Origin: Neisseriaceae bacterium JH1-16
Lineage (GTDB): Bacteria; Pseudomonadota; Gammaproteobacteria; Burkholderiales; Chromobacteriaceae
Assembly (NCBI GenBank): GCA_025989215.1
Contig: JAPDNP010000002.1
Span: 434,001-498,000 of the forward strand
Direction: 5' to 3'
DNA length: 64,000 bases
Shown: positions 1-64,000 of the stretch, one piece after another
Layout: each line of letters opens with the position of its first letter
How positions within the stretch are numbered: position 1 is the stretch's first letter
The notes under the pieces: model-generated
Told to the model about the DNA's origin: nothing
The model's database searches: none
Seen by the model: only the letters and a program-made list of their open reading frames with translations
Made by a program: the position numbers and the translations under genes

Positions 1-31
1 GCTCGTGGCACCGCCACCTGTTCAAATCAGT

Positions 32-1126
32 TCAGACGAAATGCAGTGTCAAACGCAGATCGGCGCCGACCATGCGTACCGCGTCGATGCGCACCTCGCG
101 CTTGTCGGCCAGGGACGTCAGCGCCGGCCAAGCGAACAGGCCGCGCGCCGCATCGCCTGCGAACGACGGCGCCAGATACAGCACCGCCTCGTCGACGAGG
201 CCAGCCTGCACCATTGCGGCGTTCAGACCGGCGCCGGCTTCGACCATCAACTCACCGATGCCCGCTTCGGCCAACCTGGCCAGCAGCGCCGCCAGATCGA
301 CACGGCCATCGGCGCCCGATACCACCCACACCTCGGCGCCACGCGCCAGGTACGGCGCATGGCGGGCCGGATCGGCTACGGCGGTAACGACGATCACCGC
401 CCCGCCGTCGCCGTTGAACAGCTTGGCGGTATCAGGCACCGCGAGCTGGCTGTCGACCAGCACCCGGCGCGGCTGGCGGCTGGTTGCCACCTCGCGCACC
501 GTCAGCGATGGGTCGTCGGCCAGCGCCGTGCCGCTGCCGGTCAGGATGGCGCAGCTCTGCGCGCGCAGGTCGTGCACGTCGCGGCGTGCGGCCGGCCCGG
601 TGATCCACTGGCTGACGCCATTAAGCAGCGCGGTCTTGCCGTCCAGCGTCGCCGCCATCTTCAGCGTCACCCACGGCCGGCCACGCTCGACGCGCGACAG
701 GAAGCCCTGGTTCAGCCGCCGTGCCTCAGCCTCCAGCAGCCCGTGCTCGACGGCGATGCCGGCATTCTTCAGCATCGCCAGGCCCTTGCCCGACACGGCA
801 GGAAACGGGTCGACCATCGCCGCGACCACGCGGGCGACGCCGGCCTCGATCAGCCCCTCGGCGCACGGCGGGGTGCGGCCGTAGTGGCTGCACGGCTCCA
901 GCGTGACATAGGCGGTGGCGCCGCGTGCGCGCTCGCCGGCCTGTGCCAGCGCATGGCGCTCGGCGTGCGGCGTGCCGGCCTGCACATGCCAGCCCTCGCC
1001 GACGATCTCGCCGTCCTTTACCAGCACGCAGCCGACGCGCGGGTTGGGGGTGGTGGTGTAACGGCCCTGTTCGGCCAACGTGAGTGCCCGTGCCATCATG
1101 GCGTGGTCGGTGGCGGAAAAACTCAT
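32..1126 (-). CDS. ribD: Bifunctional riboflavin biosynthesis deaminase/reductase RibD
   Basis: Deaminates and then reduces the pyrimidine intermediate made from GTP, the second and third steps of riboflavin synthesis in the cytoplasm. From the start at 1126 the protein has 364 residues. The deaminase zinc site is visible as HAE at 54-56 and the PCSHYGRTPPC motif with Cys79 and Cys88; the RibD C-terminal reductase domain fills roughly residues 145-360. An upstream in-frame ATG at 1174 exists, but the start at 1126 has a GGAG ribosome site seven bases before it and gives the family length. It lies downstream of nrdR on the same strand, an arrangement common in proteobacteria. Two copies of the dispersed 10-mer lie within it. 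Confidence 0.96.
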   Translation of the reverse strand: MSFSATDHAMMARALTLAEQGRYTTTPNPRVGCVLVKDGEIVGEGWHVQAGTPHAERHALAQAGERARGATAYVTLEPCSHYGRTPPCAEGLIEAGVARVVAAMVDPFPAVSGKGLAMLKNAGIAVEHGLLEAEARRLNQGFLSRVERGRPWVTLKMAATLDGKTALLNGVSQWITGPAARRDVHDLRAQSCAILTGSGTALADDPSLTVREVATSRQPRRVLVDSQLAVPDTAKLFNGDGGAVIVVTAVADPARHAPYLARGAEVWVVSGADGRVDLAALLARLAEAGIGELMVEAGAGLNAAMVQAGLVDEAVLYLAPSFAGDAARGLFAWPALTSLADKREVRIDAVRMVGADLRLTLHFV

Positions 1127-1243
1127 CGCAACTCCAACGCGTCCATTCATGACGGGGACACCAGCCACCCGCACGGAAACAGACGCCGAAAAAAATTCAC
1201 CCGGCCAAGCCGCTTGGCCGCCGGGTGCCGATCGAGGCGGGAC

Positions 1244-1699
1244 TCAGATGTCCTGCTCGATCTCCTTGATCGCGTCGGAAAACTCGGAAATGTCCTGGAA
1301 GCTCTTGTATACCGAGGCGAAACGCACATAGCCGACCTTATCGAGCTTGGCGAGCTCGGCCATCACCATCTCGCCGATCTGCCGCGACGGCACCTCGCGC
1401 TCGCCCAGCTGCAGCAGCCGGTGGCAGATGCGGGCAATCGCCTCGTCGACCAAGGGGGTCGGCACCGGGCGCTTGTGCAGCGCGCGGAAGAAACTGGTAC
1501 GCAGCTTTTCCTCGTCGAACTCGGTGCGGTGACCATTGGCCTTCACCACCTGCGGCATGCGCACGTCGGCGGTCTCGAAGGTGGTGAAGCGCTTCTCGCA
1601 CGATAGGCAACGCCGCCGGCGACGGATACTGGTACCGTCTTCATTGACGCGCGAATCGATCACCTGGGTATCGACGTGGCCACAGAACGGACATTTCAT
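1244..1699 (-). CDS. nrdR: Transcriptional repressor NrdR
   Basis: Nucleotide-sensing repressor of ribonucleotide reductase genes. The 151-residue length is typical. The N-terminal zinc ribbon has Cys3, Cys6, Cys31 and Cys34 followed by the arginine-rich segment RRRRR, and the ATP-cone domain runs from about residue 49 to 139. It lies between an acetyltransferase gene and ribD, 117 bases before the ribD start. In this family ATP or dATP binding to the cone changes oligomeric state and DNA binding. No NrdR boxes were found in this window, so its targets lie elsewhere. Confidence 0.97.
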
Positions 1700-1786
1700 A
1701 CAGTGCTATCCCGAAAAAGCATGCAATAGGGCCAGTTTAGCGCAAACCCGCGCCGAAACGTTGCGCTGCCGCATGCCAGTGCGCGT

Positions 1787-2263
1787 TCAGCAGCGTCCCG
1801 ACAATTCCAGCGACATGAAAACGACATCGTCACCGCGCACCGCTTCGTCGCCTGGCATGTCAGCCTCCTCGAAACCGAGCGAACCATACAATGCCTGCGC
1901 AACCGGGTTCCAGCGGTAGACATTCAACGTGGCAATGCGGGCACGGCGCCGCTGCGCCTCGGCCAGCAGCTCGACCACCAATGCCCGGCCAAGGCCTCGC
2001 CCGCGCGCCGCCGGATCGACCAGGATGCGCGCAAGGTGCAGCCGATGCGGACCACGCACCAGTAGTTGGCCGAAGGCGAGGCAGCGCCCGGCCTCGCGCA
2101 GGCAGAAGCTGTTACCGTCCGTCATCGCCAGCTGTTCGGCCAAGCCGGGCAACTCGAGCGGGAAACGCAGTTGCGGCCCGCCCCAGCGCAGACACTCGCG
2201 CGCATCGGCGATCCACCCCGACAGCGTAGCCAGGTCGGCCGCGTCGGCCCTATGCAGCGCCAT
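1787..2263 (-). CDS. GNAT family N-acetyltransferase
   Basis: A 158-residue GNAT fold protein. The acetyl-CoA binding signature is visible as DPAARGRGLGRALV around residues 87-100, followed by the late GNAT segment NPVAQALYGSLGF. The substrate cannot be named. The start overlaps the end of the upstream membrane-protein gene by 14 bases, so the two are probably co-transcribed and translationally coupled. It carries two copies of the dispersed word, one exact and one 9-base variant, within 80 bases. Confidence 0.85.
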   Translation of the reverse strand: MALHRADAADLATLSGWIADARECLRWGGPQLRFPLELPGLAEQLAMTDGNSFCLREAGRCLAFGQLLVRGPHRLHLARILVDPAARGRGLGRALVVELLAEAQRRRARIATLNVYRWNPVAQALYGSLGFEEADMPGDEAVRGDDVVFMSLELSGRC

Positions 2264-2678
2264 CGTCCGTTTCCTTCGGCTGGACTGCCGCTAGCCGGGC
2301 CAGCCAGCTATTGAAGCGAAATTCATTGATCAGCCAGATCGCCCACATCAGCGCCATCCCACCCAGCAATCGCGTGACCAGCGAGATACCGATCTGCGCC
2401 CAGCTCGGATCGAGCGGCACCGGAAAACCCAGGTACTTCGGCGACAGGTCCGTCCACAGCGTCATCAGCAGCGCAAACAGCACGCCGCCGCGCAACGCGA
2501 AGAACCACGACGTCAGCCGGTTGCGGCTGTTGTGCCAGTTGCGCGCCCAGCGCGGCGCGATCGTCAGCAACTCGGCTGGCTGATGACGCGCGGCGATCTT
2601 TGCCGCCAGCGACTTGGCTCCAACGCGGCAGATCAGGCTGACCGCCAGCAGAAATCCCCATTGCTCCCAGGCAGGCAT
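2250..2678 (-). CDS. Small membrane protein of unknown function
   Basis: 142 residues from the start at 2678, which follows a GGAGT ribosome site; the longer frame reaching 2783 would run through the glyA terminator and is unlikely. Hydrophobic stretches occur near the N-terminus (WGFLLAVSLICRVGA), in the middle (FFALRGGVLFALLMTLW) and near the C-terminus (LVTRLLGGMALMWAIWLI), suggesting three membrane segments with a basic region between the first two. I do not recognise the family. It is likely in an operon with the overlapping acetyltransferase gene downstream. Confidence 0.7.
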   Translation of the reverse strand: MPAWEQWGFLLAVSLICRVGAKSLAAKIAARHQPAELLTIAPRWARNWHNSRNRLTSWFFALRGGVLFALLMTLWTDLSPKYLGFPVPLDPSWAQIGISLVTRLLGGMALMWAIWLINEFRFNSWLARLAAVQPKETDDGAA

Positions 2679-2705
2679 GTGTACTCCAGGCAAGGCGTTG
2701 AATGT

Positions 2706-2730
2706 AAAAAAAGCGGCCCATGGGCCGCTT
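2706..2730 (-). terminator. Intrinsic terminator of glyA
   Basis: On the minus strand a self-complementary AAGCGGCC/GGCCGCTT hairpin is followed by a run of seven T, just after the glyA stop. It separates glyA from the small membrane-protein gene. Confidence 0.9.
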
Positions 2731-2752
2731 TCGATGATACCGGAGATAACAA

Positions 2753-4000
<1,248 letters not shown>

Positions 4001-4036
4001 CTTTGACTCTTCCATCAAAGGTTAACGATGGGCCGA

Positions 4037-4066
4037 ACTATACACGAAGCCGGCCGGTTTTTGCCA
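4037..4066 (-). promoter_or_regulatory. Probable glyA promoter
   Basis: A TATAGT -10 element at 4037-4042 on the minus strand lies 37 bases before the glyA start. Upstream at 17-18 bases there is only a weak -35 (GGCAAA/TGGCAA). The rest of the glyA leader shows no recognisable riboswitch. Confidence 0.5.
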
Positions 4067-4229
4067 TGAAGAATCAGTGCCTTCACGATGAGCAAAATTC
4101 ATACAGGGCGGGGCTTTGCGCCGCTTGCTCCGGGTAAAAGCCCGCCTCCTGGCGCAACCATTTCCCCCTGAGACAAGCTCGCTAAGCCCAGGGTTTTATA
4201 TAAGAGGCCCGAGCAGGCAAAAGCCAAAC

Positions 4230-4257
4230 AAAACGGCATGCCTTGGCATGCCGTTTT
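4230..4257 (-). terminator. Hairpin terminator after the unknown gene
   Basis: A 13-base-pair stem, AAAACGGCATGCC with its complement around a TT loop, directly follows the stop at 4263 on the minus strand. The A/T ends of the stem give T-runs in both directions, so it can act on both strands. Confidence 0.85.
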
Positions 4258-4262
4258 GACGC

Positions 4263-5369
4263 TTACTGCCGCACCGCGTCGCGCGGCGGCAGATCGTCGG
4301 CGGTGAAGAACAGGGGAATGTCGTCCTGCTTGTCCGCCGCCACTTCGGGCAGCAGCCGCACGTCATTGACCTGACAATCGACCATCAGCTCGCGGAAGGT
4401 GCCGACAATGCGCTCGACCGAATCCAGCGGCGACAGCGGCCAGACGAAGCCCTTCCAGTTGCGCTCGTCACCCGGAGCCGACACTGTGAAGCGCAGCTCG
4501 CCGTTGTCGTGGGCCGAGGCGATTGCCACCGGCTCCTTGCCCAGCTCACGCAGCGCGCGGATCTGGCTGCTGGCGAACACCTCCAGCGCCACGTCCTGGC
4601 GCGCCGCACCGCCGGCGACTATCGCCTGCATCACCGGCTGCGGCGCGCGGGCGATCGGGAACAGTGTCACGCCGTCCTGGTCTAGCGCCGCATTCAACAG
4701 CTTCATCAGCCCCAGGCCCCAGCTGTTCACCGCCGCGCCGAAGCGCACCGGCGGCTCGGCGCCCGGCGCCACCGTCACTTGGCCGACCAGGTAGCGCAGG
4801 AACACGCCCTCGCCGTTCAGCTCCAGCGGTGCGGCCGGCAGCTGCTGCAGCGTACGCGCAAGACCCGCCGCATCCTGGGCCAGATAGAAGAGACGCGAGG
4901 AATTGAGGCCGGCCAGCGTGTCCGGGTGGATTAGCTTGGCACCCAGCGCGGCGTCGCTGCCGGCGGCGAACACGCCGTGCTCGCGCAGCAGCGCATTGAT
5001 CTCGTCGATATTGGCCAGCTCGCCGGCCAGCTGGGTCTTCTGGCGGCTACCGGCCACCAGCACCAGCGGCAGCGCGAACGGCAGCGCGGTCGGGCCGTTC
5101 GGGTTGCGCTCCACCGCCTCGCGCAGCGCCAGCCACAGCGTGCGGTACGCCTCCTGCGACGGCAGCATTGCCAGCGCCACCGACAACGGCAGCAGCTCGT
5201 TGCGTTCCAGATAACCGATCAGCGCCGCGTTCAACTCGCTTTGCCACAAGGCCCGATCGTCGGCGTTGGCGGCATCGAGCATGGCCAGCGTCAGGCGAAT
5301 CAGTTCGTTTTTCGGAGCCACCGGGGTGTATTGGCGGGGATCGGGCAGGGAGACAAGCAAGTCGGCCAT
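4263..5369 (-). CDS. Conserved protein of unknown function, possibly SseB-like at the C-terminus
   Basis: 368 residues, soluble, no signal peptide and no membrane segment. The sequence alternates Leu/Ala-rich helices with segments such as RQKTQLAGELANIDEIN and ends in an acidic tail (FFTADDLPPRD). The arrangement of the second half, with VFASSQIRALRELGKEPVAIAS, is reminiscent of SseB-type proteins, but I cannot assign a family. It stands alone between a terminator and the gene-free region that holds the candidate small RNA. Confidence 0.8.
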   Translation of the reverse strand: MADLLVSLPDPRQYTPVAPKNELIRLTLAMLDAANADDRALWQSELNAALIGYLERNELLPLSVALAMLPSQEAYRTLWLALREAVERNPNGPTALPFALPLVLVAGSRQKTQLAGELANIDEINALLREHGVFAAGSDAALGAKLIHPDTLAGLNSSRLFYLAQDAAGLARTLQQLPAAPLELNGEGVFLRYLVGQVTVAPGAEPPVRFGAAVNSWGLGLMKLLNAALDQDGVTLFPIARAPQPVMQAIVAGGAARQDVALEVFASSQIRALRELGKEPVAIASAHDNGELRFTVSAPGDERNWKGFVWPLSPLDSVERIVGTFRELMVDCQVNDVRLLPEVAADKQDDIPLFFTADDLPPRDAVRQ

Positions 5370-5533
5370 GAAACAGCGTCCTACTGGGTTGGGGGATGGC
5401 CGCTATTGTCGCACAGACGTCGAGCAACGGCCCAAACCCGGCGGACCACCGGGCGGATGTTCGCTTCAAAACATAAGAAACTTGCCATGAGCGACATCGA
5501 GTTACATTTTTTACAACTTCCGAACATTCAGTG

Positions 5534-5562
5534 TTGACAAGGGAACGTCCGATCTGGATAAT
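5534..5562 (+). promoter_or_regulatory. Near-consensus sigma70 promoter of the candidate small RNA
   Basis: TTGACA at 5534-5539, a 17-base spacer, and GATAAT at 5557-5562. This is one of the best promoter matches in the window and no protein gene lies downstream on this strand before 8193. Confidence 0.85.
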
Positions 5563-5568
5563 CCGTCC

Positions 5569-5661
5569 TTGTTGAGATGCAGCAATTGCTTCTTGATAGT
5601 TTCTCCTCTATTTCTCCTTTGTAGACTTGGCGCGGACCTCTCGGATCCGCGCATTTTTTTT
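5569..5661 (+). ncRNA. Candidate small regulatory RNA with two UUCUCCU motifs
   Basis: Predicted transcript of about 93 nucleotides between the promoter at 5534-5562 and an intrinsic terminator (GCGCGGA at 5630-5636 paired with TCCGCGC at 5646-5652, then eight T at 5654-5661). The middle holds two identical heptamers, TTCTCCT at 5601-5607 and 5612-5618, in a C/U-rich stretch likely to be single-stranded. These are complementary to AGGAGAA Shine-Dalgarno sequences. Trans-acting RNAs with exposed anti-Shine-Dalgarno motifs are known in proteobacteria, including Neisseria. The promoter, terminator and motif repeats are seen directly; the RNA itself and its targets are inference. I do not recognise a named family. 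Confidence 0.72.
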
Positions 5662-5878
5662 GCCCGCCCGCCAGTAACAATTCTATAACGCATTGAATTT
5701 TCAATGTTTATCTACAGAACAAGCCCCCACCCCCTAGCTTCCAGTTGGCTACCCCATACTTTCCACCAAGCGGTTGCTCAGTCACTCAGCGGAATCTCGC
5801 GTCGCAACATCGCCGAACAGCGGAAAGCACCATGACACTGGGGTTTTGCGCGATTTGTTTCGTTTTGTGACAAAAATG

Positions 5879-5903
5879 AAAAACCGAACATAAAAATGTT
5901 CGG
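5879..5903 (-). terminator. Orphan minus-strand terminator-like hairpin
   Basis: CCGAACAT (5884-5891), four A, ATGTTCGG (5896-5903); on the minus strand it is followed by TTTTTCATTTTT. It is over 140 bases beyond the ilvD terminator, so it may close a separate short minus-strand transcript from the structured stretch at 5935-6040. Confidence 0.5.
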
Positions 5904-6044
5904 TTGCATAAAAGCTTGCCTATGCCAAAGAGGGAGTCCATGCAACGCATGGACTGCTAGGACGCCACGACCACCACGGAAGTTCCCGTTCCGCTCGTCA
6001 CCATCCGTCCCGGCCCAGCCGGAACTCCCCCTCTTCTTCATCAG

Positions 6045-6082
6045 CCAAAAACAACAACGCCGTCAGGCATGCTGACGGCGTT
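6045..6082 (-). terminator. Intrinsic terminator of ilvD
   Basis: An 11-base-pair stem, AACGCCGTCAG (6056-6066) with CTGACGGCGTT (6072-6082), followed on the minus strand by a GTTGTTTTTGG tail. Confidence 0.85.
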
Positions 6083-6132
6083 GGCAATGGCGCTTCGCAG
6101 ATGGGTCGATCGCTCCACCTGCTGCTCCGGGT

Positions 6133-7986
6133 TTAGCGCTCGACCTGGCTGACGTCGCGCACCGCGCCGGTATCGGCACTAGTGGTCATCGCCGCATAGG
6201 CGCGCAGCGCCGGCGTCACCACACGCTGACGGTCGACCGGCTTCCAGGCCGCTGCGCCCTTGGCGTTCATCGCATTGCGACGGGCATTCAGCTCGGCTTC
6301 GCTGACCAGCAACTTGATCGTCCGGTTCGGGATATCGATCTCGATGGTATCGCCCTCTTCCACCAGACCGATCGCGCCGCCCTCGGCCGCTTCCGGCGAC
6401 ACGTGGCCGATCGACAGACCCGAGGTACCGCCTGAGAAACGACCGTCGGTCAGCAGCGCGCATTCCTTGCCCAGGCCCTTGGACTTCAGGTACGAGGTCG
6501 GGTAGAGCATTTCCTGCATGCCCGGACCGCCCTTCGGGCCTTCGTAACGAATCACCACGATGTCGCCGGCGACGATCTCATCGGCGAGGATGCCTTCCAC
6601 CGAATCGTCCTGGCTCTCGAAGATGCGCGCACGGCCGGTGAACTTCAGGATCGAATCGTCGACGCCGGCAGTCTTCACGATGCAGCCGCGCTCGGCGATG
6701 TTGCCGTACAGCACGGCGAGGCCACCGTCCTGGCTGTAGGCGTGCTCCTTGTCGCGGATGCAACCTTCGGCGCGATCGTTGTCCAGCTCCGGGTAGCGCA
6801 TGCTTTGCGAGAACGCGATGGTGGTCGCCACCCCGCCCGGGGCCGCACGGTACAGCTTGTGCGACTCGCTGTCGGCGTCGTTGCGCATGATGTCCCAGCG
6901 CGCGAACGCGTCGGCCAAGGTCTTGCTGTGCACGGTCGGCAGGTCGGCGTGGATCAGGCCGGCGCGGTCGAGTTCGGACAGGATGCCCAGCACGCCGCCG
7001 GCACGGTGCACGTCTTCCATATGATACTTCTGGGTGGCCGGGGCCACCTTGCACAGGCACGGCACGCCGCGGCTGATACGGTCGATGTCGGCCATCTTGA
7101 AGTCGACACCGGCTTCGTGGGCGGCGGCCAACAGGTGCAGCACGGTATTGGTCGAGCCGCCCATCGCCACGTCGAGCGCCATGGCGTTTTCAAACGCGGC
7201 CTTGGTGGCGATGCTGCGCGGCAGCACCGAGTAGTCTTCCTGCTCGTAGTGGCGCTTGGCCAGATCGACGATGGTGCGGCCGGCCTCGAGGAACAGCGCC
7301 TTGCGGTCGGCGTGGGTGGCGAGCAGCGAGCCGTTGCCCGGCAGCGACAGGCCGAGCGCCTCGGTCAGGCAGTTCATCGAGTTGGCGGTGAACATGCCGG
7401 AACAGGAGCCGCAGGTCGGACACGCCGAGCGCTCAACTTCCGCCACTTCTTCGTCGGACACGTTAGGGTTGGCCGCTTCGACCATCGCGTCGACCAGGTC
7501 CAGGCCGCGCGTGGTGCCGCGCCAGTTGACCTTGCCGGCCTCCATCGGACCGCCGGACACGAACACCACCGGGATGTTCAAGCGCAGCGCGGCCATCAGC
7601 ATGCCCGGGGTGATCTTGTCGCAGTTGGAGATGCACACCAGCGCGTCGGCACAGTGGGCGTTGACCATGTACTCGACCGAGTCGGCGATCAGTTCGCGCG
7701 ATGGCAGCGAGTACAGCATGCCGCCGTGGCCCATCGCGATGCCGTCGTCGACTGCGATGGTGTTGAATTCCTTGGCGACGCCGCCGGCGCGCTCGATCTC
7801 GCGGGCCACCAACTGGCCGAGGTTCTGCAGGTGCACATGGCCCGGCACGAACTGGGTGAACGAGTTGGCGATGGCGATGATCGGCTTGCCGAAGTCGCCG
7901 TCTTTCATGCCGGTGGCGCGCCACAGCGCGCGGGCGCCGGCCATATTGCGACCGAAGGTCGAGGTGCGGGAACGGTAGTGAGGCAT
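6133..7986 (-). CDS. ilvD: Dihydroxy-acid dehydratase
   Basis: Dehydrates 2,3-dihydroxy acids to the 2-keto acids of valine, isoleucine and leucine synthesis; iron-sulfur and Mg-dependent cytoplasmic enzyme. 617 residues from the start at 7986, which has an AAAGGA ribosome site; the frame continues upstream to 8109 without a ribosome site. Iron-sulfur ligands are visible as Cys122 in ISNCDK and Cys195 in CPTCGSC. It is monocistronic, divergent from lgt, and its leader carries one copy of the dispersed 10-mer at 8015. Confidence 0.97.
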
Positions 7987-8145
7987 GGTGATTCCTTTGT
8001 CAGCTAATCTTTTGTTCGGCCAACGTTCCGGCGTTTTGCGATGGCGTAACATCGCTGCACTACCGTGTCCCCCGGGATACCAGATAAACGGCGAATAGCG
8101 TCGAGGCATTCGATTGGAATGCGCGACGCTCGGGAACGCTTTCCG

Positions 8146-8151
8146 TATAAT
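8146..8151 (+). promoter_or_regulatory. Consensus -10 element upstream of lgt
   Basis: TATAAT, 42 bases before the lgt start; no good -35 is seen at 16-18 bases, so activity would depend on other contacts. Confidence 0.4.
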
Positions 8152-8192
8152 TTCGTCAACCTTCTTTTACCGCATTCGCACCCTACTGACAA

Positions 8193-9050
8193 ATGCTCAT
8201 TCATCCCCAGTTCGACCCCATCGCGATCAAGCTCGGCCCGCTGGCCATACACTGGTATGGCCTGATGTACCTGGCCGGCTTCATCCTGTTCCTGGCGCTG
8301 GGCAATCGCCGCATCAAGACCAGCCCGACCTTCATGACCAGCAAGATGCTCGACGACCTGCTGATGTACGGCGTGTTCGGCGTGATCGTGGGCGGTCGGC
8401 TCGGCCAGGTGCTGTTCTACGAGCCGGACTACTATTTCGCGCACCCGACCGAGATTCTGATGGTGTGGAAGGGCGGGATGTCCTTCCACGGCGGCTTCAT
8501 CGGCGTGCTGATTGCGGTGGCGCTGTTCGCGCGCAAGCAGGGCCGCAGCTTCTGGGAAATGACCGACTTCATCGCCCCGCTAGTGCCGCTGGGCCTGGCG
8601 GCCGGGCGCATCGGCAACTTCATCAATGGCGAGCTGTGGGGCCGTCCGGCCGAGGCAACACTGCCGTGGGCGATGCTGTTCCCGCAGGCGCAGCAGGACG
8701 ACATGGCGATGGCGCAGCAGTCGCCCGAGCTGATGACCCAGCTCTTGCACTACGGCGCGCTGCCGCGCCACCCGTCGCAGCTGTATGAATTCCTGCTCGA
8801 AGGCCTGGCGCTGTTCGCCATCCTCTGGCTGTTCAGCGCCAAGCGCCGCCCGCTCGGCCAGGTGTCGGCGGTGTTCCTGATCGGCTACGGCTGCTTCCGC
8901 TTCATCTGCGAATACTTCCGCATGCCGGACTCGGGCATCTTCGGTCAATCGTTCACCATCAGCATGGGCCAGTGGCTCAGCCTGCCGATGATCGTGATCG
9001 GCGCGGCGCTGTTCGTGCACTTCGGCAAGCGCGCGCAACGCACCGCCTGA
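8193..9050 (+). CDS. lgt: Prolipoprotein diacylglyceryl transferase
   Basis: Inner-membrane enzyme that transfers diacylglycerol to the lipobox cysteine of prolipoproteins, the first step of lipoprotein maturation. 285 residues, multiple membrane segments. The family signature [14 protein letters not shown] starts at about residue 138; His99 and Arg139 correspond to the catalytically important His103 and Arg143 of the E. coli enzyme. It stands alone with a terminator at 9070-9095. Likely clients in this window are the YbaY-like and OmpA-like lipoproteins. Confidence 0.97.
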
Positions 9051-9069
9051 GTCCGCCCTTTTTCCCGCC

Positions 9070-9095
9070 AAGCCCCGCCCCGTGCGGGGCTTTTT
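9070..9095 (+). terminator. Intrinsic terminator of lgt
   Basis: AAGCCCCGC, a short loop, and GCGGGGCTT followed by T residues, 20 bases after the lgt stop. Confidence 0.88.
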
Positions 9096-9236
9096 GCTGG
9101 GAGAAGCTGGCCGTCCCGAGCCCCAGCGGCGATAATGCCGACCAGAGGCGGTTTTTTGCCCGCCCATACCCCGGACGCATTGCGTCCGTTGTTTTTCCGA
9201 CTGATACGGCGGCTTATCGCCCGCCCGGAGCCATTG

Positions 9237-10085
9237 ATGACCCGACTGACCACTACGCTGGCCAGCGCAGCCCTGTTGCTGAGCGCTGGCACCGCTTTTG
9301 CCCAGGACGTGCTGCGCGTGTCCGCCATTCCCGACGAAGCCCCGACCGAACTGGCGCGCAAGTTCGCCCCGCTCGGCGCCTATCTGGAAAAGGAAACCGG
9401 CATCAAGGTGCAATTCGTACCGGTCACCGACTATGCCGGCGTGGTCACCGCGCTGACCTCGGACAAACTGGACATGGCCTGGCTCGGTGGCTTCACCTAT
9501 GTACAGGCGGCACAACGCGGCAAGGTGATCCCGCTGGTGCAGCGCGAGGAAGACACCAAGTTCACCAGCAAATTCATCGCCAGCACCGCGTCCGGCGCCA
9601 ACAGCCTGAAAGACCTGAAGGGCAAGAGCTTCGCCTTCGGTTCGGCTTCCAGCACCTCGGGCCATCTGATGCCGCGCTTCTTCCTGCAGAAGGAAGGCAT
9701 CAAGCCGGAAACCTTCTTCAAGAACGTCGCCTACTCCGGCGCGCACGACGCCACCGTGGCCTGGGTCGCCTCGGGCAAGGTCGATGGCGGCGCACTCAAT
9801 TCCTCGGTGTGGGACAAACTGGTGGAAGGCCACAAGGTCGACCTGACCAAGGTGAAGGTGATCGGCACCACCCCGCCGTTCTACGACTACAACTGGACAG
9901 TGCGCGGCAATCTGGACCCGGCGCTGGTGAAGAAAATCACCGCCGCCTTCCTCAAGCTCGACCCGAAGAACCCCGAGCAGAAAAACATCCTCGAGCTGCA
10001 ACGCGCGACCCGTTTCGTGCCGACCAAGCCGGACAACTACCGCGGCATCGAATCCGCCGCGCGTGAGGCGGGCCTGCTGAAGTGA
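9237..10085 (+). CDS. PhnD-family periplasmic oxyanion/phosphonate-binding protein
   Basis: 282 residues from ATG 9237, with a cleavable signal peptide ending in TAFAQ. The mature protein opens with VSAIPDEAPTELARKFAPLG and continues through VTDYAGVV and AWLGGFTYVQA, the pattern of PhnD-type proteins. Within that family it looks closest to the subgroup often labelled putative selenate-binding, so phosphonate, phosphite or selenate are all possible ligands. It starts a three-gene operon with an ATPase and a fused permease, overlapping the ATPase start by four bases. No selenium or C-P lyase genes are in the window to decide the substrate. Confidence 0.85.
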   Translation: MTRLTTTLASAALLLSAGTAFAQDVLRVSAIPDEAPTELARKFAPLGAYLEKETGIKVQFVPVTDYAGVVTALTSDKLDMAWLGGFTYVQAAQRGKVIPLVQREEDTKFTSKFIASTASGANSLKDLKGKSFAFGSASSTSGHLMPRFFLQKEGIKPETFFKNVAYSGAHDATVAWVASGKVDGGALNSSVWDKLVEGHKVDLTKVKVIGTTPPFYDYNWTVRGNLDPALVKKITAAFLKLDPKNPEQKNILELQRATRFVPTKPDNYRGIESAAREAGLLK

Positions 10086-10873
10086 GCCTGCTGTTCGACC
10101 GGGTGAGCCTGTCGCTGGGCGGCTCGCCCGTTTTGCACGAGATTTCGCTGGCGCTGGCCGACGGCGAGCAGGCGGCGCTGATCGGCCCATCCGGTGCCGG
10201 CAAGACCAGCCTGCTGCTGCTGGCCAACACGGTGCGGCGGCCGAACGCCGGCCAGCTGCAGCTGCTCGGCCAGGCACCGTGGTCGCTGCCGGGCCAGGCG
10301 CTGCGCTCGCTGCGCCGCGACATCGGTACGGTTTATCAGAGCCCGCCGCTGCCACCACGTCAACGCGTGGTCAACGCGGTGGCGGCCGGCCGACTCGGCA
10401 GCCAATCCCTGGCTGCCTCGCTCGCCCAGCTGGTGCTGCCGCGCGATACCGCCGCCATCGAAACGGCGCTGACCCGGGTCAACCTGGGCGAGCGGCTGTG
10501 GGAGCGCTGTGACCAGCTGTCCGGCGGACAGCGTCAGCGCGTCGGCATCGCCCGGGTGCTCTACCAGGCCCCTCGCCTGCTGTTGGCTGACGAGCCGGTG
10601 TCGGCGCTCGACCCGAGGTTGGCCGAACAGACGGTGCGGCTGTTGACCGACGAGGCACGCAGCCGCAACGCCACGCTGCTGATGAGCCTGCACTCGGTAG
10701 AGCTGGCGCTGGCGTTCTTCCCGCGCCTGATCGGCGTGCGCCAGGGCCGGGTGATGTTCGACCTGCCGCGCGAGGCGGTCAGCGAGGCGCAACTGGCGGC
10801 GCTGTACGCCGACGAGCAGCCGAACGAGCCGCGTCCGATCGCCGAGCCGCTGCCGTGGAACCGGCCATGCTGA
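10082..10873 (+). CDS. PhnC-type ABC transporter ATP-binding protein
   Basis: 263 residues with a GTG start overlapping the upstream stop (GTGA). Walker A is GPSGAGKTS near residue 38, the ABC signature is LSGGQRQRVGIAR around residue 146, and Walker B is LLLADEP followed by the D-loop SALDPR. It energises uptake by the substrate-binding protein before it and the permease after it. The stop overlaps the permease start (ATGCTGA). Two copies of the dispersed 10-mer flank this junction (10618 and 10894). Confidence 0.92.
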   Translation: MSLLFDRVSLSLGGSPVLHEISLALADGEQAALIGPSGAGKTSLLLLANTVRRPNAGQLQLLGQAPWSLPGQALRSLRRDIGTVYQSPPLPPRQRVVNAVAAGRLGSQSLAASLAQLVLPRDTAAIETALTRVNLGERLWERCDQLSGGQRQRVGIARVLYQAPRLLLADEPVSALDPRLAEQTVRLLTDEARSRNATLLMSLHSVELALAFFPRLIGVRQGRVMFDLPREAVSEAQLAALYADEQPNEPRPIAEPLPWNRPC

Positions 10874-12441
10874 ACCCGGCCCGCGACCCGGCCTTCGGCC
10901 AACGTCTGGTCGGAACGCTGCTGCTGCTCGCGCTGCTCGCCCCGACCTTCGTGCTGACCGGCTTCAACCCCTTCGTATTGTTCCATCAGGACACCTGGCA
11001 GGTCTGGCTCGGCTTCGTCGCCGGCTTCCTGCCGCCGGCACATGGCACCGATTTCCTCGGCGAGGTGCTGCGCGAAACGGTCACCACGCTGGCGAGCGCC
11101 ACGCTGGGGCTGGCGCTCGCCGTCGCGATAGGCCTGCCGGCGGCGCTGGCGACCAGCCGGGCGCTCGACGCGGCGCGGCTGACCGCCGAACCGCCGTCAA
11201 GGCTGGCCGAAACGGCCAAGAGCCTGCTGCGCGGCCTGCTGGTCGCCTTGCGCGGCGTGCCGGAAATCGTCTGGGCGCTGCTGTTCGTGCGCGCGGTGGG
11301 GCTGGGTTCGCTGCCGGCGGTGCTGGCGATCGGCATCGCCTACGGCGGCATGCTCGGCAAGGTCTACGCCGAGATCCTCGAATCGCAGCCGGCCGAACCG
11401 GCCCGCGCACTCGCCGCCAGCGGCGCCGGCCGGCTGGCGCGATTCGCCTGGGCGGCGCTGCCTCAGGCACTGCCCGAGCTGGTCAGCTACAGCGTCTACC
11501 GCTGGGAATGCGCGATCCGTGCCTCGGCAGTGATGGGTTTCGTCGGTGCCGGCGGGGTCGGCCAACTGATCGACACCAGCCTGAAGATGCTCAACGGTGG
11601 CGAGGTCAGCACACTGTTGCTGGTCTTCCTGCTGCTGGTCATGCTGACCGAAGCGATCAGCCAGCTGTGCCGCCATGCGCTCGACAGTCGCGCCGGTACC
11701 ACCGGCATCGCCGTCGCCACGCTGGCCGCAGTACTGGGCAGCTGGTGGTGGCTGCGCCAAGGTTGGCCGAACGACGCATTCGACTTCGCCTCGCTCGGCC
11801 ACTTCGCCGTCGAATTCTTCCCGCCGGCGCACGATGCGGCACTGCTGACCAGCGCCGCGCACGGCATCCTGGAGACGTTGGCGATGTCGCTGCTGGGCAG
11901 TGCGCTGGCCTTCGTCGGCGGCGCGCTGCTGGCGGTGCCGGCGGCCGGCCGCTTCGGCGCGACGCTGAAGGCGCTGTCGCGGCTGCTGCTCAATCTGCTG
12001 CGCGGCGTGCCCGACCTGATGTGGGCGGCGCTGGCGGTGCTGGCGGTCGGCCTCGGCCCCGCCGCCGGGGTGCTGGCGCTGACGCTGCACACCAGCGGGG
12101 TGCTGGGCCGGCTGTTCGCCGAAACGCTGGAAAACGCCGCGCCGGAACCGGAACGGGCGCTGCTGGCCGCCGGTGCCGGCCACTTCGCCGCCTTCGCCTA
12201 CGGCCAACTGCCGCAGGTGCTGGCGCAGTGGGTGGCCTACACGCTGTACCGCTGGGAGAACAATATCCGCATCGCTACCGTACTCGGCATCGTCGGCGCC
12301 GGCGGCATCGGCACCCAGCTGTACCTGGCGTTGTCGCTGTTCCAGCAGACCACCGCCGCGACGCTGATCATCGCGATGCTGCTGTTGTCGTGGGCGGTCG
12401 AAGCGCTCAGCCGGGCGCTGCGGCGACGAATGGAAAGCTGA
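10867..12441 (+). CDS. Fused double PhnE-type ABC permease
   Basis: 524 residues (an ATG at 10855 would add four) made of two homologous permease halves. The repeat is clear: RGVPEIVWALLFVRAVGLG and the EAA-like loop near AASGAGRLARFAW in the first half match RGVPDLMWAALAVLAVGLG and AAGAGHFAAFAYGQ in the second. Each half ends in a Gly-rich GFVGAGGVGQ or GIVGAGGIGT segment. Classical PhnE is a single-domain protein that dimerises, so this is a covalent dimer. Inner membrane, partner of the two genes upstream. No terminator is evident before the STAS gene. Confidence 0.9.
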   Translation: MLNPARDPAFGQRLVGTLLLLALLAPTFVLTGFNPFVLFHQDTWQVWLGFVAGFLPPAHGTDFLGEVLRETVTTLASATLGLALAVAIGLPAALATSRALDAARLTAEPPSRLAETAKSLLRGLLVALRGVPEIVWALLFVRAVGLGSLPAVLAIGIAYGGMLGKVYAEILESQPAEPARALAASGAGRLARFAWAALPQALPELVSYSVYRWECAIRASAVMGFVGAGGVGQLIDTSLKMLNGGEVSTLLLVFLLLVMLTEAISQLCRHALDSRAGTTGIAVATLAAVLGSWWWLRQGWPNDAFDFASLGHFAVEFFPPAHDAALLTSAAHGILETLAMSLLGSALAFVGGALLAVPAAGRFGATLKALSRLLLNLLRGVPDLMWAALAVLAVGLGPAAGVLALTLHTSGVLGRLFAETLENAAPEPERALLAAGAGHFAAFAYGQLPQVLAQWVAYTLYRWENNIRIATVLGIVGAGGIGTQLYLALSLFQQTTAATLIIAMLLLSWAVEALSRALRRRMES

Positions 12442-12549
12442 GCCGACACAGGGCGGCTTTGATCGTATCTTCAACAACTTACGATCACTATCATTAGGAC
12501 TGAGGCGCGCCCCGCCGGGATGCGCGAGATCACACGGAAGGAAAGTGTG

Positions 12550-12876
12550 ATGCTGATCCGTTTTAGCCAACAGCCCCCCTGGACAGTTGCCGAATTACTG
12601 GTGCACCGCATCGACGAAGTCAACGCCAGCGCGGTACTGGAAGCCTTCGTTCCGATGCTGCACCAGCCGGTCCCCGATCTGGTTTTCGAGCTGTCGCGGC
12701 TCGACTATATCGACCCCGCCGGCCTCGCCGCGCTGCAGACGCTGCTCGAACGACTGTCCGTCTGCAAGCGGCTGCATCTGGCTGGGCAAGGCCCGGTGCT
12801 GCAGCAATTGCAGGACCTGGCCCACCTGCCCAGCACGGTCGAGCTGTACCCGACCCTGAGCGACGCCCTGCACTGA
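12550..12876 (+). CDS. STAS-domain protein with a non-phosphorylatable active site
   Basis: 108 residues, the size of an anti-sigma-factor antagonist. The conserved loop reads DYIDPAGLAAL where phospho-regulated members have a D-S-S-G-L type motif, so the phospho-acceptor serine is replaced by alanine. A start at 12520 is possible, but 12550 follows GGAAAG at good spacing. It sits 108 bases after the transporter operon on the same strand; no partner kinase or phosphatase is nearby. A role such as an MlaB-like or scaffold STAS protein is possible but cannot be decided. Confidence 0.75.
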   Translation: MLIRFSQQPPWTVAELLVHRIDEVNASAVLEAFVPMLHQPVPDLVFELSRLDYIDPAGLAALQTLLERLSVCKRLHLAGQGPVLQQLQDLAHLPSTVELYPTLSDALH

Positions 12877-12932
12877 GCGCTAACAACGGATGCTGTCCCT
12901 GGCCGCATCGACCAGGGACGGCCGAACCGTGC

Positions 12933-13100
12933 TCAGAGCACCACCGACTGCATATCCCAGTTGCCACCGTTCACCTTCAGGATCGTCACCGGTGTCTGCT
13001 TCAGATCGCCCTTGCCATCGAAACCGAAGTCGCTGCTCACTCCCGTACAGTCGAGCTTGGCCGGCTCCACCGAGTTGGCGCATCTCATCGCTTCGGCCAC
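12933..13100 (-). pseudogene. Remnant of a branched-chain-amino-acid-type binding protein gene
   Basis: On the minus strand the frame ends with FDGKGDLKQTPVTILKV followed by NGGNW, which resembles the C-terminus of LivJ/LivK-type periplasmic binding proteins (typically FDDKGD...P(V/I)T(V/I)YKV..GKW). Only about 50 residues of recognisable similarity remain; the rest of the gene, including signal peptide and both lobes, is missing and the upstream frame is unrelated. The surrounding 12877-13196 interval has no other gene. A hairpin at 13150-13180 (ACAACGCCCCG with its complement) lies between this remnant and the next gene. Confidence 0.6.
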
Positions 13101-13196
13101 TATCAGCGCCGCAAGCTGGCGGAGTCGACAGCCCCAGTGAACCTGGATACGACAACGCCCCGTCATTGCGGGGCGTTGTCGCGATGGGCCGCTGAA

Positions 13197-14594
13197 TCAG
13201 GCGTCGCCGTCACCCATCGTGCCCTGCTGCAGAATTTCCTGCGCCCACAGCACCGACTCGGCGTAATACTGGCTGATCACGGCAGGCGCGATGTCCAGTC
13301 GCTGCACAAGCGGGTCGATCTGTTCGGCGTCCCCCGCCTCACAGGCCAGCGCCAGCGAGTAGCGATCGGCAAACGCCCCACTGCGATGCAACAGCGCCGC
13401 CTGTACCGGGGCCGGCAGACCGAGCGGCTCCAGTGCCACGTCAAGCGGCTTGCCGAGCAAGGCATCGAGTACCGAGAACATCCCGGTCAGGAACAGCTGC
13501 TCGCGTTCGGCCCGGCTGCGTGCATTGCCGAGTTTTTCCATGAAACGAGCACGGATCAGTGACTTCTCCAGCAGGCCGAATGAGCGCGCGCACTCCTTCT
13601 TGGCTGTGAACAGCAGCATGGACAGCCACTTGAACAGCGTCTCGCGGCCGAGCAGCAGCAGCGAGTCCTCGATGGTCTGTACTTCCTTGGCAAAACCGTT
13701 GCTCGGGGTGTTGATGAAACGCAGCAGCTTGAACAACAGCACCGAATCGCGCTTGAACTGCGCCTCGATCTGGCTGCTGTCGGTACTGGTCGCACGCAAC
13801 AGCCGCATGATCTCGAGGATATGCAGCTGCTCGGTATCGATGCGCTCGCTGTCGTCGAGGTTGCGCAACAGCGGCAGGATCGAACCGTGGAACATCACGA
13901 ACTGGCGTGCGCCGACGCCGTGCAGACACAGGTCGAGCTCCTCGTCCGAGCTGATGTTCACGCCGATCCAGCGCACCTTGGTATAGCGTTGCGGCAGCTG
14001 CTCGAGGAAGGGCTCCAGCACCTGGCGGGCCGGCGCGGCGAAATCGACGATGAAGTAGTTCATCCGGTTGAACAGATCGAACTGCTCGGCATCGAAATGC
14101 GCCGGCTCCAGCGCGAAGCGGTAACCGAGCGCCCTCAAGCGATCGAGTCTGTCGAGCAGTGGCCGATCCAGAGCCTCGCCGACTAGAGGGGGATCCAGCC
14201 GATAGATCACGCTGGCGGCCGGCAGCTCAGTCAACTGCGGATCGTGCAGGGCATGCAGCGAAATCGGCACGAAGGCCTTGCGGTACGCCAGCAGCTTGCC
14301 GACGTCGAGACTCTTCAAGGTGCCGAGCATCATCTGGTCGAACTCGGCCTGCTGACGCGCCGACGACAGCGGGCGCTTTCCGCGCCGCACCGATAGCGCA
14401 TAGCCCACCACTTTCAGCTGCTTGTCGTACAGCGGCTGCTGCGACACGAAGCCGAGCACCGGCGGCAGGTCGACCGCATCGCCATCGGCGGCCCCCTCGC
14501 CCCTTGCCGTGCTCGACGTCGGCGCCGGGGATTTTTCGCTATCACGTTGGCGGCCAAAGCCGCCGGTCAGGCCTTCGATCAGGTGTTTGAGCAT
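13197..14594 (-). CDS. Degenerate EAL plus HDOD signalling protein (YuxH-like)
   Basis: 465 residues. An acidic and Ser-rich linker (about 15-45) is followed by an EAL-like fold (about 47-250), whose opening reads LYDKQLKVVGYALSVRRG where active phosphodiesterases have a Glu-x-Leu motif, so catalytic residues are lost. The HDOD domain spans about 255-440 (LLFKLLRFINTP, LLLLGRETLFKWLSMLLF, FLTGMFSVLDALLG). Such proteins usually act as sensors or scaffolds in cyclic-di-GMP or motility control. It is preceded by the aroC terminator and has its own start at 14594. Confidence 0.85.
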   Translation of the reverse strand: MLKHLIEGLTGGFGRQRDSEKSPAPTSSTARGEGAADGDAVDLPPVLGFVSQQPLYDKQLKVVGYALSVRRGKRPLSSARQQAEFDQMMLGTLKSLDVGKLLAYRKAFVPISLHALHDPQLTELPAASVIYRLDPPLVGEALDRPLLDRLDRLRALGYRFALEPAHFDAEQFDLFNRMNYFIVDFAAPARQVLEPFLEQLPQRYTKVRWIGVNISSDEELDLCLHGVGARQFVMFHGSILPLLRNLDDSERIDTEQLHILEIMRLLRATSTDSSQIEAQFKRDSVLLFKLLRFINTPSNGFAKEVQTIEDSLLLLGRETLFKWLSMLLFTAKKECARSFGLLEKSLIRARFMEKLGNARSRAEREQLFLTGMFSVLDALLGKPLDVALEPLGLPAPVQAALLHRSGAFADRYSLALACEAGDAEQIDPLVQRLDIAPAVISQYYAESVLWAQEILQQGTMGDGDA

Positions 14595-14603
14595 AGCCCC
14601 GAA

Positions 14604-14634
14604 AAAAATAAAAACGGCAGCCTAAGGCTGCCGA
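14604..14634 (-). terminator. Intrinsic terminator of aroC
   Basis: On the minus strand ATCGGCAGCCTTAGGCTGCCG forms a hairpin followed by TTTTTATTTTTTT, directly after the aroC stop and just before the EAL-HDOD gene start. Confidence 0.9.
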
Positions 14635-14638
14635 TTGG

Positions 14639-15739
14639 TTATGGCTGACGCGCTGCGATGCGCGGCGTAGTCACCACTACGTCGCCGCATTGTGCCCTGT
14701 GGCGCAATGCGTGATCGATCAGTGTCAGCGCCAGCATCGCCTCGGCGATCGGCGTGGCACGGATGCCGACGCAGGGGTCATGCCGGCCGTGCGTTTCCAT
14801 CAGCACCGGATTGCCCTGTTTATCAATAGATCGGCGCGGCGTGGCAATACTGGAGGTCGGTTTGATCGCAATCGACACTTCGATGTCCTGACCCGTGGAA
14901 ATACCGCCCAAAATCCCACCGGCGTGATTGCTGGCGAAGCCGGTCGGGGTCAGCTCGTCGCCGTGCTCCGAGCCGCGTTGCGTGACGCTGCCGAAGCCCG
15001 CACCGATTTCCACGCCCTTCACTGCATTGATGCTCATCATCGCGTAGGCGATGTCGGCATCCAGTCGGTCGAACACTGGTTCGCCCCAGCCTACCGGCAC
15101 GTTCTCGGCCACCACGCGCAGCTTGGCGCCGACCGAGTCCAGGCTCTTGCGCACGCTGTCCATATACGCTTCCAGCTCGTCGACCACGCTATTGTCGGCG
15201 GCGAAGAACGGGTTGGTCGGCACGTCTTCCCAGCGCGCGAACGGAATCACCTTGTCGCCGATCTGGCTCATGTGGCCGCGAATCACGATGCCGAACTGTT
15301 CGGCCAACCATTTCTTGGCGATCGCGCCGGCCGCCACCCGCACCGCGGTCTCGCGCGCCGAACTGCGCCCGCCACCGCGATAGTCGCGGGTGCCGTACTT
15401 GTGCCAGTAGGTGTAGTCGGCGTGCCCCGGGCGGAAGGTGTCGGCGATATTGCCGTAGTCCTTGCTGCGCTGGTCGGTATTGCGGATCAACAGCGCGATC
15501 GGCGTGCCGGTGGTCTTGCCCTCGAACACGCCGGACAGGATTTCCACCGTGTCCGGCTCGCGGCGTTGGGTGACATGGCGGCTGGTGCCGGGCTTGCGGC
15601 GGTCGAGCTCGGCCTGGATGTAGGCCTCGTCGATCTCCAGTCCCGGCGGGCAACCGTCCACCACGCAACCGATCGCCGGCCCGTGGCTTTCGCCGAACGA
15701 GGTAACGGTAAACAGCAGGCCAAAAGTGTTCCCTGACAT
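14639..15739 (-). CDS. aroC: Chorismate synthase
   Basis: Converts EPSP to chorismate using reduced FMN, the last common step to aromatic amino acids. 366 residues, start MSGNTFG as in the family. Family signatures are visible: GESHGPAIG near residue 16, the [13 protein letters not shown] segment near residue 120, and RHDPC near the C-terminus. Separate from the downstream signalling gene by a terminator. One copy of the dispersed 10-mer encodes LAE at 15299. Confidence 0.98.
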
Positions 15740-15842
15740 GGCAATCCCTAAGTCTTATGCATTGATTTATTGCCTCGATTCTAGCACGACCGTCCAATCG
15801 GCTGGTTGGTGCCAAACAGCGCGTTATCAGGGCATTGGAGAC

Positions 15843-15876
15843 AAAAAAAGGCCAACCCCACATGAGGTTGGCCGAA
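15843..15876 (-). terminator. Terminator of the deaminase gene built from the dispersed word
   Basis: GGCCAACC (15850-15857) pairs with GGTTGGCC (15866-15873), and the minus-strand transcript then runs into seven T. One arm is an exact copy of the dispersed 10-mer (15867-15876). Inverted uptake sequences serving as terminators are a known feature of Neisseria and Haemophilus genomes. Confidence 0.85.
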
Positions 15877-15899
15877 CGATACAGAAAGAGGAGAAGCGC

Positions 15900-17264
15900 T
15901 TACGACGCGGCGTTGATCAGCTCGCGGGCCAGGGTGTTGTGGCGGCCGATCAGCGGCACCATTTCCACCGTGGTCAGACGGCCGTTGTCGATCACCTGGC
16001 GGCCGTTGACGAAACTGTTCGTCACGTTGGCCGAAGCGCAGAACACCAGCGCGGCGAGCGGGTCGGACAGGCCGCCGGTGAAGCCCAGCTGGTTCAGGTC
16101 GAAGGTGATGAAGTCGGCGGCATAGCCCGGCGACAGCTGGCCGATGTCGTCGCGGTTGAGCACACCGGCGCCACCGCGGGTCGCCATCCACAGCGCCTCG
16201 CGCGCGGTCAGCGCGCCCGGGTCGGTACGGCCGACGCGCTGCAACAGCATCGCCTGGCGCGCTTCATTGAGCAGGTGGCCGCCGTCATTCGACGCGCTGC
16301 CGTCCACACCCAGACCGACCTTCACCCCGGCGTCGAGCATGTCGCGGATCGGCGCGATGCCGGACGCGAGACGCATGTTCGAGCACGGGCAGTGCGCCAC
16401 GCCGGTGCCGGTGCGGGCGAACAGCTCGATGCCCTCGGCGTCCAGCTGCACGCAGTGCGCATGCCACACGTCGTGACCGACCCAGCCCAGGTCCTCGACG
16501 TACTCGGTCGGGGTCTTGCCGAACACTTCGCGCGAGAAGTCGATGTCCTTGTAGTTCTCGGCCAGGTGGGTGTGCAGCGATACGCCGTACGAGCGCGCCA
16601 GCGTCGCGGCCTCGCGCATCAGGTCGGTGGTCACCGAGAACGGCGAACACGGCGCCAGCACGATACGGGTCATCGCGAAGCGATCCGCATCGTGATAGGC
16701 CTCGACCAGACGGCGCATGTCGGTAAGGATCGCGTCCTCTTCCTCGACCACGCGGTCCGGCGGCAGGCCGCCCTTGCTCTCGCCCAGGCTCATCGCGCCG
16801 CGGCTGGCGTGGAAACGCATGCCGATTTCGGTCGCGGCTTCGATCGCGTCGTCGAGGCGGCAGCCGTTCGGATAGATGTACAGGTGGTCGGAAGCGGTCG
16901 TGCAGCCAGACAGCAGCAATTCGGCCATTGCGGTCTGGGTCGAGATGCGAATCATCTCCGGGGTCAGACCGGCCCAGATCGGGTACAACGCCTTCAGCCA
17001 GTCGAACAGCTCGCAGTCCTGCGCCGGCTTGATCACCCGGGTCAGCGACTGGTACATGTGGTGGTGGGTGTTGACCAGGCCCGGCAGCACCAGGTGGTCG
17101 GTCAGGTCAACCACACGGTCGGCCGTTTCGTTGGCGAGTTCGGCGGTGGTGCCGACACGCACGATACGGTTGTCCTCGATCAGCAGCGCGGCATCGGAGA
17201 TTTCGCGACGCGCATCGTCCATGGTGGCGAGGGTGTGGATATGGGTAAACAGAGTACGGGTCAT
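15900..17264 (-). CDS. Guanine-type amidohydrolase, probable 8-oxoguanine/guanine deaminase
   Basis: 454 residues from ATG 17264 (RBS AGAAGG). Amidohydrolase superfamily of the TRZ/ATZ branch: metal ligands appear in NTHHHMYQ near residue 70, LHTHLAEN near 235, the HAHCVQLD segment and VDGSASNDGG near 315. Proteins of this branch include the Pseudomonas 8-oxoguanine deaminase, and the position directly after xdhC supports a purine base as substrate, giving xanthine or urate. Guanine deaminase proper is an alternative. Cytoplasmic. Ends in the word-based terminator at 15843. Confidence 0.85.
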   Translation of the reverse strand: MTRTLFTHIHTLATMDDARREISDAALLIEDNRIVRVGTTAELANETADRVVDLTDHLVLPGLVNTHHHMYQSLTRVIKPAQDCELFDWLKALYPIWAGLTPEMIRISTQTAMAELLLSGCTTASDHLYIYPNGCRLDDAIEAATEIGMRFHASRGAMSLGESKGGLPPDRVVEEEDAILTDMRRLVEAYHDADRFAMTRIVLAPCSPFSVTTDLMREAATLARSYGVSLHTHLAENYKDIDFSREVFGKTPTEYVEDLGWVGHDVWHAHCVQLDAEGIELFARTGTGVAHCPCSNMRLASGIAPIRDMLDAGVKVGLGVDGSASNDGGHLLNEARQAMLLQRVGRTDPGALTAREALWMATRGGAGVLNRDDIGQLSPGYAADFITFDLNQLGFTGGLSDPLAALVFCASANVTNSFVNGRQVIDNGRLTTVEMVPLIGRHNTLARELINAAS

Positions 17265-17419
17265 GACAGCCTTCTCGAACAAGAATTGGCCGAAACCCTT
17301 GGACGTCGGTTGAGGGGCTTCGGCTCGTTGGTCGGATAAACCAGCGGACTGAAGCGCGTACCGGCGCAGGAGGTAGGAAAAAGCCGCCGCGCCCCTCCCG
17401 AAGCGCAGCGGCCGACAGT

Positions 17420-18427
17420 TTACTGCTTAATAGCGTGTCCCGCCGCGCCCCGGCTCGCCTCGAAACGTTGCAGCAATTGCGCCGCCACCGACACCGCGAT
17501 CACCGCCGGCTCCTTGCCGGCAATGCCCTCGACGCCGATCGGACAGGTCAGCTGCCGCTCGATGCTCTCGGCCGTCAGGCCCTTGTCGCGCAGGCGGCGC
17601 ACGAAGCTCGCCCGCTTGGACTTGGAGCCGATCAGGCCGACATAAGCCGCATCGTCACGGCGCAACACCGCCTCGAGAATATCGAAGTCAAGCGTGTGAC
17701 TATGCGTCAGAATCAGCCAGTAGGCACCGGCCTGCTGTCGCTGCACATCGCCCTCGTCGCCGAATTCCGCGACGACATTGCCCGGCAGCGAGTCCGGAAA
17801 CACCTCATCGCGCGGGTCGAGCCAGGTGACATGGCAAGGCAGCGCCGACAGCACGTGCACCAGCGCCTGGCCGACATGACCGGCACCGAACAACACCACC
17901 TGCAGCGTCGCCGGATGCACCACGTCGATCAGCCACTCGGCATCATCAAGGCGCAGCAAGCGGGTCTCCCCGACTTCGTCGCGTTCGGCCAAGGTGAGCG
18001 GCGCGCCCGACTGCAGCGGCACCTGTCGCACCAAGATCTGGCGCGCCCGATCCGCCACCACCAGCTGCTGCAACCAGCCCGCATCGGCAGCGTCGATCAA
18101 CTCGAACGCCAGATGCGCGACACCGCCGCAACACTGACCGAGACTCGCCCCCAGCGACATGCGCACGCGCATCCGCCGTGGTGCGGCGGCATCGGCCTTG
18201 GCCTGAGCGATGATCGCCCGCGCCTCGTCAATCGCACGAAACTCCAGCATGCCGCCGCCGATGGTGTCGGCCTGCCAATCGCGGCCGACCACCATCCGCG
18301 CGCCGGGGCGACGCGGCGTAGAGCCTTCGGCCCGTGCGACCGTCACCAGCACCGCCGGCTCGGCAACCGCTTGCGCGGCGCAGAGCACGGCGAGCCAGTT
18401 GGCGCCGGTAGCCGGGCGAAAACTCAT
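17420..18427 (-). CDS. xdhC: Xanthine dehydrogenase accessory protein XdhC
   Basis: 335 residues. XdhC binds molybdenum cofactor, protects it for sulfuration and inserts it into XdhB. The N-terminal GSTPRRPGARMVV and TIGGGMLEF motifs and the SLGQCCGG motif are typical, followed by the XdhC Rossmann domain (LFGAGHVGQALVHVL). Its start overlaps the xdhB stop (ATGA), giving xdhABC translational coupling. One 9-base variant of the dispersed word lies at 17984. Confidence 0.95.
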   Translation of the reverse strand: MSFRPATGANWLAVLCAAQAVAEPAVLVTVARAEGSTPRRPGARMVVGRDWQADTIGGGMLEFRAIDEARAIIAQAKADAAAPRRMRVRMSLGASLGQCCGGVAHLAFELIDAADAGWLQQLVVADRARQILVRQVPLQSGAPLTLAERDEVGETRLLRLDDAEWLIDVVHPATLQVVLFGAGHVGQALVHVLSALPCHVTWLDPRDEVFPDSLPGNVVAEFGDEGDVQRQQAGAYWLILTHSHTLDFDILEAVLRRDDAAYVGLIGSKSKRASFVRRLRDKGLTAESIERQLTCPIGVEGIAGKEPAVIAVSVAAQLLQRFEASRGAAGHAIKQ

Positions 18428-20766
18428 GCCGTCACCTTCTCCAGCTGCTTGGCACGCGCTTCAGCCTGCACGATCTCGATCGTGTTCAGGATCGCTTCGG
18501 CGGTAGCCGGCGCATTCAGCGGCGGCGCCACGCGGCCTTCGCCCAGCGACGCGATCGCGTCGCGAATCGCCAGGAACACGGCCATGCCCAGCGGTAGCGG
18601 CGGTTCGCCCAGCGCCTTGGAGCGGTAGATGCTCTCCTCGCCGTTGCTGTTCTCGAACAGCTTCACGTTCAGCACCGGCGGGCAGTCCGACACGGCCGGG
18701 ATCTTGTAGGTAGACGGCGCATGCGTCATCAGCTTGCCGTCCTTGTTCCACCACAACTCCTCGGTGGTCAGCCAGCCAGCCCCCTGGATGAAGCCGCCCT
18801 CGATCTGACCGATGTCGATCGCCGGGTTGATCGAGCTGCCGGCGTCGTACAGGATGTCCGAACGAGTGATACGGTTCTCACCAGTCAGCGTATCGACGAT
18901 CACTTCCGAGCAGGCGGCACCGTACACGAAGTAGAAGAACGGACGGCCGGTCAGCGTGGCGAAGTCGTAGTGAATCTTCGGCGTGCGGTAGAAGCCCGAC
19001 GACCACAGCGGCACACGGCCGGTGTAGGCAACGCGCACGAACTCGTCGAACGGCACCGAGGCCTTGTCGCCGCAGATCACTTGGTTGTCGCGGAACTTCA
19101 CTTCGTCAGCAGCGCAGCCGTACTTGGTGGCGGCGAACTCGGCCAGCACGGTCTTGATCTTCACCGCAGCGTCCTGGGCGGCCTTACCGTTCAGGTCGGT
19201 ACCGGTCGAAGCAGCCGTCGCCGAGGTATTCGGTACCTTGGAGGTATCGGTAGCCGACACGCGCACGCGGGCAAAATCGACCCCCAGCTCCTCGGCCACC
19301 ACCTGGGCGACCTTGGTGTTCAGGCCCTGGCCCATTTCGGTGCCGCCGTGGTTGATCAGCACCGAACCATCGGTGTAGATGTGCAGCAGCGCACCGGCCT
19401 GGTTGAACTGGGTCGCGGTGAACGAGATACCGAACTTCACCGGCACCAGCGACAGGCCCTTCTTCAGCACCGGGCTGGTGGCATTGAACGCGTCGATCTC
19501 GGCACGGCGCTTCTGGTATTCCGAGCTTTCCTCAAGCTGACCGACCAGCTCGTGGATCACATTGTCTTCTACCGTCATCTGATACGGGGTGACATTGCGT
19601 TCGGTCTTGCCGTAGAAGTTCGCCTTGCGCACTTCCAACGGATCCTTGCCGAGCTTGCGAGCGATGTCATCGATCACGTATTCGATCGCGATAATGCCCT
19701 GCGGGCCGCCGAAGCCACGGAACGCAGTGTTCGACTGGGTGTTGGTCTTGGCACGGATCGACAGAATGTCGAAGGTATCCAGGTAGTAGGCATTGTCCGT
19801 GTGGAAGATCTGACGATCGCCCACCGGGCCGGACAGGTCGGCCGAGAAACCGCAACGCAGCTGGTACTGGAACTTCACGCCCAGAATGCGGCCGTTGTCG
19901 TCATAGCCGACGTCGAACAGCGCGCGGAAGTCGTGCCGCTTGCCGGTGATCATCATGTCATCGTCGCGGTCGGCGCGCAGCTTCACCGGCTTGCCGGTGT
20001 GGCGGGCGAGGATGGCGGCCACGGTGGCGAAATACCACGACTGGGTTTCCTTGCCGCCGAAGCCACCGCCCATGCGGCGGCACTCGACCTTGATGCCGTG
20101 CACCGGCTGGCCGAGCGCGTGCGCGACCATGAACTGCATTTCGGACGGGTGCTGGGTCGAACAGTAGACATGCATGTCCATGTCTTCGCCCGGCAGCGCG
20201 TAAGCAATCTGGCCTTCCAGGTAGAACTGCTCCTGGCCACCGACGTAGAAGTCGCCGTCGTGACGGTGCGGAGCGGTCGCCAGCTTGTCCTCGACATCGC
20301 CACGCGCGATGTGGACCGGCGGCAACACATAGGCCTTCTCTTCCGCGCCTTGCTGGGCGGTCAGGATGGCCGGCAGGTCTTCATACTCGACCTTGGCAAG
20401 CTTGGCGGCACGGCGGGCCAGGTCGTGGCTGGTCGCGGCCACGGCGAACATCGGCTGACCGACATACAGCGTTTCCCCATCGGCGAACACCGGTTCGTCG
20501 TGCAGGAACGGGCCGAGGTACTTGTCGCCCGGCACATCGTCGAGGGTGATCACGGCGACCACGCCCGGCGCGTTCTTCACGGCCGACAGGTCCATCGATT
20601 TGATCTTGGCGTGCGCCTTGGCCGACAGGCCCATCGCAGCGTGCAGCGTGCCGTTGCGCTCAGGAATATCGTCGGTGTAGGTGGCGCGGCCGGTTACGTG
20701 CAGATGCGCGCTCTCGTGAAACAGCGACTGGCCGACGGTACGGTGTTCGGTGGTTTGCTTGGTCAT
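18424..20766 (-). CDS. xdhB: Xanthine dehydrogenase molybdopterin subunit XdhB
   Basis: Molybdopterin-binding large subunit, 780 residues from ATG 20766 (a GGAGATAG site precedes it; the frame extends upstream to 20802 without one). It oxidises hypoxanthine and xanthine to urate. Visible signatures are RRMGGGFGGKE in the cofactor region, FRGFGGPQG, GGTEMGQGLNTK, and KALGEPPLPLG near the C-terminus containing the catalytic glutamate. Follows xdhA by 32 bases and overlaps xdhC. No copy of the dispersed word occurs in this long gene. Confidence 0.97.
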   Translation of the reverse strand: MTKQTTEHRTVGQSLFHESAHLHVTGRATYTDDIPERNGTLHAAMGLSAKAHAKIKSMDLSAVKNAPGVVAVITLDDVPGDKYLGPFLHDEPVFADGETLYVGQPMFAVAATSHDLARRAAKLAKVEYEDLPAILTAQQGAEEKAYVLPPVHIARGDVEDKLATAPHRHDGDFYVGGQEQFYLEGQIAYALPGEDMDMHVYCSTQHPSEMQFMVAHALGQPVHGIKVECRRMGGGFGGKETQSWYFATVAAILARHTGKPVKLRADRDDDMMITGKRHDFRALFDVGYDDNGRILGVKFQYQLRCGFSADLSGPVGDRQIFHTDNAYYLDTFDILSIRAKTNTQSNTAFRGFGGPQGIIAIEYVIDDIARKLGKDPLEVRKANFYGKTERNVTPYQMTVEDNVIHELVGQLEESSEYQKRRAEIDAFNATSPVLKKGLSLVPVKFGISFTATQFNQAGALLHIYTDGSVLINHGGTEMGQGLNTKVAQVVAEELGVDFARVRVSATDTSKVPNTSATAASTGTDLNGKAAQDAAVKIKTVLAEFAATKYGCAADEVKFRDNQVICGDKASVPFDEFVRVAYTGRVPLWSSGFYRTPKIHYDFATLTGRPFFYFVYGAACSEVIVDTLTGENRITRSDILYDAGSSINPAIDIGQIEGGFIQGAGWLTTEELWWNKDGKLMTHAPSTYKIPAVSDCPPVLNVKLFENSNGEESIYRSKALGEPPLPLGMAVFLAIRDAIASLGEGRVAPPLNAPATAEAILNTIEIVQAEARAKQLEKVTA

Positions 20767-20798
20767 TTCTCTATCTCCAATTCGTAGCTTGTCGTCGA

Positions 20799-22238
20799 TC
20801 ACACGCGGGTGTCGGCTGCGCCGGTGGATTCAAGATAGAACCGCAAGAGCAGGTTCTTCGCCGTCTTGATACGGTAGTCGCCGGTTGCGCGCATATCGGT
20901 CATCGGACGGTAGTCCTCGCCCATCGCGTTCATCGCCGCACGTACCGTCTCTTCACCCCACTGCTTGCCGATCAGCGCCTTTTCGGTACTGATCGCGCGC
21001 TTGGAAGTGGCCGCCATGCCGCCGTAGGCGATGCGCGCATCGGCCACCTTGCCGTTGTCCAGACGCAGCGAGTAGGCACCACACACCGCCGAGATGTCCT
21101 GGTCGAAACGCTTGGACAGCTTGTAGGTCGCCACCGCCTGGTCGGCACGGCGCTTCGGCACGATGATCGCCTCGACGAATTCGCCGGCTTCGCGGTCCTG
21201 CTTGCGGTAATCGAGATAGAGGTCTTCCAGCGCCAGCTCGCGACGGCGTTCGCCCTTGCGCAGCACCACACGGGTGCCGATGGCGATCAGGATCGGTGCC
21301 GAGTCCCCGATCGGCGAGCCGTTGGCCACGTTGCCGACCAGGGTGCCGGAGTTGCGGATCGGCATCGACGAGAAGCGCTTCCACAGCTCTTCGAGCTCCG
21401 GATACTCGTTGACCAGTGCCGGGAAGGCGTCGTTGAGCAGCGAAGCCGCATTGATGCGAATTTCGCCGTCGGTCTGCTCGATGACCTTCAGTTCCTCGAC
21501 GTTGCCGAGGTAGATGACGGTCTTGAGCGTCATCAGATGCTTGGTCACCCACAGGCCGATGTCGGTGCCGCCAGCGAGGATGACCGCATCCGGGTATTGT
21601 TCGTAGAGGGAAGCCAGTTCGGCGGTGGTGGCCGGCGCAAAGTAGCGCTGACCGTTGCCTTCCAGCGCAACGGTGCTGTCCGGGCGAATCGTATTCAGCT
21701 GCTCGGCAATCGCCTCAGCATCGGTCGGTACGGCCGGGTAGCTGCCCATGCACTGTACCGCGTCGATGATCGGACGATAGCCGGTGCAACGGCACAGGTT
21801 GCCAGACAGGTTGTCGAGCACCTCGTCGCGGCACGGCTTCACGTCGCCGTTCTGGTACATGGTGTACATCGACATCACGAAGCCCGGCGTGCAGAAGCCG
21901 CATTGCGAACCATGACAGTCGACCATCGCCTGCTGAACCGGGTGCAGACCACCATCCGGCTTGCCGACACCCTCGACGGTCCAGATCGCCTTGCCGTCCA
22001 GCGACGGGACGAAGCGGATACACGCGTTGATGGCGCGGAAGTGCACCTCGCCATCGGCCTCGAGAGTGGCTTCGGTCACGGTGCAAGCACCGCAGTCGCC
22101 CTCGGCACAGCCTTCCTTGGTGCCGGTCAAGCCGACGTCTTCACGCAGATAGTTCAGCAGCGTCAGGGTCGGCGATGCCGGTACCACTTCATGCAACTGA
22201 CCGTTCAGAAAAAACCGGACTGTAGTACGGTGAGTCAT
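20799..22238 (-). CDS. xdhA: Xanthine dehydrogenase iron-sulfur/FAD subunit XdhA
   Basis: 479 residues from ATG 22238, which has a strong GAGGAGAA ribosome site; the longer frame to 22583 lacks one. Order: plant-type [2Fe-2S] domain (Cys44, Cys49 and Cys52 in KEGCAEGDCGACT), second [2Fe-2S] domain (QCGFCTPG and LCRCTGYRP), FAD-binding domain (ILAGGTDIGL) and the CO-dehydrogenase flavoprotein C-terminal domain. Transfers electrons from the molybdenum site to NAD. First gene of xdhABC. Its ribosome site contains AGGAGAA, the exact complement of the repeated motif in the small RNA at 5569. Confidence 0.96.
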   Translation of the reverse strand: MTHRTTVRFFLNGQLHEVVPASPTLTLLNYLREDVGLTGTKEGCAEGDCGACTVTEATLEADGEVHFRAINACIRFVPSLDGKAIWTVEGVGKPDGGLHPVQQAMVDCHGSQCGFCTPGFVMSMYTMYQNGDVKPCRDEVLDNLSGNLCRCTGYRPIIDAVQCMGSYPAVPTDAEAIAEQLNTIRPDSTVALEGNGQRYFAPATTAELASLYEQYPDAVILAGGTDIGLWVTKHLMTLKTVIYLGNVEELKVIEQTDGEIRINAASLLNDAFPALVNEYPELEELWKRFSSMPIRNSGTLVGNVANGSPIGDSAPILIAIGTRVVLRKGERRRELALEDLYLDYRKQDREAGEFVEAIIVPKRRADQAVATYKLSKRFDQDISAVCGAYSLRLDNGKVADARIAYGGMAATSKRAISTEKALIGKQWGEETVRAAMNAMGEDYRPMTDMRATGDYRIKTAKNLLLRFYLESTGAADTRV

Positions 22239-22682
22239 GTCATTCTCCTCTTCCTGTTTCACCGGGCTGTTTTCTGATGGAACAACGCCGGTGCCGTTAC
22301 GGCTGCAACCGGCAGGGACTTGCGTCCCTGCGATGGCTGGCCCCTCCTGCTGTTGGCCGCCGTTCTGGAAGAAGGGAGGCCGCATGGCCTTCCTGACTCC
22401 GATGGTGATACCACGATGCAGGACACTAGTCGAAAACTCGAATACTGCAGCAATCCCGGCCCTTTCGAGCCGGGTAACGACTATACCTGTTCTTGGATGT
22501 ATCCAGCCTGACGCTGGGGGTAACTCCATTCGGTTGGCGCACGCTACTGCGTTTGTCCGACAGCCGGATGGGGTCACCGACAAGTGCCGGCGGACTCTAC
22601 CTTAGAGACCGCCGGCAATCACTTCATGCAAAATATCTTAATGCAGCTTCATTGTCATCATCTGTTCACACGACGAACGGAC
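22239..22682. other. Leader region between the purine permease gene and xdhA
   Basis: 444 bases without a protein gene. It holds a long hairpin (GCCGGCGG at 22586-22593 with CCGCCGGC at 22609-22616, inner stem CTCTA/TAGAG, one A-A mismatch, three-base loop) and a minus-strand TATAGT at 22480-22485 that could be a -10 for xdhA but lacks a -35. An AT-rich patch lies near 22620-22650. No T-run follows the hairpin, so it is not a standard terminator. Confidence 0.6.
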
Positions 22683-24056
22683 TCAATGCGACACTGCCTG
22701 GGCCTTCGGGGTCATCTCCAGCGCCTCGCCGTGTCCACCTTCGGCTACCGACTCTTTGGCACCATTGAAGTATAGATTCAAGGCCACGGCACTCAGGGTC
22801 GCAAGCAGAATACCGCTGTGCAGCAGCGGAGCCAGCGCCTTGGGCATCTGGTGGAAGAACTCCGGCGACACGGTCGGGATCATCGCCATGCCGAGGCTGA
22901 TTGCCACGATGTACATGTTGTAGCGGTTAGAACTGTAGTCCACCTTGCCCAGAATCTTGATCCCGGTGGCCAGTACCATACCGAACATCACGATACCGGC
23001 ACCGCCCAGCACGAAGGTTGGAATCGACGCCACCAGCACCGACATCTTCGGCACCAGACCGAAAGCCAGCAGGATCGCACCGGCCATCACGCCTACCCAA
23101 CGGCTGCGCACACCGGTAATGCCAACCAGACCGATGTTCTGCGAGAACGAGGTGTGCGGGAAGGTGTTGAACAGGCCGCCGATGACCGTACCGAGTGCAT
23201 CAACGTTCAGACCGCGCACCAAGGCCTTCTGATCAACTGGGCGATCGACCAGCTCGCCGAGTGCCAGGAACATACCCATCGACTCGATGAAGGTGATCAA
23301 CATCACCACGGTCAGCGTCAGTACCGACCACAGTTCGAACTTGGGCAGACCAAACTGGAACGGCATGATCGGCGCAAACCAGGCAGCCTGAGCCAAGCCG
23401 TCGAAGCTGACCTTGCCCAGCAGCAGCGCAATCACGAAGCCGAACACCATGCCCAGCAGCACCGCAATATTGCTGAAGAAGCCCTTCACATAACGGGTAA
23501 TCAGTAGAATGAAAATCAGCACTGCCAGCGAGGTTGCCAGGTATACCGGATTACCGAAGTCCGGGTTGCCCTTGCCACCTGCCGCCCAGTTGATGCCGAC
23601 GCCAATGATCGACAGACCGATCGAGGTGATGACGATGCCGGTCACGAGCGGTGGGAAGAAGCGAATGATTTTCCCGACCAAGGGCACAAGGCAGAGTGAG
23701 ATCAATCCGGCGGCTATCGTAGCCCCGAAAATACCCTGCAAACCCATTCCCGGATTGGTGCCGATGGCAACCATTGGACCGACTGCGGCAAAGGTCACCG
23801 CCATGATGACCGGCAAGCGGATGCCGAAACGACCGACCCCGATGCACTGCAGCAACGTGACGACACCGCAGCAGAACAGGTCGGCACTGATCAGGAAGGC
23901 GATCTGCTCCTTGGGCAGGTGCAAAGCCCCGCCAATGATCAACGGCACAGCCACGGCGCCGGCATACATCACCAGCACATGCTGCAAGCCCAGGGTAAAC
24001 AGCTGGCCGAGCGGCAGCTTTTCATCCACCGGATGAACAGTGTGATTCTCACTCAT
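22683..24056 (-). CDS. NCS2 family purine (xanthine/urate) permease
   Basis: 457 residues, about 12-14 membrane segments. The NCS2/NAT signature is SQNIGLVGITGVRSR at about residues 308-322, and GLQHVLVMYAGAVAVP near residue 23 is the typical first-segment motif. The family imports uracil, xanthine or urate with protons. Its place between the allantoin genes and xdhABC points to xanthine or urate. AGGAGAA precedes the start at good spacing. It follows allA by 172 bases, so it may have its own promoter. Confidence 0.93.
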   Translation of the reverse strand: MSENHTVHPVDEKLPLGQLFTLGLQHVLVMYAGAVAVPLIIGGALHLPKEQIAFLISADLFCCGVVTLLQCIGVGRFGIRLPVIMAVTFAAVGPMVAIGTNPGMGLQGIFGATIAAGLISLCLVPLVGKIIRFFPPLVTGIVITSIGLSIIGVGINWAAGGKGNPDFGNPVYLATSLAVLIFILLITRYVKGFFSNIAVLLGMVFGFVIALLLGKVSFDGLAQAAWFAPIMPFQFGLPKFELWSVLTLTVVMLITFIESMGMFLALGELVDRPVDQKALVRGLNVDALGTVIGGLFNTFPHTSFSQNIGLVGITGVRSRWVGVMAGAILLAFGLVPKMSVLVASIPTFVLGGAGIVMFGMVLATGIKILGKVDYSSNRYNMYIVAISLGMAMIPTVSPEFFHQMPKALAPLLHSGILLATLSAVALNLYFNGAKESVAEGGHGEALEMTPKAQAVSH

Positions 24057-24228
24057 GCATTTCTCCTTGTGTTTTGACCAGACAGCTATTGATATTGGAT
24101 GTGCTGTCTTGTTGGCGTGGCCAAAGGCCTAAAAGCGGGACTGCTGCGCATGAACAGCCGTCCCACCGAAATCAGACGTAAAGCAACTCCTGGATAAATC
24201 GTGAACGCGAGGATCGTTGGCGCTGTTA

Positions 24229-24735
24229 TCAGGCGTCCTTGCCCTTCAGTTGATAGACCTGCTTGAGATCGACTTCGTCGCAGTTGTGACCGGGGCCGAC
24301 GCGGTCGATCACGATGAAGTCGCCGATCTGGCCGATGGTGACCAGCGGGTGATGCCAGGTGCCGCGGAAATAGTTCACGCCCTGGTTGCCCTCTACGTAG
24401 AACGCCTTCAGGCCGGACTCGTCGGGCTTGTCATCGGCGCCATTCGGGGCGACAACGACCACAAATGGGGCATTGCTACAAGGAATGAAGGCCTGACTGC
24501 CGAGCGGGTGACGCTCCAGCATCTTCACTTCCAGCGGGAAATTGAATGCGTCGCCACGGGCCATGCTGATGGCCACTTGGCCGCCCTCACCGGTCACGTC
24601 GGTCATGCCCAGCTTGTGATAGCGCTCGGTCGTGCCGTTATTGATTGGGAACCAGTCGCTGCCGGCGATTTCGATCACTTCGCCGAACGGGGCGAAGGCT
24701 TCTTTGGTCAGCGCTTCGAGTTTCAACGTCGCCAT
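24229..24735 (-). CDS. allA: Ureidoglycolate lyase
   Basis: Splits ureidoglycolate into glyoxylate and urea, the last step of this allantoin route. 168 residues, typical length; cupin-like fold with the conserved FAPFGEVIE opening and the HPLGSQAF and GTWHHPLV segments. Follows the allantoicase gene by 73 bases on the same strand. Because the allantoicase route liberates urea directly, two urea molecules per allantoate would be produced; no urease genes are in this window. Confidence 0.95.
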   Translation of the reverse strand: MATLKLEALTKEAFAPFGEVIEIAGSDWFPINNGTTERYHKLGMTDVTGEGGQVAISMARGDAFNFPLEVKMLERHPLGSQAFIPCSNAPFVVVVAPNGADDKPDESGLKAFYVEGNQGVNYFRGTWHHPLVTIGQIGDFIVIDRVGPGHNCDEVDLKQVYQLKGKDA

Positions 24736-24808
24736 GGTGATGCTCTCCTCTATCTTGATGCAGCCCCGCCCGCAATGGGCGGGGCCAGTACTTCATCTCA
24801 GCAGACGC

Positions 24809-25852
24809 TTAGTCGGCGAGCTTGCCCCAGATACGCAGGCGGCTCACACCACCGTCCGGGAAGATGTTCAGACGCACGTGGGTCACCGGACCGATCTCTC
24901 GGATCTGTTCCTTGCCGTAGTAGTGCTGCTTGTCCATCTCGGTCTTCTGTTCCGGCAGCAGGGTGTCCCAGAACATCGCTTGGGTCACGATCGACTGGTC
25001 GGTGCTGTTGGTCACGTAGGCGGCCTGGATCGACACGCGGTCCGGGTAGTTGCCCTTGAAGTGAGCGGTGTCGACTTCGATCTTCTCGACGATGGCCGGG
25101 TGACCCAGCTCGACGATGCACCAGTCGTTGCCCGGCTCACGACGGCGGCGGGTTTCCCAGCCGTCGCCCATGTTCACGCCGCGGCCCGGCATCACCAGAC
25201 GGAACGGCACGCCGAAGTGGGCGTTGTTGTAGGCGACGATACGGCCGCCGTTTTCCAGTGCCGACACTTCGTAGCTCTGGCTCGGGTCTTTCTTGTCCCA
25301 ATCGCACTGCGGTTGGCCGAACACGCGGAAGCGGGCCACGCCGCCATCCGGGTAGATGTGCAGACGCAGGTGGGTCCACGGACGCTCGTCGGAGATCTCG
25401 ATGAAGTGGTGCGAGTCACCGTTCAGCGAGGTAGTCGCAACCACTTCGGTCCACTCGGTGGCGTCGGTCGGATCGGTTTCGCTGTAGCAAGCCTCGATCG
25501 ATGCGGCCGGCGGGAAGTTGCCGGTGAAGTGGCTGGTCTCGATGTCGAAACCCTTGATCACGCCGGCCAGGCCCAGCTTGACGATGGCGTAGTCGTGACC
25601 ACCGTTGCGACGACGGCGGGTTTCCCAGCCATCCATCCATTTGCCGTGGTCGTCGAACTTGCCGACGATGAACACGGCTTCGGAAGCCTGCAGCATGCGC
25701 TCGGCCGGAGCGAACCATTCGTCGGTGCAGAACAGGACCTTGGCGCCGAAGTCCGGGTGGGCCAGGTTGGTGTAACGGGTAGCGAATTCCGGTACCGACT
25801 CGACGGGACGGGAATTGATGACGGTTCCTACCGGAGCATTCGGTGCTGCCAT
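24809..25852 (-). CDS. alc: Allantoicase
   Basis: Hydrolyses allantoate to ureidoglycolate and urea. 347 residues from ATG 25852; an ATG six bases upstream sits too close to the AGGAGAA site. Two homologous allantoicase repeats are visible: [20 protein letters not shown] in the first half and [20 protein letters not shown] in the second, each followed by an IxxxDIETSHF or IEVDTAHF strand and by [17 protein letters not shown] or [17 protein letters not shown]. Contains the only copy of the dispersed 10-mer (25312) between 16 and 31.8 kb. Confidence 0.96.
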
Positions 25853-25937
25853 GGTCATTCTCCTTTTTGGTTTGTTGCTTCCGGCCCCAGGCCGCGACAG
25901 GCGGGGTCGGCCGGAAGACGTCGCGATCAGTCTGCTA

Positions 25938-26456
25938 TTAGCCGACGATCAGATCGTTGAGGCGGAAGCCGCCGATCTTGTAGATCTGTTTGAGGCTTTC
26001 GGCCCGCTCCTGTTCCACCGGCAGCGCGGTACGGCGCTCGAACTCGGCAATGATGCCGGCACGGTCGTAGCCGCGTACCGCCAGGATGAACGGGAAGCCG
26101 AACTTGGCGTTGTATTCATCGTTCAAGCGGGTCAGCTTGGTGAACTCCTCGGCCGAGCACTTGTCGAGGCCGGCACCGGCCTGCTCCGAGGTCGACTCGT
26201 CGGTCAGCTCGCCACGCACCGCGGCCTTGCCAGCCAGCTCCGGGTGGGCGCGGATAAGTTTCAACTGGGCGTCGAGACCGGCTTCTTCGATCTCGTTGAT
26301 CATCGTGCCGTGCAGCTCGGCCATATTGGCGAACGGACGCTTGCTAGCGGCGCGTTCGGCAACCCACGGCGAGTGTTCGAAGATGCCGCCCAGTACGGCG
26401 ACGAACTCGCTCACCGGAGCATCGTTGAGGGCTTGCAGCGAAATGGTATTGCTCAT
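25938..26456 (-). CDS. uraD: OHCU decarboxylase
   Basis: Decarboxylates 2-oxo-4-hydroxy-4-carboxy-5-ureidoimidazoline to S-allantoin, following HiuH. 172 residues. Conserved segments are [11 protein letters not shown] near residue 27 and [19 protein letters not shown] near residue 113. Sits 15 bases after puuE in the same operon. Confidence 0.95.
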
Positions 26457-26471
26457 GATCTTGTCCTGGTC

Positions 26472-27395
26472 TTATTTGCTGTACGGATGGGTTTCAGCCC
26501 AGTGCCGTGCGATATCGATGCGGCGAGCCACCCACACTTGCTCGTGGCTGGCGACGTAGTCGAGGAAACGGCGGAAGGCGGCGAAGCGGCCCGGACGGCC
26601 CAGCAGACGGCAGTGCATTCCGATCGACAGCATCTTCGGTGCGGTCTCGCCTTCGGCGTACAACACGTCGAACGCGTCCTTCAGATACTGGTAGAAGTGC
26701 TCGCCGGTGTTGAAGCCCTGCGGGGTGGCGAAGCGCATGTCATTGGTGTCGAGGGTGTACGGCACCACCAGATGCGGCTTGGTACTGCCGTCGGACAGTT
26801 CCACTTCGCTCCAGAACGGCAGGTCGTCGCCGTAGTAGTCGGAGTCGTAGGCGAAACCGCCGTGTTCGACCACCAGCTGACGGGTATTGGGGCTGTCGCG
26901 ACCGGTGTACCAGCCTTCCGGGGTCACGCCGAGCAGATCCTTGATGATCTGCATCGCCTCGCTCATGTGTTGACGCTCGGTTTCCTTGTCGATGTTCTGG
27001 TAGTGGATCCACTTCAGGCCGTGGCAGGCGATTTCATGGCCGCCTTCGACAAAGGCGCGCGCCACTTCCGGGTGACGCTGCAGGGCAGTGGCGACACCGA
27101 AGATGGTCAGCGGCCAGCCACGACGTTCGAATTCGTTCAGGATGCGCCATACACCGGCACGCGAGCCGTACTCGTAGATGCCTTCCATCGACATGTGACG
27201 GGCTTCGTAAGCGGCCGCGCCGACGATCTCGGACAGGAATTGCTCCGACGCCTTGTCACCGTGCAGCACACAGTTCTCACCGCCCTCTTCGTAGTTGAGA
27301 ACGAACTGTAGCGCCACACGGGCTTTGCCCGGCCAGTTGGCATGCGGGACATTGCGGCCGTAGCCGACCAGGTCGCGTGGGTATTGCTTGCTCAT
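26472..27395 (-). CDS. puuE: Allantoinase of the polysaccharide deacetylase family
   Basis: Hydrolyses allantoin to allantoate without the metal-dependent amidohydrolase fold of classical AllB. 307 residues; opens with YPRDLVGYGRNVPHANWPG and carries the deacetylase-like segments EYGSRAGVWRIL and HEIACHGLKW, the PuuE pattern. Lies 28 bases after the GntR gene and 15 before uraD, forming gntR-puuE-uraD-alc-allA in pathway-relevant order. Confidence 0.95.
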   Translation of the reverse strand: MSKQYPRDLVGYGRNVPHANWPGKARVALQFVLNYEEGGENCVLHGDKASEQFLSEIVGAAAYEARHMSMEGIYEYGSRAGVWRILNEFERRGWPLTIFGVATALQRHPEVARAFVEGGHEIACHGLKWIHYQNIDKETERQHMSEAMQIIKDLLGVTPEGWYTGRDSPNTRQLVVEHGGFAYDSDYYGDDLPFWSEVELSDGSTKPHLVVPYTLDTNDMRFATPQGFNTGEHFYQYLKDAFDVLYAEGETAPKMLSIGMHCRLLGRPGRFAAFRRFLDYVASHEQVWVARRIDIARHWAETHPYSK

Positions 27396-27423
27396 CTTGT
27401 GCTTCCTTCTATGTCTTGTGGAC

Positions 27424-28182
27424 TCAACGCTTCAGGTTGAAAACGGCTCTGAGGTCGGCCTGGGTATCGTCATCGTCGAACCGCAGCCGACGCTCGCAGT
27501 CCTGCAGGTGGTGATTCATTGCATCCAGCACCCCGGCGCGATCGTGCGCGTCGAGGCTGGCGAGGATGCGCTCGTGCTCGTCGAACGAGCAGGCGCTACG
27601 GCCCGGCACGTCGTAGAGCGCAATGATCAGGGAGGTGCGCGAAGCCAGGCTGCGCATCAGGTCGGTCAGCACCTCGTTGTCGGCCAGCTTGGCCAGCTGT
27701 ACGTGAAAGGCGTTCGAGAGACGAATCCAGGTGACCCGGTCCTTGCGGCGGAACGCGGCGCGCTCTTCGTCGACCATCTGGCGCAGCGGCAAGAGGCGTA
27801 GCGACAGATCGGGTAGAGTCAGCAGCTTGTCGAGAATGGCGCCTTCGACCATGCGGCGCGCCTCGAACACGTCCCGGGTCTCTTTCAGATCGGGCGTGGC
27901 GACGAAGGCGCCACGGTTCGGCAGCAATTCGACGATCTTGTCGTGCGCCAGGCGCGCCAGCGCGGCCCGCACCGTACCGCGCGAGCAGCGAAACACATCG
28001 CACAGCACCGCCTCGGTCAGCTTCACGCCGGGCAGCAGGCGGTGGTCGATCACCGCATCGAAGATCTCCGAATAGATGCGATCGACTTCGTTGGTCGGTT
28101 CGGCCATCTCCAGCAGGCGCGAGGAAACGGATGGCTCGGTGGCCATCAGTCGCATGTCTGCTGTTTCGAAAGCTTCGCTCAT
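27424..28182 (-). CDS. GntR/FCD-family regulator of purine catabolism
   Basis: 252 residues from ATG 28182. N-terminal winged helix-turn-helix (VDRIYSEIFDAVIDHRLLPG, then CSRGTVRAALARL) and a C-terminal all-helical FCD ligand domain with possible metal ligands (LSNAFHVQLAKLAD and DEHERILASL). Leads the puuE-uraD-alc-allA operon and is divergent from hiuH-puuD, so a purine intermediate is the probable ligand. Candidate operators are the two palindromes flanking the shared promoter region. Confidence 0.9.
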   Translation of the reverse strand: MSEAFETADMRLMATEPSVSSRLLEMAEPTNEVDRIYSEIFDAVIDHRLLPGVKLTEAVLCDVFRCSRGTVRAALARLAHDKIVELLPNRGAFVATPDLKETRDVFEARRMVEGAILDKLLTLPDLSLRLLPLRQMVDEERAAFRRKDRVTWIRLSNAFHVQLAKLADNEVLTDLMRSLASRTSLIIALYDVPGRSACSFDEHERILASLDAHDRAGVLDAMNHHLQDCERRLRFDDDDTQADLRAVFNLKR

Positions 28183-28211
28183 TGTCTGCCTCGTTTCGTT
28201 TCCGTAAAATG

Positions 28212-28287
28212 GGAAACGTTTCCAAAATTTTGTTGACAATTATTGGTGTCGTCGGACAATATCGTCAACACAAATTGTTAACAATTT
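28212..28287. promoter_or_regulatory. Overlapping divergent promoters of gntR and hiuH with flanking palindromes
   Basis: Plus strand: TTGACA at 28233-28238, 18-base spacer, CAATAT at 28257-28262, for hiuH. Minus strand: TTGACG at 28268-28263, 18-base spacer, AATAAT at 28244-28239, for gntR. The promoters lie face to face over the same 36 bases. On either side sits a perfect palindrome, GGAAACGTTTCC at 28212-28223 and AAATTGTTAACAATTT at 28272-28287, each just downstream of one predicted start site. These are the best operator candidates for the GntR protein. Confidence 0.7.
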
Positions 28288-28352
28288 TTGTACTCCTGCA
28301 ACAAGAGCCGACCGGTGGCCGCAGGCGTACGAGGAATGAGGAGATTGATGAA

Positions 28353-28706
28353 ATGGGTAAGCTGTCGACTCACGTGTTAGACACCATGCACGGGAAACCC
28401 GCTGCAGAAGTGCTCTGTGAACTCTATAAGGTGGAAGACGGCCAGCGCAGCAAGCTGACCGAAACCCATACCAACCTGGATGGCCGCTGCGACAAGCCGC
28501 TGCTGGAAGGCGACAGCCTGAAAGTCGGCGTGTACGAGCTGGTGTTCCACATGGGTGAATACTTCGCCCGTAAAGGCGTGTCAGTTCCCGAGCCGCGCTT
28601 CGTCGATCAGGTGGTGCTGCGCTTTGGCGTCGCCAACGCCAGCGAGAGCTACCATGTACCGCTGGTAGTGACGCCGTGGACCTACTCCACCTACCGTGGT
28701 AGCTAA
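28353..28706 (+). CDS. hiuH: 5-hydroxyisourate hydrolase (transthyretin-like)
   Basis: Hydrolyses 5-hydroxyisourate, the product of urate oxidation, to OHCU. 117 residues from ATG 28353 (GAGGAGAT site). Family motifs are LSTHVLDTMHGKPA at the N-terminus and the C-terminal tetrapeptide YRGS; no signal peptide. First gene of the plus-strand hiuH-puuD group, divergent from the regulator. A decayed copy of the same gene follows at once. Confidence 0.96.
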   Translation: MGKLSTHVLDTMHGKPAAEVLCELYKVEDGQRSKLTETHTNLDGRCDKPLLEGDSLKVGVYELVFHMGEYFARKGVSVPEPRFVDQVVLRFGVANASESYHVPLVVTPWTYSTYRGS

Positions 28707-28737
28707 GTCTCCAAGAATTACCGGGATTCAATAGCAA

Positions 28738-29013
28738 GATGGAAGACGGCCAGCACAGTCAGCGAACCGAAATCCAAACAACCTGACGACCAGTGCGACA
28801 GGTCGGTGCTCAAGAGCAATCGCCAGAGAGCCGACGTGTACGGACTGGTTTCCATGTGGGTAGCTGCTTCGTCTGCATGGGGAGTGCCGGTTTTCGAACC
28901 GCGCTTCGTCGACCAGGTGGTGCTGAGCCTAGGCTATCGCCAACGCCAGCGAGAACTACCATGTGCCGCTGGTAGTGACACCGTGGACTTATTCCACATA
29001 CCGCGGCAACTGA
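28738..29013 (+). pseudogene. Decayed tandem copy of hiuH
   Basis: Base-level similarity to the intact hiuH starts at GGAAGACGGCCAGC and continues in blocks to the end, for example GAACCGCGCTTCGTCGACCAGG and the terminal codons for VTPWTYSTYRGN. The first 25 or so codons are missing, an in-frame TGA follows the start of similarity and several small insertions and deletions shift the frame. The intact C-terminal codons differ from hiuH mostly at third positions, so the duplication is not recent. It occupies the hiuH-puuD gap and ends 27 bases before puuD. Confidence 0.9.
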
Positions 29014-29040
29014 CTCTTAGGAACTATCGAGACTCATACC

Positions 29041-30330
29041 ATGGAAAACTACCTGCTTGAGTTTGCCAACCTGCTGCTACGCTGGTTGCACGTGATCGCC
29101 GCCATCTCCTGGATCGGTGAATCGGTTTACTTCGTGATGCTGGACAACAGCCTGCATGCACCGAAGGACGAAGCTGGCAAGAAACTCGGCGTGTTCGGCG
29201 AGATGTTCTCCGTACACGGCGGCGGCTTCTATCACAACCAGAAATTCCTGACCAACCCGCCGTTCGAACTGAACGACGACCTGCACTGGTCCTACTGGAA
29301 GTCGTACACCACCTGGCTGTCCGGCTTCGCGCTGTTCTCGCTGCTGTACCTCGCCAACGCCAGCATCTACCTGGTGAACCCGTCCAGCAGCTGGGAATGG
29401 GCCGCCAAGATGTCGGGCCCGGAAGCCGGCGCGATCGCCGTGGCCTTCCTGCTGGGTGGCTGGCTGGTCTACGACCAACTGTGCCGTCGCATCAGCCCGA
29501 ACATGGAACGTGACGGCGTGCTGAGTATCGCCGTGGCCGTCATGGTCGTGATCGTTGCCTTCCTGACCTGCCACATCTTCCAGGGTCGCGCTGCCTTCCT
29601 GCTGACCGGTGCCGTAATGGCAACCAGCATGTCGGCCAACGTGTTCTTCTGGATCATCCCGGGTCAACGTCGCATGGTCGAAGACATCAAGGCCGGCCGC
29701 ACCCCGAATCCGTTGGACGGCAAGCGCGGCAAGCAGCGTTCGGTGCACAACACCTACTTCACGCTGCCGGTCGTGTTCCTGATGATCAGCAACCACTACT
29801 CGTTCACCTACAGCGACAGCAACGCCTGGATCATCATGTCGCTGCTGATCGTGTCGGGCGCTCTGATCCGTCAGTACTTCGTGCTGCGTCACCAGGGCAA
29901 GAACCTGATCGCCCTGCCGGCACTGGGTACCGCGATCCTGGCCGTGGTGGCCTTCATCGCCGCACCGAAGCCGGCCGAGCCGACTCCGGTTGCCAAGGCT
30001 GACAGCGCAGTAGTGGCTTCCGCCGCACCGGCTGGTGGTGCTTCGGCTCCGGCAGCTGCCGCAGCGGCCGCTGGCGACAGCAAGGACGTCACCTTCAACA
30101 AGGTCGACGGCATCCTGACGACCCGTTGTACCGCTTGTCACGCCGCCAAGCCGACCCAACCGGGCTTTGCCGCCGCTCCGGCCGGCATCCACCTGGACAA
30201 CCCGGTCGAAGTGAAGGCGAACGCAGCTCGCATCAAACAAGCCGTGGCATCGAAATACATGCCGCTGGCCAACATGACCAAGATGACCGACGACGAACGC
30301 GCTGTCATCGCGCAATGGAGTGGTAATTAA
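29041..30330 (+). CDS. puuD: Membrane urate hydroxylase with C-terminal cytochrome c domain
   Basis: 429 residues. The N-terminal two-thirds is an integral membrane domain with about eight segments, containing LLRWLHVIAAISWIGES, WLVYDQLCR and the FWIIPGQR segment, as in PuuD (formerly DUF989). A low-complexity Ala/Pro linker leads to a C-terminal cytochrome c domain with the heme motif Cys363-x-x-Cys366-His367 and an Met-containing MPLANMTKMT ligand region. PuuD oxidises urate to 5-hydroxyisourate and passes electrons to cytochrome c rather than making hydrogen peroxide. Electrons could therefore reach a terminal oxidase such as the cbb3 enzyme at 47.6 kb. Confidence 0.95.
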   Translation: MENYLLEFANLLLRWLHVIAAISWIGESVYFVMLDNSLHAPKDEAGKKLGVFGEMFSVHGGGFYHNQKFLTNPPFELNDDLHWSYWKSYTTWLSGFALFSLLYLANASIYLVNPSSSWEWAAKMSGPEAGAIAVAFLLGGWLVYDQLCRRISPNMERDGVLSIAVAVMVVIVAFLTCHIFQGRAAFLLTGAVMATSMSANVFFWIIPGQRRMVEDIKAGRTPNPLDGKRGKQRSVHNTYFTLPVVFLMISNHYSFTYSDSNAWIIMSLLIVSGALIRQYFVLRHQGKNLIALPALGTAILAVVAFIAAPKPAEPTPVAKADSAVVASAAPAGGASAPAAAAAAAGDSKDVTFNKVDGILTTRCTACHAAKPTQPGFAAAPAGIHLDNPVEVKANAARIKQAVASKYMPLANMTKMTDDERAVIAQWSGN

Positions 30331-30355
30331 GTCGGTCTAACGTAGCGCCTTGGTA

Positions 30356-30381
30356 CGGCCAACCGGACATCCGGTTGGCCG
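30356..30381. repeat. Perfect inverted repeat between puuD and pyk
   Basis: CGGCCAACCGGA at 30356-30367 and its exact complement at 30370-30381, separated by two bases. The arms contain the GGCCAACC core of the dispersed word but not the full 10-mer. No T-run follows on either strand, so termination would be weak; it could stabilise the end of the puuD message. Confidence 0.7.
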
Positions 30382-30408
30382 CCCGATAAAACAACGAGGA
30401 GATCCAAC

Positions 30409-31839
30409 ATGTTCCGAGGCACCAAGATCGTCGCAACGCTCGGCCCCGCCAGCAATGACCTGTCCACACTTGAACGTATGATCTCGGCCGGCGTCAACGT
30501 CGTCCGACTGAACTTCTCGCACGGTACGGCCGATGACCACATCGCCCGCGCCTCCCTCGCCCGCCAGGCCGCCGAAAACGTCGGTCGCACCGTCGGCATC
30601 CTCGCCGACCTGCAGGGTCCGAAAATCCGCGTCGGCAAGTTTGCCGATGGCGCCATCCAGATCGCCAAGGGCGACCGTTTCATTCTCGATGCGCAATGTG
30701 AACTGGGCAACCAGGAGCGCGTCGGGCTCGACTACAAGAACCTGCCCCGCGATGTGACCACCGGCGCCGTGCTACTGCTCGACGACGGCCGCATCGTGCT
30801 CGACGTAGAACGCGTCGACGGCGATGAAATCCACACCGTGGTTCGCGTCGGCGGCAAGCTATCGAACAACAAGGGCATCAACCAGCAAGGCGGCGGTCTG
30901 TCCGCCCCGGCGCTGACCGCCAAAGACAAGCAAGACCTGAAGACCGCCGTTGCACTGGCTGCCGACTACATCGCCGTGTCGTTCCCGAAATCGGGTGAGG
31001 ACATGCGCGAAGCGCGCAACCTGGTCAAGGAAGCCAACGGCCACGCGCTGTTGGTCGCCAAGATCGAGCGCACCGAAGCCATCACCAACCTGACCGAGAT
31101 CCTCGAAGCATCGGACGGCATCATGGTGGCGCGCGGCGACCTGGCGGTTGAAGTAGGCGATGCCGCGGTACCGGCTCTGCAGAAGCGCATGATCCGCGAA
31201 GCACGCCTGCACAATAAGTTTGCGATCACCGCGACCCAGATGATGGAGTCGATGATCACCGCACCGATTCCGACCCGCGCCGAAGTATCCGACGTGGCCA
31301 ACGCCGTACTAGACGGCACCGACGCGGTGATGCTGTCGGCCGAAAGCGCCGCCGGTCAATTCCCGGTCGAGACCGTCGAAGCGATGGCACGTGTCTGCGC
31401 CGAAGCGGAAAAATCCTACGTCAACAGCCTGGATCAGGAACTGCTCAACCGCGAGCAGAGCCAGATCGACCAGTCGATCGCGATGGCCGCGCTGTTCACC
31501 GCGCAGCACATCGGCGTGAAGGCGATCGCCGCCCTCACCCACTCCGGCTCGACCACCCAGTGGATGAGCCGGGTCGACAGCGGCGTGCCGATCTACGCGG
31601 TCACCCCGGAAGAATCGACCCGCCGCAAGGTGAGCATCTTCCGCGACGTGTTCCCGCTGAAGACCGAAGCGATCGCCACCAGCCGCGAAGCGGCGCTGGC
31701 CCAAGCCGAACGCGCGCTGCTAGAACACGGCGCCGTACAACGCGGCGACCTGCTGTTGATGACTATCGGTGAACCGCTGGGCAAACCCGGCGGCACCAAC
31801 ACCATGCTGATCGTGCGGGTGGGGGAATACTCCCGCTGA
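30409..31839 (+). CDS. pyk: Pyruvate kinase
   Basis: Converts phosphoenolpyruvate and ADP to pyruvate and ATP. 476 residues, starting with KIVATLGPAS and carrying the active-site segments RLNFSHGT, the MVARGDLAVEVG signature and the C-terminal allosteric domain (TPEESTRRKVS). RBS AGGAG. In other proteobacteria a pyruvate kinase gene commonly accompanies gcl-hyi-glxR-ttuD, where it completes the path from glyoxylate through 2-phosphoglycerate to pyruvate; here it sits next to puuD instead. Confidence 0.97.
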   Translation: MFRGTKIVATLGPASNDLSTLERMISAGVNVVRLNFSHGTADDHIARASLARQAAENVGRTVGILADLQGPKIRVGKFADGAIQIAKGDRFILDAQCELGNQERVGLDYKNLPRDVTTGAVLLLDDGRIVLDVERVDGDEIHTVVRVGGKLSNNKGINQQGGGLSAPALTAKDKQDLKTAVALAADYIAVSFPKSGEDMREARNLVKEANGHALLVAKIERTEAITNLTEILEASDGIMVARGDLAVEVGDAAVPALQKRMIREARLHNKFAITATQMMESMITAPIPTRAEVSDVANAVLDGTDAVMLSAESAAGQFPVETVEAMARVCAEAEKSYVNSLDQELLNREQSQIDQSIAMAALFTAQHIGVKAIAALTHSGSTTQWMSRVDSGVPIYAVTPEESTRRKVSIFRDVFPLKTEAIATSREAALAQAERALLEHGAVQRGDLLLMTIGEPLGKPGGTNTMLIVRVGEYSR

Positions 31840-31867
31840 TCACAACGATGATGGGTCCTCTCTTGAT

Positions 31868-31894
31868 AACCGGCGCGTGCGCCGGTTTTTTTTT
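31868..31894 (+). terminator. Intrinsic terminator of pyk
   Basis: AACCGGCGC and GCGCCGGTT around a GT loop followed by T residues. The T-run runs directly into a copy of the dispersed 10-mer (31893-31902). Confidence 0.92.
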
Positions 31895-31932
31895 CGGCCA
31901 ACGCCTGACCGTTTCTGCTCCCAAGCCCAATA

Positions 31933-31961
31933 GACAAGGCCCCCTGAAAGGGGGCCTTGTC
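31933..31961 (-). terminator. Hairpin between the convergent pyk and ggt genes
   Basis: GACAAGGCCCCC and GGGGGCCTTGTC form a 12-base-pair stem with a five-base loop, 25 bases beyond the ggt stop. The tail is short in T, so it is less typical than the pyk terminator. Confidence 0.7.
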
Positions 31962-31985
31962 TTACGGATGCCGTCGCAGCGTGGT

Positions 31986-33749
31986 TCAGAAGCCCGCTGT
32001 GGCACCGTCGGGGTTGCGCGGGTCGGAATAGCCGTACAGGCCGTCGTCGCGCACCTGGATGGTCTGGGTGCGTCCCATCGTCGGCTTTTCCGCGACCTTG
32101 TAGCCCTGCTCGCGCAGAATCTTCAGGGTATCCGGGCTCAGGCCCTTCTCGACGCGCAGCTCGTCCGGCAGCCACTGGTGATGCACGCGTGGCGTCGAAG
32201 CCGCTTCGGCCGGGTTCAGGCCGAAGTCGATCGCATCGACGATGGTCTGCAACGTGGTGGTGATGATGCGCGCCCCGCCCGGGCTGCCGGTGACCAGCCA
32301 CGGCTTGCCGCTCTTCAGCACCAGCGTCGGCGACATCGACGACAGCGGACGTTTGCCCGGCTGGATCGCATTGGCTTCGCCACCGATCAGCCCGTAGGCA
32401 TTGGGCACGCCCGGCTTGGACGAGAAGTCGTCCATCTCGTCGTTGAGCAGAATGCCGGTGCCCTGGGCGACGATGCCGCTGCCGAAGTTGAGGTTCAGTG
32501 TATAAGTGACGGCCACCGCATTGCCCTGGCGATCGACGATCGAGTAGTGGGTGGTCTGGTCGCTTTCATACGGCTGTGGCTTGCCCGGCTTGATCGCGGC
32601 GGCCGGCAGCACCTTCACCGGATCGATCCTCTTGGCCAGCTCGTCGGCGTAGCGCTTGGAAGTCAGCCCCTTCACCGGCACTTTCACGAAACCCGGGTCG
32701 CCCAGGTACTCGGCGCGGTCGGCATAGGCGAGCTTCATCGACTCGGCCAGATAATGGATGCTCTGCGCGCTGTTCAGGCCGTACTGCGACAAGGGGTAGC
32801 GCTCCAGCAGATTGAGAATCTGGATGATGTGCACCCCGCCCGAGCTCGGCGGTGGCATCGACACCACCTTGTAGCCGCGATACTCGCCGCTGACCGGCTG
32901 ACGCTCGGCCACCTTGTAGCTCTTCAGGTCGTCCTTGCCGACCAGCCCGCCATGCTTCGCCATCTCGGCGACGATCTTGTCGCCGATCTCGCCCTGATAG
33001 AACACCTTGGCGCCATGCTTTGCGATCAGTTGCATCGATCGCGCCAGGTCTCTCTGCACCAGGCGCTCGCCCGCGCGCAATGGCCGGCCATCCTTGAAGA
33101 ACACCGCGCGGGTGCTCGGCCACTTGCCAAGGTTGTCCTTCTCCACGTCCATCATCTGGCCCAGCGTCGGGCTGACGACGACCCCCTGTTCGGCCAGCCG
33201 GATCGCCGGTGCGATCACGTCGGCCAGCTTCATCGTGCCCCAGCGCTGCAGCGCATGCTCCATGCCGGCCACGGTGCCGGGCACCCCCACTGCCAGGTGG
33301 GTATAGAGCGAGCGCCCGTCGACCACATTGCCCTTGTCGTCCAGGTACATATCACGCGACGCCTTGGCCGGCGCCACCTCGCGAAAATCCAGCGCGATAT
33401 CCTGACCGCTCTTGGCGTCGTGCAACATCATGAAGCCGCCGCCCCCGAGGTTGCCGGCGTTCGGCAGTACCACCGCCAGCGCGAAGCCGACTGCCACGGC
33501 GGCATCCACCGCATTACCGCCGCGGCGCAGCACATCGACGCCGATCTGGGTCGCCAGCGCCTGCTCAGTGGCAACTATGCCGTTCTTGGCATAGACCGGG
33601 TGGAAGATATCGTTGTCGTAATCGTATTTGACCAGCGGCGCGGTGGCCGGTGCATCGGCATAGACAAACTGCGGCGTCAGCGCCAGGGCAAGACTCAGTG
33701 ACAAGGCGCTGAACAGTGAGCTGCGGCGGCGGAAGATCGTCGGTGGCAT
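31986..33749 (-). CDS. ggt: Gamma-glutamyltransferase
   Basis: Periplasmic enzyme that cleaves or transfers the gamma-glutamyl group of glutathione and related compounds. 587 residues with a signal peptide ending near FVYADA. The proenzyme cleavage site is in DQTTHYSIVD with the nucleophilic Thr399, and the substrate-binding GGGGFMMLH, PLSSMSPT and GSPGGARI segments are intact. It lies between pyk and the glycerate kinase gene, and its promoter shares sequence with the hiuH promoter, which suggests joint control with purine breakdown, perhaps as part of nitrogen scavenging. RBS AGGAGAA. Confidence 0.95.
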   Translation of the reverse strand: MPPTIFRRRSSLFSALSLSLALALTPQFVYADAPATAPLVKYDYDNDIFHPVYAKNGIVATEQALATQIGVDVLRRGGNAVDAAVAVGFALAVVLPNAGNLGGGGFMMLHDAKSGQDIALDFREVAPAKASRDMYLDDKGNVVDGRSLYTHLAVGVPGTVAGMEHALQRWGTMKLADVIAPAIRLAEQGVVVSPTLGQMMDVEKDNLGKWPSTRAVFFKDGRPLRAGERLVQRDLARSMQLIAKHGAKVFYQGEIGDKIVAEMAKHGGLVGKDDLKSYKVAERQPVSGEYRGYKVVSMPPPSSGGVHIIQILNLLERYPLSQYGLNSAQSIHYLAESMKLAYADRAEYLGDPGFVKVPVKGLTSKRYADELAKRIDPVKVLPAAAIKPGKPQPYESDQTTHYSIVDRQGNAVAVTYTLNLNFGSGIVAQGTGILLNDEMDDFSSKPGVPNAYGLIGGEANAIQPGKRPLSSMSPTLVLKSGKPWLVTGSPGGARIITTTLQTIVDAIDFGLNPAEAASTPRVHHQWLPDELRVEKGLSPDTLKILREQGYKVAEKPTMGRTQTIQVRDDGLYGYSDPRNPDGATAGF

Positions 33750-33829
33750 GGTTTCTCCTTTGTTGATGACAGGCGCGATCCGCGCCCAGCACCACCGGCC
33801 GTCTGGCGCGGCCTGGATGGTGAACCTGC

Positions 33830-33869
33830 ATACTGTCCGACGATATATTCCAAAGTCAATATTGTTAAC
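33830..33869 (-). promoter_or_regulatory. Probable ggt promoter sharing sequence with the hiuH promoter
   Basis: On the minus strand GTTAACAAT, then TTGACT (33859-33854), an 18-base spacer ending in TCGTCGGA, and CAGTAT (33835-33830). The hiuH promoter has the same layout: TTGACA, 18-base spacer ending in TCGTCGGA, CAATAT, with GTTAACAAT nearby. The block TCGTCGGACARTAT agrees at 13 of 14 bases between the two. Confidence 0.65.
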
Positions 33870-34007
33870 TTTTTATAACTGCATGGCGTAGCCGATCGAA
33901 CAGCTCGAAACGCGCATCACACCAGTGATACTGCCCCCATTGCACAAGCGGCTTGCCACGTGCGCATGCTTGGTGCGAACCGGGCCAAGCTTCCATGAGT
34001 GACAGAC

Positions 34008-34034
34008 GAAAAAAGCCCCGGCTCACGGCCGGGG
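34008..34034 (-). terminator. Terminator of the gcl-hyi-glxR-glycerate kinase operon
   Basis: CCCCGG/CCGGGG stem with a CTCACGG loop, followed on the minus strand by TTTTTT. Confidence 0.88.
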
Positions 34035-34093
34035 TCAACAGGGGGGTAAAACAGGCATGCCCGAGGGAGATCGGGACATGCCGAGGGCAAAAC

Positions 34094-35404
34094 TTATTGC
34101 GGCAGCACCAGAATCGCGCGGAAGTCGTTGACATTGGTGCGAGTCGGGCCGGTAACGATCAGGTCATCGATGCTCTCGAAGAAGCTGTAGGCGTCGTTGT
34201 TGGCGAGCTTCTGCTTGGCGCTGACACCGGCCTTCGCGGCGCGGGCTATCGAGCATGGGGTCAGCAGGCAGCCGGCATTGTCTTCGGAACCGTCGATGCC
34301 GTCGGTGTCGCAGGCCACCGCGTAGACGCCCTTTTCACCGTTCAACGCTACCGCCAGGGCCAGCAGGAACTCGGCATTGCGACCGCCACGGCCGTTGCCG
34401 CGCACCGTCACGGTGGTCTCGCCGCCGGACAGGATCAGCGCCGGCTTCTGCACCGGCTCGTCGAAGCCGACCACTTGGCGGACGATGCCAGCATGCACCA
34501 GCGCCACGTCGCGCGCCTCGCCCTCGATGGTGTCGCCGAGCACGATGGTGTTCAGGCCGATAGCACGGGCGAATTTGGCGGCAGCCTGGAGGCTGGCCTG
34601 TGGGGTGGTGATGATGTGAGTCTCGCAGCGCGCCAGACGCGGGTCACCCGGCTTCGGGGTTTCCTGCGCAGCAGTCGCGTTGTCGAGGTAGGCCTGCACC
34701 GACGCCGGCAGCTCGATGCCATACTTGGCGATCACCGCACGCGCGTCGTCGAAGGTAGTGGGGTCCGCCACGGTAGGACCGGAAGCAATCACCGACGGGT
34801 CGTCCCCCGGCACGTCGGAAATTGCCAGGGTCACAACCTTGGCGGGGTAACATGCGGCGGCCAGGCGACCGCCCTTGATAGCAGACAGGTGCTTGCGCAC
34901 GCAGTTCATTTCGTCGATCGCCGCGCCGGACTTGAGCAACGCCTTGTTCACCGCGCGCTTGTCGTCGAGCGGAATTTCCGGCACCGGCAGCGACAGCAGC
35001 GCCGAGCCGCCACCGGAAATCAGGCAGATCACCAGATCGTCTTCGGTCAGCCCCTGCACCGAGGCGAGCACCTGTTCGGCGGCTTCGCGGCCGGCCGCAT
35101 CCGGCACCGGATGCGACGCTTCGACCACGCGGATGGCGCGGGTCGGCTCGGTGTGTGCGTAACGGGTGATCACCATACCGGACAGCTCGCCCGGCCAGGC
35201 CGCCTCAAGCGCGGCGGCCATCGAGGCGGCGCCCTTGCCGGCACCGATCACTACGGTGCGGCCCTTCGGCGCTTGCGGCAGGTATTGTTTCAGGCTGTCG
35301 TACGGCAGGGCGGTATCGACCGCGACATCGAACAGCTGGCGCAGCAAGGTACGCGGCGCGGCGGGATCGCGTTGCAGGGCATCGAGGGTGATCGGCTGGC
35401 TCAT
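34094..35404 (-). CDS. ttuD: Glycerate 2-kinase of the MOFRL family
   Basis: Phosphorylates glycerate to 2-phosphoglycerate. 436 residues. The N-terminal domain contains VVIGAGKGAASMA near residue 52 and the LISGGGSALL loop near residue 129; the C-terminal MOFRL domain contains LILSGGETTVTVRGNGRGGRN. Last gene of the gcl operon, 126 bases after glxR; the gap carries a copy of the dispersed 10-mer at 35501. The symbol follows usage in Pseudomonas-type clusters; it is unrelated to E. coli GlxK. Confidence 0.93.
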   Translation of the reverse strand: MSQPITLDALQRDPAAPRTLLRQLFDVAVDTALPYDSLKQYLPQAPKGRTVVIGAGKGAASMAAALEAAWPGELSGMVITRYAHTEPTRAIRVVEASHPVPDAAGREAAEQVLASVQGLTEDDLVICLISGGGSALLSLPVPEIPLDDKRAVNKALLKSGAAIDEMNCVRKHLSAIKGGRLAAACYPAKVVTLAISDVPGDDPSVIASGPTVADPTTFDDARAVIAKYGIELPASVQAYLDNATAAQETPKPGDPRLARCETHIITTPQASLQAAAKFARAIGLNTIVLGDTIEGEARDVALVHAGIVRQVVGFDEPVQKPALILSGGETTVTVRGNGRGGRNAEFLLALAVALNGEKGVYAVACDTDGIDGSEDNAGCLLTPCSIARAAKAGVSAKQKLANNDAYSFFESIDDLIVTGPTRTNVNDFRAILVLPQ

Positions 35405-35530
35405 GTTGTCTCCTTACTGTCTCTGGCCCGTCTGTCGCGGGAATATTCTTGCTGACCGAAACGGGCTGCGGGCAACCCGTTTGAATCAGCCGGCTGGCCT
35501 TTCGGCCAACCTGGGCTGAACGATCCGAGC

Positions 35531-36418
35531 TTACTGCTGAGCCGGGATCTCGAAGTTCGACATCTTCTCGAGCGCACGTACCAGCGCCGAGTGGTCCCAC
35601 GATGCGCCGCCGTTGGCTACGCAGGTGTTGAACAGCTGCTGAGCCAGAGCGGTAGCCGGCAGGGCCACGCCCATCTTCTGCGCGCTGGACAGGGCCAGGT
35701 TCAGGTCTTTCTGGTGCAGGGAGATGCGGAAGCCCGGATCGAAGGTGCGCTTGTACATACGCTCGCCGTGCACTTCCAGGATCTTCGACGAAGCGAAGCC
35801 ACCCAGCAGGGCCTGACGGACCTTGGCCGGATCGGCACCGGCGCGCGATGCGAACAGCAGGGCTTCGCCTACGGCTTCGATGGTCAGCGCCACGATCATC
35901 TGGTTAGCAACCTTGGCGGTCTGGCCGTCACCGTTACCACCTACGCGGGTGATGTTCTTGCCCATCAGTTGGAACAGCGGCAGTACCTTGTCGAAGGTAT
36001 CTTCCGAACCGCCAACCATGATCGACAGGGTGGCAGCCTTGGCACCAACTTCGCCGCCGGAAACCGGTGCATCCAGGTATTCGCAACCCAGGGCGTTCAC
36101 TTTCTTGGCGAACTCTTTGGTTTCGATCGGAGCGATCGACGACATGTCGACGACGATCTTGCCGGCCGACAGGCCTGCAGCCACACCGTTTTCCGAGAAC
36201 AGCACTTTTTCCACGTCCGGGGTATCCGGAACCATGGTGAAGATCACGTCAGCCTTCTGGGCCACTTCTTTACCCGAAGCACATGCGGTGATGCTGTATT
36301 CGTTCAGGAAAGCCGGCACGTCGCCGATGGTGTGCACGAACAGTTCGTGACCTGCTTTGCCCAAGTGGCCCGCCATCGGGGCGCCCATGATGCCAAGACC
36401 GATAAAGCCGATTTTCAT
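35531..36418 (-). CDS. glxR: Tartronate semialdehyde reductase
   Basis: Reduces tartronate semialdehyde to glycerate with NAD(P)H. 295 residues of the beta-hydroxyacid dehydrogenase family: N-terminal Rossmann motif GFIGLGIMGAPMAGHL, substrate motif DAPVSGGEVGA near residue 120, and the catalytic lysine in GQTAKVANQM near residue 170. Placed 39 bases after hyi and before the glycerate kinase gene. Confidence 0.96.
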   Translation of the reverse strand: MKIGFIGLGIMGAPMAGHLGKAGHELFVHTIGDVPAFLNEYSITACASGKEVAQKADVIFTMVPDTPDVEKVLFSENGVAAGLSAGKIVVDMSSIAPIETKEFAKKVNALGCEYLDAPVSGGEVGAKAATLSIMVGGSEDTFDKVLPLFQLMGKNITRVGGNGDGQTAKVANQMIVALTIEAVGEALLFASRAGADPAKVRQALLGGFASSKILEVHGERMYKRTFDPGFRISLHQKDLNLALSSAQKMGVALPATALAQQLFNTCVANGGASWDHSALVRALEKMSNFEIPAQQ

Positions 36419-36457
36419 TGTCTTGCTCCTAATAGGTTGATTGCAGCGAGGCGAACG

Positions 36458-37237
36458 TTACGCCAGGTAAGGCTTGACCCAGCCGAGGCCGTCGACGGTA
36501 CCGGCCTTCGGCTTGTATTCGCAGCCGATCCAGCCGTCGTAGCCGATCTCGTCGAGGAACGAGAACAGGAACGGGTAGTTGATTTCACCAGTGCCCGGCT
36601 CGAAACGGCCCGGATTGTCCGCCAACTGCAGGTGCGCAATCTTCGGCAGGTTGGCCTTGATGGTGTTGGCCAGCTCGCCTTCCATGCGCTGCATGTGGTA
36701 GATGTCGTACTGATAGAAGATGTTGTCGCTGCCCGATGCGGCGATCAGATCCAGCGTCTGCTTGGTGCCCGACACGTAGAAGCCCGGGATGTCGAAGGTG
36801 TTGATCGCTTCGATCAACAGCTTGATGCCCTCGGCCTGCAGCTTGTCGGCGGCAAACTTGATGTTGGACACGAAGGTGTCGCGCACCTTGTCGGCGTCCA
36901 CGCCTTGCGGGGTGATACCGGCCAGCACGTTGACCTGCTCGCAGCCCAGCGCCTTGGCGTATTCGATCGCACGACCAACGCCGTCCTGGAACTCGCTGAC
37001 GCGGTCCGGCAGGCAGGCAATGCCGCGCTCGCCACCGGCCCAGTTGCCGGCCGGCAGATTGTGCAAGACCTGCTTCAGACGGAACTTGTCGAGCTGTTCG
37101 GCCAACAGGTTCTTGTCGAAATCGTACGGGAACAGGTATTCCACCCCGGTGAAACCGGCATTGGCCGCTGCTTCAAAGCGCGACACGAAGTCGACTTCGT
37201 TGAACAGCATGGTCAGGTTGGCAGCAAACTTCGGCAT
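36458..37237 (-). CDS. hyi: Hydroxypyruvate isomerase
   Basis: Interconverts hydroxypyruvate and tartronate semialdehyde. 259 residues, TIM-barrel of the xylose-isomerase-like fold. Metal-binding acidic residues are visible in LLIEAINTFDIPGF (near residue 140), YQYDIYHMQRMEG and IGCEYKPKA near the C-terminus. Follows gcl by 76 bases. One copy of the dispersed 10-mer at 37097. Confidence 0.95.
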   Translation of the reverse strand: MPKFAANLTMLFNEVDFVSRFEAAANAGFTGVEYLFPYDFDKNLLAEQLDKFRLKQVLHNLPAGNWAGGERGIACLPDRVSEFQDGVGRAIEYAKALGCEQVNVLAGITPQGVDADKVRDTFVSNIKFAADKLQAEGIKLLIEAINTFDIPGFYVSGTKQTLDLIAASGSDNIFYQYDIYHMQRMEGELANTIKANLPKIAHLQLADNPGRFEPGTGEINYPFLFSFLDEIGYDGWIGCEYKPKAGTVDGLGWVKPYLA

Positions 37238-37313
37238 GACTCTCTCCTTCTACTCGCTACAACGGCAGACCCCGGATCGCGGAGCCTGCCTCTTTCAGTA
37301 TGACTTGTGACGC

Positions 37314-39059
<1,746 letters not shown>

Positions 39060-39406
39060 CTGTTGAATCTCCTAACAGCGTTATCCGCGCATGGTTTGGC
39101 GAAAGGTTACTGAATTCCGGATGCCACTATCCCGCAACTGCCCGCAAGTGTCAATTTTTTTCGGAAACAGATTCCATTTTATTGAAAACCATCTCTGCAG
39201 GCTATACTTTCAGAGCGTTACAGCATGATGTCGATGCGGATATCGATCCCAAACCCCATAACCCTTTGAGTCGAGACAGTTGGTCGACACAAAATGTCGT
39301 GGTAAGGCGTGCTAAAATGGCGAAAAATCATCCATCCCATTGATCGAAAGGATTTTCCAGCCGATGATGTGGTGGATTCTGTCCAATTTTGACGAGAGCT
39401 GAGTAG
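39060..39406. other. Divergent intergenic region gcl / iclR
   Basis: 347 bases. Besides the gcl promoter and operator it holds a plus-strand TATACT at 39203-39208 that may serve the regulator gene, and a small inverted repeat CGACA-N5-TGTCG near 39284-39299. No reading frame with support. Confidence 0.6.
39126..39175 (-). promoter_or_regulatory. gcl promoter with adjacent inverted repeat
   Basis: On the minus strand TTGACA (39154-39149), 17-base spacer, GATAGT (39131-39126): a strong sigma70 promoter 67 bases before the gcl start. Directly upstream of the -35 lies GGAAACAGATTCC (39163-39175), an imperfect palindrome of the GGAA-N5-TTCC type seen at IclR-family operators. Confidence 0.75.
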
Positions 39407-40261
39407 ATGGCAAACGGCACTACGGCTACCAAGCGAAACCCGCGCGGGCGGCCCGCCGACGGCACCACCTCGAGCGTCGGCCAGGTACAGTCGCTGACGC
39501 GTGGTCTGTTGCTGATGGAACGCATTACCGAATCCCCGGCGGGGGTCACTCTGACCGACTTGGCACTACAGGTCGGGCTGCCCAACTCGACGACGCACCG
39601 CCTGTTGACCACGATGCAACAGATGGGCTTCGTGCAGCAGGTCGGCGACCTCGGGCTGTGGACCATCGGCGTGCGGGCGTTCACCGTCGGTAGTGGCTTC
39701 CTCGGCAGCCGCGATCTGATGTCGATCGCGCACCCGATCCTGCGCCGCCTGATGGAACAGGCCGGCGAAACCGCCAACCTGTTGGTGTTCGATGACGAGG
39801 AATGCCAGGCAGTGATGATCGGCCAGGTGCAGTGTCGCGAACTGATGCGCATGCTGGCCCCGATCGGCGGTCGCCTGCCGATGCACGCCTCCGGCGGCGG
39901 CAAGGCGTTCCTGGCGACGCTGGACGATGTGGAAGTGACCCGGGTGCTGCACAAGACCGGCCTGCCGCAGTACACCGACAGCACGATCAACACCCCGGCG
40001 CGTCTGAAGGAAGAACTGGTGCGCATCCGCCGCCAGGGTTATTCATTCGACGATGAAGAACACGCGGTCGGCCTGCGTTGCGTCGCCGCGTGCATCTACA
40101 ACGAGAACAAGGAAGCGTTCGCGGCGGTGTCGGTATCCGGCCCGAAGTCGCGCATTCCGGACGAGCGCATCGTTCACCTGGGCTCGCTGGTGGTGCAGGC
40201 GGCCGAGGACATCACCCTCGCCTACAGCGGTCATCCCCGTCCGATCGCCCAGGCGGCCTGA
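39407..40261 (+). CDS. IclR-family regulator of glyoxylate/allantoin metabolism
   Basis: 284 residues. Basic N-terminal extension (KRNPRGRPADG), winged helix-turn-helix (VTLTDLALQVGLPNSTTHRLLTTM, residues about 46-70) and the IclR effector domain (MHASGGGKAFLATL, RRQGYSFDDEEHAVGLRCVAA). Divergent from gcl and therefore the likely regulator of the gcl operon; glyoxylate or allantoin are known ligands of related regulators such as AllR. Ends in a strong terminator. Confidence 0.92.
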   Translation: MANGTTATKRNPRGRPADGTTSSVGQVQSLTRGLLLMERITESPAGVTLTDLALQVGLPNSTTHRLLTTMQQMGFVQQVGDLGLWTIGVRAFTVGSGFLGSRDLMSIAHPILRRLMEQAGETANLLVFDDEECQAVMIGQVQCRELMRMLAPIGGRLPMHASGGGKAFLATLDDVEVTRVLHKTGLPQYTDSTINTPARLKEELVRIRRQGYSFDDEEHAVGLRCVAACIYNENKEAFAAVSVSGPKSRIPDERIVHLGSLVVQAAEDITLAYSGHPRPIAQAA

Positions 40262-40279
40262 ACCGTCCCGATCCAAAGC

Positions 40280-40315
40280 AACAGCCCACCCGGCCTTCCG
40301 GGTGGGCTGTTTTGT
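40280..40315 (+). terminator. Intrinsic terminator of the IclR gene
   Basis: AACAGCCCACCCGG and its complement with a CCTT loop, followed by TTTGTTT. A copy of the dispersed 10-mer follows at 40330. Confidence 0.9.
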
Positions 40316-40348
40316 TTAGTGAGTGCCAGGTTGGCCGAACAGCCAGCC

Positions 40349-41269
40349 TCAGCGGACCTCGGGCACCGCTTCATAACGGCCGCTCAACCAGGCCAGCACC
40401 AGCGGAAAGTGATCATCCGGCGCATCGGGATGGGTCAGCAGTGACACGTGGTCGTAGTCGTGACGGTGGCCGGTAGCCCGGCCCAGTCGGTGCACCACCG
40501 CCCGATGGACACCGCATTCGTCGCGAAAGCGCGCCACGTCGTGCGGATGACCGCGGCAGGGATCGTGCTGCGCGGCGAAGTACAGTGTCGGAGGTAAGGT
40601 CAAGCGGCGGGCCGCCTCGGCGTAATTGAAGCCGTCGTCGTCGACCCAGGGCAAGGGCTTGGCCCACTGCATGCTCTGGTAGTGGCTGCGGTCGGTCTCG
40701 TCGTCGGCGCCGAGCCGCATCCGTGTCGCCGGCAAGTAGCCGTAGCGGCGGATCACCCAGCGGGCGATGCGGTTCCACATCAGGTCGACCTCAAGCAGCT
40801 TGTTGAGATTGAACACGCGGATGCTGCGCTTGCTGCCGAACCAGACGCAGCTCTTCACCCTATCAATCAGTTCGGGCTGCCAGAGCAGGCTGCTGGTCAT
40901 GTGTACCCCGCCCCAGGAATGCGCGAGGCAATGTACCGGCACCTCGCCGCGCTCGCGGCGGATCGCCTCGAACAACGCCGGGATGTCCTCTCGGATGATC
41001 TCGGTCTGGCCGTGGCGGGCCTGCCGGTCGATCTTCGGCACACTGCGGCCACGACCGCGCAAGTCGGCGACGTAGACGTCGTAGCCGGCCCGCGCCAGAT
41101 AAGGCGCCAGCCCCTTGCCGCTGTCGGTGTAGAAGATGCGGCCGTTCGCCATCACCCCGTGCACCATCAGCACCGCCTCGCCGTTGGCCGAACCTTGCCA
41201 GCGCTTGACATAGAGCCGGTCATCGCCCTGCCCGACCGGCACCCACAGATCGCTTTCCTGAATCGTCAT
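40349..41269 (-). CDS. Alpha/beta hydrolase
   Basis: 306 residues from ATG 41269; ATGs at 41287 and 41311 are in frame but have no ribosome site. Alpha/beta hydrolase fold: LMVHGVMANGRIFY (oxyanion region) near residue 33, nucleophile elbow LAHSWGGVHM near residue 114, probable acid in FAAQHDPC and catalytic His in HDYDHVSLLTH near the C-terminus. No signal peptide. The substrate is unknown; lipase- or esterase-like activity is possible. It is preceded by a perfect inverted repeat at 41310-41329. Confidence 0.82.
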   Translation of the reverse strand: MTIQESDLWVPVGQGDDRLYVKRWQGSANGEAVLMVHGVMANGRIFYTDSGKGLAPYLARAGYDVYVADLRGRGRSVPKIDRQARHGQTEIIREDIPALFEAIRRERGEVPVHCLAHSWGGVHMTSSLLWQPELIDRVKSCVWFGSKRSIRVFNLNKLLEVDLMWNRIARWVIRRYGYLPATRMRLGADDETDRSHYQSMQWAKPLPWVDDDGFNYAEAARRLTLPPTLYFAAQHDPCRGHPHDVARFRDECGVHRAVVHRLGRATGHRHDYDHVSLLTHPDAPDDHFPLVLAWLSGRYEAVPEVR

Positions 41270-41309
41270 CCCGTCCTGGTCTCCCATGCTCCGGCCGTCG
41301 GAAGCGGCC

Positions 41310-41329
41310 ATTCAAGCAAACGCTTGAAT
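41310..41329. promoter_or_regulatory. Inverted repeat upstream of the hydrolase gene
   Basis: ATTCAAGC, four bases, GCTTGAAT: a perfect 8-base-pair palindrome with the size and symmetry of TetR-type operators, 40 bases before the hydrolase start. No TetR gene lies in the window. Confidence 0.45.
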
Positions 41330-41550
41330 CATTGCCGGGACAAGGCAGTGCGTCAAGTCAGCCACACGCGCAAGCCATGCCCAGACCGCCAACCGCGACT
41401 CATCGGAGAAACCCAGGCAAAACGTCTGCCGTACCGTGTGTTACTGCAACAGACTGCTGCGGCAATCCGGACCATGCCGTGATCGGCGCGTCAAAGTCGA
41501 TTCGGCCAAGCCAGGCACGAATCCTGATCGAAACCGGAACGACACAATGG

Positions 41551-42483
41551 CTAGTTCGCAGTAGCTCGCTGCCCGGATAGTGCATGCCGTCGCGCCCGCC
41601 GCTCTTGCCACAGCGCACTGCCGGCCAACAGCGCCAACGCCAGCGCGATCAGCCCCATGCCAGCCGCCTCGGCCGGGCGCGGCCACTCGTGCAGTTGCAG
41701 CGCCGACAGCACCACCGCCACCGTCGGCACCGCCAGGATGTTGAGGCTGGCGGTGCCGGCGCTGAGCCGTCCGAGCAAGATCATCCATAGCAGCCAGCCC
41801 AGCCCCGACGCGCCGACACCGGTAAACAGCAGCACGGCCAGCAGCGTCGGCGACCAATCGATCGGGCGTTGCGGCAGCAGCCAGACCAGCGCCAGCATCG
41901 GCAAGTAACCGAGCAGCATCTGCCAGAAGGTCAGATTGAGCACATCGAGCCGCGGATGACGTTGACGGATGCGCTTGGCGAGGATGTTCGCCACCGCCCA
42001 AGAGAGCCCGGTGCCGACCGCCAGCGTTTCGGCCAACCTCAACTCCAGCGACCGCCACGGTTCAAGCACGCCGATGAGCCCCGCCAGCGCGATGGCCAAT
42101 GCCAGCCACTGCGGCCGGCGGATCTTTTCGCCCAGACACAGCAGCGCCAGCAGCACCGTCCAGAACGGCATGGTGTAGGTCAGTACCGACACCTTGCCGG
42201 CAGCACCACTGTAGAGCGCCAGGCTGGACAAGGCATTGAAACCGAAGGTCTGCGCCACCCCGAGCCAGAAAGTCGGCAATAGCGGCGGCGGTGCCAGAGT
42301 ACGCCCACTGACCAGCAGACAGACCAACAGCGTGGCCAGACCGAGTGCGCCGCGCAGCAGTGCCAGATCGATCGGGCCTATATAGGCCAGCGCCACCTTG
42401 GACAGCACCCAGGTGTAACCCCAGACTCCCCATAGCATGACCAGCAACGCCATCGTACCGGCCGCCCCCTTGCTCACTGCCAT
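41551..42483 (-). CDS. DMT superfamily (EamA) transporter
   Basis: 310 residues from ATG 42483 (GGAGGGGAA upstream; the frame extends to 42522). Ten hydrophobic segments in two EamA repeats, the first opening with LLVMLWGVWGYTWVLSKVAL and ending near SVLTYTMPFWTVLLALLCLGEKI, the second ending in VPTVAVVLSALQLHEW. Inner-membrane exporter or permease for a small metabolite; substrate cannot be told from sequence. Confidence 0.88.
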   Translation of the reverse strand: MAVSKGAAGTMALLVMLWGVWGYTWVLSKVALAYIGPIDLALLRGALGLATLLVCLLVSGRTLAPPPLLPTFWLGVAQTFGFNALSSLALYSGAAGKVSVLTYTMPFWTVLLALLCLGEKIRRPQWLALAIALAGLIGVLEPWRSLELRLAETLAVGTGLSWAVANILAKRIRQRHPRLDVLNLTFWQMLLGYLPMLALVWLLPQRPIDWSPTLLAVLLFTGVGASGLGWLLWMILLGRLSAGTASLNILAVPTVAVVLSALQLHEWPRPAEAAGMGLIALALALLAGSALWQERRARRHALSGQRATAN

Positions 42484-42538
42484 TTCCCCTCCCACCCGGC
42501 GGGCATCGGCCGCCAATGACATATGGATTCATTCAAAG

Positions 42539-42567
42539 CAAAACAATGGCCCGGCGAATGCCGGGCC
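42539..42567 (-). terminator. Terminator of pepN
   Basis: GGCCCGGC, GAAT loop, GCCGGGCC, followed on the minus strand by ATTGTTTTG. Confidence 0.8.
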
Positions 42568-42602
42568 GAGAGATACATCAAGCGGCTTTCACCGCCCTCG
42601 AC

Positions 42603-45239
42603 TTAGTCCAGGTTCTTGGAGACGATCTCGTAGACGTCCTTGGACAGGCCTGGATGAGCCAACAGACGTTCCAGCTCTGCCTTCATCAGCGCCTGGCGTG
42701 CGGGGTCGACCTTCTTCCAGCGGTTGAACGCCTGCACCAGACGACTCGCCACCTGAGGGTTGAACGCATCGACCGCCAACACCTGGTCGGCGAGGAAGCG
42801 GTAGCCCGAGCCGTCGGCGGCATGGAACACCGACAGGTTGCGGCCGAAGGTGCCAAGCAGCGCGCGTGCCTTGTTCGGATTCTTCAACGAGAAGGCCGGA
42901 TGCTCCAGCGCGTTCTGCACATGCTCCAGCGTGCACGGCAGCTGGCTGGCCGCGATCAGCGAGAAGTACTTGTCCATTACCAGCGCATCGTCGACCCAGC
43001 GCTCATCGAAGGCCTCGAAGCACTCGGTGCGCGGATCGGTATCGCGATCCTTCAACGCCAGCAGCGCGCCCATCTGGTCGGTCATGTTGTCGGCACCGAA
43101 GCACTGCTTCTTCGCCGCTTCCTGCGGCCAGTCGTCCGGCAGGCAATTGAGCATCGCCAGCGCCAGGTTCTTCAGCGCGCGCTTGTCGGCGTCCTGCGGC
43201 TTGTACTCGCGGGTCTGGTTGAGGTCGAACGCCTCGTGCCATTCGCCGCGCAGCGCCTGCGCCAGTTCGGCCAACACGAAATTGCGCACCTGATGGATGC
43301 GCTCCGGGTCGGCACCGTCGAGCCACTCGAGCATCTCGCCCTCGCCCGGCAGCGTCAGCATCAAGGCCTTGAACGCCTCGTCGATGGTCAGGTCGGTCAG
43401 CACCGCGCGGTAGGCGTCGGTAATGGTGGCGGACAAGGCCAGCGGCCGACCGACCTCGGCATCGCGGTACAGGCCGACCAGCAGGCGTTGCGCCAGCGTC
43501 TGGCCGGCTTCCCAGCGCGCGAACGGGTCGCTGTCGTTGGCGATCAGGAAGGCCAGCTCGTCGTCGCGCCAGTCGAAGTTGAGCTTCACCGGGGCCGAGA
43601 AGTCGCGCAACAACGACGGCACCGGCTCGCTCGCCACGTTGACGAACACGAACTGCTGTTCGGCCAACGTGACGTCCAGCACGCGGCTCACGCCTTGCGG
43701 CTCGCCTTCGCCCGAGAGCTGCAGCGGCAGGTCGGCACCATCGCGACCGACCAGGCCGAGCGCCAGCGGGATGTGGAACGGCTGCTTGCTATCCTGCCCC
43801 GGCGTCGCCGGGCAGCTTTGCTTGACGGTCAGCGTATAGCTGAGGCCGACCGGGTCGTAGGTGCCGGCGATATCCAGCACCGGGGTGCCGGCCTGGCTGT
43901 ACCACAGCGCGAACTGGTCGAGCTTGACACCGTTGGCGTCGGCCATCGCGGCGCGGAAGTCGTCGCAGGTGACCGCCTGGCCGTCGTGACGGCGGAAGTA
44001 CAGCTCCATGCCCTTCTTGAAGCCATCGCGGCCGAGCAGGGTCTGGTACATTCGCACCACTTCGGCGCCCTTCTCGTACACCGTCATGGTGTAGAAGTTG
44101 TTCATCTCGATGTAGTTGTCCGGGCGGATCGGGTGCGCGGTCGGACCGGCGTCCTCCGGGAACTGCATCGCGCGCAGGCCCTTCACGTCCTCGATGCGCT
44201 TGACCGCGCGGCTGGTCATGTCGGCCGAAAACTCCTGATCGCGGAACACGGTCAGGCCTTCCTTCAGCGACAGCTGGAACCAGTCACGGCAGGTGACGCG
44301 GTTGCCGGTCCAGTTGTGGAAGTACTCGTGGCCGATCACCGCCTCGACGCCTTCGAAGTCGGTGTCGGTGGCGGTGTCCTTGCGCGCCAGCACGTACTTG
44401 GTGTTGAAGATGTTGAGACCCTTGTTCTCCATCGCCCCCATATTGAAGTCGCCGACCGCCACGATCATGTAGATGTCGAGGTCGTACTCCAGGCCGAAGC
44501 GGTCCTCATCCCACTTCATCGCGCGCTTCACCGACGCCATCGCGTGCGCGACCTTGTCCTGGTCGGACGGCTCGGTCCAGATCTCGAGCGCCACGCTGCG
44601 GCCGCTCTGGGTCACGAAGTGGTCCTTCAGCACCGCCAGCTTGCCGGCCACCAGCGCGAACAGATAGGACGGCTTGCGGTACGGGTCAACCCACTTCACC
44701 CAGTGGCGCTTCTTGTCGAGCATGCCCTCGCCCACCTTGTTGCCGTTGGAGAGCAGTACCGGGTACTTGTTCTTGTCGGCGACGATGGTGGTGGTGAACT
44801 TGGACATCACGTCCGGACGGTCGAGGTAATAGGTGATCTTGCGGAAGCCCTCGGGCTCGCACTGGGTGAACAGGTTGCCGTTGCTGGCGTAGAGCCCCAT
44901 CAGCGAGGTGTTGCTGGCCGGTTCCAGCTCGGTTTCCACTTCCAGGATGAAACCGTCCGGCAGGCCGGTCAGCGTCAGCAGGTCGTCTTCCAGACGGAAA
45001 CGGTCTTCGGCCAACCTGTCGCCATCCAGCGTCAGGCTCAGCAGCCGGGCCGATCCGTGCAGCACCAGTTCGCCACTTGCCGCCGCCTTGGGATGGCGGC
45101 TGAGCACCAGCCGCGATTTGACGCGGGTGGCTTCGTCCAGGATGTCGAAGGTCAGGTCGACCTTGTCGATCAGATAGGACGGAGGAGTGTAGTCCTTGAG
45201 GTAGTGGACTTGCGGCGTGGAGGTATCGTGCTTGGCCAT
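42603..45239 (-). CDS. pepN: Aminopeptidase N (M1 family)
   Basis: Broad-specificity cytoplasmic zinc aminopeptidase, 878 residues, the usual length of proteobacterial PepN. The exopeptidase motif [12 protein letters not shown] and the zinc motif [11 protein letters not shown] (with the third ligand Glu about 19 residues on) are intact, followed by the Ig-like and helical C-terminal domains. Three exact copies of the dispersed 10-mer (43266, 43659, 45006) encode LAE. Preceded at 101 bases by the M61 peptidase gene on the same strand. Confidence 0.97.
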
Positions 45240-45340
45240 CGCGTACTCTTCTTCTCTCGGTTATGCCTCCCGGCCGGGTGTGTGAATTCCGTCGGGAGCT
45301 GAGCACCGCCGGCGCTCGTGCCGGCGGCAGTATCGGGTTG

Positions 45341-47128
45341 CTAGCCCTGGCTCGGCCAGCGGCCGGGCGCGGCCGGGTCGCGGCGCAGACGGGCGGTGTC
45401 GGCCGGGACGGCGGCGAGCTTGGCGTCGACCGTCTGCAGCTCGTCGCGACGGAACGCATGCAAGCGCACCGTGTCGCCGACCGCGAAACGCGCCAGCTGG
45501 CGATCGAGGTCGACCGCCTTCAGGCCGTCGATCGCGATCAGCACGTCGCCGCCGGACAGGCCGACCGCCTGGGCGGCGCCGCCGTCGAACACATTGACCA
45601 GCTTCAGGCCCAGCGGATCGGCGGCGGTCTTCACCCCCAGCGTGGCGCGTTTCGTCGCCTTGGCGTCGATCGCGTCAACCACGCCACCGCGATCGGCGCC
45701 GGAACCGGCCGGCGTCAACGCCAGCTCGATACCCTGGGTGGCCAGCAGTTCGGCCAACGGCAGTTCGGCGGTGGAACGCAGCGCCAGGTCGAAGAACGGT
45801 TTCAGGTCGAGACCGGTCACTTCGGCGGCGATCCGCTCCCACTCATCTTCGGCCAAGCCCTTGCCATCGGCCAGCCATTTCGCCCACAAGGCGCGCATCA
45901 CATCATCAAGCGACTGGCGGCCCTGGGTGTCGCGGCGGATCAACAGATCCAGCGCCAACGCCACCAGCGAGCCCTTGGTGTAGTAGCTGACGATCGCATT
46001 CGGGCTGTTCTCGTCCTGGCGGTAGTACTTGGTCCAGGCGGTGAAGCTGGAGTCGACCAGCGTCTGCTTCAGGCGACCGGCACCGCGTTCGACGCCGGTG
46101 ATCACCTTGGCGATCAGGCCGAGATAACGGTCTTCGTCGATCAGGCCGCAGCGCAGCAGTGCCAGATCGTCGTAATAAGAGGTAATGCCCTCGAAGGCCC
46201 ACAGCAGACTGGTGTGGTTCTCGCGGGTCAGATCGTAAGGGGTGAACGCGGCCGGCTTCATCCGCTTCACGTTCCAGCTGTGGAAGTACTCGTGGCTGAT
46301 CAGGCCTAGCAGTTGCAGATAGCCGTCGCCGATCTCCTTGGCGCCCTTGGCCGGCAGGTCGTCACGGTTGGCCACCAGCGCGGTCGAGGCACGATGCTCG
46401 AGACCGCCGTAGATGTTGTCGCCAACGAACAGCATGAATACATAGCGGTCGAACGGCGCCGGCTTGCCGAACAGCTCGATCTGCCATTCGCAGATCTTCT
46501 TGGTATCTGCCGCGAGGCGTTTCAGGTCGGCCTTGAAGCGGCCGGACACCACGAACTCGTGCGGCACACCGCAGGCCTTGAAGCTGACCCGTTCGAACTC
46601 GCCCAGCTCGACCGGGTGGTCGATCAACTCGTCGTAATTGGCGGCGCTGTAGCGGCCGAAGCCGGACTTCTTCTTCACGTCGACCGCCGGCAGGCTGGTC
46701 GCCACTTGCCATTCTTCGAACGCCTTGCCCTTGGGCGCCACGATCTCCACTTCGCACGGCTCGTTCTCGTAGCCGTCAGCGGACAGGAACACGCTGGTGC
46801 CGTTGAAGAAGCCGCGCGTCGTGTCGAGATAGGCGCCGCGCACCGACAGGTCGAACGCATACACCTCATAGTGCAGCGTCAGGGCCCCCTTGACCGGCGC
46901 GGCCTGCCAGCTGGCCTTGTCCAGCTGGGTGAGCGCTACCGGCTTGCCGCCCGCCTCGGCCCGCAGGCTGACGATATGACGGGCAAACTCACGGATCATA
47001 TAACTGCCGGGAATCCAGCTCGGCAGACGAAAAATCTGCCCCTGCTTGGCCGGGCGGGAAAGGGTAAGGGTGACTTCGAAACGGTGCGCTTCGCAAGACG
47101 CGGCGCGGATCGTATAGGCAAGCGACAC
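45341..47128 (-). CDS. M61 family metallopeptidase with PDZ domain
   Basis: 595 residues with a GTG start supported by GAGGT six bases upstream. An N-terminal beta domain is followed by the catalytic domain with HEYFHSWNVKRMKP (zinc HExxH) at about residue 275, then WAFEGITSYYDDL holding the third ligand, and a C-terminal PDZ domain (VNVFDGGAAQAVGLSGGDVLIAID). Family members are glycyl aminopeptidases. No signal peptide. It lies upstream of pepN and may share its function in peptide turnover. Confidence 0.93.
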   Translation of the reverse strand: MSLAYTIRAASCEAHRFEVTLTLSRPAKQGQIFRLPSWIPGSYMIREFARHIVSLRAEAGGKPVALTQLDKASWQAAPVKGALTLHYEVYAFDLSVRGAYLDTTRGFFNGTSVFLSADGYENEPCEVEIVAPKGKAFEEWQVATSLPAVDVKKKSGFGRYSAANYDELIDHPVELGEFERVSFKACGVPHEFVVSGRFKADLKRLAADTKKICEWQIELFGKPAPFDRYVFMLFVGDNIYGGLEHRASTALVANRDDLPAKGAKEIGDGYLQLLGLISHEYFHSWNVKRMKPAAFTPYDLTRENHTSLLWAFEGITSYYDDLALLRCGLIDEDRYLGLIAKVITGVERGAGRLKQTLVDSSFTAWTKYYRQDENSPNAIVSYYTKGSLVALALDLLIRRDTQGRQSLDDVMRALWAKWLADGKGLAEDEWERIAAEVTGLDLKPFFDLALRSTAELPLAELLATQGIELALTPAGSGADRGGVVDAIDAKATKRATLGVKTAADPLGLKLVNVFDGGAAQAVGLSGGDVLIAIDGLKAVDLDRQLARFAVGDTVRLHAFRRDELQTVDAKLAAVPADTARLRRDPAAPGRWPSQG

Positions 47129-47571
47129 GGGGGGACCTCAATCGCGTTGGGCGAAAGCCGGCATTCTAGCATTTCCCCGGCATCGGAACCGGCCCCGCGC
47201 CAAGGCGGCGATGCCTTGATCCAGGTCAATGGCAAAACAGGCATGACGACGTACTCTTGCGCCCGACACGGTGTGTGGACGTTCCGCGACACGGAAAGCG
47301 CTTGCAGAAGCCGCAAACCAGCTAGTCCGTCATGGGGGATTGATTTAGAATGATTAGTTAGCTGCTGGGCCTACGTGCGTCATGTCGATATGACAGCATG
47401 AGGACCTACGCGGAACGCCTGCCTCGTTGCATGGTTAAGCTTTTGATTCAGCGCAAGTAAAACGCATTCCCGCGGCTTGATGCCTGCCATTCTCTACATG
47501 GGGACGGCCTGCCGGGTAATCAAGCTGCCACGCTTTGTCGTTCTAGTTTGCAACCTTGGAGAAAACCTTAA
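47129..47571. other. Intergenic region upstream of ccoN
   Basis: 443 bases without a gene. It contains an FNR/ANR-like box (47216-47229) with a -10-like element at the right distance and a possible leader of about 300 bases. A short inverted repeat (GTCAT-N6-ATGAC) lies near 47380-47395. Nothing else can be supported. Confidence 0.6.
47216..47229 (+). promoter_or_regulatory. FNR/ANR-type box upstream of the cbb3 operon
   Basis: TTGATCCAGGTCAA matches the TTGAT-N4-ATCAA consensus at nine of ten positions. TACTCT at 47252-47257 would put the start site near 47264, so the box would be centred at about -41.5, the class II activation position. cbb3 oxidases are commonly induced by FNR-type regulators at low oxygen. 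No fnr gene is in the window. Confidence 0.6.
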
Positions 47572-48999
47572 ATGGAAACGCAATCCACTTATAACTATAA
47601 GGTGGTGCGGCAGTTTGCCATCATGACCGTCGTCTGGGGGATTGTCGGCATGCTGGTAGGGGTCGTGATTGCGGCCCAGCTGGTGTGGCCGGACCTGAAC
47701 TATGGTCCATGGTTCCACTTCGGCCGTCTGCGCCCGCTGCACACCAACGCCGTGATCTTCGCCTTTGGCGGTTCGGGCCTGTTCGCCACCTCGTACTATG
47801 TGGTGCAACGGACCTGTAACGTCCGCCTGATTTCCGACAAGATCGCCGCCTTCACCTTCTGGGGCTGGCAGGCCATCATCGTCGCCGCGGTGATCACACT
47901 GCCGCTGGGCTACACCTTCGGCAAGGAATACGCCGAACTCGAATGGCCGATCAAAGTGGCCATCACCGTGGTCTGGGTAGCCTACGCCTACGTGTTCTTC
48001 GGCACGATTGCGATCCGTAAGGTCAAGCACATCTACGTTGCCAACTGGTTCTACGGCGCCTTCATCCTGGCCGTGGCCCTGTTGCACATCGTCAACAGCG
48101 CCTTCGTTCCGGTGTCGCTGTTCAAGTCCTACTCGGTGTACTCCGGTGCCGTGGACGCGATGATTCAATGGTGGTACGGCCACAATGCCGTGGGCTTCTT
48201 CCTGACCGCCGCCTTCCTCGGCATGATGTACTACTTCGTCCCGAAACAGGCCGGCCGCCCGATCTACTCCTACCGCCTCTCCGTAGTGCACTTCTGGGCG
48301 CTGATCTTCACCTACATGTGGGCGGGTCCGCACCACCTGCACTACACCGCGCTGCCGGACTGGACCCAGTCGGTCGGCATGGTGTTCTCGCTGGTGCTGC
48401 TGGCACCGAGCTGGGGCGGCATGATCAACGGCATCATGACCCTGTCGGGCGCCTGGCATAAACTGCGCACCGACCCAATCCTGAAGTTCCTGGTGGTGTC
48501 GCTGTCGTTCTACGGCATGTCGACCTTCGAAGGCCCGATGATGGCGATCAAGACCGTCAACGCGCTGTCGCACTACACCGACTGGACCATCGGCCACGTT
48601 CACTCCGGTGCGCTGGGCTGGGTGGGCTTCATCACCATCGGTTCGATCTACTACCTGATCCCGCGCCTGTGGGGCCGTGAGCAGATGTACAGCATGAAAC
48701 TGGTCGAGGCGCACTTCTGGCTCGCTACCGTCGGCGTGGTGCTCTACATCGCTGCAATGTGGATCTCGGGCGTGACCCAGGGGCTGATGTGGCGCGCGCT
48801 GAACCCGGACGGCACGCTGACCTACTCCTTCGTCGAGTCCGTGAAAGCGACCCATCCGTACCTCGCCGTACGCGTGCTGGGTGGTGCCCTGTACCTGTCC
48901 GGCATGCTGCTGATGGCGTACAACACCTTCCGTACCGTGACCGCCGGTCGCGCCGTCGACGCCAAGATCCCGGCCATCACGGCTGCTCACCACGCCTAA
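47572..48999 (+). CDS. ccoN: cbb3-type cytochrome c oxidase subunit I
   Basis: Catalytic subunit with the low-spin heme b and the heme b3-CuB oxygen-reducing site; 475 residues, twelve membrane segments. His ligands are in PLHTNAVIF (near residue 60), [13 protein letters not shown] (CuB and cross-linked region, near 205), WAGPHHLHY (near 260) and the [12 protein letters not shown] segment near 345. First gene of ccoNOQP, with a possible FNR box about 340 bases upstream. Couples low-oxygen respiration to proton pumping in the inner membrane. Confidence 0.98.
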
Positions 49000-49020
49000 G
49001 CGGGAAAGAGGTTCTGCAAG

Positions 49021-49635
49021 ATGGAAAAGATTCAAAAACTGATCGAAGAACGCGTCGGCTTCCTGATCGCGTTCACGCTGATCGTGATCAGCGTGGCGGG
49101 CCTGGTGGAAATCGTGCCGCTGGCGTTCCAGAAATCCACCACCGAGCCGGTGGCCGGCGTGAAGCCGTACACCGCGCTGCAGCTGGCCGGTCGCGACATC
49201 TACATCCGCGAAGGCTGCTACAACTGCCATTCGCAGATGATCCGCCCGTTCCGTTCGGAAACCGAGCGCTATGGTCACTACTCGGTAGCCGGCGAGTCGG
49301 TGTACGACCACCCGTTCCAGTGGGGCTCCAAGCGTACCGGTCCGGATCTGGCCCGTGTCGGCGGCCGCTACTCGGACGAGTGGCAGCGCGTGCACCTGAT
49401 GAACCCGCGCGACGTGGTGCCGGAGTCGATCATGCCGGCGTTCCCGTGGCTGGCGCGCAACCTGGCCGATGCAGCCTCGGTGCCGAAGAAGATGGAAGCG
49501 CTGCGCAAGGTTGGCGTGCCGTACACCGACAAGGACATCGCCGACGCCACCGCCGAGGTAGAAGGCAAGTCGGAAATGGACGCGGTCATCGCCTACCTGC
49601 AGGGCCTGGGTCTTGCACTGAAAAACGCACGGTGA
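49021..49635 (+). CDS. ccoO: cbb3-type cytochrome c oxidase monoheme subunit II
   Basis: 204 residues with one N-terminal membrane anchor and a periplasmic cytochrome c domain; heme motif Cys66-Tyr-Asn-Cys69-His70 and a methionine ligand in SIMPAFPWL. Accepts electrons from CcoP and passes them to CcoN. Starts 21 bases after ccoN. Confidence 0.98.
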
Positions 49636-49641
49636 TCCACG

Positions 49642-49827
49642 ATGGACCTAACCGAAGTTGGACGGTTGCTGTTCACCTTGCTGTGTTTCGGCACCTTCAT
49701 CGTGGTGGCCCTGATCGCTTACAGCAAAAAATCCAAGAAGCGCTATGACGAAGCGGCAAACATGCTATTCGACGAAGACGAGCCGGCCGATGCCGCAGTC
49801 ACGCAGACTTCACGCGGAGCAAAATAA
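49642..49827 (+). CDS. ccoQ: cbb3-type oxidase small subunit IV
   Basis: 61 residues, a single membrane segment (LLFTLLCFGTFIVVALIAYS) followed by a basic/acidic tail. Stabilises the oxidase complex. Six bases after ccoO and overlapping ccoP at TAATG. Confidence 0.93.
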   Translation: MDLTEVGRLLFTLLCFGTFIVVALIAYSKKSKKRYDEAANMLFDEDEPADAAVTQTSRGAK

Positions 49828-50753
49828 TGAGTGATTTTGTCAGTAACTTTTGGGGGATCTGGATCTCCGTCATCGTGATCGGCGGTCTGCTCGGCCTCAC
49901 GTATCTGGTGTATTCGCAGAGCAAGGCTGTGGTGGTCAAGGGCGAAAAGGTCGAGATTACCGGTCACATCTGGGACGGTGACCTCGCCGAGTACAACAAC
50001 CCGCTGCCGCGCTGGTGGATGTGGCTGTTCTATCTGACGCTGATCTTCAGCTTCGCCTACCTGGCCGTCTACCCGGGTCTTGGCAAGTACCCGGGCCTGT
50101 TCGGCTGGACCTCGGTCGGTCAGTACAAGAAAGAACGCGCCGCGGCAGAAGCCAAGTACCAGCCGCTGTACGACAAGTTCCTGAAACAGGATGTGAAGGC
50201 ACTCGCCGCAGATCCGCAAGCGCAGGAAATGGGCAAACGCCTGTTCCAGACCTACTGCGTGCAGTGCCACGGCTCCGACGCGCGCGGTGCCAAGGGCTTC
50301 CCGAACCTGGTGCATCACGACTGGCAGTACGGCGGTACGCCGGAGAAGATCCACGAGACCATCTCCGAGGGTCGCCAGGGTCAGATGCCGGCCTTCGGTG
50401 CGGCGTTCGGCGAGGAAAAGGTGAAAGACGTCGCCAACTACGTGCTGTCGCTGTCGAACAAGCGTCACGACGCCGCGCGCGCCGCGCGTGGTCAGGAGAC
50501 CTTCAAGGCGATCTGCGCGACCTGCCACGGTCCGGATGGTACCGGTAACCAGACCATCGGCGCGCCGAACCTGACGCACCCTAGCGGCAGTTGGCTGTAT
50601 GGTGGTACCGAGAAGACCATCATCGAGACCATCACCAACGGCCGCAGCAACCAGATGCCGACCTGGAAGGACTTCCTCGGCGAAGGCAAGATTCACCTCT
50701 TGACCGCCTACGTCTGGGGCCTGTCCAACAACCCCCGCGCGCCGCAGCAATAA
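49827..50753 (+). CDS. ccoP: cbb3-type cytochrome c oxidase diheme subunit III
   Basis: 308 residues. One or two N-terminal membrane segments, then two cytochrome c domains with heme motifs Cys144-x-x-Cys147-His148 and Cys230-x-x-Cys233-His234 and methionines in GQMPAFG and NQMPTW. Entry point for electrons from soluble or membrane cytochromes c. Last gene before a terminator; ccoS and ccoI assembly genes are not in the window. Confidence 0.97.
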   Translation: MSDFVSNFWGIWISVIVIGGLLGLTYLVYSQSKAVVVKGEKVEITGHIWDGDLAEYNNPLPRWWMWLFYLTLIFSFAYLAVYPGLGKYPGLFGWTSVGQYKKERAAAEAKYQPLYDKFLKQDVKALAADPQAQEMGKRLFQTYCVQCHGSDARGAKGFPNLVHHDWQYGGTPEKIHETISEGRQGQMPAFGAAFGEEKVKDVANYVLSLSNKRHDAARAARGQETFKAICATCHGPDGTGNQTIGAPNLTHPSGSWLYGGTEKTIIETITNGRSNQMPTWKDFLGEGKIHLLTAYVWGLSNNPRAPQQ

Positions 50754-50762
50754 GGCGCCCCC

Positions 50763-50794
50763 CATACTGCCCGCCTAGGCGGGCAGTATGTTTT
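50763..50794 (+). terminator. Terminator after ccoP
   Basis: CATACTGCCCGCC and its complement around a TA loop, then TTTT. It separates structural genes from ccoG. Confidence 0.88.
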
Positions 50795-50889
50795 ACGACA
50801 AACGATCTATCTTTTTGTAAATTGATAGAGTGGGCTTCGTCAAGGCCAGCCTGGCTGGCTTTCGCGAATCCTTCTTACCGAGGTACACC

Positions 50890-52347
50890 ATGTCCGATCC
50901 CTTGAAGAATATCCCGATCAAGGTCGTGCCGGCTTCGGCCAGCCCCGACGACGCCAGTCCGCACGAGCTGGAACAGGTGTCGATGTATGAAGTGCACAAG
51001 AAAATCTACCCGCGTGCGGTCAAGGGGCTGTTCAACAACTGGCGGGTGCTGTTCGTGCTGGCAACCCAGCTGGTCTACCTCGGCACGCCGTGGCTGCAGT
51101 GGAATGGTCGTCAGGCGGTGCTGTTCGACCTGGTGAACCACAAGTTCTTCCTGTTCGGCCTGACCATCTGGCCGCAGGACTTCATCTATCTTGCCGCCCT
51201 GTTGATGTGCAGTGCCTTCGGCCTGTTCACCTGGACCACCATCGCCGGACGCCTGTGGTGCGGCTACTCCTGTCCGCAGACGGTCTACACCGAGATCATG
51301 CTGTGGATCGAGCAATGGGTGGAAGGCAACCACAGCCAGCGGATCAAGCTCGACAAGGCACCGCTGGATGCGCGCAAGCTGCGGCTGAAAACCACCAAGC
51401 ACAGCCTGATGATTGCGTTCTCGCTATTCACCGGCTTTTCGCTGGTCGGTTACTTCACGCCGATCCGCGACCTGGCCGCCGCCCTGCCCCGCTTCGACTA
51501 CGGCCCGTGGGAACTGTTCTGGATGTTCTTCTATGCGGGCTTCACCTATCTGTTCGCCGGCTTCATGCGCGAGCAGGTGTGCAAGTACATGTGCCCGTAC
51601 GCGCGCTTCCAGGGGGTGATGTTCGATTCGGACACCTTGATCATTTCCTACGACGAAGAACGTGGCGAGCCGCGCGGGGCGCGGCGCAAAGGGGTCAACC
51701 CGCGCGACGAAGGCAAGGGCGACTGCATCAACTGCCATATCTGCGTGCAGGTCTGCCCGGTCGGCATCGACATCCGCCAGGGCCTTCAGTATGAATGCAT
51801 CGGCTGTGCCGCCTGTATTGACGCCTGTGACGACGTGATGGACAAGATGGGCTATCCGCGCGGCCTGATCCGCTACACTACCGAGAATGCGCTGAACAAG
51901 GTCTACCCGGAAAGCCAGATCCTGTCCCGGCTGCGCCGGCCGCGGGTGGTGCTCTACAGCCTGCTGCTCTTGGCCGTTATATCGATCACGGTCGGCTCGC
52001 TGCTACTGCGCAAGCCGTTCAAGGTCGAGATCATTCGCGACCGGGCCTCTCTGGTACGCGAAACTAACGAGGGCTGGCTGGAGAACAGCTACAGCATCAA
52101 GCTGTACAACACCACGGAACAAACCCAGCGCTTCCGCCTCTCAGTCAAGGGCCTGCCCGATATCAAGCTGAGTACCGATACCCCGACGATCAGCATCGCC
52201 GGCAATGGTAGCGAGACGGTGGCGGTACGCGTCGAAGCCGACCCGCAGTACGCCACGCAGGGCAGCCATGAAATCCATTTCGTCATCGAGTCGGTCGATC
52301 ATCCAGGCCAGGTGGACGAAGAAAAATCGAGTTTCATCGGAGAGTAA
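50890..52347 (+). CDS. ccoG: cbb3 oxidase assembly polyferredoxin CcoG
   Basis: 485 residues from ATG 50890. Five membrane segments, a CGYSCPQTVYTE segment in the membrane part, two [4Fe-4S] motifs (CINCHICVQVCPVGIDI and CIGCAACIDACDD) and a C-terminal periplasmic Ig-like domain (about 365-480). CcoG helps deliver reduced copper to the oxidase in related bacteria. Its stop abuts the fixH-like gene, separated by one base. Confidence 0.95.
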   Translation: MSDPLKNIPIKVVPASASPDDASPHELEQVSMYEVHKKIYPRAVKGLFNNWRVLFVLATQLVYLGTPWLQWNGRQAVLFDLVNHKFFLFGLTIWPQDFIYLAALLMCSAFGLFTWTTIAGRLWCGYSCPQTVYTEIMLWIEQWVEGNHSQRIKLDKAPLDARKLRLKTTKHSLMIAFSLFTGFSLVGYFTPIRDLAAALPRFDYGPWELFWMFFYAGFTYLFAGFMREQVCKYMCPYARFQGVMFDSDTLIISYDEERGEPRGARRKGVNPRDEGKGDCINCHICVQVCPVGIDIRQGLQYECIGCAACIDACDDVMDKMGYPRGLIRYTTENALNKVYPESQILSRLRRPRVVLYSLLLLAVISITVGSLLLRKPFKVEIIRDRASLVRETNEGWLENSYSIKLYNTTEQTQRFRLSVKGLPDIKLSTDTPTISIAGNGSETVAVRVEADPQYATQGSHEIHFVIESVDHPGQVDEEKSSFIGE

Positions 52348-52348
52348 G

Positions 52349-52876
52349 ATGCAGGTCAAAACACAAGCGTCCCGCCCTTGGTACAGGGAGCCGTGGCCGT
52401 GGATTCTGGTGGGGATTCCGCTGATGTCGGTGATCGTCGGCAGCTGGTATGCCTACCTCGCTGTGACCACCAAGGACACGCTGGTCAGCGACGATTATTA
52501 CAACCAGGGCAAGGCGATCAATCTGCAGCTCGATCGCGACCGGGTATCGGCCCAGATGCAGTTGCTAGGCCAGGCGGTATTCAGCGACGACATGCATGCC
52601 GTGCGGTTGATGATCAAGAGCAACCAGCCGCTGGGCCAGCAGCTGACGCTGCGCCTGCTGCACCCGACGCTGGCCGACCATGACCAGACCATCGTGCTCA
52701 ACCAGGTAACACCGGGGATGTACCAGGGCAGCCTGCAGCCGTCCAAGGCCGAGCACTGGTACGTTCGGCTCGAGGACCCGAAGGGCAAGTGGCGCATCCA
52801 GGGCGAATGGCTGCCGGCCGACGGCCCACAGGTGACGCTCGACCCGATGCTGCCCGATAGTGGGGCGTCCGAATGA
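52349..52876 (+). CDS. FixH/CcoH family protein
   Basis: 175 residues with one N-terminal membrane segment (PWPWILVGIPLMSVIVGSWY) and a periplasmic domain that begins with VSDDYYNQGKAI, the family pattern. FixH-like proteins are required for assembly or stability of cbb3 oxidase. Overlaps the next gene at ATGA, so ccoG, this gene and the lipoprotein gene form one unit. Confidence 0.88.
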   Translation: MQVKTQASRPWYREPWPWILVGIPLMSVIVGSWYAYLAVTTKDTLVSDDYYNQGKAINLQLDRDRVSAQMQLLGQAVFSDDMHAVRLMIKSNQPLGQQLTLRLLHPTLADHDQTIVLNQVTPGMYQGSLQPSKAEHWYVRLEDPKGKWRIQGEWLPADGPQVTLDPMLPDSGASE

Positions 52877-53295
52877 AGGCGCTGGCGATGAAGCGTCGCC
52901 TGTTGCTGGCCGGTCTGTCCGCCATGCTGCTGGCCGGCTGCGCCAGCACCGGCTACAGCCCGAGCTATCTGGACGGCAGTGTCACCGTACCGGCAACGGG
53001 CAACAAGCTGCCGCTGGCCCAGGTGCATGTGAAGGTGCGGCTGCTCGACGTCAGCCGGGCCGATGCCCCGGCCGAGGTGTTGGCCGAACAGTACCTGAAC
53101 AAGCCCAAGGCATTCCCGATGCCGTTCTCGCTGTGCTATGACCGCCGCGCTCTGCTGCCCGGCCATCGCTACACGGTCGATGCCCAGCTGTTTGTCGATG
53201 GCGAGCTGAAGATGCTCAATACCAGCCAGGTGCCGGCACTCACGCCGGACAGCGCCGCCGAGCCGACCATTTCACTCGATCGCATCGGCAACTAA
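52873..53295 (+). CDS. YbaY-like lipoprotein
   Basis: 140 residues; a second possible start is at 52888. Lipoprotein signal with lipobox LLAGC, then a beta-rich domain (SVTVPATGNKLPLAQVHVKVRLLDVS) of the YbaY/YscW type. Likely outer-membrane anchored after Lgt processing. Its overlap with the FixH-like gene is unusual for this family and may be only transcriptional. One copy of the dispersed 10-mer at 53079. Confidence 0.82.
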   Translation: MKALAMKRRLLLAGLSAMLLAGCASTGYSPSYLDGSVTVPATGNKLPLAQVHVKVRLLDVSRADAPAEVLAEQYLNKPKAFPMPFSLCYDRRALLPGHRYTVDAQLFVDGELKMLNTSQVPALTPDSAAEPTISLDRIGN

Positions 53296-53316
53296 AATCG
53301 AACAGCATTCCACGTA

Positions 53317-53343
53317 AAGCGGAGCCAAATGGCTCCGCTTTTT
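53317..53343 (+). terminator. Terminator of the ccoG group
   Basis: AAGCGGAGCC, AAAT loop, GGCTCCGCTT, then TTT. Confidence 0.9.
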
Positions 53344-53715
53344 CATGTTCGCGTCGACAACTCACACCGCTCGTCGCCCCCTGTCCTCCTTCTGCCGGCT
53401 CGTCGCGCGCATCGACAGCGGCCAGGGAAAACCTTTCATAAAACGCAGAATGACCGCAAAAACTCCAGTCAGGTACCAGCCCGGCAGGAAAGACACGAAC
53501 GTTTATTGCGCCGTCATCGGAAAAATTGTTACAAAACACATCATTTTGGTAGCCGTTCAGCCACAGCCTGCGTCGTCATATTGTCCGACCCTTTGACAAC
53601 ACTGTATACAAAATGCAATATAGCGCGCCTCGTCAGAGTGAAGATTCTGCTTTGTAAACCAGTATCTTATTTGCAGCGATGCAAACCAAGGCGACAGCGA
53701 GAGATTATAACGATG

Positions 53716-53749
53716 TTCTAATTTGAAAAATGACATTCTAATTAGAAAA
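53716..53749 (+). repeat. Two near-identical 14-mers upstream of the peptide transporter gene
   Basis: TTCTAATTTGAAAA (53716-53729) and TTCTAATTAGAAAA (53736-53749) differ at one base and start exactly 20 bases apart, two helical turns. The second includes the perfect palindrome TTCTAATTAGAA. The layout fits a tandem operator for a dimeric regulator. Confidence 0.75.
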
Positions 53750-53873
53750 TTTTCCGCTTTCTTTGCGGAACTCGCTGTGTCTATCATCGTCACGTCCCCT
53801 CGATGGGATACAGACAACAACAAGTACACAAAAACACCGAACAACAGGTGTCTCTCAAGTTGCACAAGGAAAA

Positions 53874-55256
53874 ATGTCCATGACCACACAAGCCCATCCG
53901 CGCGGTCTATACCTGCTCTTCGTCACGGAAATGTGGGAACGCTTCAGCTATTACGGCATGCGCGCCATTTTCGTCCTGTTCATGATCAAGGCGTTGCTGT
54001 TCGACAAGGCGCACGCTTCGGACATCTACGGGACCTATACCGGCCTGGTCTACCTCACCCCGCTGATCGGTGGTTACATCGCCGACCGTTACTGGGGCAA
54101 CCGTCGCTCGATCCTGGCGGGCGGCGTACTGATGGCCATCGGCCAGTTCATGCTGTTCTTCTCCGGCTCGCTGCACGAGACCAACGTCCAGATGGCCTCA
54201 TGGATGCTGTACGGTGGCCTGGGCTTCCTGATCGCCGGCAACGGCCTGTTCAAGCCGAACATCTCGTCGATGGTCGGCCAGCTCTACCCGAAGGGCGACA
54301 AGCGCGTCGACTCGGCGTTCACCATCTTCTACATGGGCATCAACGCCGGCTCGCTGATCGCGCCGATCATCTGCGGTTCGCTCGGCGACACCGGCAACCC
54401 GGCCGACTTCAAGTGGGGCTTCATGGCCGCCGGTTTCGGTATGCTGCTGAGCCTGGTGGTGTTCTCGCTGTTCAAGAACAAGTACCTGGTCGACCCGCAG
54501 GGCAAGCCGATCGGCATGGCGCCGAAGCGCCACCACGAGAGCGGCGAGAAAGTGGTGCACGCCCCGCTGACCCGCGTCGAGAAGGAGCGCCTGGCGGTGA
54601 TCCTGATCGTGTCGGCGTTCGTGATCTTCTTCTGGTCGGCGTTCGAGCAGGCCGGCGCGTCGCTGACCTTCTTCGCCGAAGAGCAGACCAACCGCAACCT
54701 GCTGGGCCATGTGATCCCGGCGTCGTTCTTCCAGTCGATCAACCCGATCTCGGTGGTGATCTTCGCCCCGGTATTCGCCTGGATCTGGACCAAACTCGGC
54801 CAGCGCAACAGCGAGCCGAGCTCGCCGGTGAAGATGGCACTGGGCCTGTTCTTCCTCGCCATCGGCTACCTGGTGATCGCCTTTGGCGTCGACGGCCTCG
54901 CGCCGGGCGTGAAGGTCAGCATGATGTGGCTGACCAGCCTGTACGTGCTGCACACCTTCGGTGAGTTGTGCCTGTCGCCGATCGGCCTGTCGCTGGTGGT
55001 GAAACTGTCGCCGATGCGCTTTACCGGCCTGATGATGGGCATCTGGTTCCTGTCGAACTCGGCCGCCAACAAGTTTGCAGGCACGCTGTCCGAACTGTAT
55101 CCGGACCCGGCCAAGCCGATCCCGCACTTCCTCGGCTACGCGATCACCAACCTGCACGACTTCTTCATGCTGTTCGTGATGATGGCCGGCGCGGCTTCGC
55201 TGATCCTGTTCCTGCTGTCGATGAAGCTGAAGAAAATGATGCACGGTCTGAACTGA
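53874..55256 (+). CDS. POT/PTR family peptide transporter
   Basis: 460 residues from ATG 53874 (AGGA site; a second ATG lies six bases on). Proton-coupled di- and tripeptide symporter of the inner membrane with 12-14 segments. The family signatures are MWERFSYYGMRAIFVLF with the ExxER-like motif, YTGLVYLTPLIGGYIADRYWG (PTR2 motif) and FYMGINAGSLIAP. Monocistronic, with a bidirectional terminator shared with the rlu-type gene. It would complement the intracellular peptidases PepN and M61. Confidence 0.95.
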   Translation: MSMTTQAHPRGLYLLFVTEMWERFSYYGMRAIFVLFMIKALLFDKAHASDIYGTYTGLVYLTPLIGGYIADRYWGNRRSILAGGVLMAIGQFMLFFSGSLHETNVQMASWMLYGGLGFLIAGNGLFKPNISSMVGQLYPKGDKRVDSAFTIFYMGINAGSLIAPIICGSLGDTGNPADFKWGFMAAGFGMLLSLVVFSLFKNKYLVDPQGKPIGMAPKRHHESGEKVVHAPLTRVEKERLAVILIVSAFVIFFWSAFEQAGASLTFFAEEQTNRNLLGHVIPASFFQSINPISVVIFAPVFAWIWTKLGQRNSEPSSPVKMALGLFFLAIGYLVIAFGVDGLAPGVKVSMMWLTSLYVLHTFGELCLSPIGLSLVVKLSPMRFTGLMMGIWFLSNSAANKFAGTLSELYPDPAKPIPHFLGYAITNLHDFFMLFVMMAGAASLILFLLSMKLKKMMHGLN

Positions 55257-55276
55257 GCGCATGCTTGGCAGCCACG

Positions 55277-55305
55277 AAAAACGCCACCCTCGGGTGGCGT
55301 TTTTT
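55277..55305. terminator. Bidirectional terminator between the POT and RluA-type genes
   Basis: AAAAACGCCACCC with its complement around a short loop; T-runs on both strands serve convergent genes. Confidence 0.9.
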
Positions 55306-55327
55306 CATGCTCGCTTGCGATGCCTAA

Positions 55328-56014
55328 TCAAAGAACCGGCCAGGCCAAGCTCCATGGCGCGGCCCATTCGCCGGCCAGTCGTTCGGCCAACGTGGTCGAG
55401 CCGTACTGACCGCCGCTGCTCGGCGGGCAGACAAACTGGAACGCCTCGCCATCCAGCTCGAAAGCCAGCGCGTAGGCATGCAGATAGGTACGGTCGGCCG
55501 GCTCGCCGCCGTACAGCGCATCGCCAAGAATCGGCGCGCCGACGCTTTTGAGCGCCACGCGCAGCTGGTGGGTGCGGCCGGTGCGCGGGCGCAGCAGGAA
55601 GGCGCGCACGCCCGGTTCGGCCGACGTCGAGAAGAACTGGGTGATCGCCGGGTTCTCGGTGCTGTGCAGCAGCTTCCACGCGCCGCCGCGCCCCTTGTCC
55701 ATGTCGCCGCGAATCAGCCCCTGCTTCTTCTTGGGCTTGCCGGTCGACAGCGCGAGATAGAACTTGTCGATGCGATGCGCGGCAAAGCGTTCGGCCAGGG
55801 CATTGGCCACGTTGGCCGAACGGGCGATCAGGATCAGCCCTGAGGTCACCTTGTCGAGCCGGTGCACCGGCCACAGTGCCTCGTCGCCGAGCCCGGCGCG
55901 CAGCAGCGGCAGCAGGCCCGGCTCGCCGCCTTCTGTGTGGAAGTTAACGCCGGGCGCCTTATCGATCAGGTAGAAACGCGGGTCGGTGTGGACCAGCCGG
56001 AACGGCTCGCTCAC
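55328..56014 (-). CDS. RluA-family pseudouridine synthase
   Basis: 228 residues without an S4 domain. The catalytic aspartate is in HRLDKVTSGL near residue 54, and the family segments RTGRTHQLRVAL near residue 144 and GDALYGG follow. It modifies uridine in rRNA or tRNA; the short form without an S4 domain resembles the group of small RluA-like proteins, so the exact target is open. Overlaps the thioesterase stop by four bases. Two copies of the dispersed 10-mer. Confidence 0.9.
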   Translation of the reverse strand: MSEPFRLVHTDPRFYLIDKAPGVNFHTEGGEPGLLPLLRAGLGDEALWPVHRLDKVTSGLILIARSANVANALAERFAAHRIDKFYLALSTGKPKKKQGLIRGDMDKGRGGAWKLLHSTENPAITQFFSTSAEPGVRAFLLRPRTGRTHQLRVALKSVGAPILGDALYGGEPADRTYLHAYALAFELDGEAFQFVCPPSSGGQYGSTTLAERLAGEWAAPWSLAWPVL

Positions 56015-56490
56015 TCACCGCTCTCGCGGATCCGCTCGGCTGCCTCGAAGCGCATCTTCTTGCGGATTTCCGCCTCGCGGAAGCGCTTCTTGTGCGTATC
56101 GGTATCGAGTGTCAGTGCCGGCACTCTGACTGTCTTGCCGCCCTCGTCGAGCGCCACCATGGTGAAGTAGCAGCTGTTGGTATGGCGCACGGTGCGCTCG
56201 CGAATGTTCTCGGCCACCACCTTGATGCCGATCTCCATCGAGGTGGTACCGACGTAGTTGACCGAGGCCAGGAAGGAGACCAGCTCGCCGACATGGATAG
56301 GCTGCTTGAACATCACCTGGTCCACCGACAGCGTCACCACATAGGCGCCGGCATAGCGGCTGGCACAGGCGTAGGCCACCTGGTCGAGTAGTTTCAGCAG
56401 TACGCCGCCGTGCACATTGCCGGAGAAATTCGCCATGTCCGGGGTCATCAGCAGCGTCATCGACAGCTCGCGCTGGGTTTCGGTATCCAT
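56011..56490 (-). CDS. Acyl-CoA thioesterase (YciA-type hot-dog fold)
   Basis: 159 residues from ATG 56490 (AAGGA at good spacing; the frame extends to 56520). Motif GNVHGGVLLKLLDQVAYACASRYAG holds the catalytic aspartate of the hot-dog acyl-CoA hydrolases; a C-terminal basic/acidic helix follows. Hydrolyses acyl-CoA in the cytoplasm. Co-transcribed with the overlapping pseudouridine synthase gene. Confidence 0.9.
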   Translation of the reverse strand: MDTETQRELSMTLLMTPDMANFSGNVHGGVLLKLLDQVAYACASRYAGAYVVTLSVDQVMFKQPIHVGELVSFLASVNYVGTTSMEIGIKVVAENIRERTVRHTNSCYFTMVALDEGGKTVRVPALTLDTDTHKKRFREAEIRKKMRFEAAERIRESGE

Positions 56491-56579
56491 CGTCGTCCTT
56501 GGGGTGTGGTTTGCATCCATAGATGGAATGCTACCTCAGCCGGCGTAGAATGTCGTTTTGCCCCGATCATCCAATCCGC

Positions 56580-58355
56580 ATGAACGCCCTCTCCCGCCTG
56601 TTCGCCTATGCGCGCGATTACCGCCGCGATGCACTGCTCGCCAGCGTCTACTCGGTAGCCAACAAGTTTTTCGACATCCTGCCCGAGGTGCTGATCGGCG
56701 TCGCCGTCGACGTGGTGGTCAACAAGCAGGCGTCGTTCCTGGCGCGCTTCGGCATCAAGGACACCTTCGCCCAGCTCGCCTGGCTCGGTGGACTGACGGT
56801 ACTGATCTGGGGCGGCGAGTCGCTGTTCCAGTTTCTCTACGAGGTGAAGTGGCGCAACCTGGCGCAGAGCCTGCAGCACCGCCTGCGCCTCGACGCCTAC
56901 CGCCATGTGCAGCAGCTGCCGCTAGGCTACTTCGAGAACAAGAGCACCGGCAACCTGATGTCCATCCTCAACGACGACATCAACCAGATGGAGCGCTTTC
57001 TCAATGGCGGCGCCAATAGCATCCTGCAGGTGACCAGCTCCTCGGTGCTGGTCAGCATCGTGTTCTTCGTACTGGCACCACAGCTGGCCTGGATGGCGCT
57101 GGCGCCGGTGCCGCTGATCCTGATCGGCACCTTCTGGTTCCAGAAGAAACTCGCGCCGCGCTACGCGGCGGTGCGCGAATCGGCCGGGGTGATCAACGGC
57201 CGGCTCAACAACAACCTGCTCGGTCTCGCCACCATCAAGGCGTTCACCGCCGAGGACTTCGAGGCCGAGCATATCCGCGAGGCGAGCGAGCGCTACCGCA
57301 ACACCAACGCCCGAGCGATCCGTCTCGCCGCGGCGATCACCCCGGTAATCCGCATGGCGATCCTGGCCGGCTTCGTCACCACTCTGGTGTACGGCGGCTG
57401 GCTGACCACGCATGGCGAGCTGGGCGTCGGCAGCTACAGCGTGCTGGTCTACCTGACCCAGCGGTTGTTGTGGCCGTTCACCGGCCTGGCCGAGATCGCC
57501 GACCTGTACCAGCGCTCGATGGCATCGATCGACCGAGTGCTGAATGTGCTGAACGTGCCGATCGCGATCGCCTACGAGGGCGACAGGTTGGCCGAAACGC
57601 CGAGCGGCGCGCTGGAATTCGACCGGGTCGGCTTCGGTTACGGTGATGCGCAAACGCTGCACGACATCAGCCTGAACGTACCGGCCGGCGAAACGGTGGC
57701 GCTGGTCGGCTCGACCGGCTCGGGCAAGAGCACGCTGATCAAGCTGCTGTTGCGCTTCTACCATCCGGACAGCGGCGCGATCCGCCTCGATGGCCGCGAC
57801 ATCACCACGCTGCACCTGTCGGACCTGCGCCGCGCCATCGGCTACGTCAGCCAGGATGTGTTCCTCACCGACGGCACGGTCGCCGACAACATCGCCTATG
57901 CACAGCCCGGCACGCCGCGTGCCGCGATCGAGGCCGCCGCGCGCGCAGCCGAGGCGCACGAGTTCATCGAACGGCTGCCGCAGGGCTACGACACGGCTAT
58001 CGGCGAGCGCGGCCAGAAACTGTCCGGCGGTCAGCGCCAGCGGCTCGCGCTGGCCCGCGCCATCCTGAAAGACCCGGCAATCCTGGTGCTGGACGAGGCG
58101 ACCAGCGCGGTCGACAACGAGACCGAGGCGGCGATCCAGCGCTCGCTGGCGCGCATTTCGGCCAACCGCACCACGCTGGTGATCGCGCACCGTCTGTCCA
58201 CCGTGCGGCACGCCCACACCATTCACGTGCTGGAACACGGTCGGCTGGTCGAGACCGGCACGCACGAATCGCTGCTGGCGGCCGGCGGCGTCTACGCCGG
58301 GCTGTGGCGGCTGCAGACCGGCGAGCTCGATGCGGCGGAACTGGCCGCGCTATGA
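56580..58355 (+). CDS. ABC exporter half-transporter with fused ATPase
   Basis: 591 residues from ATG 56580. Six-segment transmembrane domain (about 1-320) with the typical LPLGYFENKSTGNLMSILNDD intracellular loop, then the ATPase domain with Walker A VGSTGSGKSTL, signature LSGGQRQRLALARA and Walker B ILVLDEATSAVDNETE. Forms a homodimer; substrates of this group are lipids or drugs. The frame continues upstream to 56523 without a ribosome site. Divergent from the thioesterase gene. Confidence 0.93.
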   Translation: MNALSRLFAYARDYRRDALLASVYSVANKFFDILPEVLIGVAVDVVVNKQASFLARFGIKDTFAQLAWLGGLTVLIWGGESLFQFLYEVKWRNLAQSLQHRLRLDAYRHVQQLPLGYFENKSTGNLMSILNDDINQMERFLNGGANSILQVTSSSVLVSIVFFVLAPQLAWMALAPVPLILIGTFWFQKKLAPRYAAVRESAGVINGRLNNNLLGLATIKAFTAEDFEAEHIREASERYRNTNARAIRLAAAITPVIRMAILAGFVTTLVYGGWLTTHGELGVGSYSVLVYLTQRLLWPFTGLAEIADLYQRSMASIDRVLNVLNVPIAIAYEGDRLAETPSGALEFDRVGFGYGDAQTLHDISLNVPAGETVALVGSTGSGKSTLIKLLLRFYHPDSGAIRLDGRDITTLHLSDLRRAIGYVSQDVFLTDGTVADNIAYAQPGTPRAAIEAAARAAEAHEFIERLPQGYDTAIGERGQKLSGGQRQRLALARAILKDPAILVLDEATSAVDNETEAAIQRSLARISANRTTLVIAHRLSTVRHAHTIHVLEHGRLVETGTHESLLAAGGVYAGLWRLQTGELDAAELAAL

Positions 58356-58517
58356 GCCAGGTGAATCCAGCAGCCGGCCAGCTGCCAGGCCATGAGTTTG
58401 TTGTTAGCAAACGTTAAGACATTGCCGATAAGTCATTGATCTGGAATAGCGTCGGACTGCAATTTGCCATGACGTAAGCAATACCGGGCTGGCAGACGGA
58501 TAGAATTACCGTATGCT

Positions 58518-58553
58518 TATAATCAATACGGCCGCCTCACGATGCAGGCGGCC
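58518..58553 (+). promoter_or_regulatory. -10 element and leader hairpin of the OmpA-like gene
   Basis: TATAAT at 58518-58523 with a TG four bases before it, no good -35. A perfect hairpin follows in the presumed leader, GGCCGCCT (58530-58537) with AGGCGGCC (58546-58553), about 45 bases before the gene start. Confidence 0.5.
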
Positions 58554-58600
58554 ATGTCGAATGACCGGGCCCAGCCCTTTTCGCCATGGAGTTTAGACAC

Positions 58601-59257
58601 ATGATGCAACTCACCCGCCCCGCCCTCGTCCTTGCCATTGCCGGTGCACTGGCCGCCAGTGCCTGCACCACCAACCCGCAGACTGGCCAGAGCCAGATGA
58701 GCAAGACCGCGATGTACGGCCTCGGCGGCGCCGCCGCCTGCGGCATCGTCGGTGCCCTGACCAACGGCGCCAAGGGCGCCCGCAATGCCGCGCTGGGCTG
58801 CGGCGCGGTCGGTGCCGGCGTCGGCGGCTATATGGATTACCAGGAAAAGCAGTTGCGCGACAAACTGGCCAATACCCAGGTACAGGTACAGCGCGTCGGC
58901 GACCAGATCAAACTGGTGATGCCGGAAAACATCACCTTTGCGGTCAACAAGTACGACGTACACCCGAGTGCGCAGAAGGCGCTGAGCGATGTCGCCGGCG
59001 TCCTGACCCAGTATCCGGACACCACCATCACCGTCGCCGGCCACACCGACAGCACCGGTTCCCAACAGTACAACCAGACCCTGTCGCAGCGCCGCGCCCA
59101 GTCGGTCGCGAACGTGCTGCAGGGCCACGGTGTCGCCGCAGCGCGGATCAACTCGGTCGGCTACGGTTCGAGCCAGCCGATCGCCGACAACAACACCGTC
59201 GAAGGCCGCGCCAAGAACCGCCGCGTCGAAATCCTGATCAATCCGAAGACCGCCTGA
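58601..59257 (+). CDS. OmpA-family lipoprotein (YiaD-like)
   Basis: 218 residues from ATG 58601 (GGAG site). Signal peptide with lipobox LAASAC, a Gly-rich glycine-zipper segment (MYGLGGAAACGIVGAL to GAVGAGVGGYMDY, about 38-85), then an OmpA-like peptidoglycan-binding domain (about 105-215) with the ligand residues in TVAGHTDSTGS and NRRVEILI. Outer-membrane anchored; links the envelope to peptidoglycan. Confidence 0.92.
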   Translation: MMQLTRPALVLAIAGALAASACTTNPQTGQSQMSKTAMYGLGGAAACGIVGALTNGAKGARNAALGCGAVGAGVGGYMDYQEKQLRDKLANTQVQVQRVGDQIKLVMPENITFAVNKYDVHPSAQKALSDVAGVLTQYPDTTITVAGHTDSTGSQQYNQTLSQRRAQSVANVLQGHGVAAARINSVGYGSSQPIADNNTVEGRAKNRRVEILINPKTA

Positions 59258-59277
59258 CCATCCGCGCCTCGGTCCAC

Positions 59278-59306
59278 AAAAAACCGCCCGATTGGGCGGT
59301 TTTTTA
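59278..59306. terminator. Bidirectional terminator between the OmpA-like and acetyltransferase genes
   Basis: AAAAAACCGCCC, GATT loop, GGGCGGTTTTTT. Confidence 0.9.
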
Positions 59307-59339
59307 TTGCCAACGTTGGCCGGATGACCATTCCATCTT

Positions 59340-59909
59340 TCAGGCCGGCAGCACCGGGTCGGGATTCGTCAGCGCCGTCAGCACATGGTCGCGCCAGGCA
59401 CCGTTGAGGAACAGATAGTCATGTGCCTTTCCCTCGATAACGAAACCGCAGCGTTCAAGCAAACGCGCGCTGCGCTCGTTGTCGGGTTGGTAGTTGGCCA
59501 TGATGCGGTGCAGACGCAGCGTATCGAACGCAAAAGCCAACACCACCTCCAGCGCCTCGCGCATCAGCCCCTGCCCTTGGTGGGCGGCGTCGACTTTGTA
59601 ACCCAGATACGCGGCCAGGAACACCCCGCGGACGATCTGCGACAGGGTGATCTGGCCGATCACCCGTTCCGGCACGCCCTTCAGCGTCAGCAGGAACGCC
59701 ACGCCACGTCCCTCCTCCGCATCGCGCTGATACTGACGCAGCCGCAGGCCGGCGCTGATCTCGGAGAAATACCACTCGTCCCGCAGCGGCTCCCAGCGGG
59801 CCAGATGCGCACGGTTGCTCAGCTCGAAGGCGAGCTGCGCCTTCGCAAGTGCGGGCGTGGCCGGCTGCAGTTCGAGTCGGTCGGTGAAGAGTGGAGAGAG
59901 GTTGATCAT
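59340..59909 (-). CDS. RimJ/RimL-type GNAT N-acetyltransferase
   Basis: 189 residues from ATG 59909; a TTG at 59921 would add four. The RimJ-like order is visible: FTDRLELQPATPA, GQITLSQIVRGVFLAAYLGYKVDAAHQGQGLM (cofactor loop) and NERSARLLERCGFVIEGKA. Acetylates a protein N-terminus or a small amine. The purC terminator lies immediately upstream, so the gene may depend on read-through or an unseen promoter. Confidence 0.88.
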   Translation of the reverse strand: MINLSPLFTDRLELQPATPALAKAQLAFELSNRAHLARWEPLRDEWYFSEISAGLRLRQYQRDAEEGRGVAFLLTLKGVPERVIGQITLSQIVRGVFLAAYLGYKVDAAHQGQGLMREALEVVLAFAFDTLRLHRIMANYQPDNERSARLLERCGFVIEGKAHDYLFLNGAWRDHVLTALTNPDPVLPA

Positions 59910-59922
59910 TATCGTCGGCAAT

Positions 59923-59948
59923 AAAAAAGCGGCCCGATAGGGCCGCTT
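59923..59948 (-). terminator. Terminator of purC
   Basis: AAGCGGCCC with its complement and a GATA loop, followed by TTTTTT on the minus strand, 15 bases beyond the purC stop. Confidence 0.88.
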
Positions 59949-59962
59949 AGCATCGGAAGCGC

Positions 59963-60838
59963 TTATTCAGCGGTCAGCCGGGTCAAGGCCTCGCGGTATT
60001 TGTCGGCGGTCTTCTGACGTACCTCCAGCGGCACGGCCGGGGCCGGCGGGGTCTTGTTCCAGCCGGTGGCTTCCAGCCAGTCGCGCACGAACTGCTTGTC
60101 GAACGACGGCGGGTTGGTGCCTTCGGCATAGCTGTCGGCCGGCCAGAAGCGGCTGGAGTCCGGGGTCAGCGCCTCGTCCATCAGTACCAGCGTGCCGTCC
60201 TCGTCCAGGCCGAACTCGAACTTGGTGTCGCAGATGATGATGCCGCGGCCGGCGGCGTATTCGCTGGCGGCCTTGTAGAGGGCGATGGCAGTGTCGCGCA
60301 CCTTTTCGGCCAACGCCTGGCCCACTTCCTCCGCACAGCGCTCGAACGAGATGTTCTCATCGTGGTCGCCCACCGCCGCCTTGGTCGACGGGGTGAAGAT
60401 CGGTTCGGCCAGCTTGCTGGCCTCCTTCAGGCCGGCCGGCAGCTGGATGCCGCATACCGTGCCGCTCTGCTGGTATTCCTTCCAGCCCGAACCGGCCAGG
60501 TAGCCGCGCACGATCGCCTCGACCGGCACCGGCTTCAGGCGTTTGGCCACCACCGAGCGGCCCTCGACCAGCGGCAGCTCGGCGGCGCTGACCACGTCGG
60601 CCGGCTGATCGCCGGTCAGGTGGTTGGGCACGATGTCCTTGAGCTGGTCGAACCAGAAGTTGGAGATCGCGGTGAGGATCTTGCCCTTCTCCGGGATCGG
60701 CTCGTCGAGGATCACGTCGAAGGCCGACAGTCGGTCGGTGGCGACCATCAGCATGCGCTTGGCGTCGATTTCGTACAGATCGCGCACCTTGCCCGAGTAG
60801 ATCTTCTTCAGGCTGGTGAGTTGCGAAGTTGCGGTCAT
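59963..60838 (-). CDS. purC: SAICAR synthetase
   Basis: Condenses CAIR with aspartate in de novo purine synthesis. 291 residues; signatures [12 protein letters not shown] near the start, [17 protein letters not shown] near 110 and EFGLDEDG(T)LVLMDE near 207. The 291-residue length matches the longer type found in betaproteobacteria. Purine synthesis genes purEK lie 1.4 kb upstream on the same strand. Confidence 0.97.
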
Positions 60839-60905
60839 TGTTAAACCTCGTCAGGGATTACACTGTGCGACCCCCGAAGGGATTCGCTATGGCAAAGAAA
60901 TGGGA

Positions 60906-61682
60906 TCACCACGTCTGCCTCGGCTTGCGATGCCTTAACAGCGGACGGATGGACAACTGATAAAAAAATTTTCGATAGAGATAATGCCGACATAGCTCGA
61001 ATACCGTTCGCCGGAATTTCGGCTTGCTGGCGCGCTCGCTCTCTATCGATGACTGTCGTGCCAATTGGCTCTGGCCGATACAGTAGGGCAAGATGCCGTA
61101 GACATTGACGATCTGCTTGCGCTGCAAGTAGTCCCAACAATCCGCGACTTGCCAAACCGGATAAAGCTGCTCCAACAAGGCCTTCGCAGCGGGCAGATTG
61201 ATCACGTAGCCATGGGTATAAACAGCGTTCACCACCCTTACCCTCTCGTGACGAGCGGATAGGCGGCGTTTTCCCCAGCCGGTGTATTTCCTCACGTAGC
61301 TGAGCAGATGAACACTCGCCTCATCAGCCTGCCCCGCCTCCTGCCGACGCCAAGTCTCCAGATGACCAAGGATCGCCGGAAGCTCGCAGCCCAGCTGAGC
61401 ATCGTCCTCGAGAATCAAGGCTTGTGGAATCTGTTCATCCACAATGCGTTGGTACACCCCGATATGGCTCAGGGCACACCCGATCTCGCCCAAGGATAAG
61501 GGGGTTAAACCGAGCGTCAGTCGTTTGGCAAATGCGACTCGCGCTTCGAGGTGCTCGGCGGCCATTTCCCGACCATTGCACGCTTCGACGACCTCGAGAA
61601 CCAATCCCATCGCGGCTGCCTGCTGCGTAATCGAACGACGACGCTCTTGATGATGTGGCAGGTTGATAACAAATGCTTTCAT
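60906..61682 (-). CDS. Glycosyltransferase family 25 (LPS galactosyl/glucosyltransferase-like)
   Basis: 258 residues from ATG 61682. GT25 pattern: KAFVINLPHHQERR at the N-terminus, LSLGEIGCALSHIGVY near residue 62 and ALILEDDAQL near 89 (metal-binding DDA-type motif), then HGYVINLPAAKALL. Related proteins such as Neisseria LgtB/LgtE add sugars to lipooligosaccharide. The end of the gene is rich in basic and aromatic residues, typical of membrane association. It is isolated between purC and fosA, looks lower in GC and has no copy of the dispersed word, all compatible with transfer. Confidence 0.87.
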   Translation of the reverse strand: MKAFVINLPHHQERRRSITQQAAAMGLVLEVVEACNGREMAAEHLEARVAFAKRLTLGLTPLSLGEIGCALSHIGVYQRIVDEQIPQALILEDDAQLGCELPAILGHLETWRRQEAGQADEASVHLLSYVRKYTGWGKRRLSARHERVRVVNAVYTHGYVINLPAAKALLEQLYPVWQVADCWDYLQRKQIVNVYGILPYCIGQSQLARQSSIESERASKPKFRRTVFELCRHYLYRKFFYQLSIRPLLRHRKPRQTW

Positions 61683-61821
61683 CGCCACCCATGAGTAAAG
61701 TACGACACCCGTCCGGGCATCGGGTCTTCAGGCCAATAAGACAAAAATCAGAATCTGTAACTTCCCGAACTGCTATCCATTCACGCAATGAACATTTCAA
61801 AGCATAGGATGGGATTAGTCA

Positions 61822-62232
61822 TCAAAAAAACTGCATATCGCTGTATGGATGCTTGTTGCATGCCGCCAGTCGTGACGCCAGCGAGCCGACGTGGATTTCC
61901 AGCTTGTGCCCGTCCGAGTCGAGAAAGTAGAACGACTCGCCCTCGCTGCCGTTGTCCTTCCACACCAAGACGCCTGCCGCAGTAAGCCGCTCCACCCAGG
62001 ATAGGAACTCGGCGGGCTCGACGCTAAACGCAATATGGCTGTAGTCCGGATGCGGCCGGCTTGCCGCCGCCGCATCGAGCGACAGACACAGCCACAACTC
62101 GCCGACCGTCAGATAGGCGCCCTGCGCCCAACGCGCCTTGGGCATCGCCCCGAGTAGGCCGGTATAGAAGCGGAACGATCTGTCCAGATCGCTGACCGCC
62201 AGCGTCAGGTGATTGAGTCCGCTCAGTCGCAT
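61822..62232 (-). CDS. fosA: FosA-type fosfomycin glutathione transferase
   Basis: 136 residues, VOC fold. Metal ligands His8 (GLNHLTLAV), His66 (YSHIAFSV) and Glu112 (GHKLEIHVG) align with His7, His64 and Glu110 of Pseudomonas FosA, and the potassium/substrate loop SEGESFYFLD and Arg121 are present. Members of this family add glutathione to fosfomycin; chromosomal copies may have other natural substrates. The start codon lies directly after the T-run of the purK terminator, with no clear ribosome site. Confidence 0.88.
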   Translation of the reverse strand: MRLSGLNHLTLAVSDLDRSFRFYTGLLGAMPKARWAQGAYLTVGELWLCLSLDAAAASRPHPDYSHIAFSVEPAEFLSWVERLTAAGVLVWKDNGSEGESFYFLDSDGHKLEIHVGSLASRLAACNKHPYSDMQFF

Positions 62233-62262
62233 GAAAAAAGGCGAAACCCACCGGCTTCGCCC
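62233..62262 (-). terminator. Terminator of purEK
   Basis: GGCGAA (62240-62245) with TTCGCC (62256-62261) and additional CC/GG pairs, followed by TTTTTT on the minus strand; the next base triplet is the fosA start. Confidence 0.75.
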
Positions 62263-62269
62263 TCCCTCC

Positions 62270-63400
62270 TTACAGCGTGTCTTTCAGCGCCTCGGCCTGC
62301 TCCAGCGCGTCGTCGACCTTGGCCGACAGCACGGTGAAGTGGCCCATCTTGCGGCCCGGACGCGCTACCGCCTTGCCGTACAGGTGCAGCTTGGCGTTCG
62401 GTGCCTCGCACAGCACCGCCCAGTTCGGCTCGCCGCCGTCCTCGCGCCACACGTCGCCCAACAGGTTCACCATCACCACCGGCGACAGCAGCTCGGTCTT
62501 GCCCGGCAACAGGCCGCACATCGCGCGCACCTGCTGCTCGAACTGGCTGGTAACACAGGCGTCGATGGTGTAGTGACCGGAATTGTGCGGACGTGGCGCG
62601 ATCTCGTTGACCACCACGCTGTAGTCCTCCAGCACGAAGAACTCCACCGCCAGCACGCCTACGTAGTCGAGCGCGTTCGCCAGCTGCAGCGCCATCCCTT
62701 GAACCCGTTCGGCCAACTCGGGCTCGATGCGGGCCGGCACGATGCTGACGTCGAGGATGCCGTTCTCGTGACAGTTTTCCGCCACCGGGAAGCAGGCCTC
62801 TTGGGCGTTGCTGGTGCGGGCCACGATGGCCGACACTTCCAGCTTCAGGTCGAGCATCTTTTCCAGCACGCAGGCCTGGCCGCCGAGGTTGGCGTAGGCA
62901 GCGCGCGCCTCTTCCGGGCTGGACACGCGCACCTGGCCCTTGCCGTCGTAGCCGAGCCGCGCGGTCTTCATGATGCCCGGCAGATAGCCGCTCAGCTCGA
63001 CGTGCAGATCGTCGACCGTCTCCAGCGCCAGGAACGGCGCGGTCGGCAGGCCGGCCTTGTTGATCCAGCTTTTTTCCAGGATGCGGTTCTGTGCGACAGC
63101 GACCGCGTCGCCGGATGGGCTGACCCGGGTGTGACCAGCCAGCCAGCGCATCGCGTCGGCGTTGACGTTCTCGAATTCGGTGGTGATCGCGGCACAGGTG
63201 CTGGCCAGGGTGCGCAGCGCTTCCGGGTCGTTATACGGCGCACACAGATGCACGTCGGCGAACGCGGCGGCCGGCGCTTCGGCGTCCGGGTCGAGCACGG
63301 TGACGCGGTAACCCATGGTCTTGGCGGCGGCGACGAACATGCGGCCGAGCTGGCCGCCGCCCAGGATACCGAGCATCTCCGGCGGAAGAATCGCAGCCAT
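62270..63400 (-). CDS. purK: N5-carboxyaminoimidazole ribonucleotide synthase
   Basis: ATP-grasp enzyme that carboxylates AIR to N5-CAIR. 376 residues; N-terminal LGILGGGQLGRMF, ATP-grasp segment PFLALETVDDL and VLEKMLDLKLEVSAI, and the metal-site segment VVNEIAPRPHNSGHYTIDAC. Starts at the last base of the purE stop (TAATG), so purE and purK are coupled. Confidence 0.97.
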   Translation of the reverse strand: MAAILPPEMLGILGGGQLGRMFVAAAKTMGYRVTVLDPDAEAPAAAFADVHLCAPYNDPEALRTLASTCAAITTEFENVNADAMRWLAGHTRVSPSGDAVAVAQNRILEKSWINKAGLPTAPFLALETVDDLHVELSGYLPGIMKTARLGYDGKGQVRVSSPEEARAAYANLGGQACVLEKMLDLKLEVSAIVARTSNAQEACFPVAENCHENGILDVSIVPARIEPELAERVQGMALQLANALDYVGVLAVEFFVLEDYSVVVNEIAPRPHNSGHYTIDACVTSQFEQQVRAMCGLLPGKTELLSPVVMVNLLGDVWREDGGEPNWAVLCEAPNAKLHLYGKAVARPGRKMGHFTVLSAKVDDALEQAEALKDTL

Positions 63401-63888
63401 TACTGCACCTCCGGCAGCGTCATCGCCAGCACGGTCTGTTTCTGTTTCTCGCGGAATGCCTTCAGCGCTTCGGCCAACTGCGGGTTGCCATTGGCCAGTT
63501 GGGCCACCGCGAACAGGGCGGCGTTGGCCGCACCGGCCTCGCCAATGGCGAAAGTGGCGACCGGAATGCCCTTAGGCATTTGCACGATGGACAGCAGCGA
63601 GTCTTCGCCGCGCAGGTATTTGGACGGCACCGGCACGCCGAGGACAGGCAGGTGAGTCTTGGCGGCGAGCATGCCCGGCAGGTGGGCCGCGCCGCCGGCG
63701 CCGGCGATGATGGCCTTCAAACCGCGCGCTTCGGCGGTTTCGGCATATTCGAACAAGAGATCGGGAGTGCGGTGGGCGGAGACCACGCGCGTTTCGAAGG
63801 CGACGCCGAAGTCCTTCAGCACGCGTGCCGCGTGTTGCATGACTTCCCAGTCGCTATTGCTACCCATCACGATGCCAACGTCGATCAT
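63400..63888 (-). CDS. purE: N5-CAIR mutase
   Basis: Converts N5-CAIR to CAIR. 162 residues; the substrate loop GSNSDWEVM near residue 9, [12 protein letters not shown] near 35 and [10 protein letters not shown] near 64 are all intact. Overlaps purK by one base. The remaining 112 bases to the window end show no further gene start. Confidence 0.97.
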
Positions 63889-64000
63889 GGTGCCAAGCCC
63901 GTTCGCTGATTGAGGAAGCCCGGCATTTTACCCGATTTTTGGCCGATGACGGGGGCTTTGCCGCCACACGGCCGACATTCCAACGCGAAAATCTGTCTTC

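Follow-up and report, generated by a model that had tools for sequence, protein, structure and literature searches.

A short intergenic interval of the window (the whole 64-kb stretch of DNA analyzed here) carries a promoter, a repeated C/U-rich motif and a terminator, raising the question of which RNA is made from it and what that RNA might do. The preliminary description had read the interval as an orphan small RNA that masks ribosome-binding sites in trans.

A compact small RNA gene between opposing neighbors

The elements on which that reading was built, namely TTGACA and GATAAT separated by 17 nt, a TTCTCCT motif present twice at a distance of 11 nt and a terminator that runs into eight T, were all confirmed in the sequence. 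The features of the locus are as follows:

2753..4018, minus strand: glyA, serine hydroxymethyltransferase, the second gene on that side
4263..5369, minus strand: divergent neighbor, 368 aa, uncharacterized, a conserved marker of the locus
5534..5539, plus strand: -35 box TTGACA (sequence and promoter scan)
5557..5562, plus strand: -10 box GATAAT, 17-nt spacer from the -35 box (sequence and promoter scan)
5563..5569, plus strand: discriminator CCGTCCT, 5/7 G/C
about 5569..5661, plus strand: RF02877 small RNA, predicted transcript of ~93 nt, 5' end placed from the family model and the promoter
5569..5599, plus strand: stem-loop 1 (SL1), from the fold; nine pairs with compensatory changes
5601..5607, plus strand: anti-Shine-Dalgarno motif 1 (UUCUCCU), in the strand linking SL1 and SL2
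5607..5625, plus strand: stem-loop 2 (SL2), from the fold, whose loop (5612-5620) displays the second motif; no compensatory change
5612..5618, plus strand: anti-Shine-Dalgarno motif 2 (UUCUCCU), within the SL2 loop
5630..5661, plus strand: stem-loop 3 (SL3) and U-tract, forming an intrinsic terminator; six pairs with compensatory changes
6133..8109, minus strand: ilvD, dihydroxy-acid dehydratase, the convergent neighbor

The promoter boxes carry 11 of the 12 consensus letters, and two promoter-like sites were found between positions 4000 and 7500 (shuffle mean 0.5), the second of them inside the RNA. The spaced TTCTCCT pair (11 nt start to start) occurs once in the window and in 0/100 shuffles, and the single motif seven times versus 3.6 expected. 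The terminator stem (5630-5652) is followed by an A and eight T (5654-5661); our terminator scan did not list it, probably because its uninterrupted 7-pair stem encloses nine bases while the scan accepts loops of 3-8. The RNA is predicted to fold into three stem-loops (-27.5 kcal/mol, z -2.76, with 2/200 shuffles as good), the minimum free energy and centroid structures agree, and both UUCUCCU motifs are predicted to be exposed, one in the linker and one in the SL2 loop.

The interval showed little sign of coding for a protein. The plus-strand ORF (at least 50 aa) that overlaps it lies opposite the 368-aa gene and ends at 5537. On the minus strand, ORFs of 60 and 58 aa also overlap it; these align free of stops at 90% of their length in only 5/37 and 2/37 of the relatives' loci, so a conserved antisense protein over the RNA gene is unlikely. 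An RNA from an intergenic stretch with a promoter might also be a cis-acting leader, or a 5' UTR fragment, of a neighboring gene, but here a conserved terminator of its own ends the RNA and the 368-aa gene and ilvD both lie on the opposite strand, and we give this explanation next to no credence.

A full-length member of the NmsR family

We report that the RNA is not an orphan, as the preliminary description had labeled it: the covariance model RF02877, named in Rfam "Neisseria metabolic switch regulator b (RcoF1/NgncR163)" (NmsRb/RcoF1/NgncR163), matches 5569-5658 end to end (model positions 1-91 of 91), with 92.6 bits, above its gathering score of 52. The traits of the family are also present, with three predicted stem-loops, a C/U-rich SL1-SL2 linker and SL2 loop, and two conserved anti-Shine-Dalgarno segments. 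In these respects, as in the kind of promoter and terminator, the RNA resembles along its full length NmsRA and NmsRB of N. meningitidis, NgncR_162 and NgncR_163 of N. gonorrhoeae, and RcoF1. It differs from these Neisseria siblings in its neighbors and in copy number, a feature outside the Rfam model: the siblings form tandem pairs, whereas its own genome holds a single RF02877 match.

Two other families came up in the covariance search. The model for suhB/mmgR (RF00519) gave a weak match of 29.8 bits, below its gathering score of 41. RF02278, the Betaproteobacteria toxic small RNA family that includes the bdhR1/ncS RNAs of Burkholderia and to which S17S is related, deserves more attention as an alternative identity, since it scores 37.6 bits on 5600-5660 and the window RNA has the same order of elements: a C/U motif, a short hairpin with a C/U loop and a terminator. 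This likeness of RF02278 RNAs to NmsRs, a C/U-rich single strand and a hairpin loop before the terminator, has already been published (PMC5688073, cited from part of the text). However, that score falls short of the RF02278 gathering score of 50, the 64-position model lacks the SL1 of NmsR and has the motif UCUCCUCCA, and the genome holds a separate, better RF02278-like locus with a terminator of its own (C16:251337-251405, minus strand, L213; 47.7 bits, also under the cut-off). Membership in RF02278 rather than NmsR is thus very unlikely.

Taken together, the window RNA is, with high confidence, the single-copy orthologue of the Neisseria NmsR/RcoF/NgncR small RNAs, with an anti-Shine-Dalgarno action deduced from its studied relatives. 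The RNA family, its architecture and its mechanism are all already published. A search of mainly open-access literature for the family outside Neisseria gave no such paper among the matches listed, and we make no claim of a first report. What is added here is the single copy at a conserved locus, the 368-aa neighbor in further families, the prpC prediction and the separate RF02278-like RNA.

The pairing core is kept while the stems change

We aligned 83 distinct sequences, excluding an 84th (L041) as distant. The core with its two motifs shows little or no variation, which is partly built in, as the pattern used to scan named genomes fixed most core letters. Of the 77 distinct sequences in which the fixed letters match, 76 nevertheless carry identical letters at the five core positions left open by the pattern; in 7/84 the fixed letters are unmatched. 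RNAalifold found compensatory changes in 15 of 22 predicted pairs, nine in SL1 and six in SL3, and none in SL2, where four of the five pairs never vary and one varies in a single sequence. The sequence of SL1 is near-constant in f1, the GTDB family of the window, and variable in Neisseriaceae. The pairing core has therefore hardly changed while the stems did.

The promoter is conserved as well. A match of at least 9/12 letters lies upstream of the RNA in 74/83 regions (the 84 sequences minus one with too short a flank), compared with 4.7 per 66 in mononucleotide shuffles. TTGACA is present in 38/38 f1 entries (the window, L002-L032 and L034-L039) and variable in Neisseriaceae-type loci; GATAAT is present in 37/38, with CATAAT in L036. 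Lack of conservation in relatives had been named beforehand as grounds for abandoning the small RNA reading, and this objection falls away, since promoter, both motifs and terminator are all kept. At one locus, L033 (G022, about 1500-1590; 57.9 bits), the first anti-Shine-Dalgarno motif has decayed and the motif in the SL2 loop is retained.

The distribution of conserved letters also bears on whether the RNA might work mainly as a protein-titrating RNA, namely an Hfq sponge, and not through base pairing. In favor of this, Hfq binding would on general grounds be well served by a strong promoter and a U-rich tail, but the near-invariance sits in the C/U core and not in SL1 or SL3. In the studied homologue NmsRA, mutating either anti-Shine-Dalgarno segment abolished the regulation of all targets except GltA, which depended on the second only, while mutations outside these segments had no effect, according to the parts of the meningococcal study drawn on here (PMC5362039). 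We regard a mainly protein-titrating role as highly improbable, and base pairing remains the preferred reading.

Proposed action and control

In N. meningitidis and N. gonorrhoeae, members of the family mask ribosome-binding sites through the two UUCUCCU motifs, blocking ribosome binding on mRNAs of central metabolism (PMC5362039; PMC9973317; both cited from part of the text). Because these motifs are published anti-Shine-Dalgarno sequences in Neisseria and the window RNA is a full-length RF02877 member, the trans-acting masking proposed from the letters alone gains support by homology. The same meningococcal source states that a compensatory-mutation rescue experiment was not possible, that NmsRB resisted cloning in E. 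coli and NmsRA slowed growth, that the levels of both meningococcal RNAs rise without relA, that NmsRA has a GC-rich discriminator and that only one of the two usual Hfq signatures was seen in the NmsRs (PMC5362039). The gonococcal members bind Hfq and are less stable without it, and the functions they control comprise amino-acid uptake and glycine/serine metabolism, with glyA as one of the targets (PMC9973317). The genome of the window encodes Hfq (99.1 bits, cut-off 61.7) and a ProQ-domain protein (59.2 bits, cut-off 27).

By analogy with these relatives, the RNA would be made during good growth from its strong sigma-70-type promoter, and its C/U-rich segments in the SL1-SL2 linker and SL2 loop would pair, assisted by Hfq, with the Shine-Dalgarno region of central or catabolic mRNAs, blocking ribosome loading and lowering mRNA levels. 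A rise in (p)ppGpp would then shut down the promoter through its GC-rich discriminator, freeing the targets. In this organism the RNA is likely to repress translation by covering ribosome sites, given the same segments, the 5/7 G/C discriminator and the presence of genes for Hfq and a ProQ-domain protein, and stringent control of the window RNA is plausible. Such control may not be assumed for the whole family, because in five f32 loci (L255-L259) the discriminator is AT-rich (TCTAATT/C, 1-2 G/C of 7), which suggests that the NmsR promoter is controlled differently there.

prpC is the best predicted target

Known Neisseria targets include prpC, prpB, gltA, sdhC, sucC and fumC, among which prpC, encoding 2-methylcitrate synthase, is an NmsRA target by reporter fusion in N. 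meningitidis (PMC5362039, from the part of the text used here). We compared the 32-nt core by duplex energy with the translation starts of 12 genes of the sdh-gltA-suc and prp loci in seven genera, with 500 control cores whose flanks were permuted around the two unchanged UCUCCU blocks; for this permutation test, the prpC start of G004 was set by hand. The prpC start region gave energies of -17.1 to -27.2 kcal/mol over the seven genera and the lowest value of the 12 genes in five of them; lpd in G002 and gltA in G008 scored better. The prpC permutation fractions were 0.000, 0.006, 0.052 (own genome), 0.074, 0.074, 0.224 and 0.644, falling below 0.05 in 2/7 genera, and their combined Fisher value of 9e-5 (with 0.000 entered as 0.002) is overstated, as related orthologues are treated as independent. 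In the own genome, gltA was weak (0.148), and the orthologues of three further Neisseria targets, sdhC, prpB and sucC, did no better than permuted RNAs (0.390, 0.462 and 0.604). From these duplex predictions, prpC appears as the best predicted target here and the most consistent across genera. The neighboring glyA was an attractive candidate as a gonococcal target two genes away and was rejected (energy -7.8, fraction 0.928, with an uncertain choice of start).

We also scored 43 genes of the window, called by a codon-usage script without annotation. Two candidate sites are listed with their energies in kcal/mol:

24057..24096, minus strand: possible target site, the 40 nt before the start of xanthine permease (pbuX); energy -26.9, fraction 0.014, post hoc
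37238..37277, minus strand: possible target site, the 40 nt before hydroxypyruvate isomerase (hyi); energy -25.3, fraction 0.042

Both sites lie in a catabolic cluster leading from purines through allantoin and glyoxylate to glycerate, which occupies about 18400-39100 of the window on the minus strand. The four lowest energies of the 43 starts all belong to this cluster, with allA (ureidoglycolate lyase, -24.6) and xdhB (xanthine dehydrogenase, -22.4) following pbuX and hyi, at permutation fractions of 0.014-0.044 that fail correction for 43 tests. Across the window, 6/43 starts fell below 0.05 versus about two expected; two of these six, near 56 kb, are weak and perhaps wrong starts. Five genes of the same cluster scored badly: allantoicase (0.956), glyoxylate carboligase (0.986), OHCU decarboxylase (0.916), glycerate kinase (0.776) and tartronate semialdehyde reductase (0.340). 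The hyi pairing did not extend beyond the genus, with fractions of 0.045 and 0.085 in the genus's two genomes and at least 0.2 in every other f1 locus among the 29 that were scored. As a post hoc result that fails correction and leaves these five genes unsupported, a purine/glyoxylate regulon was set aside as a lead only. Motif counts were likewise dropped as target evidence: AAGGAGAAA-N1-9-ATG occurs at 39 places in the own genome versus two for the reversed pattern, and GAGGAGAAA at 12 versus two, but since the motif pairs with Shine-Dalgarno sites of every kind, these are mostly counts of genes.

Distribution of the RNA and history of its locus

In a covariance search of 61 genomes (the window's own and 60 relatives), RF02877 matched 39, and the 37 matches over the cut-off comprise every f1 genome searched (37/37); the remaining 24 genomes gave weaker matches in two. 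An order-wide sample of 250 genomes contained 37 with a match, 18 of them over the cut-off (in f1, f32, f44 and f51), and several of the weaker matches are plainly of RF02278 type by sequence. The core-pattern scan of named genomes returned at least 80 stretches, some records being present more than once. The genera among the matches listed include Neisseria, Snodgrassella, Eikenella, Alysiella, Chromobacterium, Vogesella, Aquitalea, Pseudogulbenkiania, Crenobacter and similar genera, along with a few uninformative names such as Xenophilus sp. AP218F. These searches place a regulator of two human pathogens in environmental relatives. Copies per genome numbered one in the window's genome, two in G001 (f1), two in G167 (f51) and three in G265 (f51). 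The second copy of the sister genome G001 (C44:18634-18722, L032; 69.4 bits) has diverged and lies at another locus, and it is unmatched in the window's genome.

The 368-aa gene, whose product has no NCBIfam match at E 1e-10 and no Pfam match at E 0.001, stands beside the RNA in 36/38 f1 whole-genome loci, missing at L024 and at L032, the second copy of G001. It also adjoins the RNA in ten loci of three further GTDB families, four in f51, five in f32 and L041 in f14, the f51 and f32 loci making up nine of the 21 new loci from the order-wide search. At L261 and L263, also of f14, the gene is not beside the RNA, and neither glyA nor ilvD was found in the 3-kb loci of f51, f32 and f14.

The stretches from named genomes, at least 80, were split by organism name into 37 of Neisseriaceae type, 39 others and four from Go_ MAGs. 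Among the matches listed, none of the 37 Neisseriaceae-type stretches carries the 368-aa gene, ilvD or glyA, and 16 of them hold two RNA copies, 15 as tandem pairs 203-338 nt apart. Again among the matches listed, the 368-aa gene is present in 37 of the 39 other stretches, all with one RNA copy, and in the two misses (L067 and L086) the RNA lies at one end of the stretch; the gene is present in three of the four Go_ MAG stretches, which hold up to three RNA copies each.

The 368-aa gene thus stands beside the RNA in further families and is absent from Neisseriaceae-type stretches; therefore the locus, judged from these comparisons, appears to predate f1, and the arrangement in Neisseria appears to be derived. 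A functional link between the 368-aa protein and the RNA is possible. The presence of the RNA in environmental relatives and the near-constancy of its core open up two questions: which genes it controlled before its relocation and duplication in Neisseria, and whether the uncharacterized neighbor takes part. Some Neisseriaceae MAGs (L058, and L050 with L121) carry three NmsR copies in a row, L058 and L050 doing so beside the 368-aa gene and glyA; these triple-copy loci are perhaps intermediates towards the Neisseria tandem.

A second C/U-rich RNA in the same genomes

RF02278 matched 51 of the 61 genomes, 14 over the cut-off, with the NmsR loci themselves also weakly matched. A match away from the NmsR locus was found in 37/37 f1 genomes and exceeded the cut-off in 7/37. 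The window's own genome has the RF02278-like RNA described above, with a GGATAATCCGT stretch upstream of it that is shared with NmsR. The S17S RNA of Bordetella pertussis resembles the window RNA in having a C/U-rich segment predicted to cover ribosome sites, 27 nt of which are fully conserved across many Betaproteobacteria, but it is processed from a longer RNA and was linked to RF02278 by its authors (PMC11722255, cited from part of the text). The main text of that paper contains neither "NmsR" nor "Neisseria".

These observations raise the tentative possibility, which we judge doubtful, that NmsR is one arm of an old betaproteobacterial two-RNA anti-Shine-Dalgarno system, in which a separate RF02278/S17S-type RNA was kept in the same genomes and the regulons were redrawn by lineage. 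If so, NmsR would sit at a fixed locus by a conserved uncharacterized gene, with a regulon that here may include the purine-to-glyoxylate cluster, and the Neisseria siblings would be derived from that arrangement by relocation and duplication. A mixed alignment of NmsR and RF02278 RNAs left the 3' arms of SL2 out of register, and we therefore make no claim about covariation between the two hairpins. A weak third RF02278 match of 31.1 bits lies elsewhere in the same genome (G000:C11:618232-618299, minus strand, L214), where a TTTCTCCTCTCTCCC stretch precedes a terminator-like hairpin.
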